Below, one piece after another: positions 1 to 64,000 of a DNA stretch of 64,000 nucleotides; positions within the stretch are counted from its first letter, which is position 1; every line of letters begins with the position of its first letter. Origin of the DNA: an uncultured Flavobacteriaceae bacterium. Lineage in GTDB: Bacteria; Bacteroidota; Bacteroidia; Flavobacteriales; Flavobacteriaceae. The position numbers and the translations under genes were made by a program. The notes beneath the pieces are model-generated. The model saw only the letters and a program-made list of their open reading frames with translations. It was not told the DNA's origin and did not search any database. The stretch lies in contig CAJWAA010000013.1 of the NCBI GenBank assembly GCA_913020295.1, positions 1 to 64,000 of the forward strand, written 5' to 3'.

Positions 1-127
1 TAGTTTTTTTAGTAGCTGTGGTTTTTTTTGCAGCTGTAGTTTTTTTAGTAGCTGTGGTTTTTTTTGCAGCTGTAGTTTTTTTAGTAGCTGTAGTTTTTTT
101 TGTAGCTGTGGTTTTTTTCTCAGCCAT
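1..127 (-). CDS. N-terminus of lysine/threonine/alanine-repeat protein (partial, possibly ribosomal protein S1)
   Basis: Read on the minus strand, an ATG at 125-127 opens a frame that runs off the window edge (42 codons visible). It encodes Met-Ala-Glu followed by an uninterrupted hexapeptide repeat, KKTTAT alternating irregularly with KKTTAA. Such basic, disordered tails occur on nucleic-acid-binding proteins. The gene lies downstream of lon and cmk on the same strand, and cmk is followed by rpsA in many bacteria, so an S1 protein with an unusual lysine-rich N-terminus is one possibility. A histone H1-like or Rho-like protein is another. The visible part alone cannot decide. A good promoter (236-265) gives a leader of about 100 nt. 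Confidence 0.6.
   Translation of the reverse strand, partial: MAEKKTTATKKTTATKKTTAAKKTTATKKTTAAKKTTATKKT
11..82. repeat. 36-bp perfect tandem direct repeat, two copies
   Basis: Bases 11-46 and 47-82 are identical 36-mers, each made of two related 18-bp subunits. The repeat is in phase with the minus-strand reading frame (18 bp is six codons), so it reads as KKTTA(T/A) hexapeptides. The array continues to the window edge and slightly degenerates toward the start codon. Copy number can be expected to vary by slippage, given the T/A runs. Confidence 0.85.
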
Positions 128-235
128 GGCTGTGATAAAGTTTGTATTCTGTCGTCCGGGAAATATAATTGAAACTACAGAAGATGTTAATACTATTTTA
201 TTACTCTATTTTTTCCCTATCAATATTAGAGTGCG

Positions 236-265
236 CAAATTTAACAGGAATATGCTTATTAACAA
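236..265 (-). promoter_or_regulatory. Bacteroidota-type promoter for the truncated repeat protein
   Basis: On the minus strand a TTG (complement of 263-265) is followed after exactly 19 bp by TAAATTTG (complement of 236-243). This matches the Bacteroidota housekeeping consensus of a -33 TTG and a -7 TAnnTTTG. It lies just downstream of the cmk stop codon, so the truncated gene probably has its own promoter and a leader of about 100 nt. Transcription is inferred from the motif only. Confidence 0.6.
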
Positions 266-269
266 ATAT

Positions 270-950
270 TTAGAGATTTAATTTGGAATCTATTTTTTCT
301 ACCAAAAGAGCAAAAACTTTATCTGCATTCATCTCTGAGGTATCAATCTCAATAGCATCAACAGCTTTACGAAGTGGGGAAATTTCTCTACTTGTATCAA
401 TTTTATCACGATGAACAAGGTTTTCTAGAACTTCCTCAAAGGTAGTTTGTTGACCTTGAGCTTTGAGTTCTTCAAAACGACGTCTGGCCCTGACTTCAGG
501 TCGAGCCATAAAAAAGAATTTGCAGTCCGCGTCAGGAAAAACCACTGTACCAATGTCTCTTCCATCAACCACCATACCATTTTTATTTTGCATTTGACGT
601 ATTTGTTTGAGTATAAATTCCCTGACCATAGTCAAAGCTGCAACTGTACTGACGTGATCAGAAACATCTGGCAATCTAATTTTTTTTGAAACGTTTTCAC
701 TATTTAAAAATAAATCCCCATTATCATGTTTAAATCTCAATTTTAAAAAATCCAATTCCTCTTTTAGAGCTTCTTTGTCAAGTTGATCATTTTCAAAAAG
801 ACCTTTTTCTAATGCATAAAATGTGACACCTCTATACAAAGAGCCCGAATCAATAAAGGTTAGTTTGTAATGCCGGGAAAGCATTTTAGCCAAAGTACTT
901 TTTCCAGTAGAGGCATATCCATCGATGGCTATGAGAGTATTTGAATCCAA
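270..950 (-). CDS. cmk: Cytidylate kinase
   Basis: Phosphorylates CMP and dCMP with ATP in pyrimidine nucleotide salvage and turnover. The 226-residue length is typical. The P-loop GYASTGKST lies near residues 11-19, and the conserved DGRDIGTVVFPDA segment, which contributes to CMP binding, lies mid-protein, followed by the lid region with RRRFEEL. The start codon is 7 bp after the lon stop codon, so it is probably transcribed with lon. The assignment rests on clear family motifs. Confidence 0.96.
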   Translation of the reverse strand: MDSNTLIAIDGYASTGKSTLAKMLSRHYKLTFIDSGSLYRGVTFYALEKGLFENDQLDKEALKEELDFLKLRFKHDNGDLFLNSENVSKKIRLPDVSDHVSTVAALTMVREFILKQIRQMQNKNGMVVDGRDIGTVVFPDADCKFFFMARPEVRARRRFEELKAQGQQTTFEEVLENLVHRDKIDTSREISPLRKAVDAIEIDTSEMNADKVFALLVEKIDSKLNL

Positions 951-957
951 AAGGCTA

Positions 958-3411
958 TTAGTTGAATATCTTTGGATTCAGTACTTTTTTAGAGAGAATG
1001 GCAATATCAAGTACCTCTCTCATTTCCCTCACATAATGGAAAGCTAGACCTTTGAGATATTTTTGATTGATTTGATCTATATCCTTTTTGTTATCTTCAC
1101 ATAAAATAATCTCTTTAATTTTGGCTCTTTTGGCTGCAAGAATCTTTTCCTTGATCCCTCCCACAGGCAAAACTTTTCCCCTCAGGGTAATCTCTCCTGT
1201 CATCGCTAATTTACTTTTTACCCTTCTTTGAGTGAAGAGTGAAACCAATGAGGTGAGCATGGTGATTCCAGCACTAGGGCCATCCTTTGGGGTTGCTCCC
1301 TCTGGGACATGAATATGAACATTGTAACGGTCAAAAGCAAAATTTTCCAAACCCAAAATTGATTTGTTGGATTTGATAAACTCCATGGCAATGGTAGCAG
1401 ACTCTTTCATTACTTTACCCAAATTTCCAGTAATTGAAAGCTGACTTTTACCCTCAGAAATTGCAGATTCTATAAATAAGATATCCCCCCCTACCGAAGT
1501 CCAAGCCAAGCCTGTTACAACTCCTGCCACATGGTTGTTTTCATAAAGATCGCGATGTACTTTTTTTGGTCCAAGGATTTCAACTAAATCCTCAGGCACT
1601 GGGTTATTTTTGTAGGACTCCTCCATGGCGATAGATTTGGCAACATAACGCACCGCTTTAGATACTTGTTTTTCGAGACCTCTAACACCCGATTCACGAG
1701 TATATCCTTCAACAATTTTATCCAACACAGATTTGTTTAGGGTCAGATCTTTGTTATTTAACCCATGTTCTTTGAGCTGCTTAGGTAACAAATGTCTTTT
1801 GGCAATGGCAGACTTTTCCTCCAAAGTATAACCGGATATATTTATCATTTCCATTCTATCCCGAAGGGCGGGATGAATTGGCGAAAGACTATTTGCTGTG
1901 GCAACAAACATTACTTTAGACAAATCATAACCCATTTCCAAAAAATTATCGTAAAAGGCCGTGTTTTGCTCAGGATCTAATACCTCGAGCAACGCAGCTG
2001 CAGGATCACCTTGAACACCGGTACTGATCTTATCGATTTCATCCAAAACGAACACAGGGTTTGAGGTACCAGCTTTTTTTACACTTTGGATGATACGACC
2101 CGGTAAAGCACCAATGTAAGTCTTTCTGTGACCTCTTATTTCGGCTTCATCGCGCATTCCACCTAATGAAATTCTGACGTAGGTTCTTCCAAGGGCTTCA
2201 GCAATTGATTTTCCCAATGAAGTCTTACCTACCCCAGGAGGACCAAACAAACACAAAATGGGGGACTTCATATCATTACGGAGTTTTAATACTGCCAAAT
2301 ATTCAATAATACGCTTCTTTACATCTTCCAATCCGTAATGATCCCGATCAAGTACTTTTTGCGCGTTCTTTAAATCAAATTTATCCTCTGAGAATACATC
2401 CCAAGGAAGGTCGAGAAAAAGATCCAAATAATTTCTTTGTACAGAATACTCTGCAACCTGAGGGTTCAGCCGTTGTAATTTGGACAATTCCTTATCAAAT
2501 TGCTCTCCAACAGCTTTATTCCATTTTTTTTCTTTGGAACGCATACGCATTTCCTCTACCTCTTGTTCTAAAGAAACAACACCCAATTCCTCTTGAATAG
2601 TTTTCATTTGTTGGTTTAGGTAATACTCTCTCTGCTGTTGATCCAAATCTGTTCTAACCTTAGATTGAATATCATTTTTTAATTCTAATTTTTGATACTC
2701 AATATTCATTAACTTAAGACATTCAATTGCACTTTCTTGAAGATCAAATATTGATAAAACCCTTTGTTTTTCCTTAACAGAAAGGTTCATGTTGGAGGAA
2801 ACAAAATTGATTAAAAATGCATGGCTCTGTATATTTTTGATAGCAAAGGAAGCCTCAGAAGGTATGTTAGGGTTTTCGTGAATAATCTTCAAAGCCATGT
2901 CCTTTATGGAGTCAATAATTGCCTGAAATTCAGAATTATTTTTTTTTGGAAAAGTCTCTTGAACAGGTTTTATACTTGCCTTCAAATATGGTACATTTTT
3001 GGTTATACTTTCTATCTCAAATCTTCTTTTTCCTTGAATAATAACCGTTGTGTTTCCATCTGGCATTTTTAAAACCCTCAATATTTGAGCTACCGTTCCC
3101 AAAGAATATAAATCCGCAGGTGATGGATTTTCGATGTTCTGATCCTTTTGAGCTACCACACCAATGATTTTGTTAGATTTGTTGGCATCCTTAATCAGTT
3201 GAATGGATTTATCCCTTCCAGCTGTAATGGGTATAACCACGCCCGGGAAAAGGACAGTATTTCTTAAGGGAAGAATAGCTACTTCCTCTGGTAATTCTTC
3301 ATTCCTAAGTGCTTCCTCATCTTCTGTGGTAAGCAAAGGAATTAGCTCTGCTTCAGTTTCAATATCTCCGAGTGTCAAATTGTCAAATGATGTAAAACTA
3401 GATTTGGCCAT
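958..3411 (-). CDS. lon: ATP-dependent Lon protease
   Basis: Cytoplasmic AAA+ serine protease that degrades damaged and regulatory proteins. The order is an N-terminal LON substrate domain (PLRNTVLFPGVVIPI), a coiled-coil middle, an AAA+ module with Walker A GPPGVGKTS near residue 390 and Walker B FVLDEIDK, and a C-terminal peptidase domain. The catalytic serine is in PKDGPSAG (about residue 715) and the lysine in GGIKEKILAAKRA (about 760), giving the Ser-Lys dyad of LonA. An ATG six codons further upstream (3429) is also possible. I prefer the one opening MAKSSF because flavobacterial homologues begin that way. It is followed closely by cmk. Confidence 0.97.
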   Translation of the reverse strand: MAKSSFTSFDNLTLGDIETEAELIPLLTTEDEEALRNEELPEEVAILPLRNTVLFPGVVIPITAGRDKSIQLIKDANKSNKIIGVVAQKDQNIENPSPADLYSLGTVAQILRVLKMPDGNTTVIIQGKRRFEIESITKNVPYLKASIKPVQETFPKKNNSEFQAIIDSIKDMALKIIHENPNIPSEASFAIKNIQSHAFLINFVSSNMNLSVKEKQRVLSIFDLQESAIECLKLMNIEYQKLELKNDIQSKVRTDLDQQQREYYLNQQMKTIQEELGVVSLEQEVEEMRMRSKEKKWNKAVGEQFDKELSKLQRLNPQVAEYSVQRNYLDLFLDLPWDVFSEDKFDLKNAQKVLDRDHYGLEDVKKRIIEYLAVLKLRNDMKSPILCLFGPPGVGKTSLGKSIAEALGRTYVRISLGGMRDEAEIRGHRKTYIGALPGRIIQSVKKAGTSNPVFVLDEIDKISTGVQGDPAAALLEVLDPEQNTAFYDNFLEMGYDLSKVMFVATANSLSPIHPALRDRMEMINISGYTLEEKSAIAKRHLLPKQLKEHGLNNKDLTLNKSVLDKIVEGYTRESGVRGLEKQVSKAVRYVAKSIAMEESYKNNPVPEDLVEILGPKKVHRDLYENNHVAGVVTGLAWTSVGGDILFIESAISEGKSQLSITGNLGKVMKESATIAMEFIKSNKSILGLENFAFDRYNVHIHVPEGATPKDGPSAGITMLTSLVSLFTQRRVKSKLAMTGEITLRGKVLPVGGIKEKILAAKRAKIKEIILCEDNKKDIDQINQKYLKGLAFHYVREMREVLDIAILSKKVLNPKIFN

Positions 3412-3541
3412 ATGCAAATTATCAGTCAAATTGTCATGAAATGTGGTAATTACACCTGGAATTCAGTGTAAAAAAACTACTTTTCATTTTATTAAGTATG
3501 TATCTCCAATTCTTGTGCCAAATCAGTGATTAGAATTTATT

Positions 3542-4861
3542 TTATACACGATTATTGGGAATTCGAGATAAAAGCAATGCACCAGAAATAAAGAGAATTA
3601 TAAATAAAAGAATTGAATTACGCATACTTCCTGTTATTTGATCAATGGTTCCAAATATGGCCATCCCAATGATGATACCTACCTTTTCTGTTACGTCATA
3701 AAAACTAAAAAAAGAAGTGGTATCATTTGTTTCAGGGATTAACTTTGAATAAGTAGATCTCGACAAAGCTTGAATCCCTCCCATAACTAATCCCACCCCG
3801 GCAGCAGCACTATAAAACTCTAACGGCGTTTTTATAAAAAAAGCAAAAATGCACAATCCTGCCCAGATAAAATTTACTACCACTAAAGTGAGAATATTTC
3901 CAAATTTTCTAGAAGCTGTGGCAGTAACATAGGCCCCAAAAATACCGACTATTTGGATTAAAAGTATACTTACAATTAGACCAATTGTTTTCTGTTCACT
4001 ATTATCCCACATAATTTCCTCCTCACCAAAATAGGCAGCAATCAAAATCACAGTTTGTAATGCAGTGCTGTAAACAAAAAAGGCAGGTAAAAATTTTTTA
4101 AGAATAGGAACCTCATCTAATTGATTCCATACTTTTTTAAGTTCTAAAAAACCATTCCAAAAAATATCTTTAGTAACTTTTCTTTCAATATTTCCAATAG
4201 GTAAGTGATAGAGAGCATATTGGCTGAAAAGCGCCCACCAAATACCAACCAATACAAAAGAGTATTTCATTGCTTTCAGAGATGATTCAGATGGTGTACC
4301 TTTAATCCCATACCAATCAGGTTGCATAACCATAGAAAGATTAAAAATTAACAATAAAACACTACCTACATATCCCATAGAAAATCCTCTGGCACTAGCA
4401 TAATCAAGCTGTTCGGGATATGCAATGTCAGGTAAATAGGAATTGTAAAAAACTAAACTGGCCCAGTAACCTATCAACGCTAAAAAGTAAAATGACATGC
4501 CCATGTAAATATTATCCAACTCAAAAAAATAAAGACCCATACAGGAAATTGATCCTATATAAATAAAAATTTTCATGAATCGTTTTTTATTTCCAATGTA
4601 ATCTGCTATTCCCGAAAGAAATGGAGAATTGAAAGCTACAATCACAAACGCCAATGCCGTTACAAAACTTATTAGCGCTGTATTTTTAAAATCATATCCC
4701 AAAAACTCAATGGTATTGATATCTTGTGAAATAGAGCTATAATAAATAGGAAAAACAGTAGAACTGATAACTAGAGGATAAACTGAATTGGCCCAATCAT
4801 ATGAAGCCCAAGCATTTATTAAATTGGAATTTCCTTTTTTCAATTGATTTTTTCTTTTCAT
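3542..4861 (-). CDS. MFS transporter, UMF1 (Atg22-like) family
   Basis: A 439-residue integral membrane protein with about 12 hydrophobic segments. The N-terminal NAWASYDWANSVYPLVI is the hallmark of the UMF1 subfamily of the major facilitator superfamily, related to the fungal vacuolar amino-acid effluxer Atg22. The conserved loop FLSGIADYIGNKKRFM after the second or third helix is the MFS signature region. The bacterial substrates are unknown; efflux of small metabolites is inferred from the family. It is monocistronic or the first gene after lon on the minus strand, separated from lon by about 130 bp. Confidence 0.9.
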   Translation of the reverse strand: MKRKNQLKKGNSNLINAWASYDWANSVYPLVISSTVFPIYYSSISQDINTIEFLGYDFKNTALISFVTALAFVIVAFNSPFLSGIADYIGNKKRFMKIFIYIGSISCMGLYFFELDNIYMGMSFYFLALIGYWASLVFYNSYLPDIAYPEQLDYASARGFSMGYVGSVLLLIFNLSMVMQPDWYGIKGTPSESSLKAMKYSFVLVGIWWALFSQYALYHLPIGNIERKVTKDIFWNGFLELKKVWNQLDEVPILKKFLPAFFVYSTALQTVILIAAYFGEEEIMWDNSEQKTIGLIVSILLIQIVGIFGAYVTATASRKFGNILTLVVVNFIWAGLCIFAFFIKTPLEFYSAAAGVGLVMGGIQALSRSTYSKLIPETNDTTSFFSFYDVTEKVGIIIGMAIFGTIDQITGSMRNSILLFIILFISGALLLSRIPNNRV

Positions 4862-4980
4862 TAACTCTATTAAATTAATTGTAACAATTTATGAATTCAT
4901 TTGTTTTCACCTATGTTAATGTGTTTATTTTTTAAAATGGATTATCTTTAATAAAGTATAAATTGTATATCCAAGAGAAA

Positions 4981-5463
4981 GTGAAAAAACAACTTATATT
5001 TTTTATGGCGCTTATATTAATTGGTTGCAATGCGATTTCACAACAAAAGAGATCCGAAGAGAATAAAGTCTATCAAATTCAAAAGACAGACCAGGAATGG
5101 AAAGAACAGCTTCCTAAAATGTCTTATATGGTTTTGAGAAAAGCAGCAACAGAATATCCTTTTACCGGTAAATATAACAACCACAAAGTAGAAGGCACAT
5201 ATACTTGCGCTGGTTGCAATACCCCACTCTATAAATCAGAGAATAAATATGATTCTAAGTGTGGGTGGCCCTCGTTTGATCGTGCGGTTGAATCTAATAT
5301 TGAGTATGACGTGGACTATAAGTTAGGATATGCAAGAACAGAATTAAAATGTAACAAATGTGGAGGACATTTGGGACATGTATTTAATGATGGTCCTAAA
5401 AAAACCACCGGAAAAAGACATTGTATCAACTCTGCAGCACTTAATTTTATTTCCAATGAGTAA
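4981..5463 (+). CDS. msrB: Peptide-methionine (R)-S-oxide reductase MsrB, lipoprotein form
   Basis: Reduces methionine-R-sulfoxide in proteins. A GTG at 4981 gives MKKQLIFFMALILIGC, a lipoprotein signal peptide with lipobox LIGC, so the enzyme is probably anchored in an envelope membrane. A TTG at 4963 is possible but spoils the signal. The MsrB fold shows two zinc CxxC pairs (CAGC and CNKC), the CGWPSF motif, GHLGHVFNDGP, and the catalytic cysteine in RHCINSAAL. Its last codons overlap the start of a second msrB by 8 nt, so the two are a tandem pair, one for the envelope and one for the cytoplasm. Confidence 0.92.
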   Translation: MKKQLIFFMALILIGCNAISQQKRSEENKVYQIQKTDQEWKEQLPKMSYMVLRKAATEYPFTGKYNNHKVEGTYTCAGCNTPLYKSENKYDSKCGWPSFDRAVESNIEYDVDYKLGYARTELKCNKCGGHLGHVFNDGPKKTTGKRHCINSAALNFISNE

Positions 5464-5866
5464 GAATAAAAAATACCCCGTAAATAAAAGTGAGGAGGCT
5501 TGGAAAATAGACTTAAGCCCTGATGAATACAAGATTCTTAGAGAAAAAGGGACAGAGTTTCCATTTACAGGCAAATACAACGACCATTTTGAAGAGGGAA
5601 TATATATTTGTAAGGGTTGTAAAACCCCGCTTTATGAAAGCAAAACAAAATTCGACAGTCATTGTGGATGGCCCAGTTATGACCAGTGCATCGAAGAGAC
5701 CCTGGAATTGATCCCCGATCATTCCTCAGGAATGCTCAGAACAGAAATTGTTTGTGCAAACTGTGGTGGACACCAAGGTCACGTTTTCAAAGATGGGCCC
5801 ACCAAAACCGGTCTGCGCTATTGCGTGAATTCTGCTAGCATTGATTTTATAAAAAAGGCCGAATAA
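5456..5866 (+). CDS. msrB: Peptide-methionine (R)-S-oxide reductase MsrB, cytoplasmic form
   Basis: A 136-residue MsrB without a signal peptide. The ATG at 5456 (MSKNKKYPVNK) overlaps the end of the upstream lipoprotein msrB by 8 nt in another frame, suggesting translational coupling. Conserved features are zinc pairs CKGC and CANC, CGWPSY, GHQGHVFKDGP and the catalytic cysteine in RYCVNSASIDF. It is a clear paralogue of the preceding gene, but diverged enough to make the duplication old. The reaction is thioredoxin-dependent reduction of methionine-R-sulfoxide. Confidence 0.95.
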   Translation: MSKNKKYPVNKSEEAWKIDLSPDEYKILREKGTEFPFTGKYNDHFEEGIYICKGCKTPLYESKTKFDSHCGWPSYDQCIEETLELIPDHSSGMLRTEIVCANCGGHQGHVFKDGPTKTGLRYCVNSASIDFIKKAE

Positions 5867-5895
5867 ACATTATTCAAAAATTACTCACAGTTTCT

Positions 5896-5903
5896 TAAAT
5901 TTG
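5896..5903 (+). promoter_or_regulatory. -7 promoter element upstream of lpd
   Basis: TAAATTTG matches the Bacteroidota -7 consensus TAnnTTTG and lies 24 bp before the lpd start codon. No clear TTG sits at the -33 distance, so the upstream half is weak. Confidence 0.45.
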
Positions 5904-5927
5904 TACTGAATTTAAACTGCAATCCAA

Positions 5928-7316
5928 ATGAATGAATATGACGTAATCGTAATTGGAAGTGGTCCTGGGGGCTATGTTACTGCTATCAGATCCTCACAAT
6001 TGGGTCTTAAAACTGCTGTTGTAGAGAAAGAAAGTCTCGGAGGAGTCTGTCTCAATTGGGGATGTATTCCTACCAAAGCCTTATTAAAATCCGCCCAAGT
6101 TTTCAACTATCTGAAACATGCAGAAGATTACGGATTAAAAGTCAATGATTATGATAAAGATTTCGATGCTGTGGTGAACAGAAGCAGAAACGTGGCTGCA
6201 GGTATGAGTAAAGGCATTCAGTTTTTGATGAAAAAAAATAAAATTGATGTAATCGAGGGACATGGAAAATTATTGGCCGGAAAAAAAATCAGTGTTACAA
6301 ATGGAAAAAAAACAGAGGAATACAAAGGAAAAAATATCATTATTGCTACCGGAACAAGATCAAGAGTTCTCCCCAGCTTACCTCAAGATGGTAAAAAGGT
6401 AATTGGATATCGAGAAGCGATGACTTTGTCTAAACAACCCAAAAAATTAATTATAGTAGGGTCTGGTGCTATAGGGATAGAATTTGCCTACTTCTATAAT
6501 GCTATGGGAACTGAGGTTACCATTGTTGAGTATATAGACCGTATTGTTCCTGTAGAAGATGAAGAGGTTTCCAAACAATTGGAAAAAAGCTTCATTAAAA
6601 GTGGAATTAAAATTATGACAGGTGCAGAAGTTACCTCTATTGACACTTCGGGAAAAGGAGTAAAAGCAAATGTCAAAACTAGCAAAGGTAAAGAAACTAT
6701 AGATGCTGATGTGGTCCTGTCTGCAGTTGGAATTAAATCTAATATTGAAAACTTGGGACTCGAAGAACTTGGAATAGCGGTTGATAATGATAAAATATTG
6801 GTCAATGATTTCTACCAAACCAATCTGCCAGGATATTATGCAATTGGTGATATAACTCCTGGACAAGCGCTAGCCCATGTTGCATCAGCAGAGGGAATAC
6901 TTTGTATAGAAAAAATTGCAGGAAATCAAGTTGAACCGATCGACTATGGAAATATCCCCGGATGTACCTATTGTTTCCCAGAAGTAGCCTCTGTAGGATT
7001 AACCGAAGCTCAGGCCAAAGAAAAAGGTTATGACATTAAGGTAGGTAAATTTCCTTTCTCTGCCTCAGGAAAAGCACAAGCAGGAGGTAATTCAGAGGGG
7101 TTTGTAAAAGTAATCTTTGATGCCGAATACGGAGAGTGGCTTGGATGTCATATGATTGGTGTTGGAGTAACAGACATGATCGCAGAAGCAGTACTGGGTA
7201 GAAAACTTGAAACTACTGGACACGAAGTACTAAAAGCAATTCACCCGCACCCCACTATGAGTGAGGCCATAATGGAGGCCGTGGCGGACGCCTATGATGA
7301 GGTCATTCACCTTTAG
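5928..7316 (+). CDS. lpdA: Dihydrolipoyl dehydrogenase
   Basis: FAD-dependent E3 subunit that reoxidises the lipoyl groups of 2-oxoacid dehydrogenase complexes and the glycine cleavage system, using NAD+. The 462 residues open with an FAD-binding GSGPGGYVTAIRSSQLG motif. The redox disulfide is in GGVCLNWGCIPTKALLK near residues 40-55, the NAD-binding glycine motif is GSGAIGIEFA, and the second FAD site is YAIGDI. The C-terminal His-Glu pair sits in HPHPTMSEAIMEA. It stands alone, away from E1 and E2 genes, and converges on aroQ with a 4-nt overlap of the ends. Confidence 0.96.
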   Translation: MNEYDVIVIGSGPGGYVTAIRSSQLGLKTAVVEKESLGGVCLNWGCIPTKALLKSAQVFNYLKHAEDYGLKVNDYDKDFDAVVNRSRNVAAGMSKGIQFLMKKNKIDVIEGHGKLLAGKKISVTNGKKTEEYKGKNIIIATGTRSRVLPSLPQDGKKVIGYREAMTLSKQPKKLIIVGSGAIGIEFAYFYNAMGTEVTIVEYIDRIVPVEDEEVSKQLEKSFIKSGIKIMTGAEVTSIDTSGKGVKANVKTSKGKETIDADVVLSAVGIKSNIENLGLEELGIAVDNDKILVNDFYQTNLPGYYAIGDITPGQALAHVASAEGILCIEKIAGNQVEPIDYGNIPGCTYCFPEVASVGLTEAQAKEKGYDIKVGKFPFSASGKAQAGGNSEGFVKVIFDAEYGEWLGCHMIGVGVTDMIAEAVLGRKLETTGHEVLKAIHPHPTMSEAIMEAVADAYDEVIHL

Positions 7317-7732
7317 GACTTGAGAAAAGATTCGACACCGAGACGGTAACTGTCTAAACCAAAGCCAACAATAATCCCTTTTGCCCCAGGTGTGATGTAT
7401 GACTTATGTCTGAAATCCTCTCTAGAAAAAGTATTGGATATATGAATTTCCACAACGGGTGTATCAATTGCTTTGATTGCGTCTCCAATTCCAACAGAGG
7501 TATGCGTGTAAGCCGCTGCATTCAATAATATCCCATCACATGAAAAGCCCTCTTTTTGTATATGATCAATGAGTTCACCTTCAATATTAGATTGAAAGTA
7601 GTCAAACTCTACACTGGGAAATTCTGATTTCAGAGCTTCATAGTATATATCAAAAGTTTGGTTTCCATAAACACTTGGCTCCCTTGAGCCCAAAAGATTC
7701 AAATTAGGGCCATTGATTATTACTATTTTCAC
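7313..7732 (-). CDS. aroQ: 3-dehydroquinate dehydratase, type II
   Basis: Third step of the shikimate pathway, converting 3-dehydroquinate to 3-dehydroshikimate. The 139-residue length and the N-terminal NGPNLNLLGSREPSVYG with its catalytic tyrosine identify the type II enzyme. NAAAYTHTSVGIGDA supplies the substrate-binding asparagine and nearby serine, and VVEIHISN the catalytic histidine. The start codon is GTG at 7730-7732, which places the family's usual MKIVIINGPN at the N-terminus. Its stop overlaps that of the convergent lpd gene. Confidence 0.96.
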   Translation of the reverse strand: MKIVIINGPNLNLLGSREPSVYGNQTFDIYYEALKSEFPSVEFDYFQSNIEGELIDHIQKEGFSCDGILLNAAAYTHTSVGIGDAIKAIDTPVVEIHISNTFSREDFRHKSYITPGAKGIIVGFGLDSYRLGVESFLKS

Positions 7733-7875
7733 GGTTTTAAATTTACATTGACTAGCTGATACATAATAATTTTTATGGATGATGGGACCCTTTAATTAAC
7801 GTTTATTTTAAAAGTTTATCTAATTTAAGGATAATAAATCGTTTAAAATTAATTTTAATCGAATGAACCTTATAA

Positions 7876-7908
7876 TTGAGTAAAGACTTTTAAAAATAGT
7901 TAAGTTTG
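7876..7908 (+). promoter_or_regulatory. Promoter overlapping the first TTG codon of the XerC/D gene
   Basis: TTG at 7876-7878, 22 bp, then TAAGTTTG at 7901-7908. The -7 element contains the most upstream possible TTG start (7906), so a transcript started from it would begin at about 7914 and could only use the TTG at 7915. This is inference from motif positions. Confidence 0.45.
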
Positions 7909-7914
7909 TTAAAC

Positions 7915-8814
7915 TTGGATTGGAAAACTCTCATTGTTGATTACGAATTCTATCTCAGAATTGAGCGTGGATTAGCCGAAAATACTGTCAAAAATTACAG
8001 TTCAGACATTCTTGCATTAGCCCAGTTTATCTCCTCAAATAAAATTCTGGAACTACCCAAAGATTGCAGTAGGGAGACACTTCAACAGTTCATTCATCAA
8101 CAATCCAAAACCGTAACTGCCAGCAGTCAAGCCAGAAGGATTTCATCAATAAAGAGTTTTTTTAATTTTATGATTTTTGAAAATTTAAGAACAAATTCAC
8201 CTGCCGATTTAATTGAAGGGCCAAAACTAGGAAGAAAACTACCCGTGACTCTTAATTTAGGGGAAATAGAAAAAATTCTGGGGGGAATTGATTTAAGTTT
8301 ACCCAATGGTCAAAGAAACCGCGCTATCATAGAAACCCTTTATGGAAGCGGTTTAAGAGTAAGTGAATTGGTGAACTTGACTTTGTCTGATATTTTTTTT
8401 AAAGAGGAAATCATTAAGGTAACTGGAAAGGGGGATAAACAAAGACTGGTTCCTTTAGGCAGCTATTCAAAAAAATGTATTCAGATATACAAGAATGAAA
8501 TTAGAGTTTTAAAAAAAATTAAAAAAGAAGACAATGATATTTTATTCCTTAACAGAAATGGAAGAAAAATGACACGTGCCATGATTTTTACCATTGTTAG
8601 GGAAACGGCATTAAAAGTAGGAATAAAAAAAAAAATAAGTCCACACACATACCGCCACTCTTTTGCAACCCATCTTCTAGAAAATGGTGCAGATTTAAAG
8701 TCTATCCAGATTTTGATGGGCCATGAGAGCATAACCACCACAGAAATCTATACTCATTTGGATAATAGACATTTAAAGAGTGTTATGGAGAAATTTCATC
8801 CAAGAAATAAATAA
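7915..8814 (+). CDS. xerD: Site-specific tyrosine recombinase XerC/XerD
   Basis: Resolves chromosome dimers at dif during division. The N-terminal SAM-like core-binding domain (about residues 1-85) is followed by the catalytic domain with the Arg-Lys-His-Arg-His-Tyr set: Arg in GSGLRVSEL, Lys in GKGDKQRLVPLG, HTYRHSFATHLL, GHESITTTEIYTHL with the nucleophilic tyrosine. No in-frame ATG or GTG exists at the 5' end. I chose the TTG at 7915, giving MDWKTLIVDYEFYLRIERG, which agrees with flavobacterial homologues; a TTG at 7906 would add three residues. XerC and XerD cannot be told apart here. Confidence 0.9.
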   Translation: MDWKTLIVDYEFYLRIERGLAENTVKNYSSDILALAQFISSNKILELPKDCSRETLQQFIHQQSKTVTASSQARRISSIKSFFNFMIFENLRTNSPADLIEGPKLGRKLPVTLNLGEIEKILGGIDLSLPNGQRNRAIIETLYGSGLRVSELVNLTLSDIFFKEEIIKVTGKGDKQRLVPLGSYSKKCIQIYKNEIRVLKKIKKEDNDILFLNRNGRKMTRAMIFTIVRETALKVGIKKKISPHTYRHSFATHLLENGADLKSIQILMGHESITTTEIYTHLDNRHLKSVMEKFHPRNK

Positions 8815-8837
8815 GTTGTTAATTACTAATTAACAAC
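8815..8837. terminator. Perfect palindrome between convergent genes
   Basis: GTTGTTAATTA, one C, then TAATTAACAAC: two 11-nt perfect arms directly after the xerD stop codon and covering the stop of the convergent response regulator. It could form a hairpin in both transcripts. No long T-run follows on the plus strand; the minus strand continues into an AT-rich TTATTTATTT. It is a candidate bidirectional terminator, or possibly a protein-binding palindrome. Confidence 0.45.
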
Positions 8838-9527
8838 CAATCTAAAGCCTTCCCCGTGAATGTTTAAAATCTCAACTCCATTATCGAGTTTTAGGTATTT
8901 TCTCAATTTTGCGATGTAGACATCCATGCTGCGGGAGGTGAAATAATTATCATCACGCCAAATCTTGTTCAATGCAATTTCTCTAGGAAGTAAATCATTG
9001 ACATGTAAAACTAAAAGTCGTAAAAGTTGATTTTCTTTAGGGGAAAGTTTTATTGGTTTCTCATCAGTATATGTGAGAAAACGAAGTCGAGAATTAAATT
9101 TAAACTTTCCAATCTCAAACTCGTAAACATCAGATTCAGGAATACTAGAAAAGTTTTTTCGGTTTAGAATTACCTTTATTTTTGCAAGAAGCACTTCAGA
9201 ATCAAATGGTTTTGTCAAGTAATCATCTGCTCCAATTCGAAAACCTTTCAAAACATCTTCCTTAAGTGTCTTTGCCGAAAGAAAAAATAATGGGATATTT
9301 TCACTCTTTTCCCGTATCTCCTTCCCCAAGGTAAAACCATCTTTAAATGGCATCATAACATCAAGTATGCAAAGGTCAAAATTTTCATTTTTAAACTTTT
9401 CCATTCCTTCAATACCATTTTTTGCCAAAACAACAAAATAATCGTTAAGAATCAAATAGTCTTTAAGAATGTTTCCAAAATTGAAATCATCCTCTACAAT
9501 TAAAATTTTCTTTTGTTCGGTAATCAT
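8826..9527 (-). CDS. Two-component response regulator, OmpR/PhoB family
   Basis: A 233-residue DNA-binding regulator. The receiver domain (residues about 8-120) has the acidic pair in ILIVEDD, the phosphoacceptor Asp in CILDVMMPF, and the Lys in YLTKPF. The C-terminal winged-helix domain contains LSPKENQLLRLL and the recognition region SRSMDVYIAKLRKYL. It lies 22 bp downstream of its sensor kinase on the same strand, so the two are a cognate pair. The pair resembles the RprX/RprY group widespread in Bacteroidota. Targets cannot be told from the sequence. Confidence 0.95.
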   Translation of the reverse strand: MITEQKKILIVEDDFNFGNILKDYLILNDYFVVLAKNGIEGMEKFKNENFDLCILDVMMPFKDGFTLGKEIREKSENIPLFFLSAKTLKEDVLKGFRIGADDYLTKPFDSEVLLAKIKVILNRKNFSSIPESDVYEFEIGKFKFNSRLRFLTYTDEKPIKLSPKENQLLRLLVLHVNDLLPREIALNKIWRDDNYFTSRSMDVYIAKLRKYLKLDNGVEILNIHGEGFRLVVN

Positions 9528-9549
9528 AGTTACAAGTATTTAAATAATA

Positions 9550-11142
9550 TCAGAGCAATGGAACTGAAATAATAAATGTCGTTCCCTCACCTATTTTACT
9601 GGTTAATTTAATATCTCCATCATGGAGTTCTATTATTTTCTTAACATAGGAGAGGCCCAAACCATGTCCCTTAACATTGTGAATGTTCCCACTTTGTTTT
9701 CGAAAGAACTTCTCGAATATTTGTTTTTGAGTATTAATGTCCATACCAATCCCCTCATCTGAAATTTTCAAAAAAATCTTCTTGGCTTCATTATAGGAAC
9801 TGATGGTAATCTGGGGAGAACCTTTTGAGTATTTCACAGCGTTGTCTAATAAGTTTACCATAAGATTTGTAAAATGATTCAAATTGCCTTTAGATATGGT
9901 TTGCTTGGCATCGAGACAGGAAATAATTTTCCCTTTATGATTTTTAACGATCAAATCCAAATGCCGCATGGCATCCTCTACAGCATTATGTATGTCAATC
10001 TCTGATAATTCAATTGGGGATGAGCTTTTTTCCAACCTCGATATCATCAAAACATTTTCTACCTGGGAGAGCATACGTTGATTTTCCTCTCTTATCATTT
10101 TAACATACCTCAATAGTCCTGACTTGGTACTTTGTGTTTTTGGGTTTGAAATTGCATCTAGTGCTAAATTGATTGTGGCGATTGGAGTTTTGAATTCGTG
10201 AGACATATTATTTATAAAATCAGATTTCATCTCAGAAACCTTTTTTTGCCTAATGATTTGATAAATCGCGGTAGTTGAAACTATAATAATAAATATTGTG
10301 AGAAAAATTGATAATCCTACCACACTCAATATAGAAGAAAAAACAAATTGATCCCTATCTGGAAAAGTAACAACCAATTTATATGGGGTCTGACCATTGT
10401 CCTGAGGGAAAATTGGGGTCTCATATTTAGATCCTTCTTGATTTTCAATATACTCATTTGATTTTACTTTAGTAGCCAAACCGTTATTGTAAATACCAAA
10501 TTCATAAAAGGTTAAAATATTTCTGGCATTAAATTCTCCATCCAAAAGTCGCTTCAATTCGTCAGTTCTAATTCGTTTATGAACCGGTATGGTCGAAGAA
10601 TAATCCAAATAGGCAGAGCGAAAAATCTCCTGATCGAAAATACTCATTCTTTCTACAGATTTCAATTTGGTAATGGATTTGGCAACTCTATTCTCACGGT
10701 TAAATATTTTATCCTTACTTAAAATAGCTGTAGTTTTTACTTGTTTATAGTCCTTAACCTTATCATTTCCTAATTCAGAGTTTATGTCAGAGAGGCTAAT
10801 GTTGTAGTCTTCCTCAAGAATACCAAATGCGTAAAAAGAAGTCAAATTTGAGGAAATGTCATCTTGATTATCAACAAATAAAAAAATATCGGTAAAATTA
10901 GACTCGTTGGGTGTTCCTATTGAGTCGATCAATTGCTCGTAAGCACCAATATAATCTGAAATCTCTAGGTCTCTAACTTTTGTGGATACGGATTTAAGAG
11001 ACTGACTCACTGCTAGAGAGAACTCTTCCTCTTTGTTCTCCCAAGCAGATGTAATCCAATAGGCCTGAACAACAATGACAGCAGCCAGAGATATGATCAT
11101 GAAAGTTACCAGTAATATGAAAAAATTTTTTTTCAAATGCAA
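9550..11142 (-). CDS. Sensor histidine kinase
   Basis: A 530-residue inner-membrane kinase. One transmembrane helix lies near residues 10-30 and a second near 275-297, enclosing a periplasmic sensor region of about 240 residues without a recognised fold. The cytoplasmic part has the H-box MSHEFKTPIATINLAL, the N-box HFTNLMVNLLDNAVKYS, and the ATP-binding G-boxes DEGIGMD and GHGLGLSY. The 5' end has only TTG codons: 11142, or 11136 giving MKKNFFILLV, which looks the more natural start. It is the first gene of the two-component operon and is followed by the OmpR-type regulator. Confidence 0.94.
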   Translation of the reverse strand: MHLKKNFFILLVTFMIISLAAVIVVQAYWITSAWENKEEEFSLAVSQSLKSVSTKVRDLEISDYIGAYEQLIDSIGTPNESNFTDIFLFVDNQDDISSNLTSFYAFGILEEDYNISLSDINSELGNDKVKDYKQVKTTAILSKDKIFNRENRVAKSITKLKSVERMSIFDQEIFRSAYLDYSSTIPVHKRIRTDELKRLLDGEFNARNILTFYEFGIYNNGLATKVKSNEYIENQEGSKYETPIFPQDNGQTPYKLVVTFPDRDQFVFSSILSVVGLSIFLTIFIIIVSTTAIYQIIRQKKVSEMKSDFINNMSHEFKTPIATINLALDAISNPKTQSTKSGLLRYVKMIREENQRMLSQVENVLMISRLEKSSSPIELSEIDIHNAVEDAMRHLDLIVKNHKGKIISCLDAKQTISKGNLNHFTNLMVNLLDNAVKYSKGSPQITISSYNEAKKIFLKISDEGIGMDINTQKQIFEKFFRKQSGNIHNVKGHGLGLSYVKKIIELHDGDIKLTSKIGEGTTFIISVPLL

Positions 11143-11214
11143 TTATCCTTTGTAATCTGTAAATTTCATCAAAATAGCTTATTCCTAAAACTAATTTATT
11201 GTTAATAAATTCAA

Positions 11215-11799
11215 TTATTTAAAATCGATTATCTTTTTATGGATTTCCTCTATTTTTTTGAACGTTTTATCCCAATCAATATTGTTGATCACATAATTAG
11301 CCAATGGGATCTTTTTCTCATCACTCCACTGATGACTCATCCTGGATTTTATATGTTCCGCATTTGTTTTGTCTCTTTTCATGACTCTTTGAATCCTCAG
11401 TTTTTCTGGGGCCGTTACCAATATGGTTTCATCGCAATCCTTTGCAACACCAGTTTCAAAAAGGATTGCAGCTTCTTTGATAACATATGCAGTGTTTTGC
11501 TGGTTTAAAAAAAACTGAAAATCTTTATTTACTAATGGATGAACTAAGGCGTTTAAACTTTTTAATTTTTTTTTGTCACCAAAAACAACATCAGCTAATT
11601 TACTGCGATCCAATTTTTTATCCTGATAAATATCTTCACCAAACAATACTTTGATTTGACGGATCAACTCGGGAGATTTTTGCATAAGTTCTTTGGCTCT
11701 ATTATCTGACTGGTAACATGGTACACCATAAGATGAAAATACCTCTAATATTACCGATTTTCCACTACCAATCCCTCCTGTAAGCCCAACGATTTTCAT
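11215..11799 (-). CDS. coaE: Dephospho-CoA kinase
   Basis: Last step of coenzyme A synthesis, phosphorylating the 3'-hydroxyl of dephospho-CoA. The N-terminal KIVGLTGGIGSGKS P-loop is diagnostic, with the conserved substrate region ALVHPLV further in and the lid arginines RIQRVMKRD. Length 194 is usual. The start codon overlaps the end of the YbbR-like gene by 4 nt, so the two are co-translated. CoaBC is encoded 4.4 kb upstream on the same strand. Confidence 0.96.
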   Translation of the reverse strand: MKIVGLTGGIGSGKSVILEVFSSYGVPCYQSDNRAKELMQKSPELIRQIKVLFGEDIYQDKKLDRSKLADVVFGDKKKLKSLNALVHPLVNKDFQFFLNQQNTAYVIKEAAILFETGVAKDCDETILVTAPEKLRIQRVMKRDKTNAEHIKSRMSHQWSDEKKIPLANYVINNIDWDKTFKKIEEIHKKIIDFK

Positions 11800-12752
11800 T
11801 TTCGTATCAAATAATCCACTTTTTTAGGTTTCCACCTCACATTGCTAACTCCCTTTGGTTCAATATCTAAAAACACGTCTAAAGTATTTTTTTTTGTGGT
11901 TTGGGCTTTGTTAAAGTCACATACAAACTTGAAATCACCTGCTGAAATTCCCTCTGCTTTATCTATCAAAACTAAAAAAGTAACCTTCAAAGATTGTGGA
12001 AACAATTTAATAGCAAGTGAATCCGGTAAGTTTTTTATATTAATTAAGGTTTCAAATGATTTTTCGGTAAAGCGTTTAACCACGGTTTTCAACAATACCT
12101 TTTCGGTTTCATATTTAATTTGATTTATAGGTAAAAGCTTGACATTTTCATTAATATCATTTTCAATATAATCATTGGATAAAGATTCAATAAACAGTCC
12201 TCTCAATGTATCTACCTTTCGAGAAACACCATATACCCATACGCTATCGGGTTCTATTACCCAATCTGTTGACCGATCATATCCTGGTTTAAACTTTACA
12301 TTTGCAGGGGGAATCACAGGGATTTTTTTTCGTTTCAACTCACTGAAAGAAAAACTCAGTTGAGTGGGTGTGATCAGGTTGAGCGTCGCATTTTGATATA
12401 ATTGTTGTTGCAGGTTAAACTTTTGAACCATTAGGTCGACTTTAGCAAGATCACCTTTGAAATCAGCATTTTGAATTGAAACGTTTATTTTATTATTGAA
12501 AAATTGATAAATTAACATCTCAAAACCACTGGCTGTAATATCTGCTTTAACCTTTGTATTATGATGCTGATCCAAAACAACTAGGTTAGGAATATCTATA
12601 AAATTAACTGAAAATTCAATAGAGGAACTGTAGGTGTTAGAGAGTTTGGTAATAATCCAAAACAAGAAGGATATTGCAAAAAAAAACGAAAAGAATCGTA
12701 ATCTCTTTTTTTGAGGAAATCTTAATCTTAAAAATTCAAAATTTCGCTGCAT
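11796..12752 (-). CDS. YbbR-like domain protein
   Basis: A 318-residue protein with one N-terminal transmembrane helix (about residues 20-38, rich in Phe) and a long extracytoplasmic part made of repeated YbbR-like beta domains. In Firmicutes a YbbR protein (CdaR) regulates a c-di-AMP cyclase, but no such cyclase gene is adjacent here, so that role cannot be carried over. The constant position next to coaE and the 4-nt overlap suggest co-expression. Function unknown. Confidence 0.8.
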   Translation of the reverse strand: MQRNFEFLRLRFPQKKRLRFFSFFFAISFLFWIITKLSNTYSSSIEFSVNFIDIPNLVVLDQHHNTKVKADITASGFEMLIYQFFNNKINVSIQNADFKGDLAKVDLMVQKFNLQQQLYQNATLNLITPTQLSFSFSELKRKKIPVIPPANVKFKPGYDRSTDWVIEPDSVWVYGVSRKVDTLRGLFIESLSNDYIENDINENVKLLPINQIKYETEKVLLKTVVKRFTEKSFETLINIKNLPDSLAIKLFPQSLKVTFLVLIDKAEGISAGDFKFVCDFNKAQTTKKNTLDVFLDIEPKGVSNVRWKPKKVDYLIRK

Positions 12753-12781
12753 TTTAATGGTTTATAATCCCTTGAGAAAAC

Positions 12782-13600
12782 CTATTGGGCTTTATCCAAA
12801 GCGTCAATGATCTCTTGACTGACCCCAACATTTGAAAACCCGCCATCGTGATAAAGATTCTGAAGGGTTACTTTTCGGGTGTAATCAGAGAACATCATTA
12901 CAGTATATCGGGCACAGTCCTCAGCAGAGGCATTACCCAGTGGAGCAGTTTTTTCAGCATAATGTAAAAATCCGTCTAATCCCTTTACACCTTTTCCGGC
13001 TGTCGTCAATGTGGGTGATTGGGAAATGGTATTAACTCTTACTTTTTTGTCTTTTCCAAAGAAGTAACCAAAACTTCTCGCTATGGACTCTAAATAGGCT
13101 TTATTATCGGCCATATCATTGTAGTTAGGGAAAGTTCTTTGAGCTGCGATGTAGGAAAGGGCGATAATACTTCCCCAAGAGCTCATGGCATCTGTTTGAT
13201 AAAGAGTCTGAAGCAACTTATGGAAAGAAACCGAAGAAACATCCCACCCCCTGGCCATCCAGTCGTGATTTAAGTCGGTGTAGTGTTTTCCTTTTCTAAC
13301 ATTTACAGACATCCCAATAGAATGCAAAATAAAGTCTAATTTCCCACCCAAATGTGATATGGATTGGTCAACGAGATTTTCCAAGTCTTCCATTTGCGTA
13401 GCATCTGCGGGAATAACAATGCTGGAGGTTTTATCAGCCAAGTCGTTGATCGCTCCCATCCTCATGGCAACGGGTGCATTTGTCAATACAAATTCACCCC
13501 CAGCTTGTTTGACCGCCTCAGCTGTTTTCCAAGCTATAGATTGATCATCCAATGCACCGAATATGATTCCTTTTTTACCTTCTAAAATTTTATGAGACAT
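12782..13600 (-). CDS. fabI: Enoyl-[acyl-carrier-protein] reductase (NADH)
   Basis: Final reductive step of the fatty-acid elongation cycle. It is a short-chain dehydrogenase of 272 residues. The N-terminal EGKKGIIFGALDDQSIAW carries the modified Rossmann glycine motif of FabI, HSIGMS follows, and the catalytic pair is in YNDMADNK (Tyr-x6-Lys). The ATG at 13600 gives MSHKILEGKKG, the family's start; a longer frame would run into recN. It is 34 bp downstream of the recN stop on the same strand. Confidence 0.95.
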   Translation of the reverse strand: MSHKILEGKKGIIFGALDDQSIAWKTAEAVKQAGGEFVLTNAPVAMRMGAINDLADKTSSIVIPADATQMEDLENLVDQSISHLGGKLDFILHSIGMSVNVRKGKHYTDLNHDWMARGWDVSSVSFHKLLQTLYQTDAMSSWGSIIALSYIAAQRTFPNYNDMADNKAYLESIARSFGYFFGKDKKVRVNTISQSPTLTTAGKGVKGLDGFLHYAEKTAPLGNASAEDCARYTVMMFSDYTRKVTLQNLYHDGGFSNVGVSQEIIDALDKAQ

Positions 13601-13634
13601 GAATTGTTCTATTAAAATGGATTTAAAGATACAG

Positions 13635-15287
13635 TTAATTGAGTAATTGTTTGGCATGGTCAAGGGCAGTTCGAGTCAATTCCTCTCCTGAGAGCATTTG
13701 AGCCAATTCTTTTACCCTTTGCTCCTGATCTAATTCTTTAAGTTTAGTAGTGGTGGTGTTACCTCTGACCTCTTTATAAACCAAAAAATGTTGTTTTCCT
13801 TTAGCGGCCACTTGAGGCAAATGAGTTATAGTAAATACCTGCATGTTTTCTGACATATGGGACATAATATTGGCGATTTCATTTGATACAGTTCCAGAAA
13901 CTCCCATATCGATCTCGTCAAATACGATGCTGGGCAGTTGTTTGAATTGAGACAAAATCGCTTTAATAGAAAGCATAATTCTCGACATTTCTCCTCCAGA
14001 GGCGACTTTCTTGATAGGTTTGAAATCAGAACCTAAATTAGCTGCAAACAAAAAATCAATTTTTTCTTTTCCATTGATCAAAAACTGATCGACTAATGTA
14101 AGATCAATCTTGAATCTAGCATTTTGCATTCCCATTTTTGAAATGATCTGCTCCATTTGACCACAGAGTTTTGAAGATGCTTCTTCACGGTTGAAGTGCA
14201 ATTGTCGAGATAATTCTTCAAGCGATAATTCAAGTTCTGAAAGTTTATCTTTGAGTGCGTTGATCCTTTGTCCAAGATCTTCAGTCTCCTCTAATTTTTT
14301 CCCAAGATTTTCCCTCACTTTAATCAAATTTTCGATATCATCAACATGGTGTTTTTGAAATAAACTTTGTAATCTATCCCATCGAGTTAAAAGTTTTTCT
14401 AGAAGAGCAGGATTACTTTCAAGTGTTTCCTGTTTGTAGATCAAATCATCCAAAATGTCTTTTAACTCAATAAAGAGAATATTGACCCGCTCTCTAAAAA
14501 TATTCATATTTTTAGATTTTGTTGATGCATCGCTTAGTAAGGTGTTAAGTGAGGATAACTGTGTTAGTAGCCCTACTTGTTCCTCCTCAATCAAATGTAT
14601 ACCCTGAGAGAGCGATTGCTGTAGAGATTCAACATGAGAGAGTTGGTCAATCTCCTCTTCCAAAGGGGTCATCATATCAGGTGTTAATTCCTCAACGGTA
14701 AGTTCGTTGTATAAAAACTGATTGTAATCTTGAATTTTTGCACTTTCCTCATTAAGTTGATTTAATTGATCATATTCTTTCTTTGTATTTTGATATTTAC
14801 TGAGTTTATTTTTGTAGACTTTAAGAATTTCTTGATTTCCCGCAACGGCATCTAAAACCAAAAACTGATACTCATTTTTAAACAAAGATTGATTTTCTAA
14901 TTGAGAATGTACATCAATTAAGACGTCACTTAAACTGACTAGAAGATCGAGATTCACAGGAGTATCATTAATGAAAGCCCTCGATTTACCATTTGGGACT
15001 ATTTCCCTTCTCAATAAAGTCTCTTCCTCATAGTCGAGACCTGCCTTGGCAAAAAAATCTTTAAGATTGTAACTACCAATCAAAAAACTAGCCTCAATAA
15101 TACACTTTTTTTTGTTATTTTTTAATACGCTCAAGTCAGCTCTTTTGCCCAATACCAAGCCAAGTCCTCCCATTAGAATAGATTTTCCTGCACCCGTTTC
15201 TCCAGTAATACAGGTCATCCCTTTATCAAAGGATATATCCAAATGCTCAATAAGAGCGTAATTCGAAATCTTTAGACTAGTGATCAA
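13635..15287 (-). CDS. recN: DNA repair protein RecN
   Basis: SMC-like ATPase that acts early in double-strand break repair. The N-terminal Walker A GETGAGKSI follows the typical LKISNYALIEHLDISF. A long coiled coil occupies residues about 160-370. The C-terminal half has the ABC signature VASGGEMSRIMLSIKA and Walker B SIVFDEIDMGVSG. Length 550 is normal. It lies between porD and fabI in a minus-strand series, as in other flavobacteria. Confidence 0.96.
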   Translation of the reverse strand: MITSLKISNYALIEHLDISFDKGMTCITGETGAGKSILMGGLGLVLGKRADLSVLKNNKKKCIIEASFLIGSYNLKDFFAKAGLDYEEETLLRREIVPNGKSRAFINDTPVNLDLLVSLSDVLIDVHSQLENQSLFKNEYQFLVLDAVAGNQEILKVYKNKLSKYQNTKKEYDQLNQLNEESAKIQDYNQFLYNELTVEELTPDMMTPLEEEIDQLSHVESLQQSLSQGIHLIEEEQVGLLTQLSSLNTLLSDASTKSKNMNIFRERVNILFIELKDILDDLIYKQETLESNPALLEKLLTRWDRLQSLFQKHHVDDIENLIKVRENLGKKLEETEDLGQRINALKDKLSELELSLEELSRQLHFNREEASSKLCGQMEQIISKMGMQNARFKIDLTLVDQFLINGKEKIDFLFAANLGSDFKPIKKVASGGEMSRIMLSIKAILSQFKQLPSIVFDEIDMGVSGTVSNEIANIMSHMSENMQVFTITHLPQVAAKGKQHFLVYKEVRGNTTTTKLKELDQEQRVKELAQMLSGEELTRTALDHAKQLLN

Positions 15288-15353
15288 TCTATAATTTTAA
15301 AACTGTTATCCATCAAATATAATTGAGAAAAAAAATAATTTCAAAAAATGGAA

Positions 15354-16241
15354 CTATTTAATTTGTTTCCATTGGGGTTGATAAAAAGGGGCAATTTTCT
15401 TTAATATTTTTGAGGTTCTACTAAAATCGACTTTTGGACCATCAGAAAAAAGGTTAACGATTTCATCAGCCTTAGCATCAAAAAACATTTGTAATAGCAT
15501 CGCATTTGGGCGACGATCGTAAAGATCTTCAAGTGCAAGTATAGCATTAATAATATTATTTTTACCCTTCATTGGAGCTTTGGTCATCGAATCCAACCCC
15601 TTTCGGTGATAAGTGTATAGGGTTTCTCTGTACTCTCTAAAAGTGTTGGACCTTATGGTATCGATCAACCAAAAACGATTGCGATTACTGTCATTTTGTT
15701 TCCATCCTATGGCTCCGCTTTGCTGAGACAAATTGACGATTCTCTGAGCTTGCTCAAAAAAAGGATCTCCAGCCTTTAATTGTAAACTATCTGCATTTAT
15801 ACCCATTATAACATAAGCGTAAAAACTTATTAAAGAAACCAAATTGGATTCGTAAGAGGCAGGGCTGTAAAACAAAGGTTGAAATTCTTGATAGGTAAAA
15901 CTAATATCTTTATCTAAAAAATTTAAAACAGGACTGTCGTAATTTGAGTCAAAAATGGTTCTTTGGGATTGGATTTGAAGTGTACCTTCAAATTTTGAAG
16001 CATCATAGTTTGTCAAATTAAGAACAAAGCTACAAGTGATTTTTTCTTGTGGAAAAAAATCTTGATTGGACCAAGATTGTGAATTGACGAATTCATTTAG
16101 CGAACGCTCTAAGGTTTGAAAAATTTGTTGGTTAGTTTGATTGACCAAATCGGCATTGACAACAAATTGAGCATTGAGCTCTTGCGAATCCATTTTTATT
16201 AAAGGTAAGATCAATAAAAAGGTAAATAATATTTTACGCAT
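15354..16241 (-). CDS. porD: Type IX secretion system protein PorD (DUF4835)
   Basis: A 295-residue exported protein with an N-terminal signal peptide (MRKILFTFLLILPLI). I recognise the DUF4835 family from QELNAQFVVNADLVNQTN, AYVIMGINADS and the length. The family is annotated as PorD, implicated in T9SS function in Bacteroidota; its mechanism is not established. Its start overlaps the end of coaBC by 8 nt, so its expression is tied to that of coenzyme A and RNA polymerase genes. The T9SS assignment fits the PorP/SprF gene and type B cargo elsewhere in the window. Confidence 0.82.
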   Translation of the reverse strand: MRKILFTFLLILPLIKMDSQELNAQFVVNADLVNQTNQQIFQTLERSLNEFVNSQSWSNQDFFPQEKITCSFVLNLTNYDASKFEGTLQIQSQRTIFDSNYDSPVLNFLDKDISFTYQEFQPLFYSPASYESNLVSLISFYAYVIMGINADSLQLKAGDPFFEQAQRIVNLSQQSGAIGWKQNDSNRNRFWLIDTIRSNTFREYRETLYTYHRKGLDSMTKAPMKGKNNIINAILALEDLYDRRPNAMLLQMFFDAKADEIVNLFSDGPKVDFSRTSKILKKIAPFYQPQWKQIK

Positions 16242-17439
16242 TTTGGATCAGTATTTGGGAAAATATATCCTTTGCTACTAAGCTCTTGGATTTTAGCTCA
16301 AAAGGAATAATAGTTTCATTTTTTTGAATATAAGTTACCTTGTTAGAATCTAATGAAAATCCTGCCCCTGAATCATTGAGGGAATTCAAAACGATAGCAT
16401 CAAGATTTTTGGATTTAATTTTTTTAATGGCGTTGTTTTTTTCGTCCTCCGTTTCCAAGGCAAAGCCCACCAGAAATTGTTTTTGTTTTAATTTACCCAT
16501 CTGTGCCAGAATGTCTTGCGTATTATCCAATTCAATAGATTGAATACCTCCTTCTTTTTTGATTTTTTGCTTGCCTACCAGTCGTGGTTTAAAATCTGCC
16601 ACTGCAGCTGCGGCAATGGCAATATCTACAGTAGAAAAGTGTTCCATGGTAAGGGTGTACATCTCATCAGCTGAAATAACGCTGTAACGTTTTATATCCG
16701 CGGAAGCTTCCAGTGCACATGGGCCTGAGATAAGTATAACATCTGCTCCCAATTGAAGAGCCTCTTCTGCCAGGGCAAATCCCATTTTTCCACTTGAGTA
16801 ATTGCCAATGTAGCGGACTGGATCAATAGGCTCATAGGTAGGCCCTGCGGTAATCAATACCTTTTTACCTTTTAGTGGAAGGCCTGCTTTAATGTTTTTG
16901 ATGATATAATCAATAATCTCTTCCGGTTCCAGCATCCTTCCCTTCCCGTTTAGACCACTGGCTAAAAATCCTTCTCCAACGGGCAAAACCTTATTACCAA
17001 CACGATCCAATTCCTTGATGTTTTTTTGATTTGCGGGGTGTGCATACATATCCAAATCCATTGCAGGTGCAATATAAACAGGGCAGGTACAGGACAGATA
17101 TGTAGCAATGAGGAGGTTATTGCACTTAGAATGAACCATAGAAGAAAGAGTATTGGATGTTGCCGGAGCGATTAGAAACAAATCGGCCCATTTTCCTATA
17201 GCAACATGATCGTTCCATATAGGATTTTCATACAATTGCTCCGTAAAAGTAGAGTATACAGGGTAATCTGAAAGAGTAGATAAGGTAAGGGGAGTGACGA
17301 AATCCTTTGCTGAGGGTGTCATAACAACTCTTACCTCTGCGCCATGGGATTTAAATAATCTAACTATGAGCGGAGATTTGTAAGCGGCTATACCACCGGA
17401 GACACCCAGGAGGATTTTTTTTCCGCTTAAAAGACTCAT
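16234..17439 (-). CDS. coaBC: Bifunctional phosphopantothenoylcysteine decarboxylase / phosphopantothenate-cysteine ligase
   Basis: Two consecutive steps of coenzyme A synthesis. The N-terminal flavoprotein CoaC half starts GKKILLGVSGGIAAYKSP and contains the catalytic histidine in NDHVAIGKWAD and PAMDLDMY. The C-terminal CoaB half begins at GKKVLITAGPTYEPIDPVRYIGN and includes SSGKMGFALAEEA and the KIKKEGG segment. The 401-residue length is standard. It is 3 bp from rpoZ and overlaps porD by 8 nt. Confidence 0.97.
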   Translation of the reverse strand: MSLLSGKKILLGVSGGIAAYKSPLIVRLFKSHGAEVRVVMTPSAKDFVTPLTLSTLSDYPVYSTFTEQLYENPIWNDHVAIGKWADLFLIAPATSNTLSSMVHSKCNNLLIATYLSCTCPVYIAPAMDLDMYAHPANQKNIKELDRVGNKVLPVGEGFLASGLNGKGRMLEPEEIIDYIIKNIKAGLPLKGKKVLITAGPTYEPIDPVRYIGNYSSGKMGFALAEEALQLGADVILISGPCALEASADIKRYSVISADEMYTLTMEHFSTVDIAIAAAAVADFKPRLVGKQKIKKEGGIQSIELDNTQDILAQMGKLKQKQFLVGFALETEDEKNNAIKKIKSKNLDAIVLNSLNDSGAGFSLDSNKVTYIQKNETIIPFELKSKSLVAKDIFSQILIQNA

Positions 17440-17442
17440 GAT

Positions 17443-17772
17443 CTACTTTTTATGATCCTCTGTGTCTCTGTGGTAGATCTTATCATTTAACCATTCTTCG
17501 ATAGCAATGGCTTGGGGCTTGGGCAATCGCTCATAAAATTTTGAAACCTCTATTTGCTCTTTGTTTTCGAAGATTTCCTCTAAGCTATCATTGTGGGTAG
17601 CAAATTCATCCAGCTTTTCATGCAATTCTTTTCTAATATCCAAATTGATTTGATTAGATCTTTTGGCAATGATCGATAAAGCCTCATAAATATTTTCAGT
17701 GGGAGCCTCTATTTCCTCTCTGTTATGAGTGGAAGTTGAGATAGAGGCAGAAGAATTTCTATATTTAGTCAT
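17443..17772 (-). CDS. rpoZ: DNA-directed RNA polymerase omega subunit (Bacteroidota type)
   Basis: A 109-residue protein with the omega core APTENIYEALSIIAKRSNQI and a Bacteroidota-type acidic C-terminal extension ending in IEEWLNDKIY. Omega assists assembly of the core polymerase. It lies 15 bp after bamD and 3 bp before coaBC, an order I know from other flavobacteria. Confidence 0.9.
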   Translation of the reverse strand: MTKYRNSSASISTSTHNREEIEAPTENIYEALSIIAKRSNQINLDIRKELHEKLDEFATHNDSLEEIFENKEQIEVSKFYERLPKPQAIAIEEWLNDKIYHRDTEDHKK

Positions 17773-17787
17773 CAGTTGCTTGTGTGT

Positions 17788-18594
17788 TTAATTTACAAAT
17801 GTATTAATTTCTTTTTCGACAGTTTTAATTTTTTTTGACAAGTCTTCCTCGAACAAAGTTTCAGGATAATAACGAGTGATATTATCATGTAATTGTTTGA
17901 GATCCAACAATCTTTGATATTTTTTAGCCTCAACACTGTTCATCGCGATTTCGTAAGAAGCCAAAAACTTAAAATAAAGTGCCTCTTCTCTGTATTTGGA
18001 GCCCACAAACTCAACTACAAAATTATCCAAAGATTTGATTGCAGCCCTATAATCATAAATCGTGTAATATTGTTTGGCAACCTCAAATTCTTTTTTTTCG
18101 ATTTTATTCTGCAACTCACTAATGAGTTGGTTACATTCATCGACAAACTTGGATTTTGGATAATTATTCATGAAAATTTGAAGTTTTTCAATGGCAGTAT
18201 TGGTCTCCTCTTGATCCAAACTATAAACAGGAGACATCATGTAATGGGACTTTGCAGCAAAAAAGCTGGCTTCCTCTAATTTTTGTGATTTAGGGAATGA
18301 TTTAATAAAACTCTCAAACTGATATGAGGCTAAATAATAATTTTTTGTTTGGAAATAAGAATCTGCAAAAAAATATACTAATCTTTCTGCCTGAGGCTTT
18401 CCCCTATATGCTGGCACCAACTGTTCTAGAAGCCTATTGGCCCTTCGATACTCACCACTATTGTAATATTCCTCTGCAGCTTTATATTTAATATTGGTAT
18501 CGTCATTGTTGAGTACTTTTTGATACTCATTACAAGACGTTATTAAAATAAAAAAAAATAATTCAAAAAAAATTAAGTTAATCTTACCAGACAT
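17788..18594 (-). CDS. bamD: Outer membrane protein assembly factor BamD
   Basis: Lipoprotein of the BAM complex that folds outer-membrane beta-barrels. The signal peptide ends in a lipobox ILITSC near residue 21. TPR-like helical repeats follow, including YNSGEYRRANRLLEQLVPAYRG and DSYFQTKNYYLASYQFESF. The 268-residue length fits. It is the first gene of the bamD-rpoZ-coaBC-porD series, so outer-membrane assembly and T9SS components are expressed together. Confidence 0.93.
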   Translation of the reverse strand: MSGKINLIFFELFFFILITSCNEYQKVLNNDDTNIKYKAAEEYYNSGEYRRANRLLEQLVPAYRGKPQAERLVYFFADSYFQTKNYYLASYQFESFIKSFPKSQKLEEASFFAAKSHYMMSPVYSLDQEETNTAIEKLQIFMNNYPKSKFVDECNQLISELQNKIEKKEFEVAKQYYTIYDYRAAIKSLDNFVVEFVGSKYREEALYFKFLASYEIAMNSVEAKKYQRLLDLKQLHDNITRYYPETLFEEDLSKKIKTVEKEINTFVN

Positions 18595-18669
18595 GGCGCG
18601 AAATTAATAAATTATTTAGAGTTTTGATCCACTAATCAAAAACGATAAATTACTAAAATTCAATTATGA

Positions 18670-19563
18670 TCAGTTAAATTGTATATGCAAAAAGTTTTTC
18701 AACTCTTCATTAAGTCTAAGGGACAAATCTTTGGAGGCAACTACCAGAGGAAGCCTTAAGTTATTTTCACAAAGATCCAATGCTTCCATCAAAACTTTAA
18801 TTCCTGCAGGATTTCCCTCCAAGTAAATCATTCGTATCAAATCTAACAAATGATAATGGAGGTAATATGCCTCATCAATTTTTCTCAAAAGACCCTTGTG
18901 AATAACTTTTGAATATTGCTCTGGTACCGCATTTCCAATGACTGAAATAACCCCTTTTGCACCCGCCAAAATCATCGGTAGGGACATTTCATCATCACCC
19001 GATAAAATCAAGAAATTTGACGGACATATTTTTATAAGTGTTTGGGCTTGTTGAAAATCTCCTGAAGCTTCTTTTATTGCAACTATATTTTTAAAATCTG
19101 TAGCCAACCGCAAAACAGTTTCGGGTGCAATATTTACACCGGTTCTCGATGGTACATTGTAAAGGATTACCGGAAGACTTGAATGTGTTGATATGATTTT
19201 GAAATGCTGATAAAGCCCCTCTTGATTGGGTTTGTTGTAGTAGGGTGATACTGAAAGAAGTGCAGAAAATGCCGATAAATCAAACCATTCAAACATTTCT
19301 AAAAGTTCCCAGGTATGATTTCCTCCCAGACCCAGTACAAGGGGCAATCTACCAGAATTGGCATCGATGATATGATCCACCAGGCTAATTTTCTCTTCTT
19401 TGGAAAGTGTAGCGGTTTCAGCTGTAGTTCCCAACACGACAATGAAGTCAACTCCTCCAGCAATTAGATGATCAACAATTACGGGTAGTGCATCAAAATC
19501 AATTGTCCCATTTCTCTTAAACGGAGTAATCATGGCTACGCCATGTCCCTGAATTTCTCTCAT
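18670..19563 (-). CDS. dapA: 4-hydroxy-tetrahydrodipicolinate synthase
   Basis: First committed step of the lysine/diaminopimelate pathway, condensing pyruvate with aspartate semialdehyde. The 297-residue TIM barrel has GTTAETATLSKEEK at the substrate site, the tyrosine in LYNVPSRTG, and the Schiff-base lysine in IVAIKEASGD. Its start overlaps the preceding DUF6913 gene by 4 nt. The dapF epimerase lies 9 kb away. Confidence 0.96.
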   Translation of the reverse strand: MREIQGHGVAMITPFKRNGTIDFDALPVIVDHLIAGGVDFIVVLGTTAETATLSKEEKISLVDHIIDANSGRLPLVLGLGGNHTWELLEMFEWFDLSAFSALLSVSPYYNKPNQEGLYQHFKIISTHSSLPVILYNVPSRTGVNIAPETVLRLATDFKNIVAIKEASGDFQQAQTLIKICPSNFLILSGDDEMSLPMILAGAKGVISVIGNAVPEQYSKVIHKGLLRKIDEAYYLHYHLLDLIRMIYLEGNPAGIKVLMEALDLCENNLRLPLVVASKDLSLRLNEELKNFLHIQFN

Positions 19564-20090
19564 TTCTTATTAGTAAAAAATATTTCCAAGTATTTGATAC
19601 ACTCACTGATAAAAACTTCAATATTTTTGGCATCTACCTCAATAATCAAATCGTTTAATCTATGATCAATACTTTTGAAACCAACACTCAATTTTTTATT
19701 AGATTTTGCACTTAAATATTTAAGGTTAACATCATCTTGATCATAAAAATTTATCAGAACATCTGTTTTCTGTTTACAAAAGTTAACCAAAGTTCCATTT
19801 AAAACTCCCAAAGCAGAAATATTTTTAGAGGTATAGCTTCTGTTAAAATTGGCCTCATTTATTTGTTTTTGGGATTGAAAAAAAGTTAATATTCTCACAT
19901 TTTTTTTTGGAATATTAAAATGATTTCCAATTCTTTGAAAATGCTCCTTGTCAACTCCAAGTCTGTGGTCAAAAATAATAGATATGATGTTTATTTTTTT
20001 TAAACTTCTATTTTTGACACTAACAGCGTTATGTTTGATCGTCTTTCTGTAAACTCGAGTTAAAAGTCTCTTTTTTAACCAATTAAACAT
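19560..20090 (-). CDS. DUF6913-family protein of unknown function
   Basis: A 176-residue basic, probably cytoplasmic protein beginning MFNWLKKRLL; an ATG two codons upstream is also possible. It has no signal peptide or membrane segment. I recognise it as a flavobacterial family found immediately upstream of dapA. The 4-nt stop/start overlap with dapA implies coupled translation. No catalytic motif is visible and I do not propose a function. Confidence 0.75.
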   Translation of the reverse strand: MFNWLKKRLLTRVYRKTIKHNAVSVKNRSLKKINIISIIFDHRLGVDKEHFQRIGNHFNIPKKNVRILTFFQSQKQINEANFNRSYTSKNISALGVLNGTLVNFCKQKTDVLINFYDQDDVNLKYLSAKSNKKLSVGFKSIDHRLNDLIIEVDAKNIEVFISECIKYLEIFFTNKK

Positions 20091-20183
20091 AATCAAAATT
20101 AAATATTAACCAAATTCAAAAATTAAAAATTATTTTATATCAATTTATTATGCAAAATGTTATAAATAAAACAAACCATAAAA

Positions 20184-22181
20184 TTAAGGTTCGATCATAT
20201 TGAAAAAAGTGGACTCGTCAAGGATAGTAATTCCCAATTTTTCAGCTTTCTTTTTTTTACTGGGTCCCATCCCTTCCCCCGCTACCAAATAACTTGTTTT
20301 GGAGGAAATAGAACTCATCACTGTACCTCCTGTAGATTCAATTTTTTCTTTTAAATCCTCTCTGGAAGTAGTTTTGAACACCCCGGAAATAACAAATTTT
20401 TTATTTTCAAATAAGGAATTGGTTATTGTTATTTTATTTAGGGATTCAAAATGTAATCCTTGCGATCTCAATCGATCTATTAACAAGATATTTCGGTGAT
20501 CACTGAAATAATCAATTAAACTTTGAGCGATACGATCACCAATCTCATCCACTTCAATAAATTGTTCGCGTGTGGCCTCCCTCATGTTATCAATAGACTC
20601 AAAAGCCTTTACCAATTTTTTGGCAACTGCTTCCCCAACATATCTGATACCTAATCCTAACAATACTTTTGTAAAAGGTTTGCTTTTTGAGGCCTCAACA
20701 CCTTGAAGCAAGTTGTCTACAGATTTTTCAGCCATTCGTTCCAAGTGGAGAAGTTTTTCACGATCTAAAAAATACAGATCTCCAACGTTTTCAATAAGAC
20801 CATTTTGATAGAGTAATAATACCGTTTCGCTTCCCAAGCCATCTATATCCATTGCTTTTCGTGAAATGAAATGCTGAATTTTTCCTACAATCTGAGGAGA
20901 GCAATCGTATTGATTTTTACAATAATGTTGTGCTTCTCCTTTTTCTTTAACTAATTTATGTTCGCACTCTGGACAATGCGTAATAAAAATTATTTCTGCG
21001 GATTTAGGAGGACGATTTTCTGATTTAACCCCCACGATCTTGGGGATAATTTCTCCACCCTTTTCGATATAAACACCATCTCCAATTCTGAGGGCCAACT
21101 TTTCAATTTGATCTGCATTGTGTAATGAAGCTCGCTTGACTATAGTTCCCGATAGAAGTACAGGACTGAGATTGGCTACCGGTGTAATGGCCCCGGTTCG
21201 TCCTATCTGATAATTTACCGATCTTAATTCGGTAAGCGCACGCACTGCTTGAAATTTGTAGGCTATTGCCCAACGTGGTGATTTCGCCGTATATCCAAGT
21301 TTGTCCTGTTGGTCAAAACGGTTGATCTTGATCACCACCCCATCTATTTCGTATGGCAAACCAATCCTGTTTTGGTCCCAGTGATCTAAATAACTAAAAA
21401 CCTCTTCGATAGTAGAGGCTAAAATTGATGTCGGAGGAACCTTGAAGCCCCAAGATCTGGCTTTTTCCAATCCTTCCATTTGAGATCTGATACTCAACTC
21501 CTCCCCTGCCAATGCGAATAATAAGCACTCCAATGGTCGTTCTGCTACCTGTCTACTGTTCTGAAGCTTAAGTGATCCAGAAGCAGTATTCCTTGGATTC
21601 ATAAAAGGCTCTTCACCCATCTTAATCCGCTGATCATTAATGGCTTTAAAACCATCGTAAGGCAAAACAATTTCGCCTCTAATTTCAAAAAAATCAGGAT
21701 AATCACCTTTCAATTTCAATGGAATAGTTGGAATCGTTCTAAGATTCAGTGAAACATCATCACCCTGAGCACCGTCCCCTCTTGTTACACCTCTTAGAAA
21801 CTTACCCCTCTCGTATGTAAGGCTAATAGATGCTCCATCATACTTTAATTCACAAGTAAATTCAAATTTTTCATCACCCAATGCCTTTTCAAGCCGACTT
21901 ACCCATTGCAATAGTTCCTCCTTGGAATATGTATTCGAAAGAGAATACATCGGGTAGCGATGGACTTGGGTTTTGAACTTTTTAGTTAAACCACCTCCCA
22001 CTCTTTGGGTTGGAGAATTGGGATCAAAAAATTCAGGGTGTTGACGCTCTAATTCTATGAGTGTATTTAGCATTTGGTCAAATTCAAAATCACTGATCTT
22101 AGGAGCATCTTCCATGTAATATAGATAATTGTGCTCGTGTAACAAATCCCTTAGGTCCTTGATTTTATCTCTGATGTCCAT
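20184..22181 (-). CDS. ligA: NAD-dependent DNA ligase
   Basis: Seals nicks in replication and repair, using NAD+. The 665 residues show the full order: Ia domain, adenylation domain with the nucleophilic lysine in CELKYDGAS (about residue 115), OB fold, a four-cysteine zinc finger (CPEC with later CKNQYDC), helix-hairpin-helix repeats (GLGIRYVGEAVAKKL) and a C-terminal BRCT domain (FVISGVFKTTSREDLK). Its ATG directly abuts the prmC stop codon, so the two genes are one operon. Confidence 0.97.
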   Translation of the reverse strand: MDIRDKIKDLRDLLHEHNYLYYMEDAPKISDFEFDQMLNTLIELERQHPEFFDPNSPTQRVGGGLTKKFKTQVHRYPMYSLSNTYSKEELLQWVSRLEKALGDEKFEFTCELKYDGASISLTYERGKFLRGVTRGDGAQGDDVSLNLRTIPTIPLKLKGDYPDFFEIRGEIVLPYDGFKAINDQRIKMGEEPFMNPRNTASGSLKLQNSRQVAERPLECLLFALAGEELSIRSQMEGLEKARSWGFKVPPTSILASTIEEVFSYLDHWDQNRIGLPYEIDGVVIKINRFDQQDKLGYTAKSPRWAIAYKFQAVRALTELRSVNYQIGRTGAITPVANLSPVLLSGTIVKRASLHNADQIEKLALRIGDGVYIEKGGEIIPKIVGVKSENRPPKSAEIIFITHCPECEHKLVKEKGEAQHYCKNQYDCSPQIVGKIQHFISRKAMDIDGLGSETVLLLYQNGLIENVGDLYFLDREKLLHLERMAEKSVDNLLQGVEASKSKPFTKVLLGLGIRYVGEAVAKKLVKAFESIDNMREATREQFIEVDEIGDRIAQSLIDYFSDHRNILLIDRLRSQGLHFESLNKITITNSLFENKKFVISGVFKTTSREDLKEKIESTGGTVMSSISSKTSYLVAGEGMGPSKKKKAEKLGITILDESTFFNMIEP

Positions 22182-23033
22182 TTATGATTTAACCGCTTTT
22201 AACATTCTATTTTTTCCAAAAATATCATTTCTAACTTCAATATCCTTAAAAGTACCGGTTTTAATGAAAGCTAAGAGATCCTTTATGTATTTTGGATTGA
22301 TCTCTAAGTAAAAACATCCATTAGCCTTTAGACAAGCGTTAGCCAAAAAAATTATTTTTTTGTAAAAATAGAGTGGCTCCCCATTAGGGGTAAATAGAGC
22401 CAAATGAGGCTCATGATCCAGAACATTTGGTAACATTTCCTTTTTTTCGTTGGGTTCGATGTAAGGCGGATTAGAAATAATAAGATCTAAAGGCTTGTGC
22501 CAATTCTCCAACCTACAAATATCTTGGTGTACAAAATCAATTTCTGAATTGTGTAAAAAAGCATTTTTTTGAGCAACCTGTAGGGCAGCTTTTGATACGT
22601 CTAATGCCTCAATTTTAAATTTTCTTTGCTCTTTTGCTAAACTTATGGCAATGCAACCACTACCTGTTCCCAGTTCCAATACATGACAATGATGTTCTAC
22701 ATCTTTATAATCACTTAGAACCCATTTGACCAACTCTTCAGTTTCCTGACGAGGTATTAAAACATGTTCGTCCACATAAAATGTTCTTCCAAAGAAATAA
22801 GATTCATTTAATATATATTGAATAGGCCTGAATTTTTTTAACTCATTTAAAGCTATGGTTAATTGTTGTAATTCTTCATAGTTGAGCCGATAATCAGGAT
22901 TCATAATTAGAAAGGTTGGTGGCCATTGAAAATAAAAATGCGTCAATCGACTATAAAACGAAGTGATCTCAGATTTTGGATATTGGTTTTTTAAAGAAGA
23001 ATTAAATTTATATCTGAATTCATTTAATAGCAT
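22182..23033 (-). CDS. prmC: Peptide chain release factor N5-glutamine methyltransferase
   Basis: Methylates the GGQ glutamine of release factors using S-adenosylmethionine. The N-terminal helical domain is followed by a Rossmann methyltransferase with ELGTGSGCIAISLA (SAM binding) and the catalytic NPPY in LIISNPPYIEP. I chose the ATG at 23033 (MLLNEFRY); one seven codons upstream is possible. The stop codon is directly followed by the ligA start codon. ribD is divergent, 63 bp away. Confidence 0.95.
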   Translation of the reverse strand: MLLNEFRYKFNSSLKNQYPKSEITSFYSRLTHFYFQWPPTFLIMNPDYRLNYEELQQLTIALNELKKFRPIQYILNESYFFGRTFYVDEHVLIPRQETEELVKWVLSDYKDVEHHCHVLELGTGSGCIAISLAKEQRKFKIEALDVSKAALQVAQKNAFLHNSEIDFVHQDICRLENWHKPLDLIISNPPYIEPNEKKEMLPNVLDHEPHLALFTPNGEPLYFYKKIIFLANACLKANGCFYLEINPKYIKDLLAFIKTGTFKDIEVRNDIFGKNRMLKAVKS

Positions 23034-23061
23034 ATGTAAAATTAACACAATCATTTTTGAC

Positions 23062-23069
23062 TAAATTTG
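23062..23069 (+). promoter_or_regulatory. -7 promoter element upstream of ribD
   Basis: TAAATTTG, a perfect match to TAnnTTTG, 27 bp before the ribD ATG in the short divergent gap with prmC. No convincing -33 TTG is seen. Confidence 0.4.
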
Positions 23070-23096
23070 ATGTTCGATTAGAATTTGCTTTGAAAA

Positions 23097-24104
23097 ATGA
23101 GTGATACCCGTTTTATGCAACGAAGTCTAATGCTCGCCAAAAAGGGTTTGGGATATACCTATCCAAACCCATTGGTGGGCTGTGTGATTGTTCATGAGGA
23201 TAGAGTCATTGCAGAAGGTTGGCACAAAAAGGCAGGAGAAAACCATGCTGAAAGGGAGGCTATTCTGAAAGTAAAAGATTCAACACTATTGCTTAATAGT
23301 ACACTTTATGTAAACCTAGAGCCCTGCGATCACCATGGAAAGACACCTCCCTGTACAGATCTAATCTTAGAAAAAAAAATACCAAGAGTAATTATTGGAT
23401 GTCTCGATCAAAACAAAAAAGTTTTGGGCAAAGGTCTCAAAAGACTTCAAGAAGGGGGGTGCGAGGTTAAAATTGGAGTTTTAGACTACGAATGTCAAAG
23501 TCTAAATTGTCGTTTTTTTAGTTTTCATCAAAAAAAACGGCCCTATGTCATATTGAAATGGGCCGAAAGTAATGACGGTTTTATCGCCCCAAATGAATCT
23601 CACAAGGAATACTGGTTAACCGATCCAATGTCAAAACAACTTGTTCACCAATGGAGAAGCCAAGAACAAGCCATAATGATCGGTGTGCAAACAGCACTAA
23701 ATGACAACCCGAAATTAAACACACGATTGTGGAAGGGAAATAATCCCATCGCGGTGGTTATTGACCCTCAACAAAGATTATCTAAATATATTGGAAATTT
23801 AAATTTAAAAAGTAATGAATTTATTACCATTAGAGATTTAGATAAAAGATCAGAGAACAACCCACTAGCAGCAAGAGAAATTTTAGATCAACTTAGTGAG
23901 AAGAAATTACAATCTGTCATAATTGAAGGAGGGACCAAAACCCTTCAACATTTTATCGATGCTAATTTATGGGACGAGGCGAGAATTTTTATCACTAAAG
24001 CAAAATTAAAATCAGGTCTTAAAGGTCCAAACATCAATAGAAGTTTGATTCATAATTCGACCAAGATCAATGAAGACATACTCATAACACTTTACAGAGA
24101 TTGA
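23097..24104 (+). CDS. ribD: Bifunctional diaminohydroxyphosphoribosylaminopyrimidine deaminase / reductase
   Basis: Second and third steps of riboflavin synthesis. The N-terminal deaminase domain (about residues 1-145) carries the zinc motif HAEREAI and EPCDHHGKTPPC. The C-terminal reductase domain (from RPYVILKWAES) has the NADPH-binding IIEGGTKTLQHF. The 335-residue length is usual. Its end overlaps the convergent thioesterase gene by 13 nt. Confidence 0.96.
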   Translation: MSDTRFMQRSLMLAKKGLGYTYPNPLVGCVIVHEDRVIAEGWHKKAGENHAEREAILKVKDSTLLLNSTLYVNLEPCDHHGKTPPCTDLILEKKIPRVIIGCLDQNKKVLGKGLKRLQEGGCEVKIGVLDYECQSLNCRFFSFHQKKRPYVILKWAESNDGFIAPNESHKEYWLTDPMSKQLVHQWRSQEQAIMIGVQTALNDNPKLNTRLWKGNNPIAVVIDPQQRLSKYIGNLNLKSNEFITIRDLDKRSENNPLAAREILDQLSEKKLQSVIIEGGTKTLQHFIDANLWDEARIFITKAKLKSGLKGPNINRSLIHNSTKINEDILITLYRD

Positions 24105-24496
24105 ATGATCTCTAAAAGTTCCTGAGGACATCTTACTGGTAGTTTTGCTTTTCTTTTTAAAAAAGCCAATGTAGTAGAACCAGAAGCAAGCTCTTTTTGG
24201 GACTCATTTACAATAATATAATTTATATTAATGGTTGCCTTGGGGATTTCATGAATCGATAATTTAATCCTCAATAAATCTTCAAAAAATGCCGGTGATT
24301 TATATTTAATATTAGCTGAAATAACTGGCATTACTATACCTTGCTTCTCTAATTTTGTGTAGGAAAAACCTATTGAATTAAGCCACTCTATTCTGGCCAA
24401 TTCAAAATAATTAAGATAATTGCTGTGGTGTGCAAATCCCATTTGATCTGTTTCTGAATATCTTATTCTGAAGGTTTTTGTAGTGTATTTTATCAA
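24092..24496 (-). CDS. Acyl-CoA thioesterase, YbgC/FadM-like
   Basis: A 134-residue single hot-dog domain. The motif YSETDQMGFAHHSNYLNYF contains the catalytic aspartate position of the 4-hydroxybenzoyl-CoA thioesterase group, and RIEWLNSIGFSY follows as in YbgC-like enzymes. The substrate is probably an acyl-CoA, but which one cannot be told. It is convergent with ribD and divergent from dnaA. Confidence 0.9.
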   Translation of the reverse strand: MIKYTTKTFRIRYSETDQMGFAHHSNYLNYFELARIEWLNSIGFSYTKLEKQGIVMPVISANIKYKSPAFFEDLLRIKLSIHEIPKATININYIIVNESQKELASGSTTLAFLKRKAKLPVRCPQELLEIIQSL

Positions 24497-24672
24497 GTTT
24501 AATCAATTAAAGTTGTTGTAATTTAGTGTCTCTTAATTTCAAAAAAAAAAATTAAAAAATCAACCCAAAAAAATATTTTTTTTTAGATATTTATTTCAAT
24601 ATTTGCACTGTAGTCAAGTACCCACCTACAAACTGTAATCCTAAATGAAAAAATCAATATTTTAAAACTTGA

Positions 24673-26100
24673 ATGGAGGTCTCTGCTGAAAAAATCTGGA
24701 ACAATTGCTTGATCTTCATCAGGGATAATATTCAGCAACAGGCATATAAAACATGGTTTGAGCCAATCGTCCCACTAAAGACTACCGAAAACTCTCTCAG
24801 CATTCAGGTTCCAAGTAAATTTTTTTATGAATGGCTCGAGGAGCACTATGTGAAAATTCTTAAAGTAGCACTAACACGTGAGTTAGGAGATGAGGCAAGA
24901 TTGATCTACGTAATCAAAATGGAAAATACTTTTGGAAACAAAACTCCGTTTACAGAAAGTATTCCTAGTAGTAACCAATCCGGTGTTAATGCTCAGCAAG
25001 TAGATGCTCCACTTGAAGCTTATTCCAGCGAGCTAAAAAATCCATTCGTCATTCCTGGAATCAGAAATCTTCAAATAGAATCTCAACTCAACCCAAACTA
25101 TAATTTTGAGAATTTTTTAGAAGGTGACTCTAACAGACTCGCACGATCTGCTGGAGTAGCTGTTTCCAAAAAACCTGGAGGAACCTCCTTCAACCCATTA
25201 ATGATCTTTGGAGGGGTTGGTTTAGGTAAAACCCACCTGGCCCATGCAATAGGGGTTGAAATCAAAAATAAATATCCTGACAAAACTGTACTCTATATCT
25301 CTGCTGAAAAATTCACTCAGCAATATATAGAGTCTGTTAAGAAAAATTCACGCAATGATTTTATCCACTTTTATCAAGTGATCGATATCCTCATCATTGA
25401 TGATGTTCAGTTTTTTTCCGGCAAGTCAGGCACCCAAGACGTATTCTTTCACATTTTCAACCATCTACACCAAAATGGAAAACAAGTTATAATCACTTCT
25501 GATAAAGCGCCTGTAGATATGCAAGACATTGAGCAGCGTTTACTTTCCCGATTCAAATGGGGGCTCTCTGCTGAACTTCAAACCCCCGATCTGGAAACTA
25601 GAATTTCCATTCTTAAAAATAAAATGTTTAGAGACGGCTTAAGTATTGATGACCACATCATAGAATACGTCGCAAAAAACATTAAGACCAACGTTAGAGA
25701 ACTAGAAGGTGCTATTATTTCATTGATTGCTCAATCCTCCTTCAATAGAGTGGAGATCAACTTGGAATTAGCCAAAGAGATTGTAAATAAATTTGTTAAA
25801 AATACTAAGCGGGAAGTATCCATTGACTATATTCAAAAAGTAGTTTCGGAATACTTCCAAATGGATGTTGCCACCCTTCAATCAAAAACTAGAAAAAGGC
25901 ACATTGTTCAAGCCCGTCAGCTGGCCATGTATTTTGCTAAAAAATTTACCAAAGCTTCGCTTGCAAGCATTGGGTCTCAGATCGGTAAAAGAGATCACGC
26001 AACAGTTCTTCACGCATGTAAAACTGTAGATAACCTAAGCTTCACCGATAAACAATTCAGGAAATACGTTGAAGACCTCAACCAAAAGCTCTCTCTTTAA
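24673..26100 (+). CDS. dnaA: Chromosomal replication initiator protein DnaA
   Basis: AAA+ initiator that binds oriC and opens DNA. The 475 residues give domain I (IWNNCLIFIRDNIQQQAYKTW), a short domain II linker, the AAA+ domain with Walker A GGVGLGKTHLAHA and Walker B DILIIDDVQFF, and the DNA-binding domain IV with signature IGKRDHATVLHACKT. I saw no cluster of DnaA boxes in the 176-bp upstream gap. It is followed by a phosphatase and a short methylase gene, a conserved Bacteroidota order. Confidence 0.98.
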   Translation: MEVSAEKIWNNCLIFIRDNIQQQAYKTWFEPIVPLKTTENSLSIQVPSKFFYEWLEEHYVKILKVALTRELGDEARLIYVIKMENTFGNKTPFTESIPSSNQSGVNAQQVDAPLEAYSSELKNPFVIPGIRNLQIESQLNPNYNFENFLEGDSNRLARSAGVAVSKKPGGTSFNPLMIFGGVGLGKTHLAHAIGVEIKNKYPDKTVLYISAEKFTQQYIESVKKNSRNDFIHFYQVIDILIIDDVQFFSGKSGTQDVFFHIFNHLHQNGKQVIITSDKAPVDMQDIEQRLLSRFKWGLSAELQTPDLETRISILKNKMFRDGLSIDDHIIEYVAKNIKTNVRELEGAIISLIAQSSFNRVEINLELAKEIVNKFVKNTKREVSIDYIQKVVSEYFQMDVATLQSKTRKRHIVQARQLAMYFAKKFTKASLASIGSQIGKRDHATVLHACKTVDNLSFTDKQFRKYVEDLNQKLSL

Positions 26101-26109
26101 CCACTAAAA

Positions 26110-26559
26110 GTGAAAATATCTATTTTAATGGTTTGCCTGGGAAACATTTGTCGTTCTCCACTGGCAGAGGGTATTTTGAAAAATAAATTACCCAAAAATA
26201 ACTTTAGAGTAGACTCTGCGGGAACCGCTGGCTATCATATCGGTCGAGCTCCAGATATCAGAAGTATCAAAATTGCAGCACAAAATGGAATTGATATCAG
26301 CAATCAAAAAGCCAGAAAATTCATCCCAGATGATTTTGATCGGTTCGATAAAATCTTTGCAATGGATAGTAGCATTCTTAATCATATCAAAAAAATGGCT
26401 CAGACTTCGAATGATTTAACCAAAGTGGGCTTATTATTGGTAAATGAAGATGTTCCCGATCCATATTACGGAAACATAAATAGTTTTAAAAAGATTTATC
26501 ATCTCATTGATCGAGCCTGTGAAGAATTGAGCGACAAACTTCAAAAAATGCAGTCATGA
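26110..26559 (+). CDS. Low-molecular-weight protein-tyrosine phosphatase
   Basis: A 149-residue cytoplasmic phosphatase. The CX5R active site is CLGNICRSPLAEG near residues 9-21, and the general-acid aspartate is in VPDPYYG. The start is GTG at 26110, 9 bp after the dnaA stop. The end overlaps the next gene by 4 nt. Its targets may be tyrosine kinases of polysaccharide export, but nothing nearby shows this. Confidence 0.94.
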   Translation: MKISILMVCLGNICRSPLAEGILKNKLPKNNFRVDSAGTAGYHIGRAPDIRSIKIAAQNGIDISNQKARKFIPDDFDRFDKIFAMDSSILNHIKKMAQTSNDLTKVGLLLVNEDVPDPYYGNINSFKKIYHLIDRACEELSDKLQKMQS

Positions 26560-27260
26560 ACCCTACCTTATATCTCATTCCAAGTCCTTTGGGCAAGGAA
26601 TTCAATCAAGACGATTTTCCTAAACAGATAAAATCCATTATCGAAAAATTGGATTATTTCATCGTAGAAAATGAAAAAGAAGCACGGAGATTTATTAAAA
26701 ATATAACACCTGAAAAAAAACAATCCACCCTAAAACTATTCCCACTCAATAAACATACTTCTGCAGAGGCAATAGATAACTATTTGAACCCCTGTTTAGA
26801 TGGGAATGATATGGGTTTAATTTCCGATGCAGGCTGTCCAGGTATTGCCGATCCAGGAGCAGTAATTTTGCAAAAAGCCCATCCAATGAACATTATGGTA
26901 AAACCCTTGGTTGGTCCATCATCTATACTTTTGGCCATGATGAGTTCCTCACTTAATGGTCAGAATTTTGCCTTTAACGGCTATATTCCCATCGACAAAA
27001 ACGATAGAAGAAAGGCTTTAAAAACTTTAGAGAATAGATCACAAAAATTAGATCAAAGTCAAATCTTTATGGAAACACCCTACCGAAATGAAAAACTTTT
27101 GGAAGATTTAAAACATGTCCTCGATAAGGAAACAAAACTTTGTATTGCCTACGATCTTACACAGCCAGGAGAATTTATCAAAACAATGAGCATGTCACAA
27201 TGGAAAAAAACAAACATCAATTTCCATAAAAAACCGGCCATATTTGTCATCCAAAAATAA
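26556..27260 (+). CDS. RsmI-like SAM-dependent methyltransferase (tetrapyrrole methylase fold)
   Basis: A 234-residue protein of the tetrapyrrole methylase superfamily, shorter than classical RsmI. The N-terminus TLYLIPSPLG, GLISDAGCPGIADPG (SAM-binding glycine-rich loop) and PLVGPSSILLAMMSSSLNGQ are the expected motifs. RsmI 2'-O-methylates C1402 of 16S rRNA; whether this short form does so is unknown. It overlaps the phosphatase gene by 4 nt, in the dnaA operon. Confidence 0.88.
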   Translation: MNPTLYLIPSPLGKEFNQDDFPKQIKSIIEKLDYFIVENEKEARRFIKNITPEKKQSTLKLFPLNKHTSAEAIDNYLNPCLDGNDMGLISDAGCPGIADPGAVILQKAHPMNIMVKPLVGPSSILLAMMSSSLNGQNFAFNGYIPIDKNDRRKALKTLENRSQKLDQSQIFMETPYRNEKLLEDLKHVLDKETKLCIAYDLTQPGEFIKTMSMSQWKKTNINFHKKPAIFVIQK

Positions 27261-27262
27261 AT

Positions 27263-28309
27263 CTAACGATAAACCCGATTTCGATTGAGCCAATCTGTAT
27301 AGATTTTTTTATTCTTATTATGTTCCTTCCAATTTTTTGCGAACAAATGGTATCCTGGCTTATTTGGATTGGCTACAAAATACAAATACCGATGCTGTTC
27401 TGCATTCAAAACAGCTCTGATCGATGATATATCAGGCATAGTTATAGGCCCAGGGGGTAAGCCCTCGCATTGGTATGTATTGAATCGGGATTTAATCTTT
27501 AGGTCTTGATATAGTACCCTTTTGATGACAGTATCAAAATTCTTAAGTTTTAGTTTCATAGCATAGATGACAGTGGGATCGGCTTGTAACTTCATTTTTC
27601 TTTTCAATCGGTTGAGATAAACCCCCGCCACAAGAGGACGCTCATCAGCCTTTTGGGTTTCCTTCTGAACGATAGCCGCCAAACTAATCACCTCCAAAGG
27701 AGTCATACCCAAATCAACTAATTTCTCTTTTGTGTCGTCCAACCAAAAATTTTGATATGATTTCCACATTTTATCTCTAAAATTTTCGGCAGTTGTATTC
27801 CAGAAAAAATCATAACTATCAGGCAAATACATTCCCAATGCATTATCTATTGAAAATCCATTAGCCTTTAAAAAAATAGGATCCAAAAAAGCTTTCAAAA
27901 GTTCAATACTATCAGGTTCAATTTGTTGTGCGACCCTCCCCGCAAGATTTTCTATTCGCTCTTGATTGTTAAAAGTTACACGAACCGTAAGACTTTTTCC
28001 GCGTAGTGTATTAATGATCTCATTATTGTTACTCCCTTTTCTAAGGATAAATTTTCCAGACTTCACCCGTGTGAAATAACCTTTCTTAACCGCAGCTTTA
28101 CTAAAATCAGAGACGGATTTCAAAAACGGGGTCAATACTGATCTCACTTCATTAAAATTATCCCCCTCTTTAATAAACACATAAATCTTTTCTTGCTCAA
28201 AAATCGTATTATCCCAAAAAAATGTTCTTGAAAACATGTAAACAAAATAGAAACCCAATGCCAATCCGATCAGAACAATAATAGTCAGTATTTTTTTTCT
28301 GTATTTCAT
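27263..28309 (-). CDS. mltG: Endolytic transglycosylase MltG (YceG-like)
   Basis: Inner-membrane lytic transglycosylase that terminates nascent glycan strands in peptidoglycan. One N-terminal transmembrane helix (about residues 8-27), a LysM-like region, then the YceG domain. The catalytic glutamate lies in LAAIVQKETQKADERPLVAGVY, abbreviated here to IVQKET. QADPTVIYA and GLPPGPI are further conserved segments. The start overlaps the acetyltransferase stop by 4 nt; the minus-strand series dapF-GNAT-mltG links diaminopimelate and wall synthesis. Confidence 0.95.
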   Translation of the reverse strand: MKYRKKILTIIVLIGLALGFYFVYMFSRTFFWDNTIFEQEKIYVFIKEGDNFNEVRSVLTPFLKSVSDFSKAAVKKGYFTRVKSGKFILRKGSNNNEIINTLRGKSLTVRVTFNNQERIENLAGRVAQQIEPDSIELLKAFLDPIFLKANGFSIDNALGMYLPDSYDFFWNTTAENFRDKMWKSYQNFWLDDTKEKLVDLGMTPLEVISLAAIVQKETQKADERPLVAGVYLNRLKRKMKLQADPTVIYAMKLKLKNFDTVIKRVLYQDLKIKSRFNTYQCEGLPPGPITMPDISSIRAVLNAEQHRYLYFVANPNKPGYHLFAKNWKEHNKNKKIYTDWLNRNRVYR

Positions 28310-28827
28310 TCTATCAGTTTTTGATAAATGAATTCATCGTGATAACGACCCTCATAAAAATTCCAATCCTTCTTTTTTCCTGTGACATTATAACCTTTAC
28401 ACTCAAAAAGTCGGATACTGATTTTATTTTCTTTAGCAATGAAAGCATATAACTGATGTAACTGTAAGTGCTTTTGAGCATAAACATTAACTAAATCAAG
28501 AGCCGCACCCCCGTATCCTTTGGTTTTGTCTTGATCTCTGATGATCAACCCAACTCCTGCCCTGTGGTGTAAAGGTTCAAAGTCAAACAAATCAATAAAA
28601 CCAACTGGAATATCATCATCAACACATATAGTAAATTTTATTTGACGAATCTCAAAAATATCTTTGTGAGCATTAGCAATATACTTTTGAAGTAAATCTC
28701 TGGAGTATGGCTGCAAACGATTGGAATACTTCCATAGACTAACATCGTTTTCTAAATCAAATAAAAGGTCAATATCCTTTGGTTCTAGCGCCCTAAGGCT
28801 AACTTTTTCATTTTGAAGAAGAGTCAT
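28306..28827 (-). CDS. GNAT-family N-acetyltransferase
   Basis: A 173-residue acetyltransferase of the RimJ/SpeG-like type. It begins with VSLRALEPKDIDLLFDLEND, has the acetyl-CoA loop DQDKTKGYGGAAL and the C-terminal IRLFECKGYNVTGKKKDW. The ATG at 28827 (MTLLQNEK) is preferred to an upstream one at 28854. It overlaps the dapF end by 20 nt and mltG by 4 nt. The substrate is unknown. Confidence 0.9.
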   Translation of the reverse strand: MTLLQNEKVSLRALEPKDIDLLFDLENDVSLWKYSNRLQPYSRDLLQKYIANAHKDIFEIRQIKFTICVDDDIPVGFIDLFDFEPLHHRAGVGLIIRDQDKTKGYGGAALDLVNVYAQKHLQLHQLYAFIAKENKISIRLFECKGYNVTGKKKDWNFYEGRYHDEFIYQKLIE

Positions 28828-29608
28828 AAGTACTGAAATTACCAGAAAAAACAAAAGCTGCAGGACCTATTAATCGAATATTTTTGTACTGTCCCGAATC
28901 ATAATTAAAAGAAACTTGCAAATGTCCACCCAAAGCAATAATACCTATTACATTTTTAGTGGTTAATCCTGAGAAATGTGCTGCTATGGCAGCTGCAACT
29001 GCTCCGGTTCCACAAGCCAGGGTTTCATCCTCTACTCCCCTTTCATATGTTCTTATACAAAATTCATTTTCATTTACTTTTTCAACAAAATTAGCATTAG
29101 TGCCGGCCTCTAAATAAGGAGCACTATATCGAATGGCCGCCCCCTTGTCTTTTACATCAATGGCCGATATTTTATCAATAAATTCAATGTGATGAGGAGA
29201 CCCCGTATCCATAAATATGGCATTACCCCTTTTTTCAATTTCAAGTACATCACCCATCTCAATGCAAATATGACCATTATGAGAATTAGTAGCATTGTAT
29301 ATTCCATCTGATGTTTCGAAAGTACCTCGATCCTCAATAATTTTATGTTTTTTAGCAAAGGCGAACACACATCTACTCCCATTACCGCAAAGGCTACTTG
29401 GATAACCATCAGCATTGAAATAGAGCATTTTAAAATCCAACCGCTTTGAATTCCTAAGTAAAATTAATCCATCGGCACCGATACCAAAATTACGATCACA
29501 TAGTTTTTGAATCAAACTAATTTCTTTGTCGGGGAAATATTCTTTACGATCGTCTATTATTATAAAATCGTTACCTGTGCCCTGATATTTTTCGAACTGA
29601 AAATTCAT
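28808..29608 (-). CDS. dapF: Diaminopimelate epimerase
   Basis: Converts LL- to meso-diaminopimelate for peptidoglycan and lysine. The N-terminal KYQGTGNDFIIID is typical. The two catalytic cysteines are in SSLCGNGSRC (about residue 75) and ETLACGTGAVA (about 195-205). Length 266. It heads the dapF-GNAT-mltG series on the minus strand. Confidence 0.97.
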   Translation of the reverse strand: MNFQFEKYQGTGNDFIIIDDRKEYFPDKEISLIQKLCDRNFGIGADGLILLRNSKRLDFKMLYFNADGYPSSLCGNGSRCVFAFAKKHKIIEDRGTFETSDGIYNATNSHNGHICIEMGDVLEIEKRGNAIFMDTGSPHHIEFIDKISAIDVKDKGAAIRYSAPYLEAGTNANFVEKVNENEFCIRTYERGVEDETLACGTGAVAAAIAAHFSGLTTKNVIGIIALGGHLQVSFNYDSGQYKNIRLIGPAAFVFSGNFSTYDSSSK

Positions 29609-29689
29609 GATTCAAATTTAGGGAAATTTAACCGCAATAGAATCTGTTAAATAGTCGTTAAATGAAAGATCAGTATTGGATAGAATTTT

Positions 29690-29697
29690 TAATTTTG
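29690..29697 (+). promoter_or_regulatory. -7-like element upstream of htrA
   Basis: TAATTTTG matches TAnnTTTG and lies 23 bp before the htrA ATG. A TTG occurs only 11 bp upstream of it, too close for a good -33, so the call is weak. Confidence 0.3.
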
Positions 29698-29720
29698 TTC
29701 TAAAGAAAAAAATTGCAAAT

Positions 29721-31103
29721 ATGAAATCTACATTAAAAACCCTAGCGATCGGTGTTATAAGTGCATTGACGACATTGATTGCTTATGATTATTTCTCGAA
29801 TGAGAAAATTGAAATTGTAGAGAATGAGAAAGCTCAATTAATTCCGACAACTTACAGTTTCAATTCCAACAAAGTCGCTGCAGAAATGACTGATTTTACC
29901 CGAGCAGCAGAAAAAACAGTCAATGCTGTGGTTCACGTTAAAAATACGAGCATCCAAAAAGGAAATATCTCAGGTTGGTTGAGACAATTTTATGGCGATG
30001 ACTTTGATGAAAAAAGAGTAGGTACAGGTTCAGGTGTAATCGTCTCCCCAGATGGACTGATTATCACGAATTATCATGTGATAGAAGATGCTTCCGAAAT
30101 TGAGGTCACTTCTAACAAAAACAAGACCTATATGGCAGAGATAATTGGATCAGACCCAGCCACAGATTTGGCGGTTTTGAAAATAAAAACCAATGAGTCA
30201 TTACCCTTTATTCCGTTCGGTGATTCAGAATTAGCTCGTGTAGGAGAATGGGTATTGGCTGTAGGTAATCCCTTCAACCTCAATTCTACTGTAACTGCTG
30301 GGATCATCAGCGCCAAGTCGAGAGACCTAAACGAAAGAGATAGCAAAAATCAATCTTTTATTCAAACCGATGCCGCTGTAAATATGGGAAATAGCGGAGG
30401 CGCATTGGTCAATACTAATGGTGAGTTGATAGGAATTAATACTGCAATTTCTTCTATTACAGGTGGGTTTGTAGGATATTCATTTGCTGTACCAAGTAAT
30501 ATTGTCAGAAAAGTATTTGAGGATCTTATCGAGTATGGGAATGTTCAGAAAGGCCTACTTGGCGTCTCCGGCAGTGCACTTAATGCCGAATTGGCAGAAA
30601 AATTCGATATTAAGGAAACACAAGGTTTCCTTATCGGCGAAGTGATTGAGGGAATGGGAGCTTCTGAGGCTGGTTTAAAAAGTGGGGATATTGTCAAAAA
30701 AGTTGATGATGTAAAAATCAATACCTTCTCCGATTTGACAGGTTATCTCTCCACCAAAAGACCTGGTGAAAAAGTTCAGGTAACCTTCAGCAGAGACAAT
30801 TCCGAAAACAAAATCACCGTGACCCTCAAGAAGACGAATACTACTCAATTTTTAGGCATGTATCTCAAAAATATCAATTCTGAACAAAAGGAATACTTCG
30901 GTTTGGATCATGGTGTGATCGTCAAGGAATTAGCGAATCGCCGCTTATACGGTTATGGAATAGATGAAGGATTTGTTCTTTTAGAGATCAACAATATAAA
31001 AATTAAAGATGTATCTGATGTTGATTCCATAGACTTTAACGACCTGTCAAGTATTTTATTTCTAAAGCCAGATGGAGAAAGAGAAAGGATCATTTTTGAA
31101 TAA
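29721..31103 (+). CDS. degQ: HtrA/Deg-family periplasmic serine protease
   Basis: Periplasmic protease and chaperone of envelope quality control. The ATG at 29721 (MKSTLKTLAIG) gives a signal or anchor helix; an upstream frame start lacks sense. The trypsin-like domain has the catalytic His in IITNYHVIEDA, Asp in PATDLAVLKI and Ser in MGNSGGALV. Two PDZ regions follow; the second, at about residues 370-460, is divergent. The 460-residue length fits Bacteroidota Deg proteins. DegP, DegQ and DegS cannot be separated by sequence alone. Confidence 0.93.
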   Translation: MKSTLKTLAIGVISALTTLIAYDYFSNEKIEIVENEKAQLIPTTYSFNSNKVAAEMTDFTRAAEKTVNAVVHVKNTSIQKGNISGWLRQFYGDDFDEKRVGTGSGVIVSPDGLIITNYHVIEDASEIEVTSNKNKTYMAEIIGSDPATDLAVLKIKTNESLPFIPFGDSELARVGEWVLAVGNPFNLNSTVTAGIISAKSRDLNERDSKNQSFIQTDAAVNMGNSGGALVNTNGELIGINTAISSITGGFVGYSFAVPSNIVRKVFEDLIEYGNVQKGLLGVSGSALNAELAEKFDIKETQGFLIGEVIEGMGASEAGLKSGDIVKKVDDVKINTFSDLTGYLSTKRPGEKVQVTFSRDNSENKITVTLKKTNTTQFLGMYLKNINSEQKEYFGLDHGVIVKELANRRLYGYGIDEGFVLLEINNIKIKDVSDVDSIDFNDLSSILFLKPDGERERIIFE

Positions 31104-31181
31104 GAAAATCCTAAAAACTATATAACTGAAAAAATCTTTACCAAAAAAAACACTTAAATCTGAGGGTTTAATTTGACAAAA

Positions 31182-31202
31182 AAGAAAAAAAAGCTTTTTC
31201 TT
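31182..31202. terminator. AT-rich hairpin between convergent genes
   Basis: AAGAAAAA and TTTTTCTT are separated by five bases between the htrA end and the convergent DUF3500 gene's stop. The hairpin has A on one side and T on the other, so it could act in either direction, but it has only one G-C pair per arm and is weak evidence. Confidence 0.3.
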
Positions 31203-32205
31203 AATGCCCTTCCCGAAGATAGTGTTCGCGAATCAGATCCTTTCCGAAATCACCTTCGAATTCGCGCCAAACCGCATGGATATGGTTACCATTATTCTGG
31301 GAATTGTCGTATTCAATCAAAAAGTTTTGACCTTGAATGCGGTAATAGTGTGGATTTAATTTTTCAGTTTTTCCAGCCCAGCTGAAGGTAATTTCTTCCC
31401 AGTTTTCGTTATCCAGCAATTGGCGTGTTTTTTTACTGACAGGCTTTTCCATCCGATCTAGGTGGTGATAAACAATATTTCTGAGCAATTGCTGTTGTGG
31501 AGTTTTTAGTTTGCTGTAAGAAATCCCGTTATTTTGTATGAATTGAACATCTTCCTGATTACTTGTTAAAATCTCTCCATAGGTTTTGGAGCTAATCAGC
31601 GTAACAATTCTTTGTTTAGGGCTAAGGGAATTCACCAATTCCAAACCCAGGTTGTGGTCGTTTTTTAATACGATTTTCCCTTTATCGGGCCCATCCGGCA
31701 GAATGCCTGGGTTTGAGCCCCAAAAGGCCGGAGCAAATGAAATGGCTTTGGGGGTAATTGTAAAATTTAAAGAAATATGATGACCCTCAAAAGACCAAGA
31801 CCATAAGGAATCTTTTTGAGGGTTGCCGTAAAAGGCAATATAATATTTGCTGGAATCTCTCTTAGTAGGATTGTTTTCTACAACAGCCAAGTAGTTTTCC
31901 AGATCGATGATTTGTTGCATCTGATCATAACCGCTTTCGCTGAGGAAGTTGTCCAGCAAAGCAAAAGTTTTTTTGATCTGGTCCGGGTTCATCTCAGAAA
32001 GGGGAAGACCTTCTCGAGCAAATGAGTCGTGAGGCAGGTAATGCCATCGGGTTTTTGCAGGAGCATCAATGGCAAACAAAACTATATTTTTTTGGGAAAC
32101 AGATAGAGTGTTGAGTAATTCAGAAGCCAAATTGATTGGATCAAACGTATTTTGTGCAAAAGACCAACCCCATCCTAAAAAAAATATATAAAACAGTTTT
32201 TTCAT
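31201..32205 (-). CDS. DUF3500-family exported protein
   Basis: A 334-residue protein with a signal peptide ending in WSFAQ. I recognise DUF3500 from RTRWHYLP-like RWHYLPHDSFAREGLPL, LSESGYDQMQQIIDLE, YYIAFYGNP and the strongly conserved WSFEGHHISLNFT with GNHIHAVWREFEGDFG near the end. The repeated histidines suggest metal binding, which is an inference; no function is established for the family to my knowledge. It converges with htrA and probably has its own transcript. Confidence 0.85.
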   Translation of the reverse strand: MKKLFYIFFLGWGWSFAQNTFDPINLASELLNTLSVSQKNIVLFAIDAPAKTRWHYLPHDSFAREGLPLSEMNPDQIKKTFALLDNFLSESGYDQMQQIIDLENYLAVVENNPTKRDSSKYYIAFYGNPQKDSLWSWSFEGHHISLNFTITPKAISFAPAFWGSNPGILPDGPDKGKIVLKNDHNLGLELVNSLSPKQRIVTLISSKTYGEILTSNQEDVQFIQNNGISYSKLKTPQQQLLRNIVYHHLDRMEKPVSKKTRQLLDNENWEEITFSWAGKTEKLNPHYYRIQGQNFLIEYDNSQNNGNHIHAVWREFEGDFGKDLIREHYLREGH

Positions 32206-32520
32206 TTCAACAAAGATTATCTAAATGTACCAAATTTTTTGGGTAAGAATAAATAATCTCTTTAGAGTTAGATTTTTATAAAAGTATTATCCTAAGCATA
32301 ATTCATTATCTTATAAAGTTCACCATTTCGATTCCGCAAAGAATTGAGGCAATGATGTTTGTAGTGATTTTAAAATTTTATACAATCTGTTGACATTTAA
32401 TTGATTAATTGACAATTTTCGGGAGATCTTTTTAAAGAAAACATTATTCTTAGTTATGAGTTTAGAGATTCAATTAGTTCCTCAATACCAGTTTTTAATT
32501 TTGTAATAGATTAAAATGAA
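32206..32520. other. 315-bp intergenic region with one promoter-like motif
   Basis: Divergent gap between the DUF3500 gene and the acyltransferase-SGNH gene. It holds no ORF longer than about 18 codons, no hairpin with a T-run, and no RNA gene that I recognise. TAATTTTG at 32496-32503, 18 bp before the downstream start codon, matches the -7 consensus, with TTA rather than TTG 19 bp upstream. Confidence 0.6.
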
Positions 32521-33891
32521 ATGAAGGTCAAGGAAAGAGATAAGAAATTTCTATCGGCTTTAAAGAGAGTTTACCATTCGGTTTCGAAAGCTCCAGCTTC
32601 AGCTAGTCCTATGGAGGTAAGACAGATCTGTACTGATCTCATTCACGAGGCATTTTCACTGACCAACATCCAAATCAAAGGGTCAGAATATTTGCCATAT
32701 GAAAAGAACTCTATTTTTATTTATAATCATCTAAACAACCATTCTTACTACACCGAAGACGAGGGGTTTCAGATCACACTTGACAGTCATTTTATAAGCA
32801 GTATGGTTTTGTACAAATATTACAAGGATTCGGGCATTCGGGTGGTACGTCATTCGCTTCCAGAGGAAAAAAATCACAGGGCTTATTATGAAAGATTAAA
32901 ATACATTAGAGTTTACGCCAAAAAATTTCTACCTACTGGGCTTGGAGAGGATCAGATCAAATCGGTCAACAAAACTTTTTATCCTAAAGCTATGAAAAAC
33001 TTAAAACTAGGATCAGGATTGGTTTTTAGTCCCGAGGGAAATTCATATAAGACCGGAGACTCTCCAGGTGTCTTTAGACATGGGATCTTCAGATTGGCTT
33101 GTTGTATGGACCCTCAGCCTTTGATTGTTCCATTGGTTATGGCTAATTTTGATAAATTGGCCTCCAAGGATACTTTCAAATGTGAGATCAAGCCACCATT
33201 TCGTATGAGTGATATTGGAATAACAGACAAGAATGATAGAAACCTTCCCCAGGCTGTGGCATCTTTCAATGAGAAATATAAAAAATGGGTAAGTGTTCTA
33301 AAATCAGATAAAAAGGGTTTTGAATCTGAGATTGTCCAACTTGAAAAACGCGTAATTGAGAAAAAAAATCTAGATAATTTAGTGGTTTTTTATGGTAGCT
33401 CAACCATACGTTTGTGGAAAAGTATGGAAGAAGATTTTTCTGAAAGCAATACTCTAAACCTAGGTTTTGGAGGCGCTTTTATCGGTTCACTTTTACAACA
33501 TTTTGAACGTTTGTTTACTTTCGATGCACCTAAAGCTATTGTATTGTATCTGGGAGGCAATGATTTGAGTTTGGGATGGACAGCCTCAAAAATCGTCGAA
33601 AAAATCAAAATACTAATCTCCAAAATCCATCGAAAGTATCCTATAAGCACTATAATTAATCTCAGTATCAAGCCATCTATGGAGCGAGTCGAACAATTGG
33701 AACAAATTATTGAAATCAACAAGGCGATGGGGGTTATGTCTAAGGAAAATACTTTTTTAAAACATATTGATTTTTTTGATGATATAATGGAAGCAGGAAA
33801 AGTTAATCCACGCTATTTTCTTAAAGACGGCTTACACTTTAATGAGAATGGGTATAATGTTTTAAAAAATCACCTTAAACCACATTTGTAA
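32521..33891 (+). CDS. Acyltransferase (PlsC-like) fused to an SGNH/GDSL-type hydrolase
   Basis: A 456-residue, apparently soluble two-domain protein. Residues about 60-265 resemble glycerolipid acyltransferases: an NH-type motif IYNHLNNHS near residue 70, expanded before the acidic residue, and FSPEGNSYKTGD near 170, which corresponds to the EGTRS block, followed by PLVMAN. Residues about 285-456 form an SGNH hydrolase: YGSSTIRLW with the nucleophilic serine, LGFGGA, LGGNDLS, and DGLHFNENGY with the Asp-His pair. The combination would allow acyl transfer and deacylation in one polypeptide; the substrate is unknown. No signal peptide is present. Confidence 0.85.
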   Translation: MKVKERDKKFLSALKRVYHSVSKAPASASPMEVRQICTDLIHEAFSLTNIQIKGSEYLPYEKNSIFIYNHLNNHSYYTEDEGFQITLDSHFISSMVLYKYYKDSGIRVVRHSLPEEKNHRAYYERLKYIRVYAKKFLPTGLGEDQIKSVNKTFYPKAMKNLKLGSGLVFSPEGNSYKTGDSPGVFRHGIFRLACCMDPQPLIVPLVMANFDKLASKDTFKCEIKPPFRMSDIGITDKNDRNLPQAVASFNEKYKKWVSVLKSDKKGFESEIVQLEKRVIEKKNLDNLVVFYGSSTIRLWKSMEEDFSESNTLNLGFGGAFIGSLLQHFERLFTFDAPKAIVLYLGGNDLSLGWTASKIVEKIKILISKIHRKYPISTIINLSIKPSMERVEQLEQIIEINKAMGVMSKENTFLKHIDFFDDIMEAGKVNPRYFLKDGLHFNENGYNVLKNHLKPHL

Positions 33892-33937
33892 AATTCAGGT
33901 TTAATTAATCGTTTGGATAAATCTTAAAATATAAAAT

Positions 33938-36070
33938 TTACGGCTTAATTATTTTGAAGTCAGTCCTCCTATGTTGAGAATGTTCCTCTTCAGATAGTTT
34001 ACAACAATTACATTTATTAATCCAAACCTGAAAACCTTTTTTTCTAATTTTTTTTGCCATTTTTTGGGCTATAGAATAAGTGTTTGCCTGTCCTAGAATA
34101 AGATGGTATTGATCTTTTTCAGTCTTATTGACAATGATTTCATATCCTAGCTTCTGATATTTTTTTTGATGATGTATAGCATTGTTTAAATCTTTAAAAG
34201 AACCTCCTACGATTAAATAATCTAAAGTATTATTTCCAGAAATAGTATTTTCTCCATATCCCTTTCCAAAAATTCTATCGCTGTTTCCAATCTGTTTACT
34301 TACATAGTTAATGATGGTTTGATTCCTTTTTTGAGAGAGCTTTAAATTGTAATCTTTACTTCCCCTACAATCAGTATATGAACTTACCTCTATAATCATA
34401 TCTGGATTTTCCTTCATGGCGTCAACCAAAGTATCAACGCGATCCTTATAATCCTTTAATAAATTTGATTTGTTGAAGTCATAAAAAATAGGTAAAAAAG
34501 TTTTTTCCATGCTTGAAGTTAACTTTTCAATTGAAACTTCAGAACGCCTAAGTAAAACCTTTGTAGATGGGGATTTACCGTATTTACTTTTAATGATATA
34601 GGAGAAAGAATCTTTTACCTTTGAAGGATCCTCATTTTTGTATAGAAATGAACCATTACTGTTGAATTTTAATGTCCCATGATGGACATCATTGACAAGC
34701 TCAGCTTCTTTTGAAAATAAAGATGTTAGTGGATCATAACTCAACATTTCTAGGTTGTCATTTTTTAGAACCCCATTTTGAGACATGATTAATGTGTCAA
34801 TGGGGTTATAAATATAATGATCCTCTATACCCGATAATTTGGGTGTGAATTTAAATACATAAATATCGTCTTCTAAGTCATCAGTATTACGATTTGAGCT
34901 CATCATACCATATTCGAGTTGATCACTGAGTGAGAAGGAAAAATCATCCAATTTGCTTTGAAATGGAGCGGGTAAATTCATCACATACCATCTCACATCG
35001 ATGGTGTTAATGGCCAATTTGAGAGATAAGCCTCCATCATCAGCTTTACTGCTGTAAAAAAGGTGATTTTTGCCGAATGCAAAAGGGAAAACTTCATCTC
35101 TAGTGGAATTGATATCGGGTCCAAGATTTACCGGTAAACCATATTTTTCATCACCTAGAATATCAACATAATACAAATCCATCCCTCCAAACCCACCAGG
35201 ACGATCACTGGCAAAATATAACCTTTGATTTTGTAAATTCACAGAAGGGTGTATAGTTGAGTAACCTTTCAGATTGAATGGGAGGGCATGTGCAATTGGT
35301 TTTTTATTAATGTTATAATTAAAGCTATAGAGGTCTAGCTGAATAGTTTTTTGTTTTTGAGAACTTTTAGAACTCCTTGTAAAATAAAGAATTTGGTTAA
35401 GGCCATCCCAACTCGAGGGTCCATCTTGAAATACAGAATTTATTCCTAATTCAAAAGCTTTTGGTGATTGGGCTTGAAGATTTTTGGAGTCCCACTCTGC
35501 CTTATATAAGTTGTATATTGGGGTTCTTGAAATAATTTTTTTACTTAAACCTTTAGTGAACTCTTTAGATTGATTTTTCGTGTATATTAATAAATTTTTA
35601 TCATTAAAATTAATCACATGGGCCCCGAATTCCGATCCCTCTGTATTGAGAGCTAAGGGAACCAATTTGTATAAGGGATTAACTGGATCAATAGGTTTAT
35701 GGGAGTATTCTTCTATAGGTAATCGAATGGCTTTCCTTCGGTATTCATCTCTCAACTTTACATCATTGGAAAGATAAGAAGCAAAGTAGTAGTAATCTTT
35801 TACAAAGGCAGAATCGGAGTCTACCAGGGGTTTTAGGGTTCTTGCTGCCTCTTCTAGTTGTCCCCTTTGGGCATAAACCCTGGAAAAGTTTCTTCTCGAC
35901 TTAAGAGGTATGGATTCTCCCATTTTAGAGTAGAGAGAAAATGCTTTATCGAAGTCTTTATTCATAAAATAATAATCCGCCCACTCCAAAATACGATTGT
36001 TTCTAGTAGAATTTTGTCCCATTAAACCATGACAAAAAAACAATCCGAGTAGCAGCAATAGGGTTCTCAT
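33938..36070 (-). CDS. OmpA-family protein with WD40-like, cadherin-like and inserted SPOR domain (T9SS-associated)
   Basis: A 710-residue exported protein (signal peptide ending HGLMGQ). The order is TPR-like helices (20-120), WD40-like/PD40 beta-propeller (about 220-400, with RLYFASDRPGGFGGMDLYY), a cadherin- or VCBS-like domain (about 420-508, NGVLKNDN, HGTLKFNSNGSFLY), and an OmpA C-terminal domain. OmpA starts FYDFNKSNL (528) and has the peptidoglycan-binding Asp and Arg in SYTDCRG and QKRNQ. It is interrupted after GYGEN by about 70 residues matching SPOR (YLIVGGSFKDLNNA to GFQVWI), then resumes EEHSQHRRTDFKI. It follows the PorP/SprF gene after 2 bp and probably anchors that complex to the wall. 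Confidence 0.88.
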   Translation of the reverse strand: MRTLLLLLGLFFCHGLMGQNSTRNNRILEWADYYFMNKDFDKAFSLYSKMGESIPLKSRRNFSRVYAQRGQLEEAARTLKPLVDSDSAFVKDYYYFASYLSNDVKLRDEYRRKAIRLPIEEYSHKPIDPVNPLYKLVPLALNTEGSEFGAHVINFNDKNLLIYTKNQSKEFTKGLSKKIISRTPIYNLYKAEWDSKNLQAQSPKAFELGINSVFQDGPSSWDGLNQILYFTRSSKSSQKQKTIQLDLYSFNYNINKKPIAHALPFNLKGYSTIHPSVNLQNQRLYFASDRPGGFGGMDLYYVDILGDEKYGLPVNLGPDINSTRDEVFPFAFGKNHLFYSSKADDGGLSLKLAINTIDVRWYVMNLPAPFQSKLDDFSFSLSDQLEYGMMSSNRNTDDLEDDIYVFKFTPKLSGIEDHYIYNPIDTLIMSQNGVLKNDNLEMLSYDPLTSLFSKEAELVNDVHHGTLKFNSNGSFLYKNEDPSKVKDSFSYIIKSKYGKSPSTKVLLRRSEVSIEKLTSSMEKTFLPIFYDFNKSNLLKDYKDRVDTLVDAMKENPDMIIEVSSYTDCRGSKDYNLKLSQKRNQTIINYVSKQIGNSDRIFGKGYGENTISGNNTLDYLIVGGSFKDLNNAIHHQKKYQKLGYEIIVNKTEKDQYHLILGQANTYSIAQKMAKKIRKKGFQVWINKCNCCKLSEEEHSQHRRTDFKIIKP

Positions 36071-36072
36071 AA

Positions 36073-37011
36073 TTAGAATATTCTAGGTGAACGAAGCGCG
36101 GATCTTAGAGCAGGGATCAAATCAAAGCGCAACATAATTTCGTGGGTAGCATGGTTATTACTTATCACATTTCCCAATGCTGAAGTATTATAGGAATATC
36201 CTAAAGATATACTTTTATTGATATTTACACCGGCAATCAGTCCAAATCCACCCCCAAATTCATTGCTTGGAACTCCTTTTTCCAGCGTAGATCTTATTTG
36301 CGGACCAATCCAAAAAAGCTTGCTATATAATATGAGGATACTCAAATCGTAGGCGAAAGCAGCATCCTGGGTATGCTTGAACAAGGTACTGGGTTTTGCC
36401 TCAAAACTATCTGAAATCTTTAGCAGTCCTCCCAAGATTGCATAATAATGCTTTTGTGTGTTGAAATTTTCGTTCTCTATAAACCAAGGCACTGAAAATC
36501 CAACATACCACCGTGGCAGGTGATAGTAGAGCCCAAAACCTATATTAGATAAAAACTTTCCTTCATCATCAAAAGAAAAAGCTAAATCGTTAGGCGTATT
36601 AGTTTCAATGATGTTTTCATCGAAATTAAAATTAGTCATTCCTATTTTAATACCAACAGCCAGGAATGCATCATTAATTGAAAGGTGATAGGCCAAATCA
36701 ATACCCACTCGACTAATGTTCGTCGGTCCAATTCTGTCATTTACACCGGAAAATCCGAAACCAATGTTTTTGGAAGTCATTTTATGATTGAAAGTAAAAG
36801 CCTGAGATTCAGGGGCACCAGGAAAATTCATCCATTGGGTTCTATGAAGTATTGCAAGTTGTGTATAATCTTTGGAACCAACATAGCCAGGATTTAGACT
36901 TTGGTGATTGAACATATACTGCGAGAATGTCAACTCTTGTTGTCCTTTAAGGGTTGAGGTAATACATAAAAGTATCAAAAAACCGATAAAAGAAGAAATG
37001 GTCAATTTCAT
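36073..37011 (-). CDS. PorP/SprF family type IX secretion system membrane protein
   Basis: A 312-residue outer-membrane beta-barrel. The signal peptide is followed by QELTFSQYMFNHQSLNPGYVGSK, shortened here to QYMFNHQSLNPGY, which is the hallmark of the PorP/SprF family. In Flavobacterium johnsoniae SprF is required for surface display of the adhesin SprB. It is divergent from the giant type B cargo gene and followed by the OmpA-SPOR gene, so it is likely the dedicated outer-membrane partner of that cargo. Confidence 0.95.
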   Translation of the reverse strand: MKLTISSFIGFLILLCITSTLKGQQELTFSQYMFNHQSLNPGYVGSKDYTQLAILHRTQWMNFPGAPESQAFTFNHKMTSKNIGFGFSGVNDRIGPTNISRVGIDLAYHLSINDAFLAVGIKIGMTNFNFDENIIETNTPNDLAFSFDDEGKFLSNIGFGLYYHLPRWYVGFSVPWFIENENFNTQKHYYAILGGLLKISDSFEAKPSTLFKHTQDAAFAYDLSILILYSKLFWIGPQIRSTLEKGVPSNEFGGGFGLIAGVNINKSISLGYSYNTSALGNVISNNHATHEIMLRFDLIPALRSALRSPRIF

Positions 37012-37156
37012 GGAAATAAATATATTAAATAATTAATATGATATTTAAAACCCCATTGTGAACATAGATAATAAAACGTGTTAGTTTTAAATTACAATTT
37101 TAATCAGTAATTTTAAAAGGCTGCCCCAAACCATTAAAAAATGATAAAATTATTAA

Positions 37157-40100
37157 ATGAGGGTTGTTTTTTTTAGGAATTTGTTTTCCTTAATGGGCCT
37201 GTTTGCTGTTCAATTCCTTTTTGCTCAGCTAAGTAAGGTTCACTATATCCCACCCATTGCCGCTCACGGAGCGGTAAATTCAAATGCATATCCTCTCGAT
37301 CAGTATATTTACATTTCTACACCTTCAAATAATGATATAAATTATTCAATCACCCCCATCGGAGCCGCATTTAGTAGTATAATTTCAGATGTTGTCTCTA
37401 ATTCATCTCCAAATGTACATTCAATAGGTTCTGGACCTACCAACTTTGCAATTGTAAATTCACAATTTTATGGAGGTAGGATTATCGATGATAAAGGATA
37501 TATAATTACTGCAGATTCTCCCATATATGTTGCTTTGAGACTCAGAGCAAGCAGAAGTGGTGATAGTTCACCTGATCAAGCTGGAGCATTGGTAAGTAAA
37601 GGCTTGTCTGCATTGGGAACTTCTTTCAGATCTGGAACCTACACAAGTCAGAATCCTGGAGCCAATAACAGTAACTCCAATTATTTAAATTTTGTCTCAA
37701 TGATGGCAACTGAAAATAACACCCAAGTTGTGGTAGATAATTTGGATAAAGCTTTGGACTTGGCTGGTATTGCCTCCCCCGGTGGTACAGGAACATTTTC
37801 ACAAACTTTCACTTTGGATAAGGGGGAAACCTATCTAATTGCTGCAGAGGCTGAAAACGCCATTGCTAACAGAGATGGATTAATAGGTATTTCTATAGAA
37901 TCAGACAAACCCATTGTAGTTAACAGTGGGTCTGCTAATGGAAGTTTTCATAACGGAGGAGGTAGAGATTACGGAATTGACCAACTCGTTGGTGCTGACA
38001 AAATAGGAAATGAATACGTTTTTGTTAGAGGCAGTGGATCAGATGGATGGGAGAATATTCTAGTAGTAGCTCACGAGGATGATACTGATATTTACCTGGA
38101 TGGGGATTTATCACTTGTATTTGCCAATTTAGCTAAAGCTGGAGACTATGTTTTAATTGAGGGAAATGAATATAGAAATGGAGGATCAAATAGAACACTA
38201 TATGTAAGTACATCAAAAAATGTTTATGCTTGGCAGGGTATTGGTGGAACAACCAGTGAGGCTAACCAAGGAATGTTTTTTGTTCCTCCACTTTCCTGTC
38301 AAAGTCAGGGTGAAGTTAACAATATTCCTTTTATTGATAAAATTGGAACAGCTAATTTCCCAGGATTTGTAACCATTGTCACTAATCAGACAGCATCTGT
38401 TACTTTTTCAGACGATGCAAATACTAATAGATCTCTAGACGATTTAAGTTTTGATGGTGGCGTTAGCGTTACAGGTCCAGAGCTTGTATCAGGTGTTAAT
38501 TATAAAGCCTATATTATTGAAGATCTAAAGGGAAACGTTTCCATTTATTCAACAGAAGAACTTTATTGTTCATATTACAACCAAAATGGTCTTGCAACCT
38601 CAGGTGGTTTTTACTCTGGTTTTATTTCAGCTCCAGAAACAATTATTGAGTCACCTGTTTTAAGTGGAGAAGTATGTTTGCCCAACGTGCAATTGAGAGC
38701 ATCAGGTTTGGATGTATATGATAGCTTTAAATGGTTCTATAATGATGGGAGTGGTTATGTAGATATTGGAGTTAGCATAAACCCTTATTTACCAAGTGCC
38801 CCGGGGTCCTACAGAATTAGAGCTGAAAAAACATGTGATGGGGTTATAACAAATGTAGCGTATTCCAAACCAGCCGTGGTGAGTAATTGTCCACCAGATT
38901 TTGATGGTGATGGTATAAATGATAATATTGACTTGGATTTGGATAATGATGGTATACTAAATGATTATGAATCTCTTGGGGATTATCAACTTGACATTTC
39001 TGATCTCAACGATCCCTTGATTATACAAACATCAACTATAACTATTGGAGGAGCATACACAGTCTCAAGTGTAATTGCCTCCGATAGTTCTATCATTCAA
39101 AATGGAATTGGAGAAATTACCTCTTCTCTAGCCTCTGGTGGGAATCAAAACCAAATGGAGTGGAACTTTAATGATCAAGTAAATTTTAAATTAATTCATA
39201 GCCTTACTAATAATCATTCATTTTTGGATGGCGAGTCGTTTGTCATATCAACAAGTTCAGTAAGCCAGAGTATCTCCCTATTAAATCCAAATAATGATTT
39301 ATTGGTTGACACCAACTTTGATAATGACTACGAAAGTGGCCTTACCCTTCATTCCTCAAATGAAATAAGGTTCAGGTTTAATAGCTCAGTTACAACAAGT
39401 CCCACTTTTTCGTTTTTAGGTCAAAATATGAATAACCTTACTCTAACTCATGTTAACAGTGGAGTAACGACTTCAGTTTTTAATTGGAATTTATTATTAC
39501 ATCAAAATTTCTTAGATACTGATGGAGACGGTACCGCTGATTTCTATGACCTTGAAAGTGATGGTGATGGTTGTTCAGATGTAATTGAAGCAGGTTTTAC
39601 GGACAGCGATCCTGTACCTGACGGAATTTTGGGAGCTTCTCCTGTTACGGTAAGTTCTTTCGGGCTAGTTGCTGGTTATGATGGGTATGTTGTGCCAAGA
39701 GATGCTGATCTCTCTGGAATCTATGACTTTCAGGAGGTGGGAAGCGCGGCTTTGGCTACTAACATCATTACACACCCCAATGTACAAGGTATTTGTTTAG
39801 GGGGTAGTGCGAATTTTGAAGTACAAACTGATCTATCTCAACCCGTTTTACAATGGCAAATATTTGATGGGACCGATTGGATTGATTTGAGTGACGATGG
39901 AACATACAGCAATACTAACTCCTCTGTAATGACAGTAACTCCTGCAGATAATTCATTAGATAACACCTCCTATCGTGTTACTGTGGCCAAAAGAAATTAT
40001 CTGTGCAACCCTGTTATTTCTGATATAGCTTTGCTCAATATGGAACCTCCAAAAGTTTTTACTGTAGAACCGGGGTTATTTAACCTAAGTGAGACGGATT

Positions 40101-43100
40101 CCTCTACTTTATTTAATATTACACTTAATGAAGCACCTACCTCTAATGTGATTTTGGATATATCCAATCCTGATATTACTGAGGCAATAGTTTCCCCTAC
40201 TCAGGTAACCTTCACTCCTGCCAATTGGAATGTTGCTCAATCTGTTTCTATAATACCTATGGAAGACGGACTCTTGGATGGTGACCAAATCATTTATCCC
40301 ACTGTTTCGGTCAATGTTGGCTTGACCCAAAACTGCTTTACTAATGCCGAAGCAAAGACAGTTACATTATCGATTTTGGACGTAAATTCGGCAGGATTTG
40401 ACATTGTTGTTTTGGACAACATTTCAAGTGAAAATGGAGATGAAGCTTCTTTCTCTATAAAACTGTTATCTAAACCATCAGGTATTGTGAGACTTGACTT
40501 ATCCTCGAGTGACCTGACCGAGGGACAGTTAGGAATTGACTATGTTGAGTTTAATCCTTTTAATTGGGATTCCCCCCAAACGATAATAGTAACTGGTTTA
40601 CCTGATCCTATACCGATTAAGGATGGTAATATTGCTTATCAAATAATTACTGGAAATGTCAGTTCAACTGATGCTAATTATGATCTATTAGAGGGTAATT
40701 CGGTTGACAATGTTGATTTTATTAATCAAGATAATTTAGGTCCAGGAATTGAATTGACCGTTGTAGGTGGATCACCAGTAACAGATGAAAATGGGAGTTC
40801 ATTTGTCGTTCAGTTTAATTTACTTTCTCAACCCTTTGGTGGAGCTGACGTAACCTTTGGATTGTCAGTTTCTGGAGATCCGGGAGAAGTATCACTATCA
40901 GCATCATCAGTTACCATCTTAAATGCAGATTGGAACAAACCCTTTAATAATCAAATTACTATAACAGGTCAGGATGACGCATTGATTGATGGAGATATTT
41001 TCTTGGTTTTAGAAACTGCTGACCCCAGCTCAGCCGATATGGTTTATGATAATTTGGAGGAGTTTGATATAGCAGATTTAATCTTTCGAAATTTAGACAA
41101 CGATCAGCCTGGATTTTCTGTTGGAGCTATCTCAAACAATCTGAGTGAAAATGAAAATATAGCTAGTTTCACTGTTGTTTTGGATATCAAACCTAATAGT
41201 GATGTCTTTATGAATATTAACTCTAATGATGCTGGAGAAGTTAGTGTAGATTCAAATTCCCAACAGTTACAATTTACTCCAATGAATTGGAATATTCCTC
41301 AAACGGTTTTGGTATCAGGAGAAGATGATATGGTCATTGACGGAGATCAGCTAACTAAAATTATAGTATCAGTCGATAATGGATCCGACCCCAATTTTTT
41401 GACCGAGCCCTCCCAACATCTTGATGTAATCAATATTGATAATGATAATGCCCAAATCATCATAGATACGATTGATCAATTAAGTGGCGAGGATGGTTCG
41501 TTAGCAAGCTTTTCGGTTCGCCTTAGTGCTGTCCCCTCTGCGCCAGTCGAGGTTAACTGGGCAAGTTCTAATATCAACGAGGGCGACCTTTCAAGTTCTA
41601 CAATCGTATTTTCAACTACCAATTGGAATCAGCCACAAGTCATTACGGTCAGTGGTATTGACGACCTAATTCCCGTCAATGACGGTGCTATTAATTATAA
41701 TATTTTTGTCACTGCTATTTCCAGTACAGATCCTAATTTTGGGAACATTATTCCTGCAAGTATAGCTAACGTACAAATGATAAATCAGGACAATGATTTT
41801 GCTGGAGTGTTGGTCCATCTAATAGATAAAGACAATCAAACCAATGAAAATGGTGATCAAGTTAGGGTTGGTTTTTCACTAAATACAATGCCCATGGGTG
41901 ATGAAGATGTTACTTTACCTGTTGTTCTCCAAAATAATGTTGATGAGATAGCTTTATTAGAAACAGAGATCATTATCGAGAACCAATATTGGGATGATCC
42001 AACGTCCAATATACTCACACTTTATGGTTTGGATGATTTTTTATTAGACGGAAATCAGCAAGTAAACTTTGTAACAGGAGATCCTAAGTCTGTTGATTCA
42101 GCTTATGACCAATTGAACGACTCCTCAGTGGCAGATTTGATTTTGGTTAATTTAGACAATGATTTTCCAGGAATTCTCCTAAGTGGTGCAATAATTCCAA
42201 TGATTCCCGCTGAGTCTGGAAATGTTACTACCACTTACAAACTTTCATACCCCTTGAGTGAATCAAACTCTTCAACGATTTTATCAATTAAATTGAATGC
42301 TCAACCCAATGCCAATGTTATTATTAGTTTTACAATTCCCGATCCTACTGAGTTAGCTCTAAATAAAGCTTTTTTGACCTTTACCCCCCAGAATTGGGAT
42401 GATCCTCAACCCATAACTCTTATCGGAGTAGATGATTACCTTTTTGACGGTGATATTTTGACCAACCTATTAATTTATGTTGATCCCTCAAGTACTGATC
42501 CTGATTATTTGACTGCTGATTTAATTACTGTTGATTTAATAAATCAAGACAATGATATAGATTATGATAATGACGGTCTACATGAAGTCTTTGACAATTG
42601 TCCTCTCGAATTTAATCCTGATCAAATAGATATAGACGGAGATGGTATTGGAGACATTTGTGACGCTGATATTGACGGAGATGGCGTGACAAATGCTCAA
42701 GAAGCTTTAGATATGACCGATCCTAATGATAACTGTGATTTTTTTAATGATAGTATAAGCCTAATAATTACATCTGATCTCGATTGTGATCAAGATGGTG
42801 TACCAAACGATATTGACCTAGATGATGACAATGATGGCATTTTGGATACAGATGAAACATACGACGATTTTGATTCTGACGGAATTGCAAACAACAGGGA
42901 TTTGGACAGTGATGGAGATGGATGTTTTGATGTTAAAGAAGCAGGATTTGAAGATCCAGATCAAGATGGAATACTAGGAAGCAGTCCAGTGGAGGTTGAT
43001 GCTTTGGGTAGAGTCATCTCAAATTCTGGTTATGTTACAGCTCAAGATAGGGACAACTCCGGTAAATTAGACTATTTAGAATTACCGAGAAGTCCAAAAT

Positions 43101-43681
43101 TTTTAATGCAACCACCATCTTCAATGATTGTCATTCCTCATGAAGATATGAAACTAACAATAGATATTGAGAATAGCCAAATGTTTGATATTCAATGGCA
43201 AATTTTGGAACCCTTTGCTACACAATGGCAAGATTTGGTAACATCTGAAGCATTTACGGGGATTGATTCCGAAAATTTAGTTTTACTTAACCCAAAAGAA
43301 TCATTGGTAGAATCCAAGATCAGAGCTGCAATAAGCTCAAAAAACTTTTCCTGTGATCAATCAAACTTTTCACAAGAAACAACTCTCAGATATCAATCTC
43401 TGAATATACCAAATGCTTTTTCACCAGATAATGACGGAGTAAATGATAACTGGGTTATAGAGGGGTTGGGGCAATTTCCTAATCACGACCTCAGGATTTA
43501 CTCTCGTTGGGAGACCCTTATTCTTAGCGAGGCTCCATATCAAAACGATTGGAATGGTGAATCAAGAACTTCCTATTCCAACTCGCATGAACAAAATTTA
43601 CCAGAGGGGACGTATTTTTACATTTTAGATTTAAGAAATGGACAGACGCCTTTAAAGGGTTTTATATATTTGAAAAGATAA
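37157..43681 (+). CDS. Giant T9SS-exported adhesin with type B sorting domain
   Basis: A 2174-residue secreted protein. After the signal peptide (FLFAQ) comes an IgGFc-binding-like region (about residues 60-450), an Ig-like domain, and calcium-binding thrombospondin type 3 motifs (DFDGDGINDN, about 581-605). An EAGF cassette (about 795-860) and an Ig domain follow. Seven beta-sandwich repeats of 110-130 residues (about 964-1800) then form an ABCABCA pattern. A second TT3 block (about 1800-1930), a second EAGF cassette and an Ig domain lead to a C-terminal type B sorting domain (IPNAFSPDNDGVNDNW, about 2082-2174). The type B signal implies T9SS export, as for SprB. The divergent PorP/SprF gene supports this. 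Ligand unknown. Confidence 0.93.
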   Translation: MRVVFFRNLFSLMGLFAVQFLFAQLSKVHYIPPIAAHGAVNSNAYPLDQYIYISTPSNNDINYSITPIGAAFSSIISDVVSNSSPNVHSIGSGPTNFAIVNSQFYGGRIIDDKGYIITADSPIYVALRLRASRSGDSSPDQAGALVSKGLSALGTSFRSGTYTSQNPGANNSNSNYLNFVSMMATENNTQVVVDNLDKALDLAGIASPGGTGTFSQTFTLDKGETYLIAAEAENAIANRDGLIGISIESDKPIVVNSGSANGSFHNGGGRDYGIDQLVGADKIGNEYVFVRGSGSDGWENILVVAHEDDTDIYLDGDLSLVFANLAKAGDYVLIEGNEYRNGGSNRTLYVSTSKNVYAWQGIGGTTSEANQGMFFVPPLSCQSQGEVNNIPFIDKIGTANFPGFVTIVTNQTASVTFSDDANTNRSLDDLSFDGGVSVTGPELVSGVNYKAYIIEDLKGNVSIYSTEELYCSYYNQNGLATSGGFYSGFISAPETIIESPVLSGEVCLPNVQLRASGLDVYDSFKWFYNDGSGYVDIGVSINPYLPSAPGSYRIRAEKTCDGVITNVAYSKPAVVSNCPPDFDGDGINDNIDLDLDNDGILNDYESLGDYQLDISDLNDPLIIQTSTITIGGAYTVSSVIASDSSIIQNGIGEITSSLASGGNQNQMEWNFNDQVNFKLIHSLTNNHSFLDGESFVISTSSVSQSISLLNPNNDLLVDTNFDNDYESGLTLHSSNEIRFRFNSSVTTSPTFSFLGQNMNNLTLTHVNSGVTTSVFNWNLLLHQNFLDTDGDGTADFYDLESDGDGCSDVIEAGFTDSDPVPDGILGASPVTVSSFGLVAGYDGYVVPRDADLSGIYDFQEVGSAALATNIITHPNVQGICLGGSANFEVQTDLSQPVLQWQIFDGTDWIDLSDDGTYSNTNSSVMTVTPADNSLDNTSYRVTVAKRNYLCNPVISDIALLNMEPPKVFTVEPGLFNLSETDSSTLFNITLNEAPTSNVILDISNPDITEAIVSPTQVTFTPANWNVAQSVSIIPMEDGLLDGDQIIYPTVSVNVGLTQNCFTNAEAKTVTLSILDVNSAGFDIVVLDNISSENGDEASFSIKLLSKPSGIVRLDLSSSDLTEGQLGIDYVEFNPFNWDSPQTIIVTGLPDPIPIKDGNIAYQIITGNVSSTDANYDLLEGNSVDNVDFINQDNLGPGIELTVVGGSPVTDENGSSFVVQFNLLSQPFGGADVTFGLSVSGDPGEVSLSASSVTILNADWNKPFNNQITITGQDDALIDGDIFLVLETADPSSADMVYDNLEEFDIADLIFRNLDNDQPGFSVGAISNNLSENENIASFTVVLDIKPNSDVFMNINSNDAGEVSVDSNSQQLQFTPMNWNIPQTVLVSGEDDMVIDGDQLTKIIVSVDNGSDPNFLTEPSQHLDVINIDNDNAQIIIDTIDQLSGEDGSLASFSVRLSAVPSAPVEVNWASSNINEGDLSSSTIVFSTTNWNQPQVITVSGIDDLIPVNDGAINYNIFVTAISSTDPNFGNIIPASIANVQMINQDNDFAGVLVHLIDKDNQTNENGDQVRVGFSLNTMPMGDEDVTLPVVLQNNVDEIALLETEIIIENQYWDDPTSNILTLYGLDDFLLDGNQQVNFVTGDPKSVDSAYDQLNDSSVADLILVNLDNDFPGILLSGAIIPMIPAESGNVTTTYKLSYPLSESNSSTILSIKLNAQPNANVIISFTIPDPTELALNKAFLTFTPQNWDDPQPITLIGVDDYLFDGDILTNLLIYVDPSSTDPDYLTADLITVDLINQDNDIDYDNDGLHEVFDNCPLEFNPDQIDIDGDGIGDICDADIDGDGVTNAQEALDMTDPNDNCDFFNDSISLIITSDLDCDQDGVPNDIDLDDDNDGILDTDETYDDFDSDGIANNRDLDSDGDGCFDVKEAGFEDPDQDGILGSSPVEVDALGRVISNSGYVTAQDRDNSGKLDYLELPRSPKFLMQPPSSMIVIPHEDMKLTIDIENSQMFDIQWQILEPFATQWQDLVTSEAFTGIDSENLVLLNPKESLVESKIRAAISSKNFSCDQSNFSQETTLRYQSLNIPNAFSPDNDGVNDNWVIEGLGQFPNHDLRIYSRWETLILSEAPYQNDWNGESRTSYSNSHEQNLPEGTYFYILDLRNGQTPLKGFIYLKR
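40048..42557 (+). repeat. Seven beta-sandwich repeats in an A-B-C-A-B-C-A pattern
   Basis: Within the adhesin, residues about 964-1800 are seven units ending in variants of N(Q/L)DND. Units 1, 4 and 7 share FTP-x-NW and an (I/L/F)DGD core with a short linker. Units 2 and 5 share ASFS, EG-x-L and IP followed by a (K/N)DG core. Units 3 and 6 share ENG, an (I/L)DG(D/N) core and the ending Y-D-x-L followed by ADLI. The pattern means that a three-domain block of about 350 residues was duplicated. Alignment was by eye. Confidence 0.75.
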
Positions 43682-43703
43682 TTATATATACTCTTATTTT
43701 AGT

Positions 43704-44087
43704 ATGAAAAATTATTTTTGGCTTTTTCTCTCCGTTATTTGGAGTGGATTAATTCTTTACCTTAGTTTTTTTAACCCAATAAGTGATAATTCAAGTAACC
43801 CTTGGTTTGAAAACCAAGATAAAGTTGGACATCTTGTGTTTTATGCTGTGTTTAGTTTTATTTTAATCAAAATGTTCAGTTTAGAAATTATAGTCAAAAA
43901 TTCTATTGTATCAGGAGCTACCGTAGCATTCATTTTTGGTGTCCTTATTGAATTTTCCCAACATTTTTTTACCCTCGATCGCGATGGTAATTTTTTGGAT
44001 GTTTTTGCAAATTTTTTGGGAGTTCTATTTCAAGTGATATTGATCAATAGCTTTCCAGATTTTTTTTATCACCATACAAAAAAATGA
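43704..44087 (+). CDS. VanZ-like family membrane protein
   Basis: A 127-residue protein with four hydrophobic helices. The motif DKVGHLVFYAVFSFIL after the first loop and IEFSQHFFTLDRDGNFLDVFANFLG are characteristic of the VanZ family. Vancomycin resistance is a role of one member only; the function of the bacterial VanZ-like proteins is otherwise unclear. It lies 22 bp after the adhesin and overlaps the epimerase gene by 4 nt. Confidence 0.88.
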   Translation: MKNYFWLFLSVIWSGLILYLSFFNPISDNSSNPWFENQDKVGHLVFYAVFSFILIKMFSLEIIVKNSIVSGATVAFIFGVLIEFSQHFFTLDRDGNFLDVFANFLGVLFQVILINSFPDFFYHHTKK

Positions 44088-45139
44088 TATCACAAATTAA
44101 ATTTCATAAAGTATTATTAAAAAAAAAATTCCCCCTAGCCATCAGTCGTGGGGTAAAAGGAGATTCACATAATCTTTTCTTATCCTATCAAAAAGACGGA
44201 TTAATAGGATGGGGAGAAGCTGCTCCCGGTAAAAATGAAAATGCTGAAACAGTGGAAGAAATTCAGAATCAGCTAGAAGCTTTTCTTGAGCATGGGATCG
44301 AATCCAAAACTACTGAAGAACTAAACCAAACAGCAAAACAAATGGGAATAGCTCCATGTGCTTACGCGGCTCTTGATATCTCACTTTGGGACTGGAAAGC
44401 CAAAAAAGCTAAATTACCTTTGCATCAACTTTTAGGTTTCCCACAACCCACTGTTCCCACTTCACTTACGCTTGGTATCATTCCCCCAGAGCAGGTCCGA
44501 GAGAGAGTACAATTGATGTTCAAAAACTCCTCTGCAAAAGCATTAAAGATTAAACTTGGCTCTCCTCTGGGAATCGAAGCTGATCAACAAATGTTTTCGA
44601 AAGTACTTGAAAGCGTTAAAAAATATCAGCTCAAAATTAGAGTGGATGCTAATGGGGGTTGGTCCACAAAAGAAGCTATCTTCATGATGAAATGGTTGGC
44701 CACAAGGGGGGTAGAATACATCGAACAACCCTTGGAGGAAGGGCAAGAATCCGAGCTTCAATATATCTATTCTAATCGTCCACTGCCAATCTACATTGAC
44801 GAATCTTGCAGATATGCTGAAAATGTAGGCAAATGGGCCAACTATATTGATGGTATCAACATGAAATTGATGAAATGTGGTGGAATCACTGAAGCCCTGC
44901 TTATTATTCGCAATGCTAAAAAATATAAACTTAAAACAATGATTGGTTGTATGAGTGAATCTTCAATTTCTATAGCTGCCGCAGCAGCTCTTTCCGGAGT
45001 AATTGATCAAATAGATCTGGATTCTCAATATAATTTAGTGCCTGACCCTGCTTTGGGGATTCAATTGATCAACGGTGTCACCACTCCAGACTTCGTTCCC
45101 GGACATGGCGCAAAACTTAAACCTGAATACCATGCTTAA
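44084..45139 (+). CDS. Enolase-superfamily dipeptide epimerase / N-acyl amino-acid racemase (DgcA-like)
   Basis: A 351-residue mandelate racemase/muconate lactonizing type enzyme. The catalytic KxK is in ALKIKLGS (about residue 160), the metal ligands are in RVDANGGWS, IEQPLEEG and IYIDES, and the opposite lysine is in INMKLMKCGG. Members epimerise L-Ala-D/L-Glu dipeptides. In marine bacteria a related protein, DgcA, racemises N-acetyl-D-glutamate together with a DUF1611 partner (DgcN). The overlapping downstream gene is a DUF1611 protein, so either function is possible; I favour D-glutamate or muropeptide-derived substrates. Confidence 0.88.
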   Translation: MISQIKFHKVLLKKKFPLAISRGVKGDSHNLFLSYQKDGLIGWGEAAPGKNENAETVEEIQNQLEAFLEHGIESKTTEELNQTAKQMGIAPCAYAALDISLWDWKAKKAKLPLHQLLGFPQPTVPTSLTLGIIPPEQVRERVQLMFKNSSAKALKIKLGSPLGIEADQQMFSKVLESVKKYQLKIRVDANGGWSTKEAIFMMKWLATRGVEYIEQPLEEGQESELQYIYSNRPLPIYIDESCRYAENVGKWANYIDGINMKLMKCGGITEALLIIRNAKKYKLKTMIGCMSESSISIAAAAALSGVIDQIDLDSQYNLVPDPALGIQLINGVTTPDFVPGHGAKLKPEYHA

Positions 45140-46163
45140 ACCTAATCAAAAAGTAGCGATATATATGGAAGGTTTTATCCATAGTGACTATGGCAAAATG
45201 GGGTTAGGTGTTGCCCGTTATCTTCAAAATCGTATTGTAGGAATCATCGATTCCAAACATGCAGGAAGTAATATTAACAAGGAACACCCCATCGAAAGAG
45301 ACATCCCTATATATGAAAATTTAGATGAAGTAATTGACCAAGGAGCTGAAGTGCTTATATTAGGTATTGCTCCTTCAGGTGGAAAAATTCCCAATTCGTG
45401 GCTTCCCATTATCAAAAAATCCTTGAGTCTGGGCTTAAGTATTATTAATGGTCTTCATGAAAGTATTGCATATAGATTCACTGAGCAAATTCAAAATTCT
45501 AACCAATGGATTTGGGATGTTAGAGTCCCGCAATTTACCCCTCAAATTGCATCAGGTCGTGCATTACATTTGAACAATAAACGTCTTTTAATGATTGGAA
45601 CTGACATGGCTTGTGGTAAAATGACCGCCGGTCTTGAAATTTATCGTTGGACCCAACAAAAAAATATTGATGCTGCTTTTATCGCTACAGGACAAATTGG
45701 TATAACATTAATGGGGAGTGGTATTCCATTAGATGCAATTAAAGTAGATCATGCCTGTGGTGCAGTAGAACAAATGGTTATGAGTCATAAAGACAAATCT
45801 TTGATTGTCATTGAAGGACAAGGATCTATATTACATCCAGGTAGTACCGCTACTCTTCCCTTGATGCGGGGTAGTTGTCCCACCCATATGATTCTTTGTC
45901 ATCGCGCTGACAAAACCCATTTGAGAAAACCAGATAGTGTCAAAATTCCCAATTTAAAGGATTTTATTAATTTGAATGAAGCAGTTGCCTCTGTTGCAGG
46001 TACCTATGGAAATCCAAAAGTGACAGGAGTAGCGGTCAACACGGTTAAATTATCTGAATCAGAGGCCCAACAGTACATTTCCAATTTAGAAAGCAAGTTG
46101 AATGTTCCCGTTACAGATGTTATTCGATATGGTGCAGAGAAAATAGTCAAGGATTGTATATAA
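45132..46163 (+). CDS. DUF1611 P-loop protein (DgcN-like)
   Basis: A 343-residue protein. The ATG at 45132 (MLKPNQKVAIYMEGF) overlaps the epimerase end by 8 nt. An N-terminal Rossmann-like part with LGVARYL is followed by a P-loop-like GTDMACGKMTAG near residue 155 and by IEGQGSILHPG. It belongs to DUF1611 (COG3367). From memory of the literature, DgcN of this family is a D-glutamate N-acetyltransferase acting with DgcA. The gene pairing here fits, but the biochemical role is inferred from context. Confidence 0.85.
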   Translation: MLKPNQKVAIYMEGFIHSDYGKMGLGVARYLQNRIVGIIDSKHAGSNINKEHPIERDIPIYENLDEVIDQGAEVLILGIAPSGGKIPNSWLPIIKKSLSLGLSIINGLHESIAYRFTEQIQNSNQWIWDVRVPQFTPQIASGRALHLNNKRLLMIGTDMACGKMTAGLEIYRWTQQKNIDAAFIATGQIGITLMGSGIPLDAIKVDHACGAVEQMVMSHKDKSLIVIEGQGSILHPGSTATLPLMRGSCPTHMILCHRADKTHLRKPDSVKIPNLKDFINLNEAVASVAGTYGNPKVTGVAVNTVKLSESEAQQYISNLESKLNVPVTDVIRYGAEKIVKDCI

Positions 46164-46164
46164 A

Positions 46165-46614
46165 CTATTTACAGTGATAATCCGCTGCTCGGGTAGCGAT
46201 TTGGTTGTCAGGTTTTACATTTACCTTGTATCCCAAAGAATTGGCCCAACCTTTGGTGGCTGAGATTAATTTATTGGATTTGAAACTCTCATCGCTGTTG
46301 TAATCCATATCAATCTCAACCCGAACGCTCACTTGATGAGTAAGCCACTCGGCTACATCAATACTGATCTCAGCCTCATGCCATAAACGTTTCCACATAT
46401 CCGAAATCAAAACCTCCTGCTTTTTACTAAGGATATAGTGTACTCCCCTACTTCCATAACGGTATGCAATTACCGTTGCATATTTTGTAGATTTGCCAAC
46501 ATTTTGAGAATCAGACCCAATGTGGATTTGAACGTTAGGGTGCTTTTTAAGAATATCAAGGGTATGCTCAATGGGGTCTAATCGTTGGCCATAAATATCT
46601 TTGAATATCCTCAT
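46165..46614 (-). CDS. YkuK-like (DUF458) ribonuclease H-like protein
   Basis: A 149-residue cytoplasmic protein. IHIGSDSQNVGKSTKYATVIAY, abbreviated IHIGSDSQ, and EIDMDYN resemble the DUF458/YkuK family, which has an RNase H-like fold with acidic residues at the active site. Function unknown. I prefer the ATG at 46614 (MRIFKDIYG) but the frame is open to one at 46641. It is convergent with the DUF1611 gene and divergent from the ABA4-like gene. Confidence 0.82.
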   Translation of the reverse strand: MRIFKDIYGQRLDPIEHTLDILKKHPNVQIHIGSDSQNVGKSTKYATVIAYRYGSRGVHYILSKKQEVLISDMWKRLWHEAEISIDVAEWLTHQVSVRVEIDMDYNSDESFKSNKLISATKGWANSLGYKVNVKPDNQIATRAADYHCK

Positions 46615-46674
46615 AAATAAAAACGAAGATAGGGAAGCCATATAAAAAAATGGTTTTATTTTTGAGATAAGAAT

Positions 46675-47112
46675 ATGCTTTACGAAATAATTTTTAATCT
46701 TTTCAATTCGGGAATCCTGCTTTTTTGGTTGCTACTTTTGGTGTTTCCAAATATGAGTTTCACGCAGAAAGTTATGGCTTTTCCATGGGTTCCTCTGGTC
46801 ATATCCATGGGCTATATATATTTTCTGACTTCCACTACTGGAACCTTTTCAACCGATTTATCCTCCCTTACCAGTTTAACTAAAATGTTTCAAAATGCTG
46901 AACCACGTGGTGTAGCTGCAGGATGGTTACACTATTTGGCTTTCGATTTTTGGGTAGGTTGTTGGATGCTCAAAAACAGTCAGGAGAAAAATGTGAAACA
47001 CCTATGGATGATATTGCCTTTACTTTCTACTTTGATGTTGGGCCCAGTTGGAATTTTACTTTATACCTTGGTACTTTTGACCCAAAAAAAATTATTTACT
47101 AAATCCATATGA
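46675..47112 (+). CDS. ABA4-like family membrane protein
   Basis: A 145-residue protein with four transmembrane helices. The features WLHYLAFDFWVGCWMLK and LMLGPVGILLY are typical of the ABA4-like family, named after the plant protein required for neoxanthin formation. In bacteria the role is unknown; a link to carotenoid chemistry is a guess. The end overlaps a small membrane-protein gene by 4 nt. Confidence 0.82.
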   Translation: MLYEIIFNLFNSGILLFWLLLLVFPNMSFTQKVMAFPWVPLVISMGYIYFLTSTTGTFSTDLSSLTSLTKMFQNAEPRGVAAGWLHYLAFDFWVGCWMLKNSQEKNVKHLWMILPLLSTLMLGPVGILLYTLVLLTQKKLFTKSI

Positions 47113-47294
47113 CCAATTCCTTTTTCTTGCTTTCTTTAGCTTTAGGAGTTGCAACTGGTGCCTTGGGAGGCTACATCTCCGAAAAAAAGGGAAGAACCCA
47201 TCGCTTCGGGTTTATCATTGGCTTTCTTTTTGGTTTATTTGGTGTTGCTGGATTGATGCTGATGAAAAACAATGTCAATGAAAAAAAAAACTAA
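47109..47294 (+). CDS. Small hydrophobic protein
   Basis: A 61-residue protein with two hydrophobic glycine-rich segments separated by a basic loop (SEKKGRTHRFG). The start overlaps the ABA4-like stop by 4 nt (ATGA), which supports co-translation. Its 3' end overlaps the convergent 77-residue gene by 20 nt. I do not recognise a family. Confidence 0.55.
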   Translation: MTNSFFLLSLALGVATGALGGYISEKKGRTHRFGFIIGFLFGLFGVAGLMLMKNNVNEKKN

Positions 47295-47508
47295 AGAGAA
47301 TATTCCCTATTAAATTACTCCCACCCAATATCAAAGGATATACGACAAATAGCCAAAGGCCATCTTTAAAATTTAAAGCATTTGCATTACCCAATTGGTT
47401 TATAAAGTCGTACCATGTCTTTAGTCCTAATTGAGTGGCTAAATAGTTGGCCATGATGGCTACGATCAAAATCATCAATCCTACAAAATATAACTTAATC
47501 AATTCCAT
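47275..47508 (-). CDS. Small two-helix membrane protein of flavobacteria
   Basis: A 77-residue protein with hydrophobic segments at about residues 5-25 and 48-75 and the middle region LGLKTWYDFINQLG. It resembles hypothetical proteins I have seen in flavobacterial genomes, without an assigned function. It overlaps the end of the plus-strand 61-residue ORF by 20 nt, so the two genes converge. Confidence 0.6.
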   Translation of the reverse strand: MELIKLYFVGLMILIVAIMANYLATQLGLKTWYDFINQLGNANALNFKDGLWLFVVYPLILGGSNLIGNILFSFFFH

Positions 47509-47541
47509 AAATTCATTTAATTTGTAAATAAGCTCTTAGAA

Positions 47542-47706
47542 ATGAAATTCAAAACGCTCATCAAAATTCTTCTTTTACTCTTATCATTGGGGTGTTTTTA
47601 TGTGGTTTATTTAATGTACTCTAAATTGTCTTTTATCGATACACCTTATCTATATGGAGGGATCGTGCTTTTGATGATCGGACTTTTGCTTCACTTCAAA
47701 AAATAA
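47542..47706 (+). CDS. 54-residue two-helix membrane protein
   Basis: An ATG at 47542 opens a 54-codon frame: MKFKTLIKILLLLLSLGCF, a hydrophobic helix, a short polar loop with YSKLSFIDTPYLYGG, and a second helix ending LLHFKK. It ends two bp before the stop of the next minus-strand gene. The composition suggests a real small membrane protein, but with no homology evidence the call is tentative. Confidence 0.5.
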   Translation: MKFKTLIKILLLLLSLGCFYVVYLMYSKLSFIDTPYLYGGIVLLMIGLLLHFKK

Positions 47707-47708
47707 CT

Positions 47709-48428
47709 CTATTCTTTAATAAGAATATAAGTTGCCCTCACTCCAGTAGCTAGATTCCACTGGTTGGCAGCTGTCATATCACCATTTTCGTCATATACCC
47801 TGACCTCCGCAGTGTTGGGGCCCGAAGAACCTTGGTTGAGTGCTACAAAATCAATTTTGTTAAAACCGGGAATCAATTCAATAGTCAAGCCAACAAATCG
47901 CTCCACCAATAAAACATTTGGTTGAATCACCTTATCGTTGTGAAGAATTCTTACTCGATCCCCATCAGGGTATTCGTGGTCTCTGAATATAATTCTGGCT
48001 TTGTCTCCTCCAATCCTGTAATCACCCATGTATTGGTTCGTTCTAAATTTGTTGGGATCTTTCCCAGCTTCAATTCCTTTTCCTTTGAGTTTTGAAAGAT
48101 AAATATCTCCCGCATTTAGAAATCTTTCCTGTTCTTCCATATTTATCTTAGAGCCTTTATCATCAAGTTTAGGATCGGTCATATCCAAAGGTTTCTTCAA
48201 AAAATCACCTCTCAAAAAAGGGCTATCCTCAGCGGGAGGCTGAAAAAGGGAGTTAGAATTATCACCATCGTTTGGTGGAAAACTAAAAGAGGAGTTGTTA
48301 TTTTCGATTTGTGAAAATGCAAACTCAAAGCACAATATCAAGCCAACCCAAAAGGATGTTGAAAGAAACCTAACCTTGGTTCCAATTAGAGCGTTGTGAA
48401 ATGAATTAAAAAAATAATTCAAGCACAT
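47709..48428 (-). CDS. Exported protein of unknown function
   Basis: A 239-residue protein with an N-terminal hydrophobic signal (STSFWVGLILCFEFAFSQ) preceded by an unusual 24-residue lead. A low-complexity acidic and Pro-rich region (PPNDGDNSNSLFQPPAED) follows, then a conserved-looking beta-rich half (GDKARIIFRDHEYPDGDRV, LIPGFNKIDFVALNQGSSG). The last residues, VRATYILIKE, are not a known sorting signal. I do not recognise the family. Confidence 0.7.
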   Translation of the reverse strand: MCLNYFFNSFHNALIGTKVRFLSTSFWVGLILCFEFAFSQIENNNSSFSFPPNDGDNSNSLFQPPAEDSPFLRGDFLKKPLDMTDPKLDDKGSKINMEEQERFLNAGDIYLSKLKGKGIEAGKDPNKFRTNQYMGDYRIGGDKARIIFRDHEYPDGDRVRILHNDKVIQPNVLLVERFVGLTIELIPGFNKIDFVALNQGSSGPNTAEVRVYDENGDMTAANQWNLATGVRATYILIKE

Positions 48429-48541
48429 AAAAGCAATTTTTTATACAAACCTATTAAAAATACACAACAGAGGTATTGTTTAACAATATTTTATCAGTGT
48501 TTATAGATTAATGGTTAATTTGGTTGTTTAAATAATATAAA

Positions 48542-50353
48542 ATGGATTTAGTAGGAATCGATTGGGCAATTATAATTAGTTTTTTTTCAATCTCCCTATT
48601 TATAGGGATTTGGGTTTCTAAAAGGGCAGGATCATCCAGCGGTGAATTTTTTCTTTCTGGGCGTAACATGCCATGGTGGTTATTGGGGGTATCTATGGTA
48701 GCCACCACTTTTTCAACTGACACCCCCAATTTGGTGACGGATATTGTCCGAAACAACGGAGTTTCGGGAAACTGGGTCTGGTGGGCCTTCCTGATTACCG
48801 GATTGCTTACAGTATTTGTTTATGCCAAATTATGGCGCAAGTCAAACGTAAAGACAGATATTGAATTTTATGAATTCCGCTATGGTGGCAAGCCTGCGAG
48901 CTTTCTTCGAAAATTCAGAGCACTCTATTTGGGGGTACTCTTCAATGTGATCACCATGTCCTCCGTAACCTTGGCAGCAATAAAGATCGGGGGAATCATG
49001 CTGGGCTTAGAGCCCTGGCAGACTGTTGTCAGCGCAGGTTTGGTAACAGTTGCTTTCAGTGCACTGGGAGGCTTTAGAGGGGTACTTTACACTGATCTTT
49101 TATTGTTTGTAGTTGCCATGGCAGGATCTATTGGCGCAGCCTACTACCTTGTAAATCTTCCTGAAGTAGGAGGCATGAATGCGCTTTTAAACCACGAGAA
49201 CGTTAATGATAAATTATCTATTCTTCCTGACTTTTCAAACACAGACGCATTAATCACACTGTTAATTATTCCTTTGGCAGTGCAATGGTGGAGTTCCTGG
49301 TATCCAGGTGCAGAACCCGGAGGTGGGGGATACATCGCCCAGCGGATGTTGGCTTCCAAAGATGAAAATCACGCCATTGGAGCCACATTCTTCTTCAACA
49401 TCATGCACTACGCATTGCGTCCCTGGCCATGGATCTTAGTCGCCTTGGCCTCTTTGGTGGTTTTTCCTGATCTAGCAAGTATTAAAGAAGCCTTTCCTAA
49501 TATCGCTGATGATAAATTGGGACACGACTTGGCCTATTCTGCCATGCTCGTCAAACTACCTCCCGGGCTGATAGGTTTAGTTTTGGCCTCCCTAATCGCT
49601 GCCTACATGAGTACTATTTCCACACAACTCAACTGGGGTTCCTCTTATATGGTTTACGATTTCTATCAAAATCAAATTAATCCAAATGCATCCGAAAAAA
49701 GGTTAGTTGCTGTGGGAAGATTTTGTACCATTGGGCTGATGATCTTCAGCGCACTATTGGCATTGCTATTACAAAGTGCCTTACAAATTTTTGACATTCT
49801 CCTCACCTTTGGTGCTGGAACTGGTCTTATTTTTATTTTGAGATGGTTTTGGTGGCGAATCAATGCATGGAGTGAGATCTCCGCTATGTTTGCTTCTGGA
49901 ATTTTATCCATCCTACTAAAAACCACTAGTCTGGGAGCCTATTTTTTTGGAGCTGAATCAGGACTCCTCCCCTCTTGGTCCGAATATCCGTTTGTTGTTC
50001 TAGTAACTTCGGCCATCTGGATTACGGTAACCTATATGACCCCTGCTGAAGACAAATCTGTACTCCAAACTTTTTATCAAAAAATCCAACCAGGTGGACC
50101 CGGTTGGAAAAAAGTCATTGATGAGGCAGAAAAAGAAAACATCAATATCACCGATAACAGTCAGGGGTGGAGTGTCCCTTCAGGAATTACCGCCATGTTG
50201 CTGGGTTGTGTAATGATCTACGGTGCCATGTTTGCAACTGGGTATTGGATATATGGGGAGTATACACGAGCGAGCATAATCACTCTGATCTCTGTTGTTT
50301 TTGCAGCTTTATTGGTACGAACTTGGAAAAAGGTCAGGGTTAAGGTGATATGA
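48542..50353 (+). CDS. Sodium:solute symporter (SSS family)
   Basis: A 603-residue transporter with about 13-15 helices. SGRNMPWWLLGVSMVATTFSTDTPN, of which GRNMPWW and STDTPN are the sodium-site region, and the later IAAYMSTISTQLNWGSSY, shortened to AYMSTISTQLNW, are typical of the solute:sodium symporter family. Substrate unknown; sugars or related solutes are common. It converges with the nucleoside transporter gene with 2 bp between the stop codons. Confidence 0.92.
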   Translation: MDLVGIDWAIIISFFSISLFIGIWVSKRAGSSSGEFFLSGRNMPWWLLGVSMVATTFSTDTPNLVTDIVRNNGVSGNWVWWAFLITGLLTVFVYAKLWRKSNVKTDIEFYEFRYGGKPASFLRKFRALYLGVLFNVITMSSVTLAAIKIGGIMLGLEPWQTVVSAGLVTVAFSALGGFRGVLYTDLLLFVVAMAGSIGAAYYLVNLPEVGGMNALLNHENVNDKLSILPDFSNTDALITLLIIPLAVQWWSSWYPGAEPGGGGYIAQRMLASKDENHAIGATFFFNIMHYALRPWPWILVALASLVVFPDLASIKEAFPNIADDKLGHDLAYSAMLVKLPPGLIGLVLASLIAAYMSTISTQLNWGSSYMVYDFYQNQINPNASEKRLVAVGRFCTIGLMIFSALLALLLQSALQIFDILLTFGAGTGLIFILRWFWWRINAWSEISAMFASGILSILLKTTSLGAYFFGAESGLLPSWSEYPFVVLVTSAIWITVTYMTPAEDKSVLQTFYQKIQPGGPGWKKVIDEAEKENINITDNSQGWSVPSGITAMLLGCVMIYGAMFATGYWIYGEYTRASIITLISVVFAALLVRTWKKVRVKVI

Positions 50354-50355
50354 AC

Positions 50356-51675
50356 CTAGCCCAAAAGTGCACCAGCAATTGTTGCCGACATAAGAGAGAC
50401 TATCGAACCGCCAACCATCGCTTTCACCCCCAGTTCACTCAGGTTTTTTCTTTGGCCTGGAGCCAGAATACCTATCCCCCCGATCTGAATACCGATTGAA
50501 GCAAAATTGGCAAAACCACATAACATATAGGTTGCCATTACCACCGACTTTTGGTAGCCAAAATGCAAAGCATTGTCCAGCTGTTTTAAATCGGCCAGTT
50601 GAACATAGCCTACAAACTCGCTCGCTACTATTTTTATCCCTAACAGTTGGCCCATAAGTGCCATATCCTCGGTCGCAACCCCAATGATCCACATCAGAGG
50701 AGCGAATAAATAACCCAAAATAAATTCTATCGAAAACTGATCGTAAGGGGTATTTTGGGCCACCCACATATTTAGCCCCAAGGCGTCACCGATCGCGGAA
50801 AAAACACCATTCAACATAGCTATCAAAGCAATAAATACCAACAACATTGCTCCCACATTTACCGCCATTTTTACCCCTTCTGTGGTTCCGTTGGAAATGG
50901 CATTGAGAAGGTTATTCCCAGCACTATTAGAGGGCACATTAATTAACTCCGGTATTTTGTCCTTTTGAGGAAACATGATCTTTGCAATGACCACAGCACC
51001 TGGTGCAGCCATGACCGATGCCGCCAAAAGGCTTTTGGCAAATGCCAAACGTTCAAGCGGATCATCTCCGCCAAGAAAACTAATATAGGCGCCCATTACA
51101 CTTCCCGCCACGGTAGCCATACCTCCCACCATAACCAAAAACAACTCCGATCGGGTCATTTTTTCCAAATAAGCCTTGATTAAAAGTGGAGCCTCGGTTT
51201 GTCCCAAAAAAATATTTCCTGCCACAGCCAAACTCTCCGATCCTGAAATCCCCAAAAACTTTTGCAGACCCCAGGCCAATATTTTAACCAAATTTTGTAT
51301 TATACCTAAATAATAAAGCAAAGACGTTAGTGCAGAAAAAAAGATGATGATCGGAAGCGCCTGAAAAACGAAAATAAAACCATACTGATCTACATCACCA
51401 AACTCCCCTAAAAGCATTTTGGTCCCGGCTTGGGTGTATTCCAATAGCTTTACAAAAAAACTGCTGATGTATTCAAAAAAAATTTTGATCCATGAGATTT
51501 TGATTACGCCAATGGCGATGATCAACTGAGCAAGAAGACCCAGTCCCACTATTTTCCAGGGAATATTCTTTCGGTTATTACTCAAGGCACAGGCAATCAG
51601 TATCAAAATCAACATACCCATAACACCCCTTGTGAGAGACTCCAGACTCAAACCTTGATGAGGGATTATTTCCAC
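50356..51675 (-). CDS. Concentrative nucleoside transporter (NupC/CNT family)
   Basis: A 439-residue inner-membrane transporter with about 10 helices. FLGQTEAPLLIKAYL and YMLCGFANFASIGIQIGGI are the signature regions of the CNT family, where Gln-Thr-Glu and Asn-Phe-Ser-like positions bind nucleoside and sodium. It probably imports nucleosides using an ion gradient. The gene is last in its minus-strand stretch, separated from the upstream pirin unit by a strong hairpin. Confidence 0.92.
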   Translation of the reverse strand: MEIIPHQGLSLESLTRGVMGMLILILIACALSNNRKNIPWKIVGLGLLAQLIIAIGVIKISWIKIFFEYISSFFVKLLEYTQAGTKMLLGEFGDVDQYGFIFVFQALPIIIFFSALTSLLYYLGIIQNLVKILAWGLQKFLGISGSESLAVAGNIFLGQTEAPLLIKAYLEKMTRSELFLVMVGGMATVAGSVMGAYISFLGGDDPLERLAFAKSLLAASVMAAPGAVVIAKIMFPQKDKIPELINVPSNSAGNNLLNAISNGTTEGVKMAVNVGAMLLVFIALIAMLNGVFSAIGDALGLNMWVAQNTPYDQFSIEFILGYLFAPLMWIIGVATEDMALMGQLLGIKIVASEFVGYVQLADLKQLDNALHFGYQKSVVMATYMLCGFANFASIGIQIGGIGILAPGQRKNLSELGVKAMVGGSIVSLMSATIAGALLG

Positions 51676-51703
51676 GTCTTTTAATCAATTTTAAATACTG
51701 ACC

Positions 51704-51742
51704 AGAAAAAATCATTTCCTCATTGAGGAAGATTTTTTTTTA
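51704..51742 (-). terminator. Hairpin with flanking A- and T-runs, terminator of the pirin unit
   Basis: TTCCTC, three bases, GAGGAA (51716-51730) form a 6-bp stem, preceded by a run of A and followed by a run of nine T on the plus strand. Read on the minus strand, the same stem is followed by ATGATTTTTT, so it works in both directions. It lies 63 bp after the stop of the 45-residue ORF on the minus strand and before the CNT transporter gene, which makes it the likely terminator of the pirin transcript. Confidence 0.7.
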
Positions 51743-51802
51743 AGATCTCTTTAGCCAACATACATTAACAATCAGTTGAATTTTTCAATATAAATATCGG
51801 GT

Positions 51803-51940
51803 TTATTTCGATATCATTTCCAAAATCATATCACGAGTGGTTATCAATTTTATTTGATGGACGGAGTCTTTGTATTGGCCGGAAGAAAGTATTTTTTCCA
51901 GTTCGTGAAGCAGCTCCTCGGCCGTAGGATTTTTTTTCAT
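51803..51940 (-). CDS. 45-residue acidic small protein, coupled to pirin
   Basis: On the minus strand an ATG at 51940 opens 45 codons, MKKNPTAEELLHELEKILSS to a terminal EMISK. The helix-rich sequence is unlike random translation. Its ATG shares bases with the pirin TGA stop (ATGA overlap), a classic coupling arrangement, and a hairpin terminator follows. I do not recognise the protein. Confidence 0.65.
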   Translation of the reverse strand: MKKNPTAEELLHELEKILSSGQYKDSVHQIKLITTRDMILEMISK

Positions 51941-52662
51941 TTAATATATTTAAAAAACATAGGTACATCTATTAATAATAACTTTGAGTGGGCTTGTGCA
52001 GTAAAAGAAATTTTATCAGCCTCCCACACCCCAAAGGCGTCACGTTGTTCAAGCACTTTATTTCCTACTTTAAAAGTTCCTTCAATTACAAATAAATAGA
52101 CCCCGTTTCCTTCTTTTTTAATTCGGTATTCTGTTTCGGTAGCCCTGTCAAAATCTCCTAAATGAAACCAAGCATCTTGATAAATCCACATACCATCATC
52201 GTCTGCATGGGGAGATAATACTTGATATAAGGCATTATTTTTTTTCAATTCAATGATCGATTTTTGATCATAGCGTGGCTCCACATTTTGAGTTTTGGGG
52301 ATTACCCAAAGCTGAAGCAAATTGATGGGTTTACTTTTACTTTTGTTGTATTCACTATGATATACTCCTGTACCTGCACTCATCACCTGTATTTCCCCTT
52401 GGTTGATAGCTCCTATATTACCCATACTGTCTTTGTGTTCCAAATCTCCTTCCAAAGGGATAGTAATGATCTCCATATTATCATGTGGGTGTGTTCCAAA
52501 ACCCATTCCTGGAGCTATAATATCATCGTTTAGCACCCTGAGCGCACCAAAATTCATTCGCTCGGGATTATAATAATTAGCGAAACTAAACGAGTAAGTA
52601 GCATTCAGCCATCCATGATTTGCTTGACCCCTTGTTTCGGAAGAATGATATAAGGTTTTCAT
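51937..52662 (-). CDS. Pirin family protein
   Basis: A 241-residue bicupin. The metal-binding motif FGTHPHDNMEIITIPLEG, of which THPHDNMEI holds the two histidines and glutamate, is in the N-terminal domain together with GTGVYHSEYN. Related enzymes act on quercetin or serve as regulators, so the role here is open. Its TGA overlaps the next small ORF's start. Confidence 0.93.
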   Translation of the reverse strand: MKTLYHSSETRGQANHGWLNATYSFSFANYYNPERMNFGALRVLNDDIIAPGMGFGTHPHDNMEIITIPLEGDLEHKDSMGNIGAINQGEIQVMSAGTGVYHSEYNKSKSKPINLLQLWVIPKTQNVEPRYDQKSIIELKKNNALYQVLSPHADDDGMWIYQDAWFHLGDFDRATETEYRIKKEGNGVYLFVIEGTFKVGNKVLEQRDAFGVWEADKISFTAQAHSKLLLIDVPMFFKYIK

Positions 52663-52689
52663 TATTAGTATTTACAAATATTGTATCTA

Positions 52690-52697
52690 CAAATATA
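52690..52697 (-). promoter_or_regulatory. -7-like element upstream of pirin
   Basis: On the minus strand TATATTTG matches TAnnTTTG, about 28 bp before the pirin start and just after the preceding small gene's stop region. No -33 TTG is evident. Confidence 0.35.
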
Positions 52698-52699
52698 TA

Positions 52700-52945
52700 T
52701 TAATTTTTGGAATCCCCTGCTTTTTTTTGAACTTCATTTACCGCATCAATAAGCTCTTTTTTTGCGTCAAGGTATTGGATAAGGGCTTTAACCTTGGCCT
52801 CAGTTTCCTTTTTTTCTCTCAATTTACCCTTTTCCTCTGCAATGGTATATTGGATTTCCTTGTAGGTAGAAAAAACAAAACCTAATATAATAGCCACTGC
52901 TATGAGGATGGCTAATATTTCCTCTGTGTCGTTTAGATTTAACAT
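52700..52945 (-). CDS. Small membrane-anchored coiled-coil protein
   Basis: An 81-residue protein with a transmembrane helix at about residues 8-28 (ILAILIAVAIILGFVFS) and a charged coiled-coil tail (EEKGKLREKKETEAK). Such proteins may form membrane-linked scaffolds, but I do not recognise the family. It is divergent from the TonB receptor gene, whose leader overlaps its 5' region. Confidence 0.55.
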   Translation of the reverse strand: MLNLNDTEEILAILIAVAIILGFVFSTYKEIQYTIAEEKGKLREKKETEAKVKALIQYLDAKKELIDAVNEVQKKAGDSKN

Positions 52946-52979
52946 GTTGAAAAACTACTCTAAATTAAGAATTCCAAAC

Positions 52980-52987
52980 TATCTTTG
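52980..52987 (+). promoter_or_regulatory. -7-like element upstream of the TonB receptor
   Basis: TATCTTTG matches TAnnTTTG 28 bp before the preferred ATG at 53016. No TTG lies at the -33 distance. Confidence 0.35.
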
Positions 52988-53015
52988 TAATCAAAAGAAT
53001 TCAAATATTTTCCTT

Positions 53016-55016
53016 ATGATAAAATTCTCCAATATTTTACTGGGACTATTAGTTATTATTACCTTAAGTCTTCAAGCCCAAGACAGCCTACAACAAAAAA
53101 TTTCCCTCAAGGGAATTACCCTGGATGCCTTGAGGATCAAAACCCCAAAACGCGTCATCCCTTTTGCGATTAGTCACCAAAGTTTTAAAGCCCCGCAATT
53201 GGGCTTACAGCAAAATTCTCTTCAGGATTATCTTAGCACAGTTCCAGGGTTATATGCTCAAAACACTCAGAATTTTGCCCAAGACCTGCGACTGTCCATC
53301 AGAGGTTTTGGCGCGCGATCGGGTTTTGGAATCCGAGGCATACAATTGATCGTGGACGGCCTACCCGAAACCACTCCCGATGGTCAGGGGCAATTGGACA
53401 ACCTCCCCCTGGGACTGATTCAATCCCTCACCGTGCTAAGAGGACCTGCATCTTCTTTTTATGGCAATGCCTCTGGTGGGGTGATTCAGATCAATACTTT
53501 GAAAGATTTTGAAGAAAATTTTGTTCGTCTTCGGCTACAGGGAGGCAGTTACTCTGCCAGAAATTTGGCCGCCACTGTTGGTCTAAAGAATAATAAAACG
53601 AAGGCTATTTTTTATCAAAATCATAGCGAATCGAAAGGTTACCGCAACCACAGCCAATACAAGCAACAAGTTTTCAACGCCAGGGTTTGGCACGATATTT
53701 CTGATAGTTCTCAAATTCGTTGGCAATTTAACTATACCCATAGCCCCTATGCCCACGATGCAGGAGGTATTAATATCACCATGGTGGAAGAAAATCGAAA
53801 GCAGGCGCGCACCCAAAATGAAAGCTTTCAAACCTATGAAACGGTGGATCACCTTAAAACAGGGCTTCAATGGGAAAAACAAATTAATAACAAACTACGT
53901 TGGGATAACTATGTCTTTTATGCCCATCGTGATTTTGTTGGACGATTACCTTTTGGATTTGGAGGCTTTGTAGACCTCAAAAGAGACTACTACGGTTTGG
54001 GTTCCGCTTTGGAATACCAACCCAAAAACAATCACCGTATACAAGTCCGTTTTTCGCTGGCTGATCAAAAAGACCACCGACAACGTTTTCAGAATCTCAA
54101 TGGATCACCGGGTGAAAATACCCTCAACCAAAACGAGCTTTTTTTCAATACCGCTTTAAGTTTTCTCGACGAAATGAAATGGAGTTTCGGACTCCTCCGA
54201 CTGGGTATGCGCTATGACCTCCAACGCCTAGGTACACAGCGTGAAATTGATGAGGTACAACTCAATAGTTTTAATCCGAGTATAGGATTTACCTTCACCC
54301 AATGGGGAAAACATGTGATGTTTGTCTCTTATTCCACCAGTTTTGAAACCCCCACCTTGAATGAGCTTTCGGCCAATCCCAGTGGCAATGTTGGTTTCAA
54401 CCCCAACCTTTCTCCGTCCAAAGCCCATAACTTCGAATGGGGGTGGCGATATACAACTCCTGAAAACACAATAGAAGCCACAATCTATGCCATAAATACC
54501 CAAAATGAAATTTTGCCCTACGAATTGGCTACTTTCCCCGACCGTGATTTCTATCGCAATACCGGGTCCACCACCCGAAGAGGTATCGAACTTTTTTGGA
54601 AATACCAAAAAGGACGCTGGGAATGGCTAGTTTCCTACAACTACGCCCATCTAAAGTTTGACAATTATACATTGGGTGACCAAAACCTCTCTGGAAAATA
54701 CTTACCCGGGGTACCCCGCCAGCAATTCAATGCTGCTCTGCAATACAATTTTTCCGAGGGATGGGGAAGTACTTTTCATACTCAGTACTCCGGTAATCTT
54801 TACGCCGACGATGCTAACCAAACATTAGTGGACGACTACTTATTGACCAATTTCCGGTTTTGGAAGTCCTATGACAATCTCTCCTTTTTTGGTGGAATCA
54901 ACAATCTGCTCGATACAGCCTATTTCGACAACATTCGAATCAATGCTTTCGGTAAAAGATATTACGAACCTGCTCCTTTGAGAAATTTTTACCTAGGAAT
55001 GAGTATTAACTTTTAA
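53016..55016 (+). CDS. TonB-dependent receptor, FecA/iron-complex type
   Basis: A 666-residue outer-membrane receptor energised by TonB. The ATG at 53016 gives MIKFSNILLGLLVIITLSLQAQ, a signal peptide (first 20 residues shown in part). The plug domain contains LSIRGFGARSGFGIRGI and LIVDGLPETTPDGQGQLDN with VLRGPASSFYGNASGGVI. The remaining residues form the beta-barrel, which ends in NFYLGMSINF with the terminal aromatic residue typical of barrels. It has no carboxypeptidase-like N-terminal domain and no SusD partner, so an iron-complex or vitamin substrate is more likely than a polysaccharide. Confidence 0.93.
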   Translation: MIKFSNILLGLLVIITLSLQAQDSLQQKISLKGITLDALRIKTPKRVIPFAISHQSFKAPQLGLQQNSLQDYLSTVPGLYAQNTQNFAQDLRLSIRGFGARSGFGIRGIQLIVDGLPETTPDGQGQLDNLPLGLIQSLTVLRGPASSFYGNASGGVIQINTLKDFEENFVRLRLQGGSYSARNLAATVGLKNNKTKAIFYQNHSESKGYRNHSQYKQQVFNARVWHDISDSSQIRWQFNYTHSPYAHDAGGINITMVEENRKQARTQNESFQTYETVDHLKTGLQWEKQINNKLRWDNYVFYAHRDFVGRLPFGFGGFVDLKRDYYGLGSALEYQPKNNHRIQVRFSLADQKDHRQRFQNLNGSPGENTLNQNELFFNTALSFLDEMKWSFGLLRLGMRYDLQRLGTQREIDEVQLNSFNPSIGFTFTQWGKHVMFVSYSTSFETPTLNELSANPSGNVGFNPNLSPSKAHNFEWGWRYTTPENTIEATIYAINTQNEILPYELATFPDRDFYRNTGSTTRRGIELFWKYQKGRWEWLVSYNYAHLKFDNYTLGDQNLSGKYLPGVPRQQFNAALQYNFSEGWGSTFHTQYSGNLYADDANQTLVDDYLLTNFRFWKSYDNLSFFGGINNLLDTAYFDNIRINAFGKRYYEPAPLRNFYLGMSINF

Positions 55017-55379
55017 AGCACATTATAGCTCAACTAAATTATTGATTTAACTTTTTTAAAAAATTATAGTGGGTTCCTAATAGGTTGATTGATTAATTAT
55101 CAAGATTTTAAAAAAATTATACATTAAAGGATTCCATTTCCTGACTTTTGCTATGAAAAAATTTTGATTTCGTCGCTTTTATGATATAATTAACATAAAC
55201 AACATTGCGCTTTAGCATATTAAGTATTAGAATAAACGAAATTTTAGGGAAATAATAGCTATTTAAGTTAGGCTATAGATCATTTTTTTATCCTGCGATA
55301 GGCTTTAAAATAATTTACTTTTTTTCAATTAAAAACATCAACATTAATAAAACAGACCTATAAAAAGTCTCCAAAAGTT
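55017..55379. other. AT-rich intergenic region, nothing recognised
   Basis: About 360 bp between the TonB receptor and the trmD promoter. I found no ORF longer than a few codons on the plus strand, no T-run hairpin and no RNA gene. The sequence is AT-rich and looks like plain spacer. Confidence 0.6.
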
Positions 55380-55409
55380 TTGGTACCTTTTTTATTTATA
55401 AAATCTTTG
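55380..55409 (+). promoter_or_regulatory. Candidate promoter of trmD
   Basis: TTG at 55380-55382, 19 bp, then AATCTTTG at 55402-55409. The -7 differs from TAnnTTTG only at its first base, and spacing is ideal. The start codon follows only 6 bp later, so transcription would be leaderless or nearly so. Confidence 0.4.
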
Positions 55410-55415
55410 CATTAC

Positions 55416-56099
55416 ATGCAGATAGATATTATTACCCTCTTTCCGGAACTACTCAAGAGTCCATTCGAGGCATCGATCCTTAAACGTGCCATTGAAGCAA
55501 AAAAGGTATTAGTTAATTTCCATATGCTTAGAGATTATGCTGAGAATAAACAAAAACAGATAGACGATTATCCCTTTGGAGGTGGTGCAGGAATGGTCAT
55601 GAAGATCGAACCCATAGACCGTTGTATCAGCCAACTCAAAAAAGAAACAAAATACGATGAGGTCATATACCTTACGCCCGATGGTAAAAAACTCAACCAA
55701 AGTATATCCAATAATCTGTCAACCAAAAAAAACATCATAATCCTATGTGGACATTACAAAGGGGTAGACCAAAGGGTAAGGGATCATTTAATCACTCGTG
55801 AAATTTCGATAGGTGACTTTGTTATCTCCGGTGGTGAATTGGCTGCAGCGGTTTTGTGCGATAGTATTATTAGACTTATTCCTGGTGTGTTGGGAGATGA
55901 ATCCTCTGCTTTATCTGATAGTTTCCAAGATGGATTATTAGCACCACCAATCTACACACGTCCTGCAACCTATAAAGACTGGAAAGTTCCAAAAATACTA
56001 ACCTCAGGAAACACTCCAGAAGTAGAAAACTGGAGAGAAAACCAAGCCTTGAAAAAAACTAAAAAAATTAGACCAGACTTAATAGACGATTCCGATTAA
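55416..56099 (+). CDS. trmD: tRNA (guanine-N1-)-methyltransferase
   Basis: Methylates G37 of tRNAs with G36, preventing frameshifts. The SPOUT fold with trefoil knot is visible in LCGHYKGVDQRV, EISIGDFVISGGELAA and LIPGVLGDESS. The ATG at 55416 (MQIDIITLFPELL) is the family start, giving 227 residues. rplS lies 92 bp downstream, an order seen in many bacteria. Confidence 0.97.
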   Translation: MQIDIITLFPELLKSPFEASILKRAIEAKKVLVNFHMLRDYAENKQKQIDDYPFGGGAGMVMKIEPIDRCISQLKKETKYDEVIYLTPDGKKLNQSISNNLSTKKNIIILCGHYKGVDQRVRDHLITREISIGDFVISGGELAAAVLCDSIIRLIPGVLGDESSALSDSFQDGLLAPPIYTRPATYKDWKVPKILTSGNTPEVENWRENQALKKTKKIRPDLIDDSD

Positions 56100-56126
56100 T
56101 TTTTTTGCTTTAACAAGATATGGAAG

Positions 56127-56156
56127 TTGTTTAAATCAAAAATTGTCTTAAATTTG
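56127..56156 (+). promoter_or_regulatory. Promoter of rplS
   Basis: TTG at 56127-56129, exactly 19 bp, then TAAATTTG at 56149-56156, followed by C. This is a full match to the Bacteroidota promoter. The leader is about 30 nt to the rplS ATG, and it means rplS has its own promoter besides any read-through from trmD. Confidence 0.7.
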
Positions 56157-56191
56157 CAACCATTAAAATCGGATCTGTCCAATTCAAATTA

Positions 56192-56536
56192 ATGGAAGCA
56201 CTAGTTAATTTCGTTCAAGAAGAGTTTATCCAAAAAAAAGAGTTCCCAGAGTTCTCTGCCGGAGATACTATAACTGTCTATTATGAAATTCGAGAAGGGG
56301 AAAAAGTAAGAATACAATTTTTTAGGGGTGTAGTCATTCAAATCAAAGGACAAGGACTTTCTAAATCCTTCACCATCAGAAAAATGTCAGGGACAATTGG
56401 AGTAGAAAGAATTTTTCCAATCAATCTCCCCACCGTTCAAAAAATTGAAGTGAATAAAAAAGGTAAAGTAAGACGTTCAAGAATTTACTATTTCAAAGAA
56501 CTTAGAGGTAAGAAAGCTAGAATTAAGGAGCAATAA
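56192..56536 (+). CDS. rplS: 50S ribosomal protein L19
   Basis: A 114-residue ribosomal protein at the 30S/50S interface. FSAGDTITVYYEIREG and RIQFFRGVVIQIKGQG, with SFTIRKMSGTIGVERIFP, are highly conserved. It has its own promoter and a strong terminator directly after the stop codon. Confidence 0.97.
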   Translation: MEALVNFVQEEFIQKKEFPEFSAGDTITVYYEIREGEKVRIQFFRGVVIQIKGQGLSKSFTIRKMSGTIGVERIFPINLPTVQKIEVNKKGKVRRSRIYYFKELRGKKARIKEQ

Positions 56537-56542
56537 ATAAAT

Positions 56543-56566
56543 AAACCGCATTAAAGCGGTTTTTTT
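56543..56566 (+). terminator. Rho-independent terminator of rplS
   Basis: AAACCGC (56543-56549), a six-base loop, GCGGTTT (56556-56562), then further T residues. It lies 6 bp after the rplS stop codon and fits a classic intrinsic terminator. Confidence 0.85.
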
Positions 56567-56614
56567 GTATTACAAAAAGCACAAATCTAAGGTCTAACTA
56601 TGCTGTTCCTTCAT

Positions 56615-56622
56615 TATATTTG
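56615..56622 (+). promoter_or_regulatory. -7 element upstream of icd
   Basis: TATATTTG matches TAnnTTTG, 22 bp before the icd ATG and after the rplS terminator, so icd needs its own promoter here. No clear -33 TTG. Confidence 0.45.
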
Positions 56623-56644
56623 TCTAAACTAAATTGAATTCAAA

Positions 56645-57871
56645 ATGTCGAAAATTGTAGTCGAGCATCCGGTCGTTGAGATTGACGGTGACGAAATGAC
56701 TAGGATCATCTGGAAATTTATCAAAGAACAACTGATACTTCCCTACTTGGATATCGAACTTTTGTATTATGACCTTAGTATAGCTTCAAGAGATGTTACA
56801 GATGATCAAATTACCATTGATGCTGCAGAGGCCATCAAAAAATATAAAGTGGGTATAAAATGTGCCACGATTACCCCCGATGAAGATCGTGTAAAAGAGT
56901 TTGGGCTCAAAAAAATGTACCGCTCACCCAACGGAACTATTAGAAATATTGTTGGCGGAACGGTTTTTAGAGAACCAATTATAATGAAAAACGTACCCCG
57001 CTATGTTCAAGGCTGGACCAAACCCATTTGTATCGGAAGGCATGCTTTTGGAGATCAGTATAAAGCCACAGATACTATCATATCGGGTAAAGGAAAACTT
57101 ACCATGACCTTTACCCCCGAAAATGGGAGCGATCCCATCACTTGGGAGATCTACGATTTTCAGGAAGGTGGAGTTGCCATGAGCATGTACAATATTGAAT
57201 CATCTATTTACGGGTTTGCGCGGTCTTGCATGAACCGAGCATTGGATAAAGGATGGCCTCTTTATTTTTCTACTAAAAATACCATCATGAAGGCTTACGA
57301 TGGACGTTTTAAAGATATCTTTCAAGAAGTTTTTGATAGTGAATTCAAAGATAAATTTCAGGATGCAGGCATTACTTATGAACATCGTTTGATCGATGAT
57401 ATGGTTGCTGCTGCAATGAAATGGAAAGGAGGATTTGTTTGGGCATGTAAAAATTACGATGGAGACGTTCAGTCCGATACTGTTGCCCAAGGGTTTGGAT
57501 CTTTGGGACTAATGACCTCGACCTTGGTCACTCCAGATGGAAAAATCATGGAGGCAGAAGCTGCTCATGGAACGGTTACAAGACATTATAGACAACACCA
57601 AAAAGGAATAGAAACTTCTACTAACCCCATCGCCTCCATATTTGCATGGACCAGAGGATTGGCACACAGGGGTAAATTGGATAACAATCAACATCTGATT
57701 GATTTCTGTATGACCCTGGAGACTGTTTGTATAGAAACAATTGAAAGCGGAAAAATGACAAAAGATTTAGCCTTACTCATTCACAAGGAAAATCTTAACG
57801 AATCTCATTATCTGACCACTCAGAAATTTCTTGATACACTGAAAGAAAACTTAGAAGCAAAACTCCGATAA
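56645..57871 (+). CDS. icd: NADP-dependent isocitrate dehydrogenase, eukaryotic-like type
   Basis: Oxidative decarboxylation of isocitrate to 2-oxoglutarate. The 408-residue protein begins [19 protein letters not shown], the pattern of the homodimeric type II enzymes related to eukaryotic IDH1, not the E. coli type. [19 protein letters not shown] holds the substrate-binding serine and asparagine region, and [14 protein letters not shown] is the NADP-binding region. It is followed after 29 bp by murQ. Confidence 0.96.
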
Positions 57872-57900
57872 ATACTCAGTTGGTTTGGAATTATAAGTTG

Positions 57901-58710
57901 ATGAAATTTGAAAAAATAACTGAAAAAGACTCAAACTACGATTCCCTGGAGACAAAATCAACTAATGAGCTTTTGATCGGTATACATCAGGAGGACAAGG
58001 TAGCAGTCAGTGCTGTTGGGCTTATTCTTGATAAAATCGAATACCTTATAAATCATTTGGTTCTAAAAATGAAAGAAGGTGGTCGATTATTCTACATGGG
58101 TGCAGGAACCAGTGGCAGGCTGGGAGTATTGGACGCCTCTGAGTGTCCTCCTACATTCGGAACCAGTCCAGAAATGGTTTCAGGAATCATTGCTGGAGGG
58201 CTTGATGCACTTCATCGGTCCATAGAAAATGCTGAGGATGATCCCATTCAAGGATGGAAAGATTTACTTAATCACCAACCCAATCACAATGATTTTGTAA
58301 TCGGAATTGCTGCCTCAGGAACGACACCTTATGTGGTGGGGGCGCTTGAAAAATGTCAAGAAAACGGAATCGCCACTGGATGTATTACTTGCAACCCAAA
58401 AAGCCCCATTACAGAGTTTTCTGACTTCCCTTTAGAGGTCGTCGTTGGACCTGAATTTGTAACAGGAAGCTCCAGAATGAAAGCAGGAACCGCCCAAAAA
58501 TTAATCCTTAACATGATAACCACTTCTAGTATGATCCAATTAGGGAGAGTCAAAGGAAATAAGATGATTGATATCCAAATGACAAACACAAAACTCGTGG
58601 ATAGGGCCACTAGAATTCTTATGGAAGAATTAGGTATAGATAGAAAAACAGCTGGTGCACTAATTGATGAGCACAAAAGCATCAGAGATGCCATAAAAAA
58701 TTATCAATGA
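57901..58710 (+). CDS. murQ: N-acetylmuramic acid 6-phosphate etherase
   Basis: Cleaves the lactyl ether of MurNAc-6-phosphate in peptidoglycan recycling. The ATG at 57901 gives MKFEKITEKDSNYDSLETKS, a typical start of which the first 18 residues are enough to place it; length 269. The SIS domain has YMGAGTSGRLGVLDASECPP and GIAASGTTPYVVGAL. Its stop overlaps the DUF6095 gene start by 4 nt. Confidence 0.96.
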   Translation: MKFEKITEKDSNYDSLETKSTNELLIGIHQEDKVAVSAVGLILDKIEYLINHLVLKMKEGGRLFYMGAGTSGRLGVLDASECPPTFGTSPEMVSGIIAGGLDALHRSIENAEDDPIQGWKDLLNHQPNHNDFVIGIAASGTTPYVVGALEKCQENGIATGCITCNPKSPITEFSDFPLEVVVGPEFVTGSSRMKAGTAQKLILNMITTSSMIQLGRVKGNKMIDIQMTNTKLVDRATRILMEELGIDRKTAGALIDEHKSIRDAIKNYQ

Positions 58711-58940
58711 ACACAAAAAAATTAAAGAGAGGATTGCTCAAAATTGGGACTTTTATTATTCTATGCTTTGTTGCACCAGTCATTGTCTATCAAGCTTTCA
58801 AAAATCAGGAACATCCCTTTTTCTGGCCTGTTCTAACGCTAGGAATAAGTTTGTGTATTTCCGCAATCATTTACGGGTTTTGGGCTATCAAAATTTTAAT
58901 AAACGCCCTTCTGGGTGATAAAAAAACTAAGACCTTTTAA
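58707..58940 (+). CDS. DUF6095-family membrane protein
   Basis: A 77-residue protein with two transmembrane helices (about residues 12-30 and 38-62), starting MNTKKLKRGLLKIG. The family occurs next to murQ in flavobacteria, and the 4-nt ATGA overlap with murQ means coupled expression. Function unknown; a role linked to cell-wall recycling is only a guess from position. Confidence 0.8.
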   Translation: MNTKKLKRGLLKIGTFIILCFVAPVIVYQAFKNQEHPFFWPVLTLGISLCISAIIYGFWAIKILINALLGDKKTKTF

Positions 58941-58943
58941 AAA

Positions 58944-58974
58944 TTGTATCACTCGGAGGAGTAAACTATATTTG
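58944..58974 (+). promoter_or_regulatory. Promoter of thrS
   Basis: TTG at 58944-58946, 20 bp, then TATATTTG at 58967-58974, followed by C. The thrS start codon lies 17 bp further on. It matches the Bacteroidota consensus in both elements and probably drives the thrS-infC-rpmI-rplT unit. Confidence 0.6.
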
Positions 58975-58991
58975 CCCTGAATTTTTGTTGT

Positions 58992-60938
58992 ATGATACAA
59001 ATAAAATTTCCAGACAACTCCACCAGGAGCTTCAAAGACGGAACCACTGTACTCGAGGTGGCAAAAAATATCAGTCAGGGATTGGCAAGAAATGTTCTGT
59101 CTGCAAAATTTAATGAACAAATCGTTGAGGCATCCACACCGTTATTTAATGATGGCCAAATACAATTGTTTACTTGGGTTGATGATCAAGGAAAAAATGC
59201 CTTTTGGCATTCTTCTGCACATATATTGGCACAAGCTATTGTTTTTCTTTACCCAAAAGCTAAACTCACTATCGGGCCCGCCATCGAAAATGGATTTTAT
59301 TACGATGTTGATTTTGAAGATCATTCCATAACTGAAAAAGAACTAGAAGACATTGAAAAAAAGTTTTTAGAATTTGCCCGACAAAATTTTGAATTCAAAA
59401 TGCGATCTGCCACCAAAGAGGAGGCACTAGATTTTTACCGAAGAGATAAAAATCCCTACAAAATCGAACTCATTGAAGATCTAGAGGACGGAACCATCAC
59501 CTTTTGTGATCACGCTGATTTTACAGACTTGTGCAGAGGAGGACACATTCCACATTCAGGGTTTATTAAGGCCGTTAAACTTTTGAATGTTGCAGGAGCC
59601 TATTGGAGAGGAGATGAAAACAACAAACAACTGACCAGAATTTATGGCATTTCATTTCCCAAACAAAAAGAGTTAAACCAATACCTTGAATTGCTGGAAG
59701 AAGCCAAAAAACGCGATCATAGAAAACTGGGAAAAGAATTGGAATTATTCACTTTTTCTCAAAAAGTCGGCCAGGGCTTACCACTTTGGTTACCTAAGGG
59801 AGCTGAACTTAGAGGAAGATTAGAAGATTTTCTAAAAGCAGTACAAAGAAAGGCAGGATACGAACAAGTCATATCTCCACATATCGGTAATAAAGAACTT
59901 TATATCACCTCTGGACACTACGAAAAATACGGGGGAGATAGTTTTCAACCAATAGAAACTCCTGCAGATGGAGAAAGTTTTCTACTTAAACCAATGAACT
60001 GTCCACACCACTGTGAAATATACAAGGCCCGTTCATGGAGTTACAAAGAGTTACCTATTCGATATGCGGAGTTTGGAACCGTTTACCGTTACGAACAAAG
60101 TGGAGAGCTACATGGACTCACAAGAGTAAGAGGATTCACGCAAGACGATGCTCATATTTTTTGCACCCCAGATCAACTAGATCAAGAATTCAAGAACGTC
60201 ATTGATTTGGTTTTGTATGTATTTAAATCTCTAGGTTTCAAAAATTTTCAGGCACAGGTTTCTATTCGTGATCCAAAAAAACCTAAAAAGTACATTGGAG
60301 ACCCTGAAAATTGGAAAAAAGCAGAACAAGCTATTATTAATGCAGCTCGAGAAAAGAACTTGGATTTTATCATCGAAGAAGGAGAAGCGGCCTTCTATGG
60401 TCCTAAACTCGATTTTATGGTCAAGGATGCCTTGGGTAGAAAGTGGCAACTTGGAACTATTCAGGTAGATTATAACCTACCCGAAAGATTTGAGCTTAAC
60501 TACAAGGGAAGCGACAACGAGCTTCATCGACCTATCATGATACACCGGGCTCCTTTTGGAAGCTTGGAGCGGTTTGTAGCTATTTTACTAGAACATTCTC
60601 GAGGTAACTTCCCTCTCTGGCTTTCGCCTACTCAAGTGAACTTATTGATTGTGAGTGAAAAACACGAAAAATACGCTCAAAAAGTTTTAAATTTCCTTGA
60701 AAATAACGAAATTCGCGCCTCCTTGGATAACAGAAATGAAACCATTGGCAAAAAGATCCGAGAAGCCGAAATTAAAAAGGTTCCATTCATGTTAATTCTT
60801 GGAGAAAAAGAAACAAAGATGGAGAATGTCTCTGTCAGAAAACACCGAGAAGGTGATTTGGGTATGATGGATTTAAAAAGTTTTGTCAGGCTCATAAAGG
60901 AAGAGATTTCGAAAAATATCTCTAATTTTGAAAATTAA
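58992..60938 (+). CDS. thrS: Threonine-tRNA ligase
   Basis: Charges tRNA-Thr and edits mischarged serine. The 648 residues show the TGS domain (MIQIKFPDNSTRSF), the editing domain with HSSAHILAQA and the CDHADFTDLCRGGH segment, the class II catalytic core with the zinc cysteine in MNCPHHCEIY, motif 2 region LTRVRGFTQDDAHIF, and the C-terminal anticodon-binding domain. infC follows after 17 bp. Confidence 0.97.
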   Translation: MIQIKFPDNSTRSFKDGTTVLEVAKNISQGLARNVLSAKFNEQIVEASTPLFNDGQIQLFTWVDDQGKNAFWHSSAHILAQAIVFLYPKAKLTIGPAIENGFYYDVDFEDHSITEKELEDIEKKFLEFARQNFEFKMRSATKEEALDFYRRDKNPYKIELIEDLEDGTITFCDHADFTDLCRGGHIPHSGFIKAVKLLNVAGAYWRGDENNKQLTRIYGISFPKQKELNQYLELLEEAKKRDHRKLGKELELFTFSQKVGQGLPLWLPKGAELRGRLEDFLKAVQRKAGYEQVISPHIGNKELYITSGHYEKYGGDSFQPIETPADGESFLLKPMNCPHHCEIYKARSWSYKELPIRYAEFGTVYRYEQSGELHGLTRVRGFTQDDAHIFCTPDQLDQEFKNVIDLVLYVFKSLGFKNFQAQVSIRDPKKPKKYIGDPENWKKAEQAIINAAREKNLDFIIEEGEAAFYGPKLDFMVKDALGRKWQLGTIQVDYNLPERFELNYKGSDNELHRPIMIHRAPFGSLERFVAILLEHSRGNFPLWLSPTQVNLLIVSEKHEKYAQKVLNFLENNEIRASLDNRNETIGKKIREAEIKKVPFMLILGEKETKMENVSVRKHREGDLGMMDLKSFVRLIKEEISKNISNFEN

Positions 60939-60955
60939 TATAAATTGTTGAAGTC

Positions 60956-61510
60956 ATAGCAATAAGAAGGAGAAGATCGAACAAACCAGCGAGGATAATT
61001 AAAGAAAATCCTCACAAGATTAACGAGAAGATTACTGCCAATGAGATCAGATTGGTCGGTGATAACGTTGAAGTAGGAGTTTACAGACTTCCCAAAGCGA
61101 TTGCCCTTGCAGAAGAACTTGAGTTAGATTTGGTAGAAATTTCTCCAAAAGCGTCTCCACCGGTTTGCAAAATATTGGATTATAAGAAATTCTTGTACGA
61201 GCAAAAAAAGCGCGAAAAAGCTCTCAAGTCTAAAGCAACTAAAGTAATCATCAAAGAAATAAGATTCGGACCTCAAACCGACGAACACGATTATGAATTC
61301 AAGAAAAAACATGCCGAGAAGTTTTTAAAAGACGGAGCAAAACTAAAAGCTTTTGTGTTTTTTAAAGGCCGATCAATAGTATTCAAGGAGCAAGGCCAAA
61401 TCTTACTTTTAAGACTAGCGCAAGACTTGGAGGAAATTGGAAAAGTGGAACAAATGCCGAAATTAGAAGGAAAGCGTATGATTATGTTCATTACTCCTAA
61501 AAAGAATTAA
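60956..61510 (+). CDS. infC: Translation initiation factor IF-3 with non-canonical start codon
   Basis: IF-3 prevents premature subunit joining and checks the start codon. The conserved N-domain [18 protein letters not shown] and [19 protein letters not shown], with the C-domain [16 protein letters not shown], identify the family. No in-frame ATG, GTG or TTG lies between the upstream TAA (60941) and a TTG at 61052, which would delete 32 conserved residues. The start must be ATA at 60956 (I-A-I-R-R-R) or ATT at 60944. E. coli infC uses ATT for autoregulation. I give ATA as a working start; 184 residues. Confidence 0.9.
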
Positions 61511-61529
61511 AAAATAAATATTTTACGAA

Positions 61530-61727
61530 ATGCCTAAAATGAAAACAAAATCAAGTGCCAAAAAGCGATTTAAGCTTACTGGAACTGGAAAAATAAAAAG
61601 AAAACACGCATTTAAAAATCACATCTTGACCAAAAAAACAAAAAAGCGTAAACTAAGATTGACTCATTCTACATTGGTTAATGACAGTGATGTCAATAGC
61701 ATAAAAGAACAATTAAGGTTGAAATAA
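61530..61727 (+). CDS. rpmI: 50S ribosomal protein L35
   Basis: A 65-residue basic protein; [20 protein letters not shown], here in its first 20 residues, and [16 protein letters not shown] are conserved across bacteria. It lies 19 bp after infC in the infC-rpmI-rplT unit. Confidence 0.97.
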
Positions 61728-61812
61728 ATCATTTCTGTAATATACATGTAAAACCCTGATATGAGGCCCAAAAGTGTTAATAAACCGCCCATGTCAAAAA
61801 AAATAGACTAAA

Positions 61813-62157
61813 ATGCCAAGATCATTAAATTCAGTGGCTTCAAGAGCCCGTAGAAAAAAAATCCTCAAACAAGCCAAAGGTTACTATGGAAGAAGGAAAA
61901 ATGTTTGGACAGTAGCAAAAAACGCAGTCGAAAAGGCAATGCTTTATGCCTACCGTGACAGAAGAACCAAAAAACGTAACTTCAGATCTTTGTGGATAAC
62001 AAGAATCAACGCTGGAGCCAGACAACACGGTATGTCTTATAGTCAATTTATGGGCAAAGTAAAGGCCAACAATATCGAGCTAAACCGAAAAGTTTTAGCA
62101 GATTTAGCCATGAACAATCCCGAAGCTTTTAAAGCTGTGATTCAAAAAATCAAATAA
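61813..62157 (+). CDS. rplT: 50S ribosomal protein L20
   Basis: A 114-residue ribosomal assembly protein; [37 protein letters not shown] and [20 protein letters not shown] are conserved. An 85-bp gap separates it from rpmI, where L20 in other bacteria represses its own operon. I could not find a convincing pseudoknot there. Confidence 0.97.
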
Positions 62158-62177
62158 CTATTTGAAATTTCTCAACC

Positions 62178-62200
62178 AATCTCCTAGAGATTATTTTTTT
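62178..62200 (+). terminator. Rho-independent terminator after rplT
   Basis: AATCTC, three bases, GAGATT, then A and a run of seven T. It lies 20 bp after the rplT stop codon and just before the arsC-like start. It probably ends the thrS-infC-rpmI-rplT transcript. Confidence 0.75.
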
Positions 62201-62205
62201 ATTTC

Positions 62206-62559
62206 ATGAGATTAAACGTTTACCACAATCCCCGATGCAGAAAGTCTCGTGAGGCAGTTAAATACCTTTTAGATAAAGGAGTTTCCTTTAGTATAATAAA
62301 GTACCTAGAAGAATCTTTTGATAAAAACGCATTGGTTGAGCTATTAGAAAAGATTGAGAAGAAACCTTCCGAGATTCTTAGAAAAAATGAAGTCCTTTGG
62401 AAAAAAAAATACGCTGCTAAAAACCTTAGTGAAGATCAAATATTACAGCTTTTAGTAGACCAACCTAAACTAATTGAAAGACCCATTGTCACTTCGACCA
62501 ATATGGGGGTTTTGGCACGGCCAATTGAAAATCTCATAGAATTTCTAAACAAGGTTTAA
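62206..62559 (+). CDS. ArsC/Spx-like thioredoxin-fold protein
   Basis: A 117-residue protein of the ArsC family with YHNPRCRKSREAVKYL, where the cysteine is the active-site position, and IERPIVTSTNMGVLARP, which contains the arginine-rich binding loop region. In E. coli such proteins reduce arsenate with glutaredoxin; many, however, act elsewhere, so arsenate reduction is uncertain. No ars operon is nearby. Confidence 0.85.
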   Translation: MRLNVYHNPRCRKSREAVKYLLDKGVSFSIIKYLEESFDKNALVELLEKIEKKPSEILRKNEVLWKKKYAAKNLSEDQILQLLVDQPKLIERPIVTSTNMGVLARPIENLIEFLNKV

Positions 62560-62601
62560 ACTTTTTGGACCAAAGTGTGTCTTAAGACTATTATCTGTGC
62601 T

Positions 62602-64000
62602 ATGAGAAAATTTCTCTTAACTGCCCTGATTTGCTTTTCTTATTTCTTTTATGGTCAGCGTCCTAGTGGAAATATTCCAAAGCTTAAACTTACTGGAATA
62701 ATTATCGATCAGGAGACACAACAGACCCTTGAATATGCTACTATCAGCCTAAAGAACCAGAAAAACCCTGGTAGCCTGCAAGGAGGAATTACTGGTTTTG
62801 ACGGAAAATTCAGCGTGGATATTTATCCAGGTACTTACGATATTATTATAGAATATATAGGCTTTGAGAATTATACTAAAACCGGATTAGTAATTAAGAG
62901 TGATCTTGATTTAGGAACAATAGGGTTAATCATTTCCAGTACAGTACTTGAAGGGGTTGAAATCATGGCCGAAAAAACCGAAGTCGAAATCAGACTCGAC
63001 AAGCGCATATACAACGTCGGAAAAGACCTTACAGTTCGTGGTGGAAGTGTTGCAGATGTACTGGACAATGTGCCTTCTGTAACCGTAGATATCGAGGGGA
63101 ATGTGGCCTTGAGAGGAAATGAAAATGTAAGGATACTAATCAATGGAAAGCCATCAGGCTTGGTGGGAATATCTGGACCGCAAGGATTGCAGCAACTTCC
63201 GGCCGAATCCATCGAAAAAGTAGAGGTGGTAACTTCCCCTTCTGCGCGCTATGGTGCAGAGGGTACTGCAGGAATTTTGAATATCATTCTCAAAAAACAG
63301 GAATTATTGGGATTTAATGGAAATTTTGTGGCAAATGCAGGACAAACCCATTCCAATGTCATTCCATCGAACTATGGTGGTTCCGCCAACATCAATTTAA
63401 GAAAAAATAAATTCAACATATTTACAACTAATTCCTACAATAAAAGTCTCTCCATAGGTAAAGTTTTTAATGAAAATGAATATTTTAATGGTGATCAACC
63501 CAGTACTTTCCTTGAGGAATCTCGAAAGCCGGAGCGTGAAAATTTTAGTTTTTTTTCCAGCTTAGGGGTAGAATATTTTTTTAAAGAAAAGACTTCACTA
63601 ATCCTAAGTGGATTTATTCGCGACCGTTCCGGAGATGACTACTCAAAAAATATCCTAAAAAGATTTGATGCCAATAAAGAATTGATTTTTCAATCCGAAT
63701 TGATCGAATTGGAAACTGACAAAGATGATGCACGTCAGATCAGCCTTAATTTCGATTCTGAAATCGATGAGGAGGGACAAGAATTTACAGCAGTATTCCA
63801 ATATGAAGAAAACAAAGAGGATGAAAAAGCAGACATTGACAGCAGTATAAGAGACAAAGATGAATTGGTCAATCAACTTGAAAGTGAAAAGAGAATACTA
63901 TTGCAAGCAGACTATGTATTACCATTAGACAAGAACACCCAGTTTGAATTTGGATACAGGGGAAACTTCTCCAATCAAGAAAACGACTATCAAGTTTTCC
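62602..64000 (+). CDS. TonB-dependent receptor-like outer-membrane protein with CarboxypepD-like domain (partial)
   Basis: An open frame from the ATG at 62602 continues past the window end with no stop in 466 codons. MRKFLLTALICFSYFFYGQ is a signal peptide. Residues about 30-110 form a carboxypeptidase-regulatory-like domain (LTGIIIDQETQQTLEYATI, GGITGFDGKFSVDIYPGTYD). Then comes a plug with DNVPSVTVDIEGNVALRGN, VRILINGKPSG and VEVVTSPSARYGAEGTAGI, and the start of a beta-barrel. It matches the outer-membrane beta-barrel (OMP_b-brl_3-like) receptors of Bacteroidota; the substrate is unknown. Confidence 0.9.
   Translation, partial: MRKFLLTALICFSYFFYGQRPSGNIPKLKLTGIIIDQETQQTLEYATISLKNQKNPGSLQGGITGFDGKFSVDIYPGTYDIIIEYIGFENYTKTGLVIKSDLDLGTIGLIISSTVLEGVEIMAEKTEVEIRLDKRIYNVGKDLTVRGGSVADVLDNVPSVTVDIEGNVALRGNENVRILINGKPSGLVGISGPQGLQQLPAESIEKVEVVTSPSARYGAEGTAGILNIILKKQELLGFNGNFVANAGQTHSNVIPSNYGGSANINLRKNKFNIFTTNSYNKSLSIGKVFNENEYFNGDQPSTFLEESRKPERENFSFFSSLGVEYFFKEKTSLILSGFIRDRSGDDYSKNILKRFDANKELIFQSELIELETDKDDARQISLNFDSEIDEEGQEFTAVFQYEENKEDEKADIDSSIRDKDELVNQLESEKRILLQADYVLPLDKNTQFEFGYRGNFSNQENDYQVF

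Follow-up and report, generated by a model that had tools for sequence, protein, structure and literature searches.

An uncultured Flavobacteriaceae bacterium encodes a probable cell wall anchor, a new form of PorE in which a SPOR domain is genuinely inserted into the C-terminal OmpA domain. This nested architecture is conserved. The gene occupies 33938..36070 (minus strand) of the window, the 64,000-nucleotide stretch of contig CAJWAA010000013.1 (GenBank assembly GCA_913020295.1) that was analyzed. Its 710-residue product comprises a signal peptide, TPR, a PD40 beta-propeller, a Big_9 Ig-like domain (residues 445-501; 34568..34738, minus strand), and an OmpA domain split by SPOR. The TPR and PD40 matches fall below cut-off in the window protein, with PD40 above cut-off in several relatives; the Pfam match to Big_9 is likewise weak here and above or near the cut-off in relatives. 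OmpA scores 41 bits against a Pfam cut-off of 27. The first part of the domain (residues 529-608; 34247..34486, minus strand) matches positions 1-82 of the 98-position Pfam profile and ends at the GYGE motif (residues 604-607). It is followed by the Pfam-defined SPOR domain (residues 621-684; 34019..34210, minus strand) and then by the end of OmpA, CNCCKLSEEEHSQHRRTDFKIIKP (residues 687-710; 33941..34012, minus strand), which consists of a CNCC loop and a final strand, the missing EEEH..RRTDFKI stretch lying at about residues 694-707.

The original prediction of a SPOR domain inside OmpA was borne out by these Pfam matches, by orthologues with an empty site, and by a split alignment to the PorE structure 6TOP, and homologues across four genera have OmpA interrupted by the same stretch. 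The predicted SPOR range (615-683) was correct to within a few residues. The end of OmpA does follow SPOR, as had been proposed, but it starts at the CNCC motif (residue 687), slightly before the EEHSQHRR sequence first taken as its beginning.

Assignment of the insert to SPOR is supported by several comparisons. The Pfam match, for which the gathering score of the SPOR family (PF05036) is 21, reached 23.2 bits (E 8.5e-5) for the full-length protein and 28.3 bits (E 2.3e-6) for the insert alone. Each of the 12 sequences in a diverse alignment of the insert also matched SPOR, as did 12 of 13 congeneric tails (E up to 0.1), and nested proteins from three other genera exceeded the Pfam cut-off. 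When compared with the PDB, an insert profile retrieved FtsN SPOR (1UTA) as its best hit (E 0.004), with CwlC SPOR (1X60) third (E 0.13). Single-sequence AlphaFold models, which are of low confidence (pLDDT 48 and 56), read the insert as beta-alpha-beta-beta-alpha-beta, the order of the RNP-like SPOR fold, with OmpA strands flanking it at 600-606 and 702-709, giving a tail order of OmpA helix-strand-helix-strand, the SPOR-like unit, and the last OmpA strand. Foldseek with the weak insert model returned CwlC SPOR first, at an E value (0.013) that is insignificant by itself. The window domain resembles the SPOR domains of FtsN, CwlC, and RlpA in sequence profile and, in the low-confidence models, in the order of elements but differs from them in being non-terminal, without a flexible linker, and fixed at both ends in another domain.

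The nesting is most directly seen by comparing empty and filled sites. In L147, one of the nearest SPOR-less relatives, the site reads GNGLGEINNSLNS joined to NCNCCNISEDVHQLNRRTEF, whereas in the window protein GKGYGENTISGNN is followed by the insert, TLDYLIV...VWINK, and then by CNCCKLSEEEHSQHRRTDF. In SPOR-less close orthologues, the nearest of which belong to genera coded g114, g202, g84, and g71, GLGE joins the CxCC...EEH..NRRTEF ending without a gap. Spacing on both sides of SPOR is constant among nested forms, with one exception carrying 23 extra residues before SPOR. The best PDB match of the tail, both by profile and by Foldseek on the whole-tail model (E 7.5e-7), is 6TOP, which the C-terminal-region profile matched twice and in order, at positions 4-88 and 175-186, the latter piece being too short for significance alone; the SPOR stretch fills the gap. 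At the equivalent place, PorE itself has helices alpha3-5, which are reported to be inserted between beta2 and beta3 (PMC7192894). This points to a loop that tolerates insertions. Tandem SPOR and OmpA domains do exist in other PorE-like proteins (L141 and L069), and one could accordingly imagine that the nesting is a mirage produced by tandem domains with a spurious OmpA tail, by a frameshift, or by a chimeric assembly. The chance of this is negligible, given that the gene reads as one uninterrupted frame in almost all of the 16 congeneric genomes and also in three other genera, the split match to 6TOP, and the exact joining of the two OmpA halves in SPOR-less orthologues. All three versions are ruled out by the comparison with empty sites and by how many independent genomes share the nested form.

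The window protein is a long match to the NCBIfam PorE-type models NF052230 (1e-53) and NF053607 (9e-57) but reaches neither cut-off (182.6 bits versus 600 and 192.9 versus 620, respectively). By its sequence, it is a distant relative within the PorE family and not the same protein as canonical PorE. It has the layout of the family, namely TPR, PD40 propeller, a third beta domain, and C-terminal OmpA, and the PorP-type neighbor expected for such proteins is present as an adjacent PF11751 gene. With PorE of P. gingivalis (PG1058; C-terminal domain 6TOP), it shares this domain order, the diaminopimelate (DAP)-binding Asp/Asn/Arg residues, and extra sequence separating its final two strands (helices alpha3-5 in PorE; PMC7192894). 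The P. gingivalis protein lacks SPOR, its third domain is carboxypeptidase-regulatory-like where the window protein has Big_9, and it is a lipoprotein, whereas inspection by eye of the N-terminus of the window protein, MRTLLLLLGLFFCHGLMGQN, found no lipobox.

The gene neighborhood agrees with this assignment. Directly upstream lies a gene for a PorP/SprF outer-membrane barrel (36073..37011, minus strand; PF11751, E 5e-59; TIGR03519), followed by a divergently transcribed gene (37157..43681, plus strand) for a 2174-residue surface protein with an IgGFc_binding domain and a T9SS type B sorting domain (PF13585, TIGR04131). A type B sorting-domain protein therefore adjoins a PorP-like gene, as in T9SS type B CTD-PorP modules, and is likely the cargo of the PorP/PorE pair. 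Genes for the adhesin, PorP, and nested PorE stay together in all four genera with the nested form and are co-directional in most. In P. gingivalis, PorE binds PorP, and PorP binds the type B protein PG1035, as established experimentally; six porP-like genes adjoin porE-like genes in F. johnsoniae, and PorE-like proteins have been proposed to tie non-mobile type B proteins to the wall (PMC9143113). The window locus has the same gene set as the PorE-PorP-PG1035 complex and the SprF-SprB pair, that is, a type B CTD protein, a PorP-like barrel, and a PorE-like anchor (PMC9143113), and its products may assemble in a similar way. Among the large type B adhesins of Bacteroidota, some are mobile and others fixed, and a PorE-type anchor is the proposed fixed link. 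Of the roles initially suggested for the protein, adhesin anchoring fits, since the locus encodes both PorP/SprF (the PF11751 gene directly upstream) and a type B T9SS adhesin, whereas beyond PorE homology nothing points to a role in T9SS export. Genome-wide, PorP/SprF and type B sorting domains were each matched five times, mostly as pairs, and the window protein is the only PorE-like protein detected. The type B proteins, on contigs C13, C2, C4, C9, and C3, are encoded by frames of 1253 to 4422 residues in a genome of about 2 Mb, and those on C13, C2, C4, and C9 are adjacent to PorP/SprF genes.

The nested form was found in 16 of the 22 genomes of the window's genus (window included) and in all four that are at least 90% complete. 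Outside the genus, it was recovered only in g100, g118, and g197 among 397 sampled genomes of the family, with two copies in one g118 genome, and no further case appeared in partly overlapping samples of the order (396 genomes), the class (345), and the phylum (198), surveyed with profiles tuned to the window's clade, which independent nestings elsewhere could escape. Scanning genome contigs with the single protein gave one close fragment ending before SPOR and one unrelated OmpA match. The nested PorE is more divergent in a few of the genus's species (L018, L019, and L136), and in L136 it lies in a different neighborhood, beside a shorter, co-directional adhesin gene (1155 residues). Searches for SPOR together with OmpA, PorE, or SprF in the open-access literature, which is a part of all literature, yielded nothing relevant; Tp0624 was considered as a precedent and set aside, the sole mention of SPOR being among its references. 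Within the literature searched, a SPOR domain spliced into OmpA is previously undescribed. Two PorE-like proteins combine the domains in tandem, with SPOR before OmpA in L141:4535-6724 and after it in L069:991-2823, indicating that the two families were combined more than once among PorE-like proteins. Both resemble the window protein in having the two wall-binding domain families together with PD40 repeats but differ in their tandem order and whole OmpA domain.

In a backbone tree built without the insert columns, nested and SPOR-less forms share one subclade (support 100/100), separate from the family's ordinary PorE-like proteins. Within this subclade the nested proteins are not a single clade: the AU test rejects this grouping (p 8e-6), and the tree needs four changes. 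This scatter, along with SPOR-only profile scores that do not clearly split the nested inserts from other SPOR domains, would be expected if this loop had acquired SPOR in several independent events, an alternative concerning origin and not function, which we regard as unlikely. The insertion point and linker lengths are the same in all genera, and losses, or recombination of the kind seen in L016, explain the scatter with fewer coincidences. Given this constancy of site and spacing, the pattern is best read as one insertion in an ancestor of the PorE subclade, at the variable bulge that separates the final two strands of OmpA, followed by several losses among the descendants. L016 (from genome G014) is mostly 91-98% identical to L012 from approximately the start of SPOR through the downstream region and mostly 68-89% identical in the upstream coding part. 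The identity shifts sharply at about position 3290 of the aligned locus, near where the insert begins, and continues into the downstream sequence, which indicates a recombination breakpoint within the gene and shows that recombination is active. The insert is under purifying selection, with dN/dS of 0.14-0.26 for all but one of the eight pairs compared at dS below 2 and 0.35 for that one; it nevertheless changes faster than OmpA (mean identity 47% versus 71%).

Residues known to contact the wall differ between the two domains in their conservation. The OmpA assignment rests on both the profile and the Asp/Asn/Arg diaminopimelate site: D567, N575, and R582 (34325..34372, minus strand, in a segment comprising the binding loop and the start of a helix) are invariant in 13 congeneric sequences and spaced identically to D576, N584, and R591 of PorE, which contact DAP (PMC7192894). 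SPOR domains recognize peptide-free glycan, which is enriched at septa; a glutamine contacting the glycan (Q270 in RlpA) is kept in FtsN as Q251, although most glycan contacts of RlpA SPOR are made through main-chain atoms (PMC6895207). This beta-1 glutamine, a common but not universal SPOR trait, is absent from all 21 nested SPOR domains, which have V, L, I, F, N, or Y instead (V in the window, a further difference from FtsN, CwlC, and RlpA). The position of FtsN R285 is occupied by R, Q, H, or K. The glutamine is also absent from all 73 other scorable SPOR domains of Bacteroidota, a biased sample consisting of the best matches to the nested ones. Considering these residues, glycan binding by the nested SPOR is plausible.

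The cysteines flanking the insert follow a regular pattern. C568 (34367-34369) directly follows the DAP-binding Asp, and C687-C690 (34001-34012) lie in the loop between SPOR and the last OmpA strand. In 38 of 38 aligned proteins, many of them close kin representing only a handful of independent events, a Cys after the DAP-binding Asp is present when the loop holds one or three cysteines and absent when it holds none or two; where a single loop Cys remains and the alignment is intact, that Cys is the central one of CxCC. This is most simply read as a disulphide between C568 and C689, with a second between the outer two loop cysteines, and the pattern suggests a conserved disulphide beside the peptidoglycan pocket. 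Because the parity holds both with and without SPOR, it is a feature of the PorE subclade, although g197 and g71 lack the trait. The protein is an unusual case of one peptidoglycan-binding fold inserted in another, with a predicted disulphide link that can be tested.

Taken with the PorE homology, the DAP-binding residues, the gene set, and the PorE-PorP-type B complex of P. gingivalis, which together argue for a wall anchor, these features suggest that the gene product is probably a PorE-type anchor that ties a PorP-adhesin complex to the wall and makes a second contact there through SPOR. Acting in the periplasm, it would hold the outer-membrane PorP barrel through TPR and the propeller, by analogy with P. 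gingivalis PorE, while its OmpA domain would bind diaminopimelate of peptidoglycan stem peptides. The C568-C689 disulphide would keep the foot of SPOR next to the DAP pocket, and SPOR would then provide the second contact, most likely with the glycan backbone beside that pocket. Such a rigid, partly disulphide-stapled head could grip the wall at two points and thereby hold a very large adhesin more firmly; this two-point attachment is the best-supported mechanism, and we consider it reasonably likely. The replaced glutamine, the faster evolution of SPOR, and its apparent repeated loss weaken the case for a second contact. The same three features, with a basic patch only partly kept, could instead mean that the SPOR fold does not bind glycan and serves as a rigid spacer on the OmpA head, or as an interaction surface for PorP, PorK/GldK, or the adhesin, an alternative that is possible but carries appreciably less weight with us, as the glutamine is replaced in all the scorable Bacteroidota domains of the best-match sample too and RlpA makes its glycan contacts mostly through the main chain (PMC6895207). 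The nested anchor and its close, natural SPOR-less versions offer a ready comparison for the contribution of SPOR.

Under two-point attachment, the head may also favor peptide-free stretches of glycan, for example at division sites. The remaining two SPOR proteins of the genome, an Amidase_3-SPOR enzyme, which carries the only Amidase_3 found, and an HU/CCDC81-like protein beside an EnvC-like gene (the last two names rest on reading the sequence), look division-linked, and their presence implies that a SPOR ligand should exist in the cell. This, and the preference of SPOR for glycan enriched at septa (PMC6895207), could be taken to mean that the domain steers the adhesin complex toward sites of division or new poles, beyond adding grip. 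We find this doubtful, as the attachment of OmpA to ordinary stem peptides would work against any preference for septa and the SPOR glutamine is missing. Likewise improbable is a two-ligand wall reader, in which OmpA would read stem peptides, the disulphide-stapled SPOR would read peptide-free glycan, and anchoring would occur only or mainly at the amidase-processed boundary at division sites and new poles. These estimates overlap, some of the alternatives addressing different questions (function, place, or origin). Near a nested PorE of genome G142, overlapping frames at L071:3416-4748 encode thrombospondin-type-3-like and SPOR-like pieces, perhaps of a frameshifted gene.
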